From a bacterium (GTDB lineage: Bacteria; SZUA-79; Acidulodesulfobacterales; Acidulodesulfobacteraceae), in contig JAJYJI010000003.1 in the NCBI GenBank assembly GCA_021789605.1, positions 1 through 36,449 of the forward strand: a DNA stretch of 36,449 nt, in the 5' to 3' direction. This document shows, piece after piece, positions 1 through 36,449 of this stretch; position 1 is the first letter of the stretch; each line of letters begins with the position of its first letter. A program made the position numbers and the translations under genes. The notes under the pieces are model-generated. The model searched no databases, was not told the DNA's origin, and worked only from the letters and a program-made list of their open reading frames with translations.

Positions 1-1381
1 CTAAAAGCCTAGAAACCCTTAACTGGTTGGAATTACATAAATTAAGCATTTCCTCGATTATGATTTTTTCCGTCAGCCCCATTATAAATTTGTAAACATC
101 GCCTTCGCCGGTATCTTTAATCTTTTCTATATAATTTTTTATGCGCTGCCTTATAATATTTTCAAATGGGTCGTTTTCTATTTTATTCTCTTTCGGGAGT
201 CTTTCGTCAACCGGAATGCTTTCGTTATTTAAAATTTCTTTGAAATCGTCCGCGTTTAATATATAGGAAGGCGACATTACCATGCATCTCCTTATGGCAT
301 TTTCAAGCTCCCTTATATTGCCCGGAAAATTATACGATTGGAGCAGGTTTTGGGCATCCGGGGCGAGCCTTTTTTCCGGAATATTCAGTTCTCTTGCAAA
401 CTTTTTTAAAAAAAAGTCTGCAAGAAGAGGTATGTCAGACTTCCTCTCTCTTAAGGGGGGCAAAGTTATTTCGATAACGTTAAGCCTGTAATATAAATCC
501 TCCCGGAATTTAGCGTTTTTAATCATGGATTTTAGGTTTTTGTTTGTAGCCGCGATTATTCTGACGTCTATTTTTACCGGTTTATTCGAGCCTATATGCT
601 CCACTTCTTTTTCTTGAATCACCCTTAAAAGTTTTGCTTGAAGATTTAAAGGCATATCTCCGATTTCATCTAAAAAAATGGTTCCGCCGTTTGCCGCTAT
701 AAATTTGCCGTCTTTTTTTTCATTTGCTCCGGTATATGCCCCCTTTTCATGTCCGAATAGCTCCGATTCGAGCAATTCGGAAGGAACAGACGGAGTATTT
801 ACGACTATAAACGGTTTATCGCTTCTTGCACTGTTTAAATGTATGGCTCTTGCGACCAATTCTTTTCCGGTGCCGGATTCTCCAAGGATTAATACCGTAA
901 GATTGTTATGGGATAATTTACCGATAGTTTTAAATATTTCCTGCATGGTTTTAGATTCCCCGACCAAAAGGGTATCTAAAAAATCTTCGGATTTTTCGCT
1001 TTTTTTATTTACGGAATCCCCTGTCTTTTTTAATTTTTCGATTATTCCGAGAATTTCGTCAAGTTCAAAAGGTTTTGTTATATAGTCGTATGCCCCCTGC
1101 TTCATTGCGTCGATTGCATTAACCATTGTGTTCTGAGCGGTCATAATTATAACATTGGGCATGTTAGGCAAAGTTTTAGTATAAGATAAAACTTCCATGC
1201 CGTTAATCTTTGGAATTCTTATGTCTAAAAAAACTGCAAAGTAATTATTTTTCTTAATATAGGAAATAGCCTCTTCTCCGTTCGATGCCGTATCTATTAA
1301 GAATTCATCTTCAAGGAGTCTTTTTAAAACATACAATAAGCTTTGTTCGTCATCTACGATTAAAATTTTATTTTCTTTCAT
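1..1381 (-). CDS. Sigma-54-dependent response regulator (NtrC family), C-terminus cut by window edge
   Basis: This is a DNA-binding activator that uses ATP to open promoters bound by sigma-54 RNA polymerase after phosphorylation by a sensor kinase. My reverse-strand translation starts at the ATG at 1381-1379 (MKENKILIVDDEQ) and stays open for 460 codons to the edge. The receiver domain is at about residues 5-115, with acidic D10/D11, phosphoacceptor D53 and the ITKPF lysine. The AAA+ domain is at about 135-370, with Walker A GESGTGKE (167-174), the sigma-54 contact loop GAYTGA (214-219; Tyr replaces the usual Phe) and Walker B TIFLDEIGDM. The last visible residues look like the start of a Fis-type helix-turn-helix. 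It is the third gene of the mltD-moeA operon, 22 bp after moeA. No partner kinase is adjacent; the nearest is at 16152-17420 and is of a different type. Its target genes cannot be told from the sequence. Confidence 0.93.
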   Translation of the reverse strand, partial: MKENKILIVDDEQSLLYVLKRLLEDEFLIDTASNGEEAISYIKKNNYFAVFLDIRIPKINGMEVLSYTKTLPNMPNVIIMTAQNTMVNAIDAMKQGAYDYITKPFELDEILGIIEKLKKTGDSVNKKSEKSEDFLDTLLVGESKTMQEIFKTIGKLSHNNLTVLILGESGTGKELVARAIHLNSARSDKPFIVVNTPSVPSELLESELFGHEKGAYTGANEKKDGKFIAANGGTIFLDEIGDMPLNLQAKLLRVIQEKEVEHIGSNKPVKIDVRIIAATNKNLKSMIKNAKFREDLYYRLNVIEITLPPLRERKSDIPLLADFFLKKFARELNIPEKRLAPDAQNLLQSYNFPGNIRELENAIRRCMVMSPSYILNADDFKEILNNESIPVDERLPKENKIENDPFENIIRQRIKNYIEKIKDTGEGDVYKFIMGLTEKIIIEEMLNLCNSNQLRVSRLL

Positions 1382-1403
1382 TTTAAAGCCGTTATAAGTT
1401 ATT

Positions 1404-2606
1404 TTATATCAAGTAAATATCCAGCAGTTCATCGGGGTATATTTGAGAAACATTTTCAGGAATAGATACGATTGAATTCATGTAGCCCAAGGAACTTATC
1501 ATAGCGGGTCCGGATTTTTTATAAATTTCCGAATAATTGCATCCGTTTCTTTCGAAAGTATAGGCGGGAATAAATTCTCTTCTTTTATTGGTTTTAGTAT
1601 ATTTAAAAGAAGACTTGGCATTTATTATTTTTACGGGATTATTTATTTTAATATGCTTATTTATAAAAGGTTTGACAAAAACGGCCAAGCATATATAAAA
1701 CGCTACCGGATTTCCGGGAAGTATAAAAACGGGTATTTTATTAATGAGTCCGAATGAAAATGGTTTGGCCGGTTTAATAGCCGCCTGTCTGAATTTAATT
1801 TTAAATCCGGCAGATTCAAGCGCTTTTCCTGTAAAGTCTTTATCACCGAACGACGCTCCTGCGGAAGTTATTATGATTTTGCTGGTTTTAACCGCGCTCG
1901 TCAAGGTATTTCCGATATCCGTTAAATTGTCTTTGCATATCACGTTTTCTACCAACGCGCACCCGTTCGCGGCAAGAAAATTTTCCGCCAATATCCCGTT
2001 AGAATTATAAATCTTACCGTATCTGCGCTTTTTATTAAAATTTAATATTTCATTTCCCGTCGAAATTATAGATACGGGTATTTTTTCAAATACTTTTATT
2101 TTTTTAACATTGCATGAAACAAGCAGGGCAATAGTTTCCGGCGTCAATTTAGTATTTTTGCTTAAAATTACGTCGCCCTTTTTTATGTCTTCGCCCTTTT
2201 TTCTTACGTTTTTGTATGGTTTTACGGAGTTGGTTACGGATAAATATTTACCGTAAACAACGGCGTCTTCTATTGGAACTACCGTATCGAATTTTTCGGG
2301 CATATATCCGCCGGTCATTATCCTGACCGCAACGTCCCGCCTTGCAGGCTTTTTTAAACCTGCGCCCGCATATGCGACATTTTCGTCTATTTCTAATTTT
2401 ACGTTTTTTTCTTTTATTTTTGAAACAGCGTTCCAGCTTAAGGCATACCCGTCCATAGCCGAGTTATCCGCTTCCGGGTAGTCGTATTTAGATAAAATGT
2501 TTTCCGAAGAAACTCTGTTTAAAGCAGCCTGCAAAGATATATTTTCTGGTTTTAAAGGTATATCTATTAAACTTATTATGGAGGATGCTTCGTCGAACGA
2601 TACCAT
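1404..2606 (-). CDS. moeA: Molybdopterin molybdenumtransferase MoeA
   Basis: MoeA inserts molybdenum into adenylylated molybdopterin, the last step of molybdenum cofactor synthesis in the cytoplasm. The 400 residues match the usual family length of about 400. Visible motifs are NSAMDGYA (48-55), RIMTGG (95-100), STGNEI (182-187), a degenerate form of the SGGxSxG loop reading SAGASFGDKD (248-257), and LPGNP (297-301). D52, T98, E186 and D257 appear to correspond to conserved active-site residues of the E. coli enzyme, so it should be functional despite the altered glycine loop. It starts 2 nt after the mltD-like stop codon, which implies translational coupling, and it precedes the sigma-54 regulator. 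Other cofactor genes (moaA, mobA, mogA) are not in the window. The product implies molybdo- or tungsto-enzymes in the organism. Confidence 0.95.
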   Translation of the reverse strand: MVSFDEASSIISLIDIPLKPENISLQAALNRVSSENILSKYDYPEADNSAMDGYALSWNAVSKIKEKNVKLEIDENVAYAGAGLKKPARRDVAVRIMTGGYMPEKFDTVVPIEDAVVYGKYLSVTNSVKPYKNVRKKGEDIKKGDVILSKNTKLTPETIALLVSCNVKKIKVFEKIPVSIISTGNEILNFNKKRRYGKIYNSNGILAENFLAANGCALVENVICKDNLTDIGNTLTSAVKTSKIIITSAGASFGDKDFTGKALESAGFKIKFRQAAIKPAKPFSFGLINKIPVFILPGNPVAFYICLAVFVKPFINKHIKINNPVKIINAKSSFKYTKTNKRREFIPAYTFERNGCNYSEIYKKSGPAMISSLGYMNSIVSIPENVSQIYPDELLDIYLI

Positions 2607-2608
2607 TT

Positions 2609-4534
2609 TTATCTGTATATTTTAAGAATCTCGCCGGGATAAATCGAATTAGGATTTTTAATATTATTGGCAGCCATTATGTTTTTAAGGTTATCGTGGA
2701 ATTTTGACGAGATAGCGTAAAGAGAATCCCCGAATCTTACTCTATAATATAAGAATCCGCTATTTTGCGCGGGGCGTTTATTTCTTAAATAGGAATATTT
2801 ATAGCCGTTCTTTTTTAAAAATATTTTCTCGCCTGCATGAATATCGTTTCCTTTTAGACGGTTTAGGGATTTAATAGCGCTCAGAGATACGCCGTATTTT
2901 TTGGATATGCCCCACAGAGTCATGCCCGGTCTAACTTTTATATAAGTTAAATTGTAGGATTTTGAAGGCATTCTTTTCGAGCGGAAATTTTTTCTAACGG
3001 TTATTCTTTCTCCTACCCTGAGCATGGAGTAGTTGTTAAGCCCGTTATATCTTTCCAATGTTCCTAAGGGCATTCCGTATTTAGAGGCTATCCCCAAAAG
3101 GGTATCCCCGGGCCTGACGGTATATATGGTTTTGACGCCGTAATTTCCGGCTTTTGCGTTAACCCCCGGAACGGTTATTCTTTCTCCTACCCTGAGCATG
3201 GAGTAGTTGTTAAGCCCGTTATATCTTTCCAATGTTCCTAAGGGCATTCCGTATTTAGAGGCTATCCCCAAAAGGGTATCCCCGGGCCTGACGGTATATA
3301 TGGTATTATATTTATGCTTAGAGTATGCCGCCTCGGAAGTTCTAGGCTGTTCGGCAACGTATCTTTTAACGCTCTTTAAATTTTTAATGAAAGCGGCATA
3401 GTTTTTTGCGGGAATATTTAACATAAATCTCGGGTCGTCCGGAGGCGTAACGTTCCTCAAAAGTTCGGGATTCATTTTCCTGAGCCTGTATTCGGAAATG
3501 CCGGCGCATTTAGCCAATGCGTATAAACTGACAGAATATGGAACGTTCACCTGTTTAAATTTTATTGGTTTTTTATATTCTATATTATGAAAGCCAAAAT
3601 TTTCGGGGTCTTTTGCAATTATTGCCGCCGCAATAATTTTCGGAACGTATCTTCTGGTTTGTCCGGGTAAAAGATAAGGCCTGTTTTGCGAGATTGTCCA
3701 GAAATTTCCGCCGGGGTCGACGGATAAAGCCCTTTCTATAGTCAATTCGCCGGAATTATATGCCGCCGCCGCAAGATACCATGAGCCGAACCTGTTAAAT
3801 AAACCCTTTAAATATTCTCCGGCGGCATAGGTAGATTCTACCGGATTCCTTCTTTCGTCCACCCACCAATTAATGGTTAAGCCGAACAGCCTGCCGGTAG
3901 AAGGTATAAACTGCCACATGCCGCTGGCCCCGGCATAAGAATACGCCGTAGGCGAAAAGCCGCTTTCAATCATAGCCAGATAAGCCAAGTCGTTCGGAAG
4001 CCCCAATTTCTTAAAAACCTTTTTAATCATAGGTATGTATCTTTCCGACCTTGAAAGGGCATATTTAAAAAACTTTCTGCCGCTGGTTTGATAATAGTGG
4101 ATGTAATGTATTATTTCTTTATTTATAATCATGGGGAATATATGGGATAAATTTTTTTGATAGTTGTCGAAGTCCCCTTTTTTCGCTAAAAGTCCGGATT
4201 TAATAAGATTGGAGGAATCGGTCCGTATTTTTTCCGGAACCGCCTCCGTGCCTTTAATTTTACCCGAGCCTCTTTCCCTGGCTATACGTAAATCGGGCGG
4301 ATTTTTTTTAACGGGCGCGTTAAGGGATGCCGCCGCGGAGGCGTGCGATACTACCACTATCTGCGCGTGTCCGTCGTTGTCTATTTTCTTTTTATTTTTA
4401 TTAATCGAGGTTTTAAATTTTATTTGAATAAAATTTTGGCTTTGGTTTTGGCTTGACGCATGACAAACGGGAGATAGAAATGCGGCGAATACCGCGGTTA
4501 ATAAAATGCCCAATGCCGTTTTACCCGTGGCCAT
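2609..4534 (-). CDS. mltD: MltD-like membrane-bound lytic transglycosylase with four LysM repeats
   Basis: This is a periplasmic peptidoglycan-cleaving transglycosylase that should anchor to the wall through LysM domains. I place the start at the ATG at 4534-4532, 11 nt after an AAGGG site (4550-4546). A TTG at 4543 would also fit the frame but leaves only 2 nt of spacing. An N-terminal signal peptide ends near PVCHAS. A low-complexity linker leads to the SLT domain at about residues 135-310, with the catalytic Glu in AMIESGFSP and the family signature SGMWQFIPSTGR. Four LysM repeats fill roughly residues 412-638. Repeats 1 and 2 are identical over 45 residues and identical in DNA (2996-3130 and 3170-3304). 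The length of 641 residues is above the roughly 450 of E. coli MltD because of the extra LysM units. It is first in the operon with moeA and the sigma-54 regulator. Confidence 0.92.
   Translation of the reverse strand: MATGKTALGILLTAVFAAFLSPVCHASSQNQSQNFIQIKFKTSINKNKKKIDNDGHAQIVVVSHASAAASLNAPVKKNPPDLRIARERGSGKIKGTEAVPEKIRTDSSNLIKSGLLAKKGDFDNYQKNLSHIFPMIINKEIIHYIHYYQTSGRKFFKYALSRSERYIPMIKKVFKKLGLPNDLAYLAMIESGFSPTAYSYAGASGMWQFIPSTGRLFGLTINWWVDERRNPVESTYAAGEYLKGLFNRFGSWYLAAAAYNSGELTIERALSVDPGGNFWTISQNRPYLLPGQTRRYVPKIIAAAIIAKDPENFGFHNIEYKKPIKFKQVNVPYSVSLYALAKCAGISEYRLRKMNPELLRNVTPPDDPRFMLNIPAKNYAAFIKNLKSVKRYVAEQPRTSEAAYSKHKYNTIYTVRPGDTLLGIASKYGMPLGTLERYNGLNNYSMLRVGERITVPGVNAKAGNYGVKTIYTVRPGDTLLGIASKYGMPLGTLERYNGLNNYSMLRVGERITVRKNFRSKRMPSKSYNLTYIKVRPGMTLWGISKKYGVSLSAIKSLNRLKGNDIHAGEKIFLKKNGYKYSYLRNKRPAQNSGFLYYRVRFGDSLYAISSKFHDNLKNIMAANNIKNPNSIYPGEILKIYR
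2996..3130 (-). repeat. Exact 135-bp LysM-coding repeat, copy B
   Basis: This block is identical by reading to 3170-3304 (offset 174 bp). It encodes 45 residues comprising one full LysM unit (TVRPGDTLLG to GERITV). The two copies are separated by 39 bp coding for a 13-residue linker. Silent positions are also identical, so the duplication is recent or maintained by conversion. Confidence 0.95.
3170..3304 (-). repeat. Exact 135-bp LysM-coding repeat, copy A
   Basis: Identical partner of 2996-3130 within the mltD-like gene, and N-terminal in the protein. The flanks diverge immediately at both ends, so the duplicated unit is close to one LysM domain. Being in frame, gain or loss of a copy would leave the protein intact. 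Confidence 0.95.
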
Positions 4535-4594
4535 AGTTAACAATACCCTTACATGATTATATTATTTTATATATTTGTTGCAAAGACAATAAAA

Positions 4595-4623
4595 ATTATA
4601 ATGCTACTAATCTAAAATGTCAA
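4595..4623 (-). promoter_or_regulatory. Consensus sigma-70 promoter of the mltD-moeA-response regulator operon
   Basis: Read on the minus strand, TTGACA (4623-4618) is followed by 17 nt and then TATAAT (4600-4595). Both hexamers and the spacing are exact consensus. Transcription would begin near 4588, leaving a leader of about 54 nt before the mltD ATG. Nothing else on this strand between the promoter and 1 looks like an internal promoter of similar quality. Confidence 0.85.
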
Positions 4624-4671
4624 ATTTACAAAACTATGAGTAAAAACTTTCTAAAAAAACTTTATAAATTC

Positions 4672-4700
4672 TTGACAAATTTTCATAAATTTGTTTAAGT
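4672..4700 (+). promoter_or_regulatory. Candidate promoter for the aminotransferase-serA group
   Basis: An exact TTGACA (4672-4677) lies 17 nt before TTAAGT (4695-4700), which matches the -10 consensus poorly (3 of 6). The long AT-rich leader to the ATG at 4809 contains other AT hexamers that could serve instead. The -35 match is the main evidence. Confidence 0.35.
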
Positions 4701-4808
4701 AATATATGTAATAATTGCACAATATTATATCACATATATTTTTAATTTTAAAATTTTAATTTTGTTTTAATTTAATATATATAACAATTATTAAGCAAGG
4801 GGTTAAAA

Positions 4809-5951
4809 ATGCAAAAAAAGTATTTATTGGCGCCGGGGCCTACTCCGGTACCCGAACGCGCTTTAGCCGATATGGCGCTTCCCATAATACATCACAGAGC
4901 TCCGGAATATTCGGTTATTCTTCAAGAAGTTAGGGACAACCTAAAATATCTGTTTCAGACAAAACAGGAAGTTTTGATATTTACGTCAAGCGGAACGGGG
5001 GCTATGGAAGGATGCGTTTCCAACCTTCTTTCTGCCGGCGACCGTTCTCTCGCGGTGAGGGGAGGAAAATTCGGGGAAAGATGGTTCGATATCTGCAAGG
5101 CTTATTCGGTTGACGTAAAAGCCATAGACGTCGAGTGGGGGCATGCCGTTTCCCCTAAGGCAATCGAGGACGCGCTTAACGGCGACCCCGGAATTAAGGC
5201 GGTTTATATTCAGGCGTCAGAAACGTCCACGGGCGTTTACCATCCCGTAAAAGAAATTGCGGATATCGTTAAAAAAAGAGAAAATACCATTCTTATCGTT
5301 GACGCTATTACAGCTCTAGGAGTCGTCGATCTGCCTCAGGACGAATGGAAAATAGACGTAGTCGTAACAGGTTCCCAAAAAGCGCTTATGCTTCCTCCCG
5401 GACTTGCTTTTGCTTCGCTCAGCGAAAAAGCATGGGGTTTTGTAGATAAATCCACCCTGCCCAAGTATTATTTTAACTTTAAAAAAGAAAAAAAATCTTT
5501 GGAGAAGAACCAGAATGCCTATACGCCAAACGTTCAGCTTATAGTCGGCTTAAGGGAAGTTTTAAGGGAAATTAAAGAAGAGGGGCTCGACAAAGTTTTC
5601 AAAAGGCATGCGAACCTTGCTAGCGCGACGAGGCAGGCCGTTCAGGCTCTCGGATTAAAACTTTATCCGGAAGATGTTCCCTCCAACGCTTTAACGGCGG
5701 TTTGGGCGCCGGAAGGAATTGACGCGGGAAAAATTACAAAACTTATCAGGGAAAAATATGGCATAACGATAGCCGGGGGACAAGATGCCGTAAAAGGCAA
5801 AATATTCAGGATAGCCCATTTAGGTTATGCGGGATGTTTTGACGTGATAACCGCCATTTCCGCTTTAGAGGCGGTATTGAAAGAATTGGGCTATGAATTT
5901 GAAATCGGCAGCGGACTCAAAGCGGCACAAAAAGCACTTTTCGGCGCATAA
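4809..5951 (+). CDS. Class V aminotransferase (alanine-glyoxylate / phosphoserine type)
   Basis: This is a PLP-dependent transaminase of the serine-pyruvate/alanine-glyoxylate group (380 residues, the usual length). Family landmarks are the N-terminal LAPGPTPVP, FTSSGTGAMEG (58-68), DAITALG (165-171) and the Schiff-base lysine K191 in GSQKAL. It begins at an ATG 6 nt after AAGGGG. The stop lies 42 bp before serA, so the two are probably cotranscribed. Members of this group are often annotated as alanine-glyoxylate aminotransferase or soluble hydrogenase 42-kDa subunit. In Methanococcales a broad-specificity relative provides phosphoserine aminotransferase activity. Next to serA I infer it supplies the SerC step, converting 3-phosphohydroxypyruvate to phosphoserine. 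The substrate cannot be proven from sequence. Confidence 0.9.
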   Translation: MQKKYLLAPGPTPVPERALADMALPIIHHRAPEYSVILQEVRDNLKYLFQTKQEVLIFTSSGTGAMEGCVSNLLSAGDRSLAVRGGKFGERWFDICKAYSVDVKAIDVEWGHAVSPKAIEDALNGDPGIKAVYIQASETSTGVYHPVKEIADIVKKRENTILIVDAITALGVVDLPQDEWKIDVVVTGSQKALMLPPGLAFASLSEKAWGFVDKSTLPKYYFNFKKEKKSLEKNQNAYTPNVQLIVGLREVLREIKEEGLDKVFKRHANLASATRQAVQALGLKLYPEDVPSNALTAVWAPEGIDAGKITKLIREKYGITIAGGQDAVKGKIFRIAHLGYAGCFDVITAISALEAVLKELGYEFEIGSGLKAAQKALFGA

Positions 5952-5993
5952 GTTTTTAAATTAATATTTTAATTTATCATAGGAGACGGATTA

Positions 5994-7571
5994 ATGTTTA
6001 AGGTTATCGTAAGCGATAAACTTTCCGGAGAGGGGATAGATATATTAAACAAAACCGGCAAAATCCAGGTGGACGTCAAAACTGGATTGAAGCCGGAAGA
6101 GTTGAAAGAGATAATCGGCCAATATGACGGCATCGTCATCAGAAGCGCGACTAAACTTACCAAAGACATTATAGAATCGGCAAAGAACCTCAAAGTTATC
6201 GGAAGAGCTGGCAGCGGTTTGGATAACGTCGATAAGGCGGCCGCGACGTCTGCCGGCATCGTCGTTATGAATACTCCGGGGGGCAATACCGTGACTACTG
6301 CCGAACTTACGTTTGGAATGCTTCTTGCCATGTCGAGGCATATACCGCAATCTTTTCTTTCTATTAGAGAAGGGAAGTGGGAAAAGAATAAATTTCAAGG
6401 CACTGAAGTTTACGGTAAAACGCTCGGCGTTATAGGAATGGGAAACATAGGGCAGGTGCTTTACAACAGAGCAAAGTGCTTCGGAATGAACGTAATAGGA
6501 TACGACCCGTTTTTATCTAAAGAAAAAGCCGGGGAACTCGAAATAAATCTGGCGAGTTTAGACGAAATATATGCAAAATCCGATTATATTAGCGTACATA
6601 CGCCTTTGGCAAAAGAAACAAAAGGTATGATAAACAAGGAAACTATATCTAAAATGAAAGACGGGGTCAAGCTCCTTAATATCGCAAGGGGAGGAATAAT
6701 AAACGAGAAAGACCTTTTCGAAGCCCTGAAATCCGGAAAAGTTTCCGCATGCGCGCTAGACGTATTTGAAATCGAACCTCCCGTTAATAATCCTCTTTTA
6801 ACTTTAGACAATCTTATCGCTACTCCGCATCTTGGAGCCTCGACCGAAGAAGCCCAGACAAACGTGGCGGTGGCAATCTGCCATCAAATCGCCGATTATC
6901 TTATAAGCGGGACGATAAAGAATGCCGTTAACGTTCCTTCGGTAACTAAAGAAGATGCCGGTATAATAGGCCCTTATCTTAACCTCGGAGAAAAAATTGG
7001 AAAATTATTGGGCAGTATTACGAGCGGGGGCATAAAATCCATCAAGATAGATTATAACGGCATCGTTTCTTCGCATAATACGGGCGCTATAACTCCAAAT
7101 GTTATTAAAGGCGTTCTTTATCCTCTTTTAGGCGAAGATATAAATTACGTTAATGCGCTGGAAATCGCAAAAAAAAGAGGAATATCCGTTATAGAATCAA
7201 AATCCGACCAGGCGTTCGATTATACCAGCACGATTTCTATCTCTGCAACGACCGACATTAAAACATTCGGTATTTCCGGAGCGATATTCGGCAAAAAAAA
7301 TCCGTGGATAGTTAAAATCGACGATTATTCCATAGAGGCTATTCCCGAAGGACATATATTAATTATATTTAATCTCGATAAGCCGGGCGTCATAGCCTCC
7401 ATAGGAAAGGTTCTAGGTAAAAATAAAATTAATATAGCAAGAATGCATCTCGGAAGACATATGGATAAGGCGATATCTATTCTGCAATTGGATTCAGCAG
7501 CCGACAATGCCGTAATTAACGAGCTTAAAGCAGAGCCAAATATAACCGAAGCTAAATATTTAGAATTATAG
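5994..7571 (+). CDS. serA: D-3-phosphoglycerate dehydrogenase SerA
   Basis: SerA oxidises 3-phosphoglycerate with NAD+ to 3-phosphohydroxypyruvate, the first step of serine synthesis. The 525-residue form has the substrate-binding and NAD-binding domains (GMGNIGQ, 148-154), catalytic R232 (ARGG), E261 (EIEPP) and H279 (PHLGAS). A middle intervening domain spans about 320-445, and a C-terminal ACT domain spans about 450-525 (IIFNLDKPGVIA). The ACT domain is the usual site of serine feedback in this long form. The start follows AGGAGAC at 5981-5987. The TAG stop overlaps the GTG start of hisZ by one base (TAGTG), so serA and hisZ are translationally coupled. Confidence 0.97.
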   Translation: MFKVIVSDKLSGEGIDILNKTGKIQVDVKTGLKPEELKEIIGQYDGIVIRSATKLTKDIIESAKNLKVIGRAGSGLDNVDKAAATSAGIVVMNTPGGNTVTTAELTFGMLLAMSRHIPQSFLSIREGKWEKNKFQGTEVYGKTLGVIGMGNIGQVLYNRAKCFGMNVIGYDPFLSKEKAGELEINLASLDEIYAKSDYISVHTPLAKETKGMINKETISKMKDGVKLLNIARGGIINEKDLFEALKSGKVSACALDVFEIEPPVNNPLLTLDNLIATPHLGASTEEAQTNVAVAICHQIADYLISGTIKNAVNVPSVTKEDAGIIGPYLNLGEKIGKLLGSITSGGIKSIKIDYNGIVSSHNTGAITPNVIKGVLYPLLGEDINYVNALEIAKKRGISVIESKSDQAFDYTSTISISATTDIKTFGISGAIFGKKNPWIVKIDDYSIEAIPEGHILIIFNLDKPGVIASIGKVLGKNKINIARMHLGRHMDKAISILQLDSAADNAVINELKAEPNITEAKYLEL

Positions 7572-8824
7572 TGAACAGAAAAAGCGCGATAATTCCTTCT
7601 CAGCCTCCGCCGGGCACAAGAGACTTCCTGCCTGCCGAGGCGGAATCTATAGATAGGATTTCCGGTATATTGCTCGAAGAATTTTCAAAATGGGGATACA
7701 ATAAGGTCGTTACTCCAAGCGTAGATTTTTTAGACGTATTTTTGCCGAGCTCGGAGGCGTCGGAGTTGTTTAAGGTTGCCGATATAAGTACCGGAGAAAT
7801 GCTTTCTTTTAGAAGCGATTTTACCCCGCAGATAGGCAGGCTCAGCTCGGCTTTAAGAAATTCCGCCGTTCTGCCTTATAAATTTTCTTACTGCGGTCCC
7901 GTTCTAAGGAATTTTGACCCTGTTCTTGGCAAGTCGCGGGAGGTCTGGCAAGTCGGAGCGGAATTAGTCGGGCCGGAAAGCCCCGAAAGCGATGCCGAAC
8001 TTATAATAATGGGCATAGAAGCGCTAAGGCGGCTCAATATCAAAGATTTTAGCGTGGACATAGGAAATGTAGAATTTTTCAGAGGGATTGTTTCCGATAT
8101 AAACAGGCTTGAAAGAAAAAAAATCGAAGAATTTATCCTTAGAAAAGATTCTTCCGGCTTAAATTCTTTTCTATCCAAAATATCTTTGCCAGACAGTAAG
8201 AAAGAAGCTATAAGCGAGCTGCCTTTTATATTCGGGGAAAAGTCCGTTATAAAACGGGCATGGAAAATGGCCGGAAACGAAATGTCGCAAAATGCCCTAG
8301 AAACTCTCGAGAGGGTCGTTTCTTATATAAAGTCATATAAGCTCGAAAGATATATTACGATAGACTTAGGAGAGATAAGGGGATTAAATTATTATACCGG
8401 AACGATTTTCGAATGTTTCGCGCCACATGTCGGCTACGAGATTTTTGGGGGCGGCAGGTATAATAATTTAATAGGCATGTTCGGCGATAATTGCGCGGGA
8501 GCCGGATTTGCTGTCAATTTAGACATACTTGTCGGATTTGCCGATTTTTTTAATCAAAATCGGAAAGACTTTCTTGTTTTCAATAAAACTTCCGATAAAA
8601 AATCCGAGGCAGAAATCGTTATGTTTTTGCGCAAAAATTGTTACGCGGTAGAATCTAATTTTATGAATTACGGATATTTGGAAGCTATACAATATATGAA
8701 GGAAAATAATATAAAAAATATTATTTATCTGAACGAAAACAAAATTCTGCTAAAAAATATCGATACGAATAAAGAGAAATATTTTAAAACGGTTGACGAT
8801 ATCAAAAGGCATATTAAAAAATAG
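7571..8824 (+). CDS. hisZ: ATP phosphoribosyltransferase regulatory subunit HisZ (HisRS-like)
   Basis: HisZ is a catalytically inert histidyl-tRNA-synthetase homologue that complexes with short-form HisG for the first step of histidine synthesis. The 417 residues show a class II synthetase fold with PPGTRDFLP (12-20), the motif-2-like SREVWQVGAELVG, and GLNYYTGTIFE with GGGRYNNL. Full HisRS would carry a C-terminal anticodon-binding domain, and the tail here (from about 330) is short and divergent. The GTG start overlaps the serA stop. HisZ next to purA is a recurrent arrangement in deltaproteobacteria. HisG is not in the window. A true HisRS is the alternative, but the motif 2 and tail differences argue against it. 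Confidence 0.87.
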   Translation: MNRKSAIIPSQPPPGTRDFLPAEAESIDRISGILLEEFSKWGYNKVVTPSVDFLDVFLPSSEASELFKVADISTGEMLSFRSDFTPQIGRLSSALRNSAVLPYKFSYCGPVLRNFDPVLGKSREVWQVGAELVGPESPESDAELIIMGIEALRRLNIKDFSVDIGNVEFFRGIVSDINRLERKKIEEFILRKDSSGLNSFLSKISLPDSKKEAISELPFIFGEKSVIKRAWKMAGNEMSQNALETLERVVSYIKSYKLERYITIDLGEIRGLNYYTGTIFECFAPHVGYEIFGGGRYNNLIGMFGDNCAGAGFAVNLDILVGFADFFNQNRKDFLVFNKTSDKKSEAEIVMFLRKNCYAVESNFMNYGYLEAIQYMKENNIKNIIYLNENKILLKNIDTNKEKYFKTVDDIKRHIKK

Positions 8825-8881
8825 CTTTAATATTTCCGATAAATTAATTAATTTAATTTTTAAATATAAATATAAGGATAT

Positions 8882-10183
8882 ATGAAAAAGAAAAATATTA
8901 TAGTGGTCGGCCTTCAATGGGGAGACGAAGGCAAAGGTAAAATAGTGGATTTATTAGCCAAGGATGCGGATATCATAGCCCGCTATCAAGGCGGAAATAA
9001 TGCAGGACACACCGTAGTGAACGGAGATTTAAGCCTTGTATTCAGGCTTGTTCCGTCCGGAATATTGAACGATAAAAAGATTTGCATTCTGGGCAACGGC
9101 GTCGTAATCGACCCTGCGGTTTTATTTGAAGAACTCGACGCTTTAAAAAACATAGGAATAGGCATTAAAGACAGATTTTTCATTTCATACAAGTCTCATA
9201 TTATAATGCCTTATCATAAAAGATTGGATATAGCGAGGGAACGGCTGAGAGGCGCGGGGATGATAGGCACCACGGGAAGAGGAATAGGCCCCACATACGA
9301 AGATAAGGTGGCGAGGCTTGGAATCCGCGCCATAGATTTGCTTGACAGAAATTTATTATACGCAAAAATTGTTCTGAGCTTAAAGGAGAAAAATTATCTT
9401 TTTAAAAATGTTCTGGGCGAAAATATTTTTAATCCGGATGATTTAATAGAAGAATATTTGGTTTACGGCGAAAAAATGAAAGAGTTTTTGATAGATTCTT
9501 CCGCTTTTATAAACGAAAAAATCAACGACGGTTTTAATATTATGCTTGAAGGCGCTCAGGGAACGTTTCTCGATGTCGACCACGGTACTTATCCTTACGT
9601 TACTTCATCTAATACCGTAAGCGGTTCCGCCCTTTCCGGCGTCGGTTTGGGCCCAACGAATATCGACGAAGTAATAGGCATAACGAAGGCTTACACCACA
9701 AGAGTAGGAGAAGGCTCTTTTCCTACTGAACTTAAAGGGGGAAAAGGCGATTTAATAAGGGACAAAGGCGAGGAATTCGGTTCCGTTACGGGAAGGCCGA
9801 GACGATGCGGCTGGTTTGACGTCAATTTAATTAAAGAGGCAAAGCGTTTAAACGGAGCCACGGGTATGGCGGTAACAAAGCTCGACGTTTTATCTGGATT
9901 GAAAAAAATAAACATATGTACGGGTTATATGTTAAAAGGTTCCTTTATCGACCATCTTCCTTATTCGCATGCAGATTATTCGGAAACCGTTCCTGTTTAT
10001 CAAGAAATGTCCGGCTGGGAGGGCAATATATCCGATATAAAATCACTCAAAGACCTCCCCGTTAATTCACAGAAATACATTTTTAAAATAGAGGAATTGA
10101 CCGGTTTGCCTATTAACATCGTATCTATCGGCAAAGAAAGAAATCAAACTATAATCTTAAAGAGCATATTGCGGGAAGGCTGA
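8882..10183 (+). CDS. purA: Adenylosuccinate synthetase PurA
   Basis: PurA makes adenylosuccinate from IMP, aspartate and GTP, the first committed step to AMP. The protein has 433 residues, the typical length. The phosphate loop GDEGKGK is at 14-20 with catalytic D15. NNAGHTV carries H43, and later motifs include GTTGRGIGP, LEGAQGTFLD and TTRVGEGSFPTEL. The start is an ATG after AAGGATAT. It follows hisZ by 57 bp of AT-rich sequence, and its TGA stop touches the TTG that may start the next gene. Confidence 0.98.
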   Translation: MKKKNIIVVGLQWGDEGKGKIVDLLAKDADIIARYQGGNNAGHTVVNGDLSLVFRLVPSGILNDKKICILGNGVVIDPAVLFEELDALKNIGIGIKDRFFISYKSHIIMPYHKRLDIARERLRGAGMIGTTGRGIGPTYEDKVARLGIRAIDLLDRNLLYAKIVLSLKEKNYLFKNVLGENIFNPDDLIEEYLVYGEKMKEFLIDSSAFINEKINDGFNIMLEGAQGTFLDVDHGTYPYVTSSNTVSGSALSGVGLGPTNIDEVIGITKAYTTRVGEGSFPTELKGGKGDLIRDKGEEFGSVTGRPRRCGWFDVNLIKEAKRLNGATGMAVTKLDVLSGLKKINICTGYMLKGSFIDHLPYSHADYSETVPVYQEMSGWEGNISDIKSLKDLPVNSQKYIFKIEELTGLPINIVSIGKERNQTIILKSILREG

Positions 10184-11026
10184 TTGCATTGCGGGCAATT
10201 TTTAAATATGGCGTCGTCGCCTGATTATTCTCCCGATATACGCTTTATGGCTTTTCAATCATACCTGACTGCTCCTCATCTTTTTGGGCAGTTAAACGGA
10301 CTGAATTATTCTTTTGCCGGTAAAACTGTGGCCGATATAGGCACCGGTTTAGGAATATTGGCATATCTTCTTAAGGATAAAAATGCCCTGAAGATTGTCG
10401 GCATAGATATAAATAAAAGTTTTCTAAAAGCCGCGCGGCATTTAATAAAAGATAAAAATACCGGTTTTATAAATGCAAACGGTTTTAAAATACCGGTTAA
10501 AGATTGCATATTCGATATTGTTTTTGCAAGATATGTTTTTCAGCATATAAACTTGTCCGGCGATTTTATTTCCGAAATAAAAAGAGTGCTTAAGCCCGGC
10601 GGATTATTGGCGGTAATCGACATAGAAGACGATTTAAATATTTCTTATCCAGATTTGCCGGAAAGCACAAAAAATTTATTTAGGATTTATTCGGAATATC
10701 AGAAGGAACAGGGAGGAGATAGATTTATCTCAAAAAAAATACCGGCTTTTTTATCTTCCGCAGGCTTTGAAGATATAGAATTAAATCCATGCACCGCCGT
10801 TTTTTTTAAAGGAAAAGACGACGGTTTAAACTCCGCCGCATTGAAAAATGCTTTCTTATTAGTTCAAAATGAATTAGGGCTCGTAAAAAAAAATCTTTTA
10901 GACGATAAATTCATCGGCCCTGCCGAATTCCATAAAGGCTTAAACGACTATTTTAAGTTCTTAAATATGGAAAATAATTTATTTATTTCTAAAACAGAAT
11001 TCATAATTACCTGTAAGAAAAATTAA
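10184..11026 (+). CDS. Class I SAM-dependent methyltransferase
   Basis: This is a Rossmann-fold methyltransferase of the UbiE/Methyltransf_11 type (280 residues), probably cytoplasmic. SAM-binding motif I is DIGTGLG (51-57), the acidic ribose-binding residue is D75 in VGIDIN, and the post-motif region FDIVFARYVFQH and LKPGGLLAVID are clear. The C-terminal third is not recognisable and may bind the substrate. Two starts are possible: the TTG at 10184, directly after the purA stop and 4 nt past GGAAGG, or the ATG at 10208. Both keep the whole domain. The stop abuts the ATG of the ABC permease, so the two genes are coupled. The substrate is unknown. Confidence 0.85.
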   Translation: MHCGQFLNMASSPDYSPDIRFMAFQSYLTAPHLFGQLNGLNYSFAGKTVADIGTGLGILAYLLKDKNALKIVGIDINKSFLKAARHLIKDKNTGFINANGFKIPVKDCIFDIVFARYVFQHINLSGDFISEIKRVLKPGGLLAVIDIEDDLNISYPDLPESTKNLFRIYSEYQKEQGGDRFISKKIPAFLSSAGFEDIELNPCTAVFFKGKDDGLNSAALKNAFLLVQNELGLVKKNLLDDKFIGPAEFHKGLNDYFKFLNMENNLFISKTEFIITCKKN

Positions 11027-11800
11027 ATGAAATCAGAACTGCGTGCTTTTATCGCAATAAATAACAGAGAGATTTTGAAATTTATAAGGCAAAAGTCAAG
11101 GCTCGTTACCGACCTTTCCAGGCCGGTTATCTGGCTTTTGTTTGTAGGTTTCGGTATTTCCACCATGGTTAAGATTAAAAGCGGCTCTTACATGCAGTTC
11201 ATTTTTCCGGGCATATTGGTCATGACCGTTCTTTTCAGGTCCATCTTTTCTTCCATATCGATTATATGGGACAGAGAATTCGGCGTGCTCAAAGAAATAC
11301 TCGTTTCTCCGATTTCAAGAAAAACTTTTGTTCTGGCAAAAATCACGTCCGGAGGCATTGTAAGCACGTTTCAGGCAATTATAATGCTGGCGTTCGCGCC
11401 TTTTCTTGGAATTAAACTGACTGCCGGCGTTATAGCGCTAACCGTTCTGTCCCTTTTTCTCATTTCGTCCGCCATTACCGCATTCGGAATAGTTATAGCT
11501 TCGAGAATGACGTCTTTTGAGGGCTTCAATTCAATCATAAACCTGATAGTCCAGCCGATGTTCTTTGTAAGCGGCGCGCTTTATCCTATAAAAAGATTCC
11601 CCTTATTTTTAAAAGTCCTTGCCTATATTAATCCTATAACATATTCCGTAGATTTGTTAAAATATATTCTTTTTTATGATAAAAACGTGAGGCTTTTCAT
11701 ACCCGAAACCCCTGTTTTCATAGATTTTATCTTCATTTTATTATTTTTAGTTTTAATGGTTTTTCTTTCCAACTATTTCTTCGAAAGAGAGGATAATTGA
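11027..11800 (+). CDS. ABC-2 type transporter permease
   Basis: This is an inner-membrane permease of the DrrB/NodJ-like ABC-2 family (257 residues) with about six hydrophobic segments. A conserved central loop reads WDREFGVLKEILVSPISR, and the late signature is NPITYSVDLLKY. Such permeases export drugs, lipids or glycans, or act in cytochrome assembly. An ATPase gene normally sits beside the permease. Here the upstream neighbour is a methyltransferase and no ATPase gene is found within the window. The ATG immediately follows the methyltransferase stop. The cargo cannot be assigned. Confidence 0.9.
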   Translation: MKSELRAFIAINNREILKFIRQKSRLVTDLSRPVIWLLFVGFGISTMVKIKSGSYMQFIFPGILVMTVLFRSIFSSISIIWDREFGVLKEILVSPISRKTFVLAKITSGGIVSTFQAIIMLAFAPFLGIKLTAGVIALTVLSLFLISSAITAFGIVIASRMTSFEGFNSIINLIVQPMFFVSGALYPIKRFPLFLKVLAYINPITYSVDLLKYILFYDKNVRLFIPETPVFIDFIFILLFLVLMVFLSNYFFEREDN

Positions 11801-11826
11801 TTGAATTCCTAATTTAAAATAAAAAT

Positions 11827-13506
11827 ATGAAAATTAGTTTTTTAAATATTTTCAAAAAATCTATAAGAAAAATAAAAGTTAAAAAACCGGTCGAAAAGAA
11901 AGGTTTTGTGATATTTCAAATCGACGGTCTTTCGTACGAAGCCGCAAAAAAAGCCTTATCGTTAAATTTAATGCCTCATTTAAAAAAAATTATCAAGTCG
12001 GGCGGCTTTTCTTTTGAAAAATATTTTACCGGAGTCCCTAGCGATACGCCATTTTTTCAGGCTGGACTTTTATACGGAAACAACGACGATATACCGGGAT
12101 TCAGGTGGATAGAAAGAGAAACCGGAGAGGAGATAATATTCAAAAATCCTGAAAGCGCGGGACGCATAGAAGAATTGCTCGCAAAAAAAAACCGCGGCCT
12201 TTTAAGAGGCGGTTCAAGTTACGTGAATCTCTTTTCGGGCGGCGCATCGCGTTCTACTTTTACCCTTTCTACTTTTTCCATCCGCTACCTGTTTAAAAAA
12301 AAGGTTAGGAATTTCGACATTTTCGTGATATTCGTATTTCATATATTAACGTTAGTTAAGACATTTTTTTATGTATTTTTCGAAGCCTTATTTGAGATAG
12401 GAGAGAGGATAATCGATTTCGTAAAAAAAAGGGAAGTCCGTCCGGAGGGTTTTTTCCCTTTCGCTAGAGCCATGTCTAACGTCATATTTAAAGAAATAGA
12501 AACATTTGGGGCGATAATGGATATATCCCGTTCAGTTCCGTCTATATATCTCGATTATATAGGCTACGACGAGCTGTCGCACCATAGAGGCCCTTATTCT
12601 TTTAGCGCGTTAAGAACGTTAAAAGCCATAGACAGAAAAATATATCATATTTATAAGGCAATTTCTATAGCAGAAAGAAAATACGATTTATTTATTATAT
12701 CCGACCATGGACATACTCCGTCCACGCCGTTTTTAAAATTGAATTTAAACAAAAACCTGAAATTCATCATAGAAGATTATATTAAAAAAGACGGTACTAG
12801 TATTTTCGAATTCGATACGGGTTATAACGCGGTCTTCAGGAGGCTATTTTTATACGCCGGAGATTTTTTTAAAAAAGGTACATGCAATAAAATCTTCAAT
12901 AAATTTTTCGGGCGGATTGAATTGCGCAAAGAATCCAAATTTGACGAAAGGTTAAGCTGGGAAATAGATAAAATTATATATATTATGGATTCGGGGCCTA
13001 TGGCAAATATATACTTTTCGGGTAAAATTTTAAGAATGACCGTCAAAGAAGTGGAAAAAAAATTCCCCGGATTAATCGATATGCTTGCAAATACTAAAGG
13101 AATAGGATTTATCGCGGGGATATCCGATGGCGGGGAAACCGTCATATACGACAAAGATTCGGGAAAATTCCGGAAATTATTCGATTTCTTAAATGATTCC
13201 GGAAATTTAAATCTTACGATTAAGCATGTAATAGACGATTATAAAAATAAAGAAAAAATGAACGGCGCGTTTTTATCTGTGGAAAGATTCTGTAAATTTA
13301 ATAATTCTGGAGATTTAATATTATTCGGAGAATATGACGGTAAAAATATAATTAATTTTGAAAATCAAATGGGCGCCCACGGAGGAATAGGCGGAGAGCA
13401 AAATGTTCCTTTTGCGGTATGGAGAAACGACATTCCCTTTGATTTCGCGACGGTTAATAATTCTTGTAAAATTTATGAATTTCTGTATAATAATTATAAG
13501 CCTTAA
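11827..13506 (+). CDS. Alkaline-phosphatase-superfamily phosphodiesterase/phosphatase, membrane-associated
   Basis: This 559-residue protein has the metal-site pattern of the nucleotide pyrophosphatase/phosphodiesterase clan. The sites are D33 in FQIDGLS, a likely nucleophile T74 in SDTPFFQAG, D243/D248 with H252/H253 in DYIGYDELSHH, D293 and H294 in ISDHG, and a late H518 in MGAHGG. A hydrophobic stretch at about 164-190 between the two halves of the active site may be a membrane hairpin or amphipathic anchor. The N-terminus is basic with no signal peptide. It lies 26 bp after the ABC-2 permease, so it is probably cotranscribed. A role in lipid, glycan or nucleotide phosphodiester cleavage is an inference. 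No specific substrate is visible. Confidence 0.8.
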   Translation: MKISFLNIFKKSIRKIKVKKPVEKKGFVIFQIDGLSYEAAKKALSLNLMPHLKKIIKSGGFSFEKYFTGVPSDTPFFQAGLLYGNNDDIPGFRWIERETGEEIIFKNPESAGRIEELLAKKNRGLLRGGSSYVNLFSGGASRSTFTLSTFSIRYLFKKKVRNFDIFVIFVFHILTLVKTFFYVFFEALFEIGERIIDFVKKREVRPEGFFPFARAMSNVIFKEIETFGAIMDISRSVPSIYLDYIGYDELSHHRGPYSFSALRTLKAIDRKIYHIYKAISIAERKYDLFIISDHGHTPSTPFLKLNLNKNLKFIIEDYIKKDGTSIFEFDTGYNAVFRRLFLYAGDFFKKGTCNKIFNKFFGRIELRKESKFDERLSWEIDKIIYIMDSGPMANIYFSGKILRMTVKEVEKKFPGLIDMLANTKGIGFIAGISDGGETVIYDKDSGKFRKLFDFLNDSGNLNLTIKHVIDDYKNKEKMNGAFLSVERFCKFNNSGDLILFGEYDGKNIINFENQMGAHGGIGGEQNVPFAVWRNDIPFDFATVNNSCKIYEFLYNNYKP

Positions 13507-13549
13507 TTTTTTCATATAAATAATAATGCCGTAAAAATATATATAGCCT

Positions 13550-14629
13550 ATGTCCGAATTAAGACAAGACCCTACCACCAGAGAATGGGTTATAATAGCT
13601 ACGGAAAGAAGAAGGAGGCCGCATGAATTCGGCGGCGCTTTTTTATCGAAAAAAGAAAACGACCGGGATATTCAAGAATATTCGAAAGATTGTCCTTTTT
13701 GTTCCGGAAACGAATATCTTTCGCCGCATGAAACGGCATCTTACAGGACATACGGAACAAGCCCCAATTCAAAAGGTTGGTGGGTTAGGTCCATTCCAAA
13801 CAAATTTCCAGCCCTTTCCCTAAATATAGAAAACGATGCTTCTTTATATGAAGGCGCAAGGGGCGGCGTTAATACAGATTTTACCGGTTATTTTTTCCCG
13901 AGGGCTACGGAGGTTTTCAGAACTAAGCCTGGGCTGGGAGCGCACGAAGTCGTCATAGATACTCCTAAACATAACGAAAAGCTCCCCTTTTTTTCGGATA
14001 AGCAGATACAGGAATTATTTTTAATGTACAGGGAAAGATACCTGGATTTGCATGTCAATCCCAAGTTTAAATATATTATAATATTTAAAAATAACGGAGC
14101 CAACGCCGGAACTTCCATTGCCCATTCCCATTCGCAAATTATCGCCACGCCCATAATTCCGTTAACTTTAAGAAATAATATCTCGCAGGCAAGATTTTAT
14201 TACGACGAGGTAGGAAGGTGTATTTTTTGCGATATGATACAGTCGGAAATAGTGGACGGAAGACGCATTATACTGCAGACCGACGATTTTATAGTTTTCC
14301 ATCCGTTTGCTTCGACCAGTCCTTTTGAAACATGGATAATGCCCTTATACCACGAGCCTTGTTTTTCCAACGCTTCTATCGATAAAATTAAAGCTCTCGC
14401 TATCATCGTAAAAAAAGTTATTAACGGCATGTTTAACGCTTTAAACGACCCGGATTATAATTTTTTATTCAATAATCCGCCCATAGCAGACGAAAAAGAG
14501 AATTATTATCACTGGAGTTTAAGGATTATCCCGAGGCTTACTATGAAAGCGGGTTTCGAAATAGGGACGGGCATGTCGATAAATACGGCAATCCCGGAAG
14601 AGACGGCCGAATTTATGAGGGGGTTTTAA
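13550..14629 (+). CDS. galT: Galactose-1-phosphate uridylyltransferase (GalT family)
   Basis: A HIT-superfamily nucleotidyltransferase of 359 residues that swaps UMP between UDP-glucose and hexose-1-phosphate. The N-terminal ELRQDPTTREWVIIA is typical. Zinc-type cysteine pairs are CPFC (48-51) and CIFC (about 225-228), and the active site is HSHSQ (192-196), with H194 the expected nucleophile. Some relatives are ADP-glucose phosphorylases or act on other sugar-1-phosphates, so the substrate is not certain without other Leloir genes, which are absent here. The end runs into GAGGGGG followed by TAA, and that site can serve as ribosome-binding site for the following HAD gene. Confidence 0.9.
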   Translation: MSELRQDPTTREWVIIATERRRRPHEFGGAFLSKKENDRDIQEYSKDCPFCSGNEYLSPHETASYRTYGTSPNSKGWWVRSIPNKFPALSLNIENDASLYEGARGGVNTDFTGYFFPRATEVFRTKPGLGAHEVVIDTPKHNEKLPFFSDKQIQELFLMYRERYLDLHVNPKFKYIIIFKNNGANAGTSIAHSHSQIIATPIIPLTLRNNISQARFYYDEVGRCIFCDMIQSEIVDGRRIILQTDDFIVFHPFASTSPFETWIMPLYHEPCFSNASIDKIKALAIIVKKVINGMFNALNDPDYNFLFNNPPIADEKENYYHWSLRIIPRLTMKAGFEIGTGMSINTAIPEETAEFMRGF

Positions 14630-14633
14630 AATA
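14617..14633 (+). promoter_or_regulatory. Strong ribosome-binding site preceding an ATA start
   Basis: GAGGGGG (14617-14623) lies within the last codons of galT, and 7 nt separate it from ATA (14631-14633). The galT stop TAA lies between them, which suits termination-reinitiation. This site decides the proposed start of the HAD gene. Confidence 0.5.
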
Positions 14634-15290
14634 TTAAAAAAATATAATTCTATAATATTCGACTTAGACGGAACGCTTATAGACTCTTTCGAAGCTATCA
14701 ACGATGCTTTTGACGAGGTTTTCTCCAAGTTTCAAGGAAGAAAGGTAACTTTTGACGAATCAAATTCTTATGTGGGTGTTCCCCTCGAAGGCCTTCTCGG
14801 GGAGCTTTTCGGAAAAGAAAATCAGGATGAGGCGATAACCATTTTCAGAAATAAATATAAAGAAGTATGTTTTGAAAAAACTTCTTTAATTAAAGGCGCA
14901 AAAGAACTTCTTTTATACCTTAAAAGCGAAGGAAAATCTTTAAACGTCGCGACTAATAAAACCGGTTCTATATCCCGAAAACTTCTTGACCATCTAGAAA
15001 TAGGGGAACTCTTCGATTATATTTACGGGGTGTATGACGGGCTCGAGGGGAAGCCGTCTCCGGAAATGATAAATAAAATAGTAGAAAAAACGCTTATCCC
15101 CAAATCGTCCACTATGCTTATAGGAGACTCCCCCATAGATATTATGGCCGCAAAAAACGCCGGCATACCAATATTAAGCGTGGCTTCCGGCAATCACTCT
15201 TATGCCGAGCTTAAGGCGCACTGTCCGGATTATTTGTCCGTTTCTATTTCGGACATAATAAAAGACTTTACGGACGGAACCAAAAAATGA
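14631..15290 (+). CDS. HAD-family phosphatase (phosphoglycolate phosphatase-like) with apparent ATA start
   Basis: A haloacid-dehalogenase hydrolase of about 219 residues, similar to Gph/PGPase. All HAD motifs are present: IIFDLDGTLID near the N-terminus (nucleophile D11, acid D13 if ATA is the start), VATNKTG, GKPSPEM and IGDSPIDIMAAKNAG. The frame is open from 14619, yet has no ATG, GTG or TTG before the first motif. The first ATG (14772) would remove the catalytic aspartates. The best candidate is ATA at 14631, 7 nt after GAGGGGG (14617-14623) and 1 nt after the galT stop, which gives M-L-K-K-Y-N-S then the motif. A sequencing indel in the nearby run of seven A (14636-14642) is the other explanation. 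It overlaps mqnA by ATGA. Confidence 0.85.
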   Translation: MLKKYNSIIFDLDGTLIDSFEAINDAFDEVFSKFQGRKVTFDESNSYVGVPLEGLLGELFGKENQDEAITIFRNKYKEVCFEKTSLIKGAKELLLYLKSEGKSLNVATNKTGSISRKLLDHLEIGELFDYIYGVYDGLEGKPSPEMINKIVEKTLIPKSSTMLIGDSPIDIMAAKNAGIPILSVASGNHSYAELKAHCPDYLSVSISDIIKDFTDGTKK

Positions 15291-16165
15291 TCCGCATCGG
15301 GGAAATAAATTATCTTAATGTTTATCCGATATATTATTTTTTAAAAAAAGAAATTAAATCCAATCCGGAATTAAACTTTTTAGAGTTTGTTTTAGGAACC
15401 CCAGCTTTTTTAAACAGGGAGCTTAAAGCCGGAAATATCGATATAAGCCCTTCTTCGTCTTTCTATTATATTTTAAATTTCAAATCTTCATATATATTCC
15501 GCAATCTTTCGATAAGTTCCAAAAAAAGGGTTAAAAGCATTTATCTTTTTACCCCCAAACCTATAGAAGATTTTAGAATGGGCGAAATTTTGCGCATAAC
15601 TCCCGAAACGCTTACTTCTTTAAACCTGTTAAAGGTCTTGCTTGCGGAATTTTATAAATTTGATTTAAGCGGGTTCAAATTTATCATATCGCGCCCAAAC
15701 GAAAAACTTGAATTCGATTCGGAATCTAACAATTACGAAACGGGCAAAGAAATTTTTCTGCATATAGGAAATAATGCGTTAAAATTCAGTAAGCATATTC
15801 CTAAAGATTATTTTGCTTACGACCTTGCGGATTTATGGTATAAATTTACCGGATATCCTTTTGTATTCGCACTTTTTATCATAAGAAAGGACTCTTACGA
15901 TATGAATAAAAAGGAATTCGATATCCTTTACGAATATTTTATAAAATCAAAAGAAAAAGCCGTTTCAGGCTTTAAAGAAGCGGCTTTATCGGTATTAAAG
16001 CCGGACGAATATGAATTTATATCTTACGAAGAGCTTATGGACTATTGGACCGAATGTTTAAATTTTAATTTCGGCGGCGAAGAAATTAAGGGATTCAACC
16101 TTTATTGCGATTTATTATATAAAAATAGGTTAATATCTTATATCCCCGCCCTTAATTTCGTTTAA
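15287..16165 (+). CDS. mqnA: Chorismate dehydratase MqnA (futalosine menaquinone pathway)
   Basis: MqnA dehydrates chorismate to 3-enolpyruvylbenzoate, the first step of the futalosine route to menaquinone. The 292-residue protein opens with RIGEINYLNVYPIYY, the family hallmark, and has a periplasmic-binding-protein-like fold (SPSSSFYYI, ITPETLTSLNLLK). Usual length is about 270-290. The start overlaps the HAD stop (ATGA), and galT-HAD-mqnA probably form one transcript. The 3' end overlaps the convergent histidine kinase by 14 bp. The other mqn genes (mqnB, C, D, E) are not in the window. Presence of this route implies menaquinone-based, probably anaerobic, respiration. Confidence 0.88.
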   Translation: MIRIGEINYLNVYPIYYFLKKEIKSNPELNFLEFVLGTPAFLNRELKAGNIDISPSSSFYYILNFKSSYIFRNLSISSKKRVKSIYLFTPKPIEDFRMGEILRITPETLTSLNLLKVLLAEFYKFDLSGFKFIISRPNEKLEFDSESNNYETGKEIFLHIGNNALKFSKHIPKDYFAYDLADLWYKFTGYPFVFALFIIRKDSYDMNKKEFDILYEYFIKSKEKAVSGFKEAALSVLKPDEYEFISYEELMDYWTECLNFNFGGEEIKGFNLYCDLLYKNRLISYIPALNFV

Positions 16166-17420
16166 GATTTTCTGTTAGCGGTATTATGAATGAAAATATA
16201 AAACCGTTTCCTAGACTGCTTTTGATGACGGCGGCGCCTTTAAGAAGCTTAAGAGTGTGTTTCGCAATCGCAAGACCGAGCCCCGTTCCCTTGTTTTTGT
16301 CTTTAGGAGAGCCCTCCGCTCTGAAAAATCTTTCTCCAAGCCTTAAAAGGCTCGTGTAATTAACGCCTATTCCTCTGTCCTCTATCGAAAAGAAAAAGAA
16401 TTTTTCGCAGTTTTCCTTAAGCGGAAGATAATCCCATAAAACATGCGCGCCTTCCGGGTTTAATATAAATTCATACGCGGATTTAGCGTCGATAATAAAT
16501 CCTTCCAGCTTGACTGCGCCATCTTTTTCCGAATATTTTACGGCATTTTGAATTAAATTTGTAATAATTTGATTAATTTTTGAAGCATCTGAAATAAATG
16601 TAATATCGGATACTTCATTATCTATGCCAATATTTTTACCGGATATTTCTTTTCCGAACAGCATTAAAGAATTATCTACGTGGGATTTTATGGCAATCTC
16701 TTCGTATCTTACCGGAGATTTCCCCGTTTCGATATTGGCGAGGGTTATTAAGTCGCCGATTAAATAGTTAAGCCTTTTTGTTTGATGTTCTATTATATCT
16801 ATAAACTTTACGCTCGTTTCGCGATTATCTATCGCCCCGTTTTTTAGCGTCTCGACAAAACCCATTATTGCGGTGATAGGCGTTTTTAATTCGTGGGATA
16901 TATTTTGAATAAACGCCGCCCTTACATTTTCAATCTTTTGAAGATACGTTATATCCCTAATGATAATGGCATATTCGTTTGAAGAGCCTATTCTAAATAT
17001 CGTGCAATTAATTATTTTTTCTTCCGCCCTGTCGAAGTGGGAAATTTTTTTTTCTATAAAATCGATATCGTTATTGGAAATTACACTGTCAACTAACCTG
17101 TTAAGCTCTAAATTTCTTGTCAGGAAATCAAATTCTTTTATATCCGCGGGAATTTTTACCGACCGGATATTTTTATTTAATGCCCGGTTTACGAATAAAA
17201 TATTTTTTTTGTAGTCTATAATAGCCAGTCCGTCGCTTAAATTGTTGAATATATAATGATAACGGCTTATTCTTTCTTCATATTCCTTTAGCTTATTTTT
17301 TGCGAATAAAATTTTAATCAGTATATTTCTATTTATTTTTTTAGATAAAAAGATGTATAAAAAAAATATGAATAATGATAAAATCAAAAAATAAAATATG
17401 TCGGTGATAAAATTATTCAT
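16152..17420 (-). CDS. PhoR-like sensor histidine kinase
   Basis: A 422-residue membrane sensor kinase. One hydrophobic segment (about 9-27) is followed by a short coiled region, a PAS domain (about 52-165, ILFVNRA... IIRDIT), HisKA with phosphoacceptor H176 in ISHELKTP, and an HATPase domain with N box (LIQNAVKYS), G1 (DRGIGV) and G2 (GTGLGLAIAKH). The lack of a periplasmic loop suggests cytoplasmic or membrane-state sensing through PAS. No response regulator is adjacent, so this is an orphan. Its 3' end overlaps mqnA tail to tail, and its start is 41 bp from the divergent SurA-like gene. Confidence 0.92.
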   Translation of the reverse strand: MNNFITDIFYFLILSLFIFFLYIFLSKKINRNILIKILFAKNKLKEYEERISRYHYIFNNLSDGLAIIDYKKNILFVNRALNKNIRSVKIPADIKEFDFLTRNLELNRLVDSVISNNDIDFIEKKISHFDRAEEKIINCTIFRIGSSNEYAIIIRDITYLQKIENVRAAFIQNISHELKTPITAIMGFVETLKNGAIDNRETSVKFIDIIEHQTKRLNYLIGDLITLANIETGKSPVRYEEIAIKSHVDNSLMLFGKEISGKNIGIDNEVSDITFISDASKINQIITNLIQNAVKYSEKDGAVKLEGFIIDAKSAYEFILNPEGAHVLWDYLPLKENCEKFFFFSIEDRGIGVNYTSLLRLGERFFRAEGSPKDKNKGTGLGLAIAKHTLKLLKGAAVIKSSLGNGFIFSFIIPLTENLKRN

Positions 17421-17461
17421 AACAAAATTCTATATTAAATAATAAATATTTTCTATAAAAA

Positions 17462-18094
17462 ATGAAGGCAGCTAAAATAATAAATACAAAAACGGGTATT
17501 TTTATAACTCTTTTTTTATCTGCCTTTTTTTTATTTATAAGGCAGTGCAGTTCGCGCGAATTTTTAACCGACGGCATAGCCGCTTCCGTAGATAATACGC
17601 CTATTACGTTAAACGAATTATATTTTTTATATAATTTCGGCATGATAAACGATTTAAAATATCGCAAAATAGGCGAAGCGGCGTCAAAAAATGATTTAAG
17701 GCGCTCCCTGACAATATCTATAAACAGACTGCTGATTCTGAAACAGGAAAAAAAAATAGGCGGAATACCGGTGTCCGATGCCGATATAAATTCTTTTGCA
17801 GCCGATTTTAAAAAAAAATTCGGCATCCTTCATAAAAATATAAAATTCGATGCGTTTTTAAAAACATTTGGATTCGATGAGAGAACTTTCGATATTTACG
17901 TTAAAGATATATTGCTCGAAAAACTTTTTATAAACGAAAGATTGCGTCTTTTTTTATTTACTCTGGAAAATGCCAAAGGCATAGATGGCGGCGCATTGAA
18001 AGAAAATTACGCCAAAAGATTATCGTCTAAGCTTAAAGACCTCCTTAGCAGGCTCAGAGCCGGCGCTAAAATAGAAATTAACGGCAACTATTAA
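17462..18094 (+). CDS. SurA N-terminal-domain-like periplasmic protein without a PPIase domain
   Basis: A 210-residue exported protein. A basic start and a hydrophobic segment (about 12-27) form a signal peptide or anchor. This is followed by the SurA/PrsA N-terminal signature IAASVDNTPITLNELYFLY and a helical region ending in a lysine-rich tail. SurA is normally about 430 residues with one or two parvulin domains, and neither is present here. It may be a chaperone-only variant or an assembly partner of something nearby. The cysteine after the signal (RQCSS) lacks a good lipobox. No clear ribosome-binding site precedes the ATG. The start is 41 bp from the divergent kinase. Confidence 0.7.
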   Translation: MKAAKIINTKTGIFITLFLSAFFLFIRQCSSREFLTDGIAASVDNTPITLNELYFLYNFGMINDLKYRKIGEAASKNDLRRSLTISINRLLILKQEKKIGGIPVSDADINSFAADFKKKFGILHKNIKFDAFLKTFGFDERTFDIYVKDILLEKLFINERLRLFLFTLENAKGIDGGALKENYAKRLSSKLKDLLSRLRAGAKIEINGNY

Positions 18095-18135
18095 TTTAAA
18101 CGCTTTATAATAATCGTTTTTATAATTATAATTAT

Positions 18136-18525
18136 ATGTACGACTTAAAAATTTTATCCTATTTTTCCTCCGCCCACGCTCTTAAGGGGTATAACGGAAA
18201 ATGCGAAAATATTCACGGACACAACTGGCAGGTGGAATTGACGGTAAAATCGGAAACGCTGGATGGAACGGGCTTAGTAATAGACTTTAAAATACTTAAG
18301 AAATATCTTAACGAAATAATTGAAATGCTTGACCATAAATTCATAAACGAAACTGAATTTTTTAAGCATATAAATCCTTCCGCCGAAAATATCGCAAAAT
18401 TTATTTACGATGAATTTGAAAAAATATTAAAAGCCAATAAATTAGACGCGATAAGCGTTAAGATGGTTAATGTTTACGAAACTCCTTCATCTATGGCGTC
18501 TTTCTATAAAAATGAATTGACTTAA
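18136..18525 (+). CDS. queD: 6-carboxytetrahydropterin synthase QueD (6-pyruvoyl-tetrahydropterin synthase family)
   Basis: QueD converts 7,8-dihydroneopterin triphosphate to 6-carboxytetrahydropterin in queuosine (7-deazaguanine) synthesis. The 129-residue protein has the zinc ligands H14, H27 and H29 (SAHAL, IHGHNW), catalytic C23 (GKCENIHGH) and the late YETPSSMASF. Length is typical. The partner genes queC, queE and queF are not in the window. No Shine-Dalgarno is visible before the ATG. It follows the SurA-like gene by 41 bp. A pterin-synthesis paralogue (PTPS-III or similar) is possible. Confidence 0.9.
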   Translation: MYDLKILSYFSSAHALKGYNGKCENIHGHNWQVELTVKSETLDGTGLVIDFKILKKYLNEIIEMLDHKFINETEFFKHINPSAENIAKFIYDEFEKILKANKLDAISVKMVNVYETPSSMASFYKNELT

Positions 18526-18624
18526 GTTTATTTATAATGTATTAAATATATTAATGTATTATGCCGTGGCGGATTTCGCGGACATTTAAAATTAATTTAT
18601 CTGTACGATAGTTTACTATTCTTA

Positions 18625-19716
18625 GTGAATTCAAAAAATAAAAATATTATTTATTATATTGCGGTTTCAATTCTTGCCGCGTCAGTTCTGCTATTTTTTT
18701 TATCCTACGGCTCCATTATAGGCAAAGAACAAAAAATAGATTCGAAAATAACGGTCAAACTCGATAAACTTAAAAAAATACAGAAAAAGATAGGCGAAAA
18801 TATAAAAGGCATCAGGAATATAGGAATTGCCGGCTTAAGATACCGGTATTCCTTTAATGAAAAAAGCGGCTATTTTATCTCAGAAATTGCCCGGTCATCG
18901 AAGAAGTGCGGCGTTAAATTAAATCATATTAAATTAATCAAAAAGAATAAGAATAAAGACGCTGTTCATTACATTTTCGATATGTCCGGCTACGGAAAGA
19001 CCACAAATATTTACTTATTTATAAAATCGATAGAATTTAATTATAAAATAGAATTGAATAAGTTCCGTATAAATAAGGGCGGCGGTGTAGGCGGCGAGCC
19101 CGTATTCTTTTCCGTTATATCGGTATATTCTATAAAAAAATCGGCGGTTTTACGAAACGTTTCTAAGTTAAAAAATAACGTTGCGCTCCCCGGCAATGCA
19201 GGAATAATAAATCCATTCATTGATATTTCCCGCGTAAAAAAAACCGTTAATAAAAATAAATTTAAACCCCAAAAACGAAAGAAGAATTTTCCGGTATCGC
19301 GGAAGAAGATGAAAAAGGTTTACGAATACGCCAATAAAAAATTATCCAAAGAATCGAAATTAAAAGAATCAAATTTTTATAATAAAAAAGGCGTTTCGTT
19401 TTTTAGGGGAAATAATTTTAGCGCGGCGCTGCCTGCATTTAAAAAAGCAATCATTTTAAATCCTTATAATTACAAAGCTTTATCTAATGCGGCTCTCGAC
19501 AGTTACGAAATGAAAAGTTACGACGAGTCTATATTCTATGGAAAAAAAGCGTTAAACCGAAAGAATCTGTGGCAAATTAATTTTATATTAGGGTTGGCTT
19601 ATCTGCATAAAAGAAATTTTTCCGAAGCGGAATCTTATTTTAAGCAGGCATTAAAGCTTAATCCTTCTAACGTTAATATTAAATATTATTTAAATATCTC
19701 AAAAAATAGACGATAA
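18625..19716 (+). CDS. PilO-like membrane protein fused to TPR repeats
   Basis: I do not recognise this 363-residue protein as a named family. One transmembrane helix (about 9-28) is followed by a lysine-rich coiled segment and then a region (about 70-170) resembling the ferredoxin-like fold of PilO/GspM pilus-assembly proteins, with the pattern FIS.IA.. through LFIKSIEF to VISVYSI. A basic linker of about 60 residues leads to three TPR units (about 250-360, NKKGVSFFRGNNFSAALPAF, LGLAYLHKRNFSEAESYF). The start is GTG at 18625. The frame is open back to 18538 but has no other start codon, and the ribosome-binding site is weak. The following gene encodes a secreted Ig-repeat protein, so an envelope or pilus-related role is plausible but unproven. 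Confidence 0.7.
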   Translation: MNSKNKNIIYYIAVSILAASVLLFFLSYGSIIGKEQKIDSKITVKLDKLKKIQKKIGENIKGIRNIGIAGLRYRYSFNEKSGYFISEIARSSKKCGVKLNHIKLIKKNKNKDAVHYIFDMSGYGKTTNIYLFIKSIEFNYKIELNKFRINKGGGVGGEPVFFSVISVYSIKKSAVLRNVSKLKNNVALPGNAGIINPFIDISRVKKTVNKNKFKPQKRKKNFPVSRKKMKKVYEYANKKLSKESKLKESNFYNKKGVSFFRGNNFSAALPAFKKAIILNPYNYKALSNAALDSYEMKSYDESIFYGKKALNRKNLWQINFILGLAYLHKRNFSEAESYFKQALKLNPSNVNIKYYLNISKNRR

Positions 19717-19790
19717 ATATTTAATATAATTTTACACCTATTATATATACTATTTATATATATTATTTTTTTTGAGCGGGGAATCTAATT

Positions 19791-20882
19791 ATGAATCTAA
19801 GTTTAAGGCAGATTTTAATTTATTGGGCAGCTTTGTTTTTAATGCTGATTCCATTATGCCTGAGGAGCAGCTACGCTTTTACCACGATTACAATAATGCC
19901 GGGAAAATTAAATAATTTCAGGATAAACGTTCCAGAAAAAGTTGCCGCCGGAAGTAAATTTAACGTAAGAATAGTCGCCTTAGACGATTACGGCAATATT
20001 ATAACTAATTTTTCCAATCAATACGAAGGGTTAAACATCGGCATAGACATAGGCGGCATAAATAATGCCGAACGGTTAAGCATTCCCGCGTCGGAATTTA
20101 AAAACGGGGCGGTTAATTTTGATTTATCGTATAAAAAAGCTGGAAATATTAACGTCTCCGCTTCTTTCGAAGGCATTCGGAATACAAGTTCGGATATATA
20201 TATAAAGGCGGCCCCGTTTCATGATTTAAAAATAGTCGCACCCGCGAAAGTCGTCGCAGGCGAGCCTTTTGCCGTAAAGGTTTATGCCGCCGACCAATAC
20301 GGAAATCCGGTCAGTTTTATACCCAGGCCTAACGGAAATATAAAAGTCTATCTTACCGGCGATAATTTTAAAATTCATCCCAGAATAGTACCGGTAAGCT
20401 ACATTAAAGACGGTTCAGGCAAATTTAGTTTTATTTCGGATAGGGCAGGTCTTGGAAGGCTAAATTTCGAAGTCGATTACGATGGAAGAACCCACGTTTT
20501 TATCAGCAAGAACATAGATATAGGTTCGTCTTATTTTAAAAGATTTCTTATATCTATAAATATCGCAAAGGTTTCCGCAGGCGAGCCTTTTATTATTAAA
20601 ATTATAGGCGTGGATAAATATGGAAACGTAATAAGCGATTTAGATAAAATTAATGGAAAAGTCAAACTGGTATTAATTTCTAAAAGCGGAATAGAAAAAA
20701 GCAGCCTCTTTAGCCTTAAATCTTTTAACGGCGGGGTCGCCTTAATTAAAACCGTATTTAACAGGGTAGGCACGTTTTCCGTATATGCAAAACTCGTCGG
20801 AATAAATTTAAAAAAATTTAAAGAATACCGCAGGCGAATAAATGACGGAATACCGGCCAAGAGCCTTCTTTTATATAAATAA
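19791..20882 (+). CDS. Secreted protein with three Ig-like (invasin/filamin-type) repeats
   Basis: A 363-residue exported protein with a signal peptide ending near RSSYA (residue 29). Three related domains begin near residues 42, 145 and 250. Each contains a VxAGxxF... element and a D.YGN turn (53-69, 156-172, 263-279), as in bacterial Ig-like adhesion modules. The third domain is cut short and the protein ends in a basic tail, with no sortase, autotransporter or membrane anchor. The ribosome-binding site is GGGGAA (19778-19783) before the ATG. A surface or periplasmic scaffold role is likely; the ligand is unknown. It may be cotranscribed with the PilO-like/TPR gene 74 bp upstream. Confidence 0.75.
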   Translation: MNLSLRQILIYWAALFLMLIPLCLRSSYAFTTITIMPGKLNNFRINVPEKVAAGSKFNVRIVALDDYGNIITNFSNQYEGLNIGIDIGGINNAERLSIPASEFKNGAVNFDLSYKKAGNINVSASFEGIRNTSSDIYIKAAPFHDLKIVAPAKVVAGEPFAVKVYAADQYGNPVSFIPRPNGNIKVYLTGDNFKIHPRIVPVSYIKDGSGKFSFISDRAGLGRLNFEVDYDGRTHVFISKNIDIGSSYFKRFLISINIAKVSAGEPFIIKIIGVDKYGNVISDLDKINGKVKLVLISKSGIEKSSLFSLKSFNGGVALIKTVFNRVGTFSVYAKLVGINLKKFKEYRRRINDGIPAKSLLLYK

Positions 20883-20941
20883 TAAATAGGCGATAAAAAT
20901 CTTCATAATTTATTTTTTTATTTAAAAAACAAGAAAAAAAG

Positions 20942-20950
20942 TGTTATAAT
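20942..20950 (+). promoter_or_regulatory. Extended -10 promoter of tRNA-Cys
   Basis: TGT immediately before an exact TATAAT (20945-20950) forms an extended -10 element 24 bp before the mature tRNA. The -35 region is A-rich with no good hexamer, which suits extended -10 promoters. Confidence 0.7.
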
Positions 20951-20974
20951 AAAATTTGTCGGTAAAAATAATCC

Positions 20975-21049
20975 GGCGGCATAGCCAAGCGGTAAGGCAG
21001 AGGTCTGCAAAACCTCTATGCCCCGGTTCAAATCCGGGTGCCGCCTCCA
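20975..21049 (+). tRNA. tRNA-Cys (GCA), CCA encoded
   Basis: A complete cloverleaf. The acceptor GGCGGCA (20975-20981) pairs with TGCCGCC (21039-21045). U is the discriminator base, as expected for tRNA-Cys, and CCA is encoded at 21047-21049. The anticodon arm GAGGT/ACCTC encloses CTGCAAA with anticodon GCA at 21007-21009. The T arm is CCCGGTTCAAATCCGGG. It decodes UGC and UGU. Confidence 0.97.
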
Positions 21050-21087
21050 TCTTTATATATTATATTTTAACGAGGAATTAATTAACC

Positions 21088-21927
21088 ATGTATGAAATAA
21101 TAAGCAAGAAAAGTCTTGGAGAAGGGATAAATTTATACTGCATATCCGTTCCCGACGTCGCTTTTAAGGCTTTGCCGGGGCAGTTTATAATTTTAAGGGT
21201 AAATAAAAACGGGGAAAGAGTGCCGATTACAATCGCCGATACGGACAAAAAAAACGGAACGGTTACCATATTAGTCCAAACCCTCGGGAAAACAACCCAT
21301 ATGCTCAGCGAATTAAACGTCGGGGACAGTTTAGCGGATGTCGTCGGACCGCTTGGGGTTCCGTCCGAAACTGAAAAATTCGGAACAGTAGCCTGCATTG
21401 GCGGAGGGTTCGGAATTGCGGCAATTTATCCGATAGCCAGAGCTTTGAAAGAATCCGGAAATCATGTTATTTCTATAATAGGAGCAAGGAGCAAAGAGCT
21501 TTTATTAATGGAAGACGAGATGAGGTCCGCGAGCAGCGAAATTCTTATCGCAACGAACGACGGAAGCTACGGGACCAAGGGTATCGTTACCGACGTTTTA
21601 AGGCATCTTATTTACGAGAAAAATATACATATAGACAGAGTCGTCGCAATAGGACCGGTTATTATGATGAAGGCGGTCAGCGACCTTACAAGGGAAAGGT
21701 CCATAAAAACTTTAGTGAGTTTAAATCCCATTATGATAGACGGAACCGGCATGTGCGGCGCTTGCAGGGTTCTTGTGGATAAGAAGACAAAATTCGCCTG
21801 CGTCGACGGACCGGATTTCGACGGCCATCTTGTCGATTTCGATAATCTTATGAACAGGCTCAAATTTTACAAAGACGAAGAAAAAGCTTCTTACGAATGT
21901 CATATGAAACAACACCATAATGTTTGA
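21088..21927 (+). CDS. nfnA: NfnA: NADH-dependent reduced ferredoxin:NADP+ oxidoreductase, small (FNR-like) subunit
   Basis: The small subunit of the electron-bifurcating transhydrogenase NfnAB (also annotated as sulfide dehydrogenase or ferredoxin-NADP+ reductase subunit alpha). The 279 residues include an FAD-binding domain (RVPITIAD, 44-51), an NAD(P) domain (VACIGGGFGIAAIYPIARAL) and a C-terminal 2Fe-2S motif with C223, C226 and C238 in GMCGAC and FACVDGPDFDGH. D218 sits where a fourth cysteine might be expected, consistent with the Asp ligand known for this family. The start has GAGGA 11 nt upstream. It lies 46 bp before nfnB, in the usual order. Confidence 0.93.
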   Translation: MYEIISKKSLGEGINLYCISVPDVAFKALPGQFIILRVNKNGERVPITIADTDKKNGTVTILVQTLGKTTHMLSELNVGDSLADVVGPLGVPSETEKFGTVACIGGGFGIAAIYPIARALKESGNHVISIIGARSKELLLMEDEMRSASSEILIATNDGSYGTKGIVTDVLRHLIYEKNIHIDRVVAIGPVIMMKAVSDLTRERSIKTLVSLNPIMIDGTGMCGACRVLVDKKTKFACVDGPDFDGHLVDFDNLMNRLKFYKDEEKASYECHMKQHHNV

Positions 21928-21973
21928 ATTTTAATTTTAAATAATCATATATGAATATTACGGGACAGCTATT

Positions 21974-23425
21974 ATGAATAAAAGTTTAAACACGGATGAG
22001 CAGAATCCTTTAGGCTCAAAAGAAAGGCTTAAAATTAAAAGGCACGAAATGCAATCCCAGTCCCCGGAGGAGAGGAAGCGTAATTTTAAAGAGGTGCCGT
22101 ACGGATATTCTCCCGAAGAGGCTATGGATGAGGCAAAAAGATGTATTCAATGCAAAAGGCCGTATTGCATTGAAGGTTGCCCCGTCAACATAGATATTCC
22201 CGCGTTCGTCAGACTTGTAGAAGAAGGGGATTTTTTGGGAGCGGCAAAAAAAATTAAAGAAAATAATTCTTTGCCTGCTATCTGCGGAAGGGTCTGCCCT
22301 CAGGAGGACCAGTGCGAAAAGGTTTGCACAATCGGTAAAAGAAAGGATACTCCGTCCGTTGCAATCGGTAATCTGGAAAGATTTGTCGCCGATTACGAAG
22401 CTAAATACGGGGACGGCCGCATAGAAGCGGGAAGCAGAAAAGGCAAAAAAATAGCCGTAGTAGGAGGCGGCCCGGCAGGTTTAACGGTTGCGGGAGATTT
22501 ATGCAAAATGGGTTATTCCGTATCGATATTTGAAGCCCTCCATGAAATCGGCGGGGTTTTAATGTACGGAATTCCGGAATTCAGGCTTCCGAAGGCGATT
22601 CTTTCAAGAGAGCTTAAGGTTCTCGAGGACATGGGCGTTGAAATATTTACTAATGCCGTTATAGGGAAAACTCTTACCGTGGACGAACTTTTAAACGAAA
22701 GAGGCTACGGCGCGGTTTTTATAGGAACCGGTGCGGGAACGCCCAAATTTCTTAATATTCCCGGAGAAGAACTTAACGGGGTGTATTCGGCAAACGAGTT
22801 TCTTACGCGCGTAAATTTAATGCGCGCATATAACCGGTCGGAGTACGATACGCCTATTAAATGCGGCAGAACGCTTGTAGTATTCGGGGCGGGTAATACC
22901 GCCATGGACGCCGTAAGAACGGGGTTAAGGCTTGGATACGACGATGCGAGAATTTTTTACAGAAGGTCCAGGAAAGAAATGACCGCAAGGCTCGAAGAAG
23001 TGCATCATGCCGAACAGGAAGGAATCAAGTTCGAGTTTTTAATAAATCCGGTTAAATTTATAGGGGACGAAAACCATAATGTTTCCGCCGTCGAATGCCA
23101 GCGGATGGAACTCGGGGAACCCGACGAAAGCGGCAGGCGCAGGCCTATTCCGGTGGCGGGCTCGGAGTTTATCACCAATATCGACGCCGCCGTCATCGCG
23201 ATAGGCACCAACGCGAATCCAATAGTCCCGTCCACTACCCCGGGCATGCATTTAAATAAATGGGGGCATATAATCGTAGATGAAAATACCGGAAAAACCA
23301 CCAAAAAAGGGGTTTTTGCCGGAGGCGACATAGTAACGGGAGCCGCGACGGTAATACTTGCTATGGGAGCGGGCAAAAGATCCGCCGCCGCCATAGATAA
23401 ATATTTAGAAACAGGCATATGGTAA
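21974..23425 (+). CDS. nfnB: NfnB: NADH-dependent reduced ferredoxin:NADP+ oxidoreductase, large (GltD-like) subunit
   Basis: The large subunit that bifurcates NADPH electrons to NAD+ and ferredoxin, or the reverse. The 483 residues show two 4Fe-4S sites near the N-terminus (C57, C60, C65, C69 and C104, C108, C114, C118), then FAD-binding GGGPAG (164-169), a second dinucleotide-binding motif GAGNTAMDAVR, and AGGDIVTGAATVI near the C-terminus. This is the GltD-like architecture. With nfnA directly upstream, and no glutamate synthase large subunit nearby, Nfn rather than glutamate synthase is the better call. The enzyme balances NADH, NADPH and ferredoxin in anaerobes. Confidence 0.93.
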   Translation: MNKSLNTDEQNPLGSKERLKIKRHEMQSQSPEERKRNFKEVPYGYSPEEAMDEAKRCIQCKRPYCIEGCPVNIDIPAFVRLVEEGDFLGAAKKIKENNSLPAICGRVCPQEDQCEKVCTIGKRKDTPSVAIGNLERFVADYEAKYGDGRIEAGSRKGKKIAVVGGGPAGLTVAGDLCKMGYSVSIFEALHEIGGVLMYGIPEFRLPKAILSRELKVLEDMGVEIFTNAVIGKTLTVDELLNERGYGAVFIGTGAGTPKFLNIPGEELNGVYSANEFLTRVNLMRAYNRSEYDTPIKCGRTLVVFGAGNTAMDAVRTGLRLGYDDARIFYRRSRKEMTARLEEVHHAEQEGIKFEFLINPVKFIGDENHNVSAVECQRMELGEPDESGRRRPIPVAGSEFITNIDAAVIAIGTNANPIVPSTTPGMHLNKWGHIIVDENTGKTTKKGVFAGGDIVTGAATVILAMGAGKRSAAAIDKYLETGIW

Positions 23426-23465
23426 GCTTTGCGATATTCATTTAGTTTATAAATCTTATTGTTTT

Positions 23466-23471
23466 TATAAT
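23466..23471 (+). promoter_or_regulatory. Candidate -10 element of tRNA-Leu
   Basis: An exact TATAAT lies 45 bp before the mature tRNA. No recognisable -35 hexamer is found at 16-18 nt. It could equally be chance in this AT-rich gap, and the tRNA might be cotranscribed with nfnAB. Confidence 0.3.
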
Positions 23472-23516
23472 AATTTCATATATTCGTTTAATCGCCGCAT
23501 TTTTATAGCCTAATTT

Positions 23517-23604
23517 GCCGGGGTGGCGGAAGTGGTAGACGCAAGGGACTTAAAATCCCTCGGAACTTAGTTCCGTGCCGGTTCGATTCCGGCCCTCGGC
23601 ACCA
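23517..23604 (+). tRNA. tRNA-Leu (TAA), CCA encoded
   Basis: A type II tRNA. The acceptor GCCGGGG (23517-23523) pairs with CCTCGGC (23594-23600, one G-U pair), the discriminator is A, and CCA is at 23602-23604. The anticodon loop CTTAAAA gives anticodon TAA at 23551-23553. A long variable arm (CGGAACTTAGTTCCG) is diagnostic of leucine or serine tRNAs. It decodes UUA and UUG. Confidence 0.97.
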
Positions 23605-23704
23605 GATTCATAAAATAAATGTTCATAGAATACAGTCTGCATGAATTAAAGTTTTAAAATTGATTTATAAAAGCTTAATGATATATAACGTTATAGAAAA
23701 TGAT

Positions 23705-24727
23705 ATGGAAATCTTAAACGAAATCGATAAAATTCTTGAAGAGGCCGGTAGTTTATTAAATTCCGCAAAAAGCCGGAACGAATTAGACGACAGGTTCAGG
23801 GCGGTTTCCGGTAAAAAAGGCAGGCTGTCGGCTATCTTGCATAACATCGGCTCTTATTCGGCCGAAGAAAAGAAAATTATCGGTTCTAAATCAAACGAAG
23901 TTAAAAATAAAATCGAAGCCGTTTACAAAAATAAAAAAAACGAAATCGAGGCGATAGAACGGCAAAATTTTTTAGATAAATATAAAATTGATTTAACGAT
24001 TCCCGGCGACTACATGGAAAGGCCGCATAAACACCCTATCACCGCAGTCCTGGAAGAGGCCGTAGATTTTTTTTCTTCCATGGGTTTTGAAATCGCGGAA
24101 GGCCCGGAAATAGAAACGACCTACTACAATTTCGATGCGCTTAATATTCCGGCAAATCATCCGGCAAGAGACGTCTGGGATACGTTTTATCTGCTTAACG
24201 GGTTAGTTCCCAGAACGCATACCTCTAGCGTTCAGGTCAGAACGCTCGAAAAAAAATCTCCCCCGTTCAGGATTATCGCTCCGGGAAGATGTTACAGATA
24301 TGAAGCAGTCGATGCTACGCACCTGTTTATGTTTAATCAAATGGAAGGACTGTTTGTGGATAAAAATGTCAGGCTGACGGATTTAAAGGGGATACTCGAA
24401 GAGACGGTAAAGCATCTTCTCGGCGCCAAGAAGACCCGTTTCAGGCCCGCATTCTATCCGTTCGTCGAACCGGGCTTAGACCTCGATATCGAGTGCGTTT
24501 TTTGCGGCGGCAGAGGATGCGGCGTTTGCAAAAATACCGGATGGATAGAGGTTATTCCCTGCGGAATGGTTCACCCCAACGTTTTTAAGTATGCCGGAAT
24601 AGACCCTCTAAAGTTTAGGGGATTTGCATTCGGAATGGGGTTCGACAGGATTGTTATGTTAAAATACAATATTAACGACCTTAGATTGCTTTATCAGGGC
24701 GAACTCGACATATTGAACCAATTTTAA
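23705..24727 (+). CDS. pheS: Phenylalanyl-tRNA synthetase alpha subunit PheS
   Basis: The catalytic alpha subunit of the heterotetrameric PheRS, which charges tRNA-Phe. From the ATG at 23705 it has 340 residues, starting MEILNEIDKILEEA and matching the family's N-terminal coiled coil. In-frame ATG 23678 and TTG 23660 would add 9 or 15 residues outside the family alignment. Class II motifs are the DVWDTF region, the Phe pocket LFMFNQMEG, and motif 3 GFAFGMGFDRIVMLKY. A cysteine-rich insertion (VFCGGRGCGVCKNTGW) is common in bacterial PheS. It normally precedes pheT directly, but here pheT is 3.9 kb away beyond a gene cassette. Confidence 0.97.
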   Translation: MEILNEIDKILEEAGSLLNSAKSRNELDDRFRAVSGKKGRLSAILHNIGSYSAEEKKIIGSKSNEVKNKIEAVYKNKKNEIEAIERQNFLDKYKIDLTIPGDYMERPHKHPITAVLEEAVDFFSSMGFEIAEGPEIETTYYNFDALNIPANHPARDVWDTFYLLNGLVPRTHTSSVQVRTLEKKSPPFRIIAPGRCYRYEAVDATHLFMFNQMEGLFVDKNVRLTDLKGILEETVKHLLGAKKTRFRPAFYPFVEPGLDLDIECVFCGGRGCGVCKNTGWIEVIPCGMVHPNVFKYAGIDPLKFRGFAFGMGFDRIVMLKYNINDLRLLYQGELDILNQF

Positions 24728-24817
24728 CCGCCCCGCTTCTTAATGCCGCAGGCATGCCGCTCTCTTCCGCCATTCCACAGTTAGACTAACCGCCCCGGTA
24801 TTCGCCCTGCCGCCCCG
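24728..24817 (+). repeat. Three CCGCCCCG octamers in a GC-rich patch
   Basis: The copies start at 24728, 24790 and 24810. No other run of this composition was noticed in the window. Spacing is uneven (62 and 20 bp), so this is not a simple tandem array. Confidence 0.6.
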
Positions 24818-24843
24818 TTTCCTATTTTTTATTTTTTTATTCC
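24728..24843. other. GC-rich junction patch between pheS and the helicase gene
   Basis: The first 90 bp after the pheS stop (24728-24817) are about 65% G+C by hand count, against a strongly AT-rich surrounding. The octamer CCGCCCCG occurs three times (24728-24735, 24790-24797, 24810-24817), twice preceded by AA. A short inverted repeat ATGCC-GCA-GGCAT lies at 24743-24755 without a following T-run. A T-rich tail runs from 24823 to 24840 and meets the helicase stop codon. The patch may be a dispersed intergenic repeat or an insertion scar. Confidence 0.6.
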
Positions 24844-26934
24844 TTACCGTATCAAAAAATCGGATTTTTTTCCCGAATAGGAGATGAAAACTTTTTCTTT
24901 AGCTCTTGAAACGGCGACATAAAAAAGTTTTACTTCGTCGTCGTATAATGTTTTTAATTTAACCTCTTTATCTAAAAGTTTAACGAACGGATGCCTTAAG
25001 AACTTTAATTCGCCGGCGGCATCGGATTGCATACTTTTTAAATGGGGAATATTTCCCTGCGTTACGTTTGCTATAAATACCGCATCGAATTCCAGCCCTT
25101 TGCTCTGATGGATAGTTCCTATAAATGCTTTATCGTTGCAAATAAATGAATCGGCATAAAATTTTTCTATGACCTCTTTAAAATAATTTGCCTCTTTTTT
25201 TGTCCTGACTAAAATGGCGGCCGATTTTCCCCGGGAAATAAATCCTTTGAAACCTTCTGCGATAAAGTTTTCCTCCGAATTTTTATTTTTAAATCCAAGA
25301 AAATTAAGGGGGTTGCTTTGACCGGTCTGCGCAGTTCTTTCCTCGCCGGTTTTTTCAGACGTCAATTTCTTAGGATACCGGAAGTTAATTTTATTTAGAA
25401 TTGAATTGCAGAAATCGATTATTTTATAATGTGACCTGTAATTATTCTGAAAAATAAAAATTTTTCCTGACGGATAGAACAAATCGAAGAAAAGTATATT
25501 GAAAAAATCCCCTCCGTTAAAGCGGTATATCGATTGGTCGTCGTCGCCGGCATATATAATATTGCCTCTTCCGCAATCTAATTTTTTAATAATACAGTCG
25601 CTTAAAAAATCGAGGTCCTGATACTCGTCTACGAGAATATATCTGTATCTTCTGGCTATATCGTAAACAATCGCGTTATTGTTAAAAAGGGTCAAAACAT
25701 GCGGTATTAAATCGTTTAAAGATATAAATTTTTTATCCCCGCTATTGCAAGAAATATCCTTATTTTCTTTAATTGCCGGAATCGATTCGAAGCCCAGCTC
25801 TTTATAAAATTCTTTTATAAGGGAAAAGAAAAAACCGTGGTAAGTAGAAATATTTAAAATCTTATCTTCGGCGGAGCCGTTATTAATTCCTTTTTTTTTA
25901 AATTCGGCGAAAATCCTGTTTTTAATTTCGTTAACCGCGTTATTGGTAAACGTTAGGACTAATATCGACCCGAAAGGGATAAAATTTAAAAGGTATAAAA
26001 ATTTATTTACTATTAATTTTGTTTTTCCCGACCCCGCTCCGGCGATAACAAGATGGGGAGAGTCCAGCTCCTTTAGCGCGGCGGCCTGAATGCCGCTCAA
26101 GCCGTCATAGCAGTGCGGCGGTTTTCCGGTTCTTTTATTTTTGCCGTTAATCCGGCAGCGCATACCGCGGCCGATAGAAGCAAATATTTTAATTTTTTTT
26201 ATCAACTCGTCAGGATAAAAGTAAATTTGCGATAACGATGCGTTAAGGGTCAGCCCGTCTTTCGATATCGATTCGGATTCCGGACGTATAATTTTTTGAA
26301 AAGGATTTATCTTAATGCAAATTTCAAAATTTTTTTCGTCGTAAAAGTAAACGCCGGATTTGCCTCTGTCGTTCGATACGCTTTGTTTAGGGCAAAATCC
26401 AAGCGAAGATATCTTTTTTACCAAATAGGCTAAAGAGGAGGTGTAGCCGTTATCCCCGTAATCTTTAATTAATCTCGTCGCGGCCAAAAGATTTAACCGG
26501 AGGCCGTAAATGTCTGCAATCTGGCTTTCGCGAAAATCTTTGCGTAAATTGCCGTATAAAGAAAATATATCTTCCGCGGCAAACTTATTTGCCGCCTTCA
26601 GACAAAAGATTATCCCGTTATTCAAAACGTAATCGCATACGGCGTTAAACAAAACGGCGTCTTCGAGTCCGTTTATCGACAAATCTTTTAAGATGAAAGC
26701 TTTGCATCGCAAAAAACCGCTTATGCCTTCAAATGGAAACCCGAGCGGCCCCGCTGCTATTCCGCCCCTAATATTAAAATAAGGCTTAAAATCCTCAAAC
26801 GAGTATTCCCTGCAGCCGATGTTCGATTCTTTCAGTAATTTTATTAAATCTTTTCCGTCGTTTTCGTAAAAAAATATTGCGCCTATAAAATTCGATAGAT
26901 TGAAATTGAAATTTTTAAGATAAAGATTTATCAT
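24844..26934 (-). CDS. UvrD/Rep-family superfamily 1 helicase with an uncharacterised N-terminal domain
   Basis: This 696-residue protein carries a short SF1A helicase core in its last 420 residues. Visible motifs are the Q motif GIQAAAL (281-287), Walker A GAGSGKT (299-305), Ia TFTNNAVNEI, II DEYQD (436-440), III GDDDQSIYRF (463-472), IV NYRS, V TIHQSKGLEFD and VI VAVSRAKE (673-680). UvrD or PcrA need about 650 residues for these motifs, so accessory domains 1B and 2B are reduced. Residues 1-275 match no family I recognise. That region is mixed alpha/beta, has scattered cysteines, and contains an early FNIRGGIAAGPLGFP segment. The gene is convergent to pheS and divergent, by 40 bp, from the PRTase-dprA pair. 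It may process DNA with that pair or be an independent repair helicase. Confidence 0.88.
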   Translation of the reverse strand: MINLYLKNFNFNLSNFIGAIFFYENDGKDLIKLLKESNIGCREYSFEDFKPYFNIRGGIAAGPLGFPFEGISGFLRCKAFILKDLSINGLEDAVLFNAVCDYVLNNGIIFCLKAANKFAAEDIFSLYGNLRKDFRESQIADIYGLRLNLLAATRLIKDYGDNGYTSSLAYLVKKISSLGFCPKQSVSNDRGKSGVYFYDEKNFEICIKINPFQKIIRPESESISKDGLTLNASLSQIYFYPDELIKKIKIFASIGRGMRCRINGKNKRTGKPPHCYDGLSGIQAAALKELDSPHLVIAGAGSGKTKLIVNKFLYLLNFIPFGSILVLTFTNNAVNEIKNRIFAEFKKKGINNGSAEDKILNISTYHGFFFSLIKEFYKELGFESIPAIKENKDISCNSGDKKFISLNDLIPHVLTLFNNNAIVYDIARRYRYILVDEYQDLDFLSDCIIKKLDCGRGNIIYAGDDDQSIYRFNGGDFFNILFFDLFYPSGKIFIFQNNYRSHYKIIDFCNSILNKINFRYPKKLTSEKTGEERTAQTGQSNPLNFLGFKNKNSEENFIAEGFKGFISRGKSAAILVRTKKEANYFKEVIEKFYADSFICNDKAFIGTIHQSKGLEFDAVFIANVTQGNIPHLKSMQSDAAGELKFLRHPFVKLLDKEVKLKTLYDDEVKLFYVAVSRAKEKVFISYSGKKSDFLIR

Positions 26935-26974
26935 AATATAAAATAATTTATTTTTATAACCTAATATTTAAATA

Positions 26975-27541
26975 ATGGCTTTAAAATATAATATAAATAT
27001 CGGAAAAAACGGAGAATATTTTTACATTACGGATTATATGCCAAAAAATAAAAAAGGCGAAAAATCCTCCGAGTTCATAAAATATTCGGAAATGATATTA
27101 AAATATAAAAAAGGCGACAGGCAAACGATATCGTTTTTTACGAGACTGTTAAGTAATATTATATACGATTATTTTTATTTGTATGATTTAATTCTTCCCG
27201 TTCCGCCCAGCAATTCCTATTTAGACGTTTATCCCAACGGCGCCGTCTGCTTATTTCTTTCCGCATTTGGATTAATAGGCACTTTAGACGGGGCCATAGT
27301 ATGCAGTAAAGGCCATAGGCCGGGTCATATCGACGGCATTAGGGCAAAGAAAGACGATTTAAAATATATTTCTTTTAAGGATAGAGGCAATTTCGAATCA
27401 AAAAATATTATAATTTTCGACGAAATTATTACTACTGGAGCAACGTTCGGTTATATTAAAGAAGCTTTATTGAAAAGAGGCGCAAATTCCGTTATAGGCC
27501 TGTTTCTCGGGAAAACGGCCGGCGGCGGTAAATACTTATAA
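26975..27541 (+). CDS. Phosphoribosyltransferase-domain protein (ComF-like or ShosT-like)
   Basis: A 188-residue type I phosphoribosyltransferase fold. The PRPP-binding loop is FDEIITTGAT (148-157; D149-E150 acidic pair) preceded by hydrophobic KNIIIF. An upstream LILPVPPSN corresponds to the early strand and loop of ComF-like enzymes, and GHRPGHIDGIR (113-123) to the flexible-hood region. The N-terminal zinc finger of classical ComF is missing. The stop is 12 bp before dprA with AGAGGA between them, so they form one operon. PRTase plus DprA occurs both in competence and in ShosTA-type toxin-antitoxin/defence pairs. The sequence alone does not choose between them. Confidence 0.8.
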   Translation: MALKYNINIGKNGEYFYITDYMPKNKKGEKSSEFIKYSEMILKYKKGDRQTISFFTRLLSNIIYDYFYLYDLILPVPPSNSYLDVYPNGAVCLFLSAFGLIGTLDGAIVCSKGHRPGHIDGIRAKKDDLKYISFKDRGNFESKNIIIFDEIITTGATFGYIKEALLKRGANSVIGLFLGKTAGGGKYL

Positions 27542-27553
27542 AAGAGGATTCCT

Positions 27554-28549
27554 ATGGATGATTTAATTTGCACCCTCGCGTTAAAAAAAATAAAAGGGCT
27601 TCAAAACCGTCATATATTTTCGTTAATAAACGCGTTTGGAAATCCGTGCGAAATTTTTAACGCAAAGAAGCCGGATTTTATTCGGGCAGGTTTAAAAATA
27701 GAATACGTAAAAATTTTAATTAATCCAAGAATCGTGAGGACCGCGTTTTTCGATGCGATAAAAGAAATAGAGGAGGCTTCTAAAAACGGCATTAAGATTA
27801 TAACATACAATTCGTCGCTCTACCCTTCCAACCTGAAATTCATAAAAAATAAACCCTTGGTTTTGTACTATAAAGGCAAATTAAAAGAAAATTTAAAATT
27901 TGCGGTAGCGATAGCGGGACAAAGGATGCCGCCGGATTATGCCATAAAGCTTACGCAAGAACTTACCGGACAGCTATGCCTGTCGGGTTTTTCGATAATA
28001 AGCGGACTTGCCGCCGGCATAGACGCCGCCGCCCATAAATCGGCGTTAAAAAAAAACGGCTACACCATAGCGTATCTCGGCTCCGGTTTGTTAGAGCCGG
28101 TGTATCCGCCGGAGAACGCAGATATTTATGAGGAAATTTTAGAAAATAACGGGGCGATAGTTTCCGAACTGCCCCTGCACGAAAAAATCGGGTCTAAAAA
28201 TTTAGTCGCAAGAGACAGGCTTCAGTCCGGCACCGGACTTTGCACGTTTGCAATGTCTTCGCCTTTAAAAAGCGGAACTATGAAAACATGCAACTTTTCC
28301 CTAAGGCAAAAAAGGCCGGTATTCGTTCCCGAATACAATAAAGAATTAATGGATTCAAAAGATAATCTCGGCTTAAAATCCCTTTTCGGCAATATCGGCG
28401 TTGCCGGATTAAAATTAAATAATGATTTTTCTTTCGATTTATCCGGGGTCATTGATGAACTAAGGATTGTTTACGATGAAATTTACGGAGAAAAATCCGA
28501 GGAAGAGGCTTTATTGTCCGTCCAGCCTCTATTATTCGATTTAAACTGA
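27554..28549 (+). CDS. dprA: DprA/Smf-family (SLOG-fold) DNA-processing protein, variant type
   Basis: DprA binds single-stranded DNA and loads RecA during transformation. Relatives with altered motifs act as antitoxin or defence factors. The 331 residues include an N-terminal helical SAM-like region (about 8-40), then the Rossmann-like domain with IAGQR (120-124; the canonical form has VGSR), SGLAAGID (150-157), H161, IAYLGSGL with YPPEN, and IVSELP (202-207). Where classical DprA reads RNRxIxGLS, this protein has RDRLQSG (220-226) followed by SGTMKT (240-245). This is the pattern of a distinct DprA subgroup. The C-terminal winged helix is not obvious. It sits in one operon with the PRTase and is inserted before pheT. 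Confidence 0.8.
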   Translation: MDDLICTLALKKIKGLQNRHIFSLINAFGNPCEIFNAKKPDFIRAGLKIEYVKILINPRIVRTAFFDAIKEIEEASKNGIKIITYNSSLYPSNLKFIKNKPLVLYYKGKLKENLKFAVAIAGQRMPPDYAIKLTQELTGQLCLSGFSIISGLAAGIDAAAHKSALKKNGYTIAYLGSGLLEPVYPPENADIYEEILENNGAIVSELPLHEKIGSKNLVARDRLQSGTGLCTFAMSSPLKSGTMKTCNFSLRQKRPVFVPEYNKELMDSKDNLGLKSLFGNIGVAGLKLNNDFSFDLSGVIDELRIVYDEIYGEKSEEEALLSVQPLLFDLN

Positions 28550-28560
28550 TTTAATTGCTC

Positions 28561-28575
28561 CGATTCGATTCGATT
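28561..28575 (+). repeat. CGATT x3 microsatellite upstream of pheT
   Basis: Three perfect CGATT units (28561-28575), followed by degenerate units TGAATTGATT. They lie between the dprA stop and the pheT ribosome-binding site, at the right border of the cassette that separates pheS from pheT. Confidence 0.7.
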
Positions 28576-28616
28576 TGAATTGATTTTTTTATAAAAATAA
28601 AAGGAGGACCGCAAAA

Positions 28617-31052
28617 TTGAAAGTTAGTTTAAATTGGCTCAAAGAATTTGTCGGTTTTAATACGGAAGGAGAAAAGGTAGCAAACCTTTTAAATAATAGG
28701 ACTATGGAGGTGGAAAAGGTTTTCCGCTATTATTCGCAAAAAAAATCTTTCGAAAATGTCGTCGTCGGAGAAATTAAAAGCATAAATGCGCATCCGGCAA
28801 GCGATAAATTTGGCATCGCGGAAGTTTACGGCGGCGAGGCCGTCGGAACGAAAAGAATAGTTTTTACAAAGGAAGGACTTGATATAAAAGTAGGCGAAAA
28901 GCCGCTAATAGCTACAAAAGGAACGGTATTCGAAAACGGAATAAAAATCAGGGATAAAGCAATCTTCGGCATAGTTTCGGAGGCGGCGTTTTGCTCGGAA
29001 AAGGACTTAGGGCTTCAGCTGAACGCATCTTCCATTATAAAATTCCCCGATGAAAAAATAGGCAGAACGGCTTACGATATTTTCGAACTTAACGATACCG
29101 TTTTAGAATTCGATTTAGAGCCTAACAGGCCGGATTTATTCGGCATTCTGGGGTTTGCGTACGAAACGGCCGCGATACTCGGCAAAGACGTCATCCAGCC
29201 TGAAGTTTACAATGATATCGAGTTCGTACCGGGCAGAAATTATTCTTCCAATGAAGAAGAATTAACGGTAAAAGTACAAAATACGGATTTAATTCCGGCA
29301 TATATAGCGGTTAAGATTTCCGGCGTCCAAATTAAAGAATCGAATATGGATATAAAAAATAAGCTTATAAAGGCGCAGATAAGGCCGATAAACAATGTCG
29401 TAGATTTAACCAATATCGTTATGACGGAAACCTCTCAGCCGCTCCATGCCTTCGACGCTTCTAAATTGGGCGGCAAAGCCATATACGCAAGGCTTGCGGA
29501 CGACGGCGAAACCGTGGTTACTTTAGACGGAAAAAAGAGGGAGTTGACGAAAGACGATATCGTAATAGCCGCGGACGATAAAATCGTTGCCCTTGCGGGA
29601 ATAATGGGGGGCGAAAACAGCGAAATAGACGAAAACACTACGGATATTATCGTAGAAGCGGCAAATTTTAACATGTCCAATATAAGGCGGACGTCAAGAG
29701 CGCTTTCGTTAAGAACCGATGCCTCCACGAGGTTCGAAAAAGGACTGAGCCCGCTCTTAAGCATATTAGGAATTAAAAGATTTCTTTATCTCCTTAACAA
29801 ATATTGCGGCGGCGGCTTTAAAATTTCCTGTTACGCTTTCGACCTGAAAGAGCGTGAAAAACCACAAATTTACGAAATTAAAACGGCAGAATTATGCGAT
29901 TTTCTGGGCGACGAAGCGGTAAAAGACAAAACGTCGGTCTTCCTGTCTAAATTAGGATACGAAATTTCGCCGGAAATTTCAAAAAGCGGAACGGATAAAG
30001 AAGTTATTTTCGCAACGCCGCCTTATTTCAGGAGCGACATAACGGAAAGCGTTAATATTTACGAAGACGTATTCAGGATTTACGGATACGACAAGATTAA
30101 ATCTTCAATGCCGGCCGGTATTTTAACCCCTCCCCAAAAAAACCAAAATTTCGAAGCTTCCAGGCTCTTCAAGAATCTGCTGAGATGCAAAGGGTTTACG
30201 GAAATAATTTCTCCTTCGCTTACGGGAGAAAAAGAAATAAAAATTTCAAACGCAGGGAAAAACGGCGTTCTGGAGCTTAGGAATCCTATTTCCGCCGATT
30301 ATGCGTTTTTCAGGGTAAGCATAATTCCGGATATTCTAAAAGCCGTGTATCAAAATTCGAAAAAATATAAAAACATTAAAATATTCGAAGCGGGAAAAAT
30401 TTATAGGAATGGAGCGGCGGACGATTCCTCGGTTGCCGAAACAAATCTTTTATGCGGGGCGGTTTGCTCCGGAATTAAATCCGACAGGCAGGAGCCGGAA
30501 TTTTATCGCGGAAAAGGAGTAGTAGAGTTTTTGCTTAAAGAATCGGGCATAAAAAAATTTGTTTATTCCAGGACGGAAGACGACCCGTTATTTAATTCAA
30601 ACGCTTCCATGGAGATTTCCGTCGGAAAAAATAAAGCCGGTATTTTCGGGGAAATAAGAAGAGAAATACTTGAAGAATTTAAGATTGAAAGCAAAGTTTT
30701 CATATTTGAATTAGATTTGGATTTCATTAAAGATTTTATATCTCTAAGGAAATCGTTTATCCCTCCGAATAAATACCCCGAGATAGAGCAGGATATTTCC
30801 ATCGTCGCAGATTCCGGCATCGCATACGCCAGCATAGAAAAATCTATAAAGGGGTTTTCCGGATTGATAAAAAACGTAAGATTAGCCGACGTTTACAGAG
30901 GCAGGCAGATAGAAGAAGGCAAAATTTCCTTTCTTATAAGATACGATATGATAGCCGAAGACAGGACGCTGACCATGGAAGAGGTAAATTTATTAAGGGA
31001 CGAACTGTTAAAAGAACTTAACGCAGTTTTCGGGATATCGTTGAGAAACTAA
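28617..31052 (+). CDS. pheT: Phenylalanyl-tRNA synthetase beta subunit PheT
   Basis: The beta subunit of PheRS (811 residues, typical length), which provides tRNA binding and editing. It opens with MKVSLNWLKEFV from a TTG start. AAGGAGGA (28601-28608), 8 nt upstream, supports that start. Domains in order: the EMAP/OB-like tRNA-binding domain (about 40-150, HPASDKFGIAEV), B3/4 editing (about 205-380), B5 (about 400-475), a catalytic-like core with YEDVFRIYGYDKI, and a C-terminal FDX-ACB domain (about 717-811, KYPEIEQDISIVA). It is separated from pheS by the helicase/PRTase/DprA cassette, so it needs its own promoter or read-through from the PRTase-dprA operon. Confidence 0.97.
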   Translation: MKVSLNWLKEFVGFNTEGEKVANLLNNRTMEVEKVFRYYSQKKSFENVVVGEIKSINAHPASDKFGIAEVYGGEAVGTKRIVFTKEGLDIKVGEKPLIATKGTVFENGIKIRDKAIFGIVSEAAFCSEKDLGLQLNASSIIKFPDEKIGRTAYDIFELNDTVLEFDLEPNRPDLFGILGFAYETAAILGKDVIQPEVYNDIEFVPGRNYSSNEEELTVKVQNTDLIPAYIAVKISGVQIKESNMDIKNKLIKAQIRPINNVVDLTNIVMTETSQPLHAFDASKLGGKAIYARLADDGETVVTLDGKKRELTKDDIVIAADDKIVALAGIMGGENSEIDENTTDIIVEAANFNMSNIRRTSRALSLRTDASTRFEKGLSPLLSILGIKRFLYLLNKYCGGGFKISCYAFDLKEREKPQIYEIKTAELCDFLGDEAVKDKTSVFLSKLGYEISPEISKSGTDKEVIFATPPYFRSDITESVNIYEDVFRIYGYDKIKSSMPAGILTPPQKNQNFEASRLFKNLLRCKGFTEIISPSLTGEKEIKISNAGKNGVLELRNPISADYAFFRVSIIPDILKAVYQNSKKYKNIKIFEAGKIYRNGAADDSSVAETNLLCGAVCSGIKSDRQEPEFYRGKGVVEFLLKESGIKKFVYSRTEDDPLFNSNASMEISVGKNKAGIFGEIRREILEEFKIESKVFIFELDLDFIKDFISLRKSFIPPNKYPEIEQDISIVADSGIAYASIEKSIKGFSGLIKNVRLADVYRGRQIEEGKISFLIRYDMIAEDRTLTMEEVNLLRDELLKELNAVFGISLRN

Positions 31053-31059
31053 AAAACAA

Positions 31060-31088
31060 TTGCACTTTTAGATAAAAAAAAATATAAT
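31060..31088 (+). promoter_or_regulatory. Candidate sigma-70 promoter of rseP-tsaB
   Basis: TTGCAC (31060-31065), 17 nt, then an exact TATAAT (31083-31088). Transcription would start near 31095, about 50 nt before the rseP ATG. The -10 match and the spacing are perfect; the -35 matches in its first three bases. Confidence 0.55.
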
Positions 31089-31145
31089 ATCATATATATT
31101 AATCGGCAAAAATTATATAAAAATTTAAAATTAAATTAAAAATAT

Positions 31146-32228
31146 ATGGTCATAAACGGAATTTTTTACGACATAATAGCTTTTCTTATAGTCATAAGCA
31201 TTATTGTTCTGATACACGAGTTCGGACATTTTATAGTCGCAAAAAAAATGGGCGTTAAAGTCGAAAAGTTTTCCTTAGGATTCGGCCCTAAAGTGTACGG
31301 CAAAAAGATAGGGGAAACCGAATATATAATCTCCGCCCTTCCTCTGGGGGGATACGTTAAACTGCTTGGAGAAGACCCCTCGGAAGAACTGCCTCCCGAA
31401 GACGAAAAACGTTCTTACGGCAAATTGCCCCCATATAAAAAATTTCTGATAATATTCTTCGGCCCCGCTTTTAATTTTATCATTGCGGCGGTAATATTCA
31501 CCGTAATATTTATGACCGGAAGGCCCGTCTTGAAACCTGTGATAGGCGGCCTGATGAAAGGGCTTCCCGCAATGAAGGCGGGGCTTAAAAAAGGCGACGT
31601 CGTTACAAGCGTTAACGGAATAAAGGTTAATTCGTGGGCGGGCTTATCCAGATATATAGAAAAATTAGGCAGACATACTTTAACTTTGGTAGTTAAAGAA
31701 AATAACGGATACAGGACGGTAAAACTAAAGCCCGAGCCGACAGAAGGCTTAAATATTTTAAGGCAAAAAACCAAAAGATACGTCATCGGGATAACCCCTT
31801 CCAATAAAGCTATTTTTTACAAATACGGCAGTTTATGGAATTCTTTTATCTCCTCCCTTAAGGAAATCTGGTTTATAATCTACATAACCATCGTCAGCCT
31901 GTTTTATCTTATAGCCGGCAAACTTCCTGCAAGCGATCTCGGCGGTCCCATAATGATAGCCCAGCTTTCTGGAAGAGCGGCCGGTCTCGGAGTTTCCGAT
32001 TTTTTTTATTTCGTAGCGTTTATAAGCGTAAATATCGGGCTCGTAAATCTATTTCCTATTCCCGCTTTAGACGGGGGGCATCTATTATTTTCCGTTATAG
32101 AAATGCTCAAAAGAAGTCCTTTAAGCGTTAAATTTCAGGAAACGGCGGCTAAAATCGGCTTTGCGATTTTGATACTGCTAATGCTGTTTGTTTCATACAA
32201 CGATATAATCAGGGCTATAAAAACATAG
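31146..32228 (+). CDS. rseP: RseP-family site-2 (RIP) zinc metalloprotease
   Basis: An inner-membrane intramembrane protease that cleaves transmembrane anti-sigma factors and signal-peptide remnants. The 360 residues have the zinc motif HEFGH (24-28) in the first membrane helix, one central PDZ domain (about 125-205, GLPAMKAGLKKGDVVTSVNG), and the third zinc ligand in NLFPIPALDGGHL near the C-terminus, with about four membrane helices. E. coli RseP (about 450) has two PDZ domains, so this is the shorter one-PDZ type common outside gammaproteobacteria. The tsaB ATG begins 4 nt after its stop. Confidence 0.95.
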   Translation: MVINGIFYDIIAFLIVISIIVLIHEFGHFIVAKKMGVKVEKFSLGFGPKVYGKKIGETEYIISALPLGGYVKLLGEDPSEELPPEDEKRSYGKLPPYKKFLIIFFGPAFNFIIAAVIFTVIFMTGRPVLKPVIGGLMKGLPAMKAGLKKGDVVTSVNGIKVNSWAGLSRYIEKLGRHTLTLVVKENNGYRTVKLKPEPTEGLNILRQKTKRYVIGITPSNKAIFYKYGSLWNSFISSLKEIWFIIYITIVSLFYLIAGKLPASDLGGPIMIAQLSGRAAGLGVSDFFYFVAFISVNIGLVNLFPIPALDGGHLLFSVIEMLKRSPLSVKFQETAAKIGFAILILLMLFVSYNDIIRAIKT

Positions 32229-32231
32229 GGT

Positions 32232-32921
32232 ATGCCTTTATTATCCATCGACAGTTCAAACGGGTATTCAAACGTATTAATAACGGACGATAATTCCGGT
32301 AAGATTTACGAATCCGTTTCGGATTTTCATGAAAAACATTCTGTATTAATATTTAGGCAATTAGACGAAGCGATGCGGAAAACGGATATCAAGCTAAAAG
32401 ATTTAACCGGAATAGCCGTTATTTTAGGCCCCGGTTCTTACACCGGAATCAGGGTTTCATTGACCATAGCAAAAACGTTGTCTTACGTTTTAGGAATAAA
32501 TATCGCAGGCATAGGAAGCTTATTCGCCTGCGCGTATTCTCTTGCCAAAAACGGCGAAAATTACGAATATATCATAGCCGCGAAAAAAGGAATAAAAGAT
32601 AACTATTACGTATCGGAATATACCGTCGAAAATGGAAATATAATTCCGCATCTTAAGGCGGACCTTTTAAATTTAAACGAGATTAAGTCTCTTGCCGGCG
32701 ATATGCCGAAGAAGCCGGCTTTGGTTTACGGATATAATAAAATGGACGATTACGATAATTTTAAAGCCGAATTTGAAAGCGCCTATCCGTTAACGCCTTT
32801 TGATTTAAAAGAAACGACGCGTTTTGCGTCTATATATGCCGCGGAGAATAAAGCGGACAAAGGATTAAAATACACGGAAGAACTTTCCCCATATTATGTT
32901 TACGGAGCGGGGCCGTTTTAA
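32232..32921 (+). CDS. tsaB: tRNA threonylcarbamoyladenosine biosynthesis protein TsaB
   Basis: TsaB is an ASKHA-fold partner of TsaD and TsaE in making t6A37 on ANN-decoding tRNAs. The 229 residues start MPLLSIDSSNGYSNV and contain the family signature ILGPGSYTGIRVSLTIAKTLSY, the usual TsaB landmark. Length is typical. The C-terminal half is divergent, as is common. It is coupled to rseP with a 3-nt gap. TsaD, TsaE and TsaC are not in the window. Confidence 0.93.
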   Translation: MPLLSIDSSNGYSNVLITDDNSGKIYESVSDFHEKHSVLIFRQLDEAMRKTDIKLKDLTGIAVILGPGSYTGIRVSLTIAKTLSYVLGINIAGIGSLFACAYSLAKNGENYEYIIAAKKGIKDNYYVSEYTVENGNIIPHLKADLLNLNEIKSLAGDMPKKPALVYGYNKMDDYDNFKAEFESAYPLTPFDLKETTRFASIYAAENKADKGLKYTEELSPYYVYGAGPF

Positions 32922-32988
32922 AATAAAAAATATCTAATTTAATCAATATAATACTATTTTCATTATATTGCCTCAAGGGGGTCTGATA

Positions 32989-33222
32989 ATGCAATTTTTA
33001 GACGAAGCCGAAAAAAAGATGGCGGATTTACTTATCGCTACGGACGAAAGTTTCAAAAAGATATTCGACGAGCATAAAGAAATAGAAAAATTATTAAACA
33101 AATACAGCACTAAGCCTTTTTTGACTCCGGAAGAGCAAAAAGCCATAAAAGAACTTAAGCTAAAAAAGCTTAACGGAAACGATATTATGAAAAAAATAAT
33201 AAAAAAAAGGATAGCAGGTTAA
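32989..33222 (+). CDS. Small YdcH-like (DUF465) helical protein
   Basis: A 77-residue, highly charged, helical protein. AAGGGGG (32974-32980), 8 nt before the ATG, sets the start at 32989. A TTG at 32968 in the same frame would overlap that site and is rejected. The pattern FDEHKEIEKLLNKY, then EEQKAIKELKLKKLNGNDIM, fits the DUF465/YdcH two-helix coiled-coil family, whose members end in a similar LKKxKLxLKD segment. Function of that family is unknown. It may be transcribed with tsaB or from its own promoter (TATAAT at 32947-32952 without a -35). ilvD follows 39 bp later. Confidence 0.75.
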   Translation: MQFLDEAEKKMADLLIATDESFKKIFDEHKEIEKLLNKYSTKPFLTPEEQKAIKELKLKKLNGNDIMKKIIKKRIAG

Positions 33223-33261
33223 AAAATTTAATTAAAATTTAAATTAAAAGGAATAAAATTT

Positions 33262-34932
33262 ATGAAAAGCGGCAATATAAAAGATGGCGTGGACAGAACG
33301 CCCCACAGGTCGCTGCTCTATGCTTCCGGATTAGCCAAAAGCGAAATGAAGAAACCTTTTATAGGAATTGCGTCGAGCTTTACCGATTTAATTCCGGGGC
33401 ACGTCGGCATAAGGGACTTGGAAAGGGCGGCGGAAAACGGCGTGTACAGCAACGGAGGGCATCCTTTCGTTTTCGGTATTCCCGGAATTTGCGACGGAAT
33501 TGCGATGGGGCATATCGGCATGCATTATTCCCTTCCGTCCCGCGAACTTATCGCCGATATTATTGAAACCATAGCCGAAGCGCATTGTCTAGACGGCCTT
33601 ATTCTTTTAACAAATTGCGATAAAATCACCCCCGGCATGCTAATGGCTTCTTTGCGGCTCAACATACCGTCTATCGTGGTTACGGCAGGCCCTATGCTTT
33701 CCGGCCACTATCACGGGAAAAGACTTTCATTTGTAAGAGATACGTTTGAAGCGGTCGCAAAATACAGAATAAGCGAAATAACGGAAAAAGAACTTAGCGA
33801 GCTGGAAATGTGCGCTTGTCCCGGGCAAGGTTCTTGTCAGGGCTTATATACCGCAAATACTATGGCATGCCTTACCGAAGTTATGGGCATGTCTATGCCG
33901 GGAGCCGGAACAGCGCTTGCCGGTTCGGCTATAAAGAAGCGGATAGCTTTTGAAAGCGGAAGCAGAATAGTCGAGCTTGTTAAAGAAGGAGTGCTGCCCC
34001 GGGATATAGCCACTATCGATGCCTTTAAAAATGCCATAGCGGTCGATATGGCATTAGGGGGTTCGTCCAATTCCGTATTGCATTTACTTGCGATTGCAAA
34101 CGAAGCCGGTATAAAATTAGATTTAAAAATATTTGACGATATTTCAAAAAGGACGCCGCAGCTTACCAATTTAAGGCCTGCGGGGGAGTATTTCCTAGAA
34201 GACCTGGATTTTGCCGGCGGAATACCTTCGCTGCTTTATGAGTTAAGAACGGTCATAAATGTTAAGCCGCTTACGGTTAGCGGCGAATCTATCGGCGAAA
34301 TAATTTCCAACGTCAATTACGTCAACAATGAAGTAATCAGGAAAATTGACGACCCTTATCGCAAAGAAGGGGGAATCGCCGTGCTTTTCGGCAATCTCGC
34401 CCCTAACGGAGCGATAATCAAATCAAGCGGAGTCGCTCCGTCGATGATGAAATTTACCGGAAACGCGGTTACTTTCGACAGCGAAGAATCCGCAATGGAA
34501 AATATTTCCAAGGGCAGAATTAAAGAAGGAGACGTCGTCGTCATAAGATACGAAGGGCCTAAAGGAGGGCCGGGGATGAGAGAAATGCTTGCGCCTACAT
34601 CGCAGATAGTGGGCATGGGTCTCGGAGATAAGGTCGCTCTTATCACCGACGGGCGTTTTTCAGGCGGAACCCGCGGCCCTTGCATCGGACATATTTCGCC
34701 GGAGGCGCAGGAAGGCGGCCCCATAGCTCTCGTTAAAAACGGAGATAAAATAGAAATCGACATACCGGGCAGAAAATTAAATATTCTTGTTCCCGATGAA
34801 GAACTTGGCAAAAGAAAGCTATTAATATCTAAAAAACCAAAAAAAATAAGCCACGGCTATCTTTCAAGATATGCCGAGATGGTTTCGTCTGCCGATGAAG
34901 GGGCAATCGTCAATAGAAACATAAGGAAATAA
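33262..34932 (+). CDS. ilvD: Dihydroxy-acid dehydratase IlvD (4Fe-4S class)
   Basis: IlvD dehydrates 2,3-dihydroxy-isovalerate and -methylvalerate, the third step of valine and isoleucine synthesis. The 556 residues carry the iron-sulfur/substrate motifs NCDKITPGM (118-126) and [11 protein letters not shown] (184-194), and [10 protein letters not shown] near the C-terminus. The early position that holds a cysteine in 2Fe-2S dehydratases reads IPGH (44-47), like the VPGH of the E. coli 4Fe-4S enzyme. This therefore appears to be the oxygen-labile class, which suits an anaerobe. The start follows AAAAGGAAT. It precedes ilvB by 80 bp in the order expected of a branched-chain amino acid operon. 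Confidence 0.96.
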
Positions 34933-35012
34933 AAATATGATAACGGAGAAATAAAAATTTTGGCATCCGCGCTCATATAATAAATATAACCCAAAGAAAC
35001 AAAGGATTTAAA

Positions 35013-36449
35013 ATGGAGCATAATCCAAAAAAAAATTTAATGACCGGTTCGAAAATTATCTTGGAAAGCCTTGTCAGAGAGGGCGTGGATACCATCTTCG
35101 GTTATCCCGGAGGCGCGGTTTTAAATATTTACGACGAACTTTTAAATTATAAAGATAAAATAAAGCATATTCTCGTCAGGCACGAACAGGGCGCGGCGCA
35201 CGCCGCCGACGGTTACGCAAGAGCGTCGGGAAAGGTCGGCGTGGTTCTCGTAACGTCCGGTCCCGGCGCTACCAATACGATAACCGGAATTGCTACGGCA
35301 AATATGGATTCCGTTCCGATGGTTATCCTTACTGGGCAGGTTACCACAAATTTAATAGGGAACGACGCGTTTCAGGAAGCCGACACGGTAGGCATAACAA
35401 GACCGTGCACAAAGCATAATTATCTGGTTAAAGATATAAAAGACCTTGCAAGAACAATTAAAGAAGCGTTTTATATCGCTTCTACGGGAAGGCCCGGACC
35501 GGTACTTATAGATATTCCCAAGGATATCACCTCAAGCGTCTATGAATTTGACTATCCCGAAACTGTCGAATTAAGAGGATACAGCCCTACGTATTTCGGC
35601 CATCGGGTGCAGATTTCAAAACTTGCCGCCGGAATATTGGCCTCAAAAAGACCCTTGCTTTATATAGGCGGAGGGGTCATCAGTTCAAACGCCTCCGGCG
35701 AACTTAAAGAATTGGCCGAATTGCTTGATTTGCCTGTTACGTCCACGCTTATGGGGCTCGGCGGCTTTCCTTCCGAACATTCGCTGTTTTTCGGGATGCT
35801 AGGAATGCACGGTACTTATGCGGCAAATATGGCGATATCTAATGCCGATTTTATCGTTGCCGTAGGAGCAAGATTTGACGACAGGGTCACCGGCAAAGTA
35901 GAAGAATTCGGCAAAAAAGCAAAATTCGCCCACATAGACATAGACCCTTCTTCCATAGGAAAAAACGTAAAAATAGAAATCCCGGTAGTAGGCGACGTAA
36001 AATCTGTTTTAAACAGCCTTCTCGAAATTTTAAACAATAAAAACGAAGAAATTTCGTCAAACCGTTACGACAGGCTAAGCTGGCTCGAAGAAATAAACGC
36101 ATGGAAATACGAACACCCTCTTTTATATAAAATGAATGACATAATAAAACCGCAATACGTAATAGAAAAAATAAACGAACTTACCGGAGGAGATGCTATA
36201 ATAGCGACTGAAGTAGGCCAAAGCCAGATGTGGACTGCGCAGTTTTATAAATTTAAAGACCCAAGGACTATTTTGACTTCGGGCGGACTCGGCACCATGG
36301 GCTATGGATTTCCGGCGGCAATCGGCGCCCAGATAGCCTGCCCCGACAAAACGGTTTTCGATATCGCCGGAGACGGCAGCATACAGATGAATATTCAGGA
36401 GCTGGCTACCGCCGTTCAATATAATCTGCCTGTTAAGATTGCGATAATA
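35013..36449 (+). CDS. ilvB: Acetolactate synthase large subunit IlvB, C-terminus cut by window edge
   Basis: IlvB makes acetolactate or acetohydroxybutyrate from pyruvate with TPP, FAD and Mg2+, the first common step of branched-chain amino acid synthesis. The frame starts at the ATG at 35013 (AAAGGA 6 nt upstream) and is open for 479 codons to the edge. Visible are the pyrimidine-binding glutamate E58 in [16 protein letters not shown], the FAD-domain region around GGGVISSNA, and the TPP/Mg2+ motif GDGS (453-456) with N460. About 80-110 C-terminal residues should lie outside. The regulatory subunit ilvH/ilvN would be expected just downstream. Confidence 0.96.

Follow-up and report, generated by a model that had tools for sequence, protein, structure and literature searches.

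A ShosA-type DprA gene and a phosphoribosyltransferase gene form a fixed chromosomal locus between pheS and pheT in Acidulodesulfobacteraceae

ShosTA has been described as a system in which ShosT, a phosphoribosyltransferase (PRTase) and pyrophosphatase, perturbs purine metabolism, ShosA binds DNA as the antitoxin and probably brings in additional factors for homologous recombination, and the T7 protein Gp0.7 is a trigger (PMC12593503). Protection against T7 and lambda is conferred by a DprA/PRTase pair from a P2 hotspot, and DprA-like genes also occur in non-transforming bacteria, where their role has been described as elusive (PMC9122126). Structures of the Escherichia coli proteins are available for both ShosA (PDB 8zva and 9vzo) and ShosT (8zvb-d, 9w2p and 9w2q).

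The window analysed here is a stretch of 36,449 nucleotides from a bacterium of the family Acidulodesulfobacteraceae (GenBank assembly GCA_021789605.1, contig JAJYJI010000003.1, positions 1 to 36,449 of the forward strand). A first-pass annotation, made from the sequence alone, had placed a small PRTase gene 12 bp upstream of a DprA-family gene and had read the pair as resembling ShosTA rather than plain competence. Both open reading frames (ORFs) are present on the plus strand with this spacing (Table 1); in relatives, the two genes range from overlapping to 75 bp apart (with ORF starts picked mechanically). The start of the PRTase gene lies 40 bp from that of a divergent UvrD-like helicase gene. 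Promoter and terminator scans gave nothing above chance level.

Table 1. Features of the PRTase–DprA locus and its neighbours in the window
Feature	Position	Strand	Remarks
pheS	23660..24727	+	left edge of three-gene insertion
Divergent UvrD-like SF1 helicase, 696 aa	24844..26934	-	conserved neighbour, possible third component
Short ComF/ShosT-like PRTase ORF, 188 aa, ATG start	26975..27541	+	lacks zinc ribbon; putative effector/toxin subunit
PRPP-binding loop IIIFDEIITTGAT of PRTase	27407..27445	+	from alignments
ShosA-type DprA-like ORF, 331 aa, ATG start	27554..28549	+	
DprA loop motif LVARDRLQSG (ShosA-type signature)	28202..28231	+	replaces canonical FPxRNRIIxG
DprA C-terminal clamp-binding-like peptide QPLLF	28523..28537	+	QxxLF in 28/28 relatives
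pheT	28617..31052	+	right edge; 67 bp downstream of DprA gene, same strand

We examined 30 genomes of the same lineage (one family, six genera), which are also the whole sample of the phylum. A full PRTase gene is present in 28 of them, and its pairing with dprA is therefore not due to chance; in one more genome the gene runs off the end of a contig, and another genome (65 per cent complete) lacks both PRTase and dprA. Nineteen genomes, the window included, provide context from pheS to pheT. The PRTase–dprA pair lies between these two genes in all 19, and the gene order pheS - uvrD (minus strand) - PRTase - dprA - pheT - rseP - tsaB is found in 18. Between close relatives, dN/dS is 0.08–0.26 for the PRTase (0 in one near-identical pair, which has no replacement) and 0.05–0.22 for DprA. 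Lineage-wide presence, synteny and dN/dS together indicate a long-established, fixed pair that evolves under purifying selection. Unlike a typical accessory defence island, the PRTase–DprA pair is part of the fixed core of the chromosome.

The remaining genome, G018, has the same order from pheS to pheT but lacks uvrD between pheS and the PRTase gene, and we therefore do not count the UvrD-like helicase as an obligate part of the locus. As a conserved neighbour, it may take part in the PRTase–DprA system. Of the genes at the locus, it is the one that differs most among relatives (36–57 per cent identity), and approximately 260 of its N-terminal residues have no match to any family. We rejected its assignment to a known defence helicase, as its top PADLOC matches are only generic (RTasHel, GajB). 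Separately, genome G000 (99 per cent complete) gave no match to MutS domain II (PF05188) or to the Y-family polymerase domain (PF00817).

The DprA-like protein matches Pfam PF02481 with 169 bits (cut-off 29.6) and the dprA equivalog model TIGR00732 with 164 bits, which is below the 191-bit cut-off. Its loop reads LVARDRLQSG in place of the canonical FPxRNRIIxG; the ShosA-type consensus is [FL]V-x-R-[DN]-R-[IL]-Q, versus F-P-x-R-N-R-I-I in canonical DprAs. No Pfam match to the canonical C-terminal winged helix was found, and the tail is predicted to be disordered. These features bear out the first-pass description of this DprA as a variant type. In an AlphaFold2 model (pLDDT 90), a helical domain at the N-terminus is followed by a Rossmann core, through which the protein may bind DNA, and a disordered tail; ranked by E-value, ShosA (8zva) is the closest PDB structure and a canonical DprA (3maj) the next.

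To place this protein, we reconstructed a DprA phylogeny from which the columns of the diagnostic loop motif had been removed and in which the ShosA-type set came from phages, plasmids and viral contigs. The lineage DprAs and 31 ShosA-type proteins are separated from 37 canonical and other DprAs (bootstrap support of 99 per cent and SH-aLRT of 90, in an unrooted tree). Support for the lineage being sister to the sampled ShosA-type group, as opposed to nested in it, is 75/63, and the lineage DprA may thus be a sister of that group rather than a member of it. The tree, the loop motif and the structure search support the assignment of the DprA to the ShosA type. A scan of contigs with the window DprA returned almost exclusively canonical DprAs. 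The first-pass annotation had proposed that better scores on ShosT and ShosA profiles would point to defence. This comparison turned out not to discriminate, because canonical DprAs score as high or higher on the PADLOC ShosA model (up to 247 bits, versus 201 bits for the window DprA); the model also matches in 10 of 14 control genomes. We set aside the PADLOC scores for ShosA and ShosT as evidence, since canonical DprA and ComF score on these models too.

The origin of the PRTase is less certain than that of the DprA. The protein matches PF00156 only weakly (17 bits, under the cut-off), and it carries an intact type-I PRPP loop, IIIFDEIITTGAT (DEIITTG here, DDIITTG in most relatives). The comF model TIGR00201 matches it only from model position 44 onward, and the PRTase thus lacks the zinc ribbon, as the first-pass annotation had noted; in every lineage genome the match starts at position 37 or later. 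No HAD domain was matched in the 188-aa protein. Such a domain is present on PRTases of comparison loci, including ShosT of phage PfAC02a, and absent from short forms such as that of SopEPhi. The best PDB matches of the AlphaFold2 model (pLDDT 77) are ShosT structures 8zvd and 8zvc, with Helicobacter pylori ComF close behind. The PRTase shares an N-terminal Y-x-P and a terminal [KRE]T with short PRTases encoded beside ShosA-type DprAs; only these two characters were used, and the length of the N-terminal segment was dropped because ComF aligns poorly there.

In a first profile comparison, all 28 lineage PRTases scored better on the ShosT-type profile than on ComF. Three Bacteroidota sequences in that profile had been found with the window PRTase or adjoined such a match, and once they were dropped only 2 of 28 lineage PRTases scored better on the ShosT type. 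We have therefore withdrawn the profile score as a decisive argument. Because the profile freed of this bias does not separate the two families, the PRTase could be either a degenerate ComF or a ShosT. No relatives of the PRTase were confirmed in viral contigs.

The DprA ends in QPLLF-DLN, and this clamp-binding-like tail, which has counterparts in many ShosA-type tails, is a new observation. The consensus quoted for proteins that bind the sliding clamp is Q-phi-x-[LM]-[FL] (PMC13254535), in a disordered C-terminal tail. In the lineage, QxxLF occurs near the DprA C-terminus in 28 of 28 genomes, although the linker before it varies. Only 3 of the 28 tails satisfy the strict published consensus, due to a proline at position 2 in most of them, whereas all 28 satisfy the weak form. 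The lineage's own Pol IV carries QYSLF. The C-terminus of the E. coli ShosA in PDB 9vzo reads QQLSLLGDE, and the chain in 8zva stops short of this segment.

To examine the tail more broadly, we scanned the last 15 residues of ShosA-type and canonical DprAs under four motif definitions. None of the 89 canonical tails matches under any of them. Among 41 ShosA-type tails, 7 match the strict published definition, 12 match when M or F is also permitted at position 2, 15 match Q..[LMI][FLMI], and 18 match our own, partly post hoc definition, against a background of 2–5 per cent in shuffled tails. With the three proteins in which the motif was first noticed left out, the enrichment has a P-value of 0.002 under the strict definition and of 1e-5 to 1e-9 under the others. 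Clamp-like ends of E. coli-type ShosA and of many phage and plasmid ShosA-type DprAs include QLSLL, QMSLF, QFSLF, QMTLF, QLNMF and QMSML (seen, for example, in IMG/VR contigs L200, L188 and L192 and in PDB 9vzo). The tail is absent in two architectural classes of ShosA-type proteins, the SopEPhi-like and the Pf-like. A subgroup near the Pf phage ShosA (L151, L160, L175 and relatives) shares a GF[DGN]F end in place of a clamp-like tail. Our literature search, which did not cover the primary ShosTA paper, found no report of clamp contact by ShosA. Judged by its residues, the DprA tail resembles a hook for the replication clamp, like that of E. coli ShosA, and it may bind the clamp.

We propose, giving it an even chance, that the locus is a chromosomally fixed and vertically inherited relative of ShosTA, in which a clamp-tethered DprA controls the PRTase, and not a competence pair. 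In the proposed mechanism, the DprA-like protein, as the counterpart of ShosA, would bind DNA through its Rossmann core, and its QPLLF peptide would dock on the beta sliding clamp, probably keeping DprA at DNA under replication or repair. There it would restrain or steer the PRPP-using PRTase, the counterpart of ShosT. Disturbance of the replisome by phage or damage would then release PRTase activity or call in recombination, so that the clamp-tethered DprA would direct the PRTase when replication is disturbed. By analogy with ShosTA, the PRTase may be toxic, DprA may act as its antitoxin, and the pair may serve in defence. A locus that is universal and fixed is, however, unusual for an anti-phage system, and this counts against the proposed explanation.

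The same property favours the strongest alternative, to which we assign a substantial probability that falls short of even: a housekeeping pair for recombination and repair, in which an ancestral ComF and DprA were kept after the loss of ComEC and grew to look like ShosTA. Such a pair would be a unit of DNA repair or fork rescue, with DprA loading RecA and the PRTase in a non-toxic nucleotide role, and would be neither a toxin system nor a defence system. A universal single copy at one locus, purifying selection and essential genes alongside all fit this explanation, as do the adjoining UvrD-like helicase and the similar scores of the PRTase on ComF. It accounts less well for the DprA, whose grouping with the ShosA type, apart from canonical DprAs, persists when the motif columns are removed. 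Nor does it readily explain a PRTase that lacks the zinc ribbon and has the Y-x-P and [KRE]T characters common to short PRTases beside ShosA-type DprAs.

A working competence module with an unrecognised DNA-uptake channel is very improbable. In other bacteria both DprA and ComF serve in competence, and the window genome has a sole copy of each. The com genes covered by our searches were ComEC, ComF and DprA. ComEC, which a passage of PMC12455585 describes as required by all competent bacteria, was matched by PF03772 in none of the 30 lineage genomes, versus 30 of 31 genomes outside the lineage, and a second model (TIGR00360) found it in none of the 19 lineage genomes searched. Together, the lineage-wide absence of ComEC and its described requirement in competent bacteria remove the plain competence reading. 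Neither a full ComF nor a canonical DprA was found in the lineage.

The first-pass annotation had listed three observations that would refute its reading: that these are the only dprA and comF of the genome, that the proteins group with competence proteins in a tree, and that com genes are present. The first is the case, as our search of the genome found no second dprA or comF-like gene; the other two are not, given the position of the DprA with the ShosA type (99/90) and the absence of ComEC. The second, canonical dprA that it had offered as a pointer to defence does not exist in this genome either, where the window dprA is the sole copy. The annotation was thus right about the kinship with ShosTA and in doubting competence, although the tests it suggested could not show this, and its claim is partly supported: the DprA and the missing ComEC bear it out, whereas by profile the PRTase is not clearly nearer to ShosT. 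That the pair is a mobile ShosTA defence island lately acquired by this one genome, as the occurrence of ShosTA pairs in phages, satellites and plasmids might suggest, is scarcely credible, being contradicted by the same position across six genera with housekeeping genes on either side and lacking a second dprA in its favour.

More tentatively, and with rather less than an even chance of being right, ShosA-type DprAs as a class may have exchanged the canonical C-terminal domain for a clamp-binding tail, so that ShosTA-like systems would monitor the replisome; in the lineage, a universal core module would then have replaced the competence ComF and DprA. With only a ShosA-type DprA and without ComEC, the lineage lends itself to studies of the role of the pair beyond DNA uptake, and the conserved clamp-like tail singles out a candidate for the further factor that ShosA probably brings in. 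Additionally, detection models for ShosA and ShosT cannot separate defence pairs from competence genes.

Among known systems, competence ComF and DprA/Smf share with the window pair a PRTase fold with a PRPP loop and a DprA Rossmann core, but the window pair differs in having no zinc ribbon, a ShosA-type loop, no winged helix and no ComEC in its lineage. PsyrTA/RqlHI, in which a RecQ-like helicase–PRTase fusion accompanies a DprA-like protein, likewise brings helicase, PRTase and DprA-like parts together, whereas the window encodes a UvrD-like helicase as a separate gene that is transcribed divergently. A PsyrTA/RqlHI-like locus, with a RecQ helicase–PRTase fusion adjoining DprA, was also seen in a metagenome-assembled genome labelled Candidatus Aquidulcis (L070:2175-5903); its DprA ends in QPRLL, similar to the window DprA, but the tree puts it on the side of the canonical DprAs.

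The pairs of the Salmonella phage SopEPhi and of Bacteroidota plasmids (L064, L230) are closer in layout, with a PRTase of approximately 180–190 aa upstream of a ShosA-type DprA, and their PRTases lack the zinc ribbon and carry Y-x-P and a terminal [KRE]T. They differ in being located on mobile elements, in a PRTase identity to the window of only 26–29 per cent and, for the SopEPhi-type DprA, in a tail without a clear QxxLF. On the Segatella copri plasmid (L230:3998-6919), the genes for a ShosA-type DprA and a HAD hydrolase are preceded by two PRTase-like genes, of 178 and 232 aa, which flank a single hypothetical gene.

From E. coli ShosTA itself, the window pair differs in that its PRTase lacks a HAD domain, the PRTase gene comes before the DprA gene, the lineage tail is QPxLF rather than QLSLL, and its locus belongs to the fixed core of the chromosome rather than to a phage or satellite hotspot. 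The two systems have in common a PRTase gene next to a DprA-like gene on the same strand, the DprA loop V-x-R-[DN]-R-[IL]-Q, the loss of the canonical C-terminal domain and a clamp-like C-terminal peptide, and ShosTA provides the top fold matches for both window proteins.
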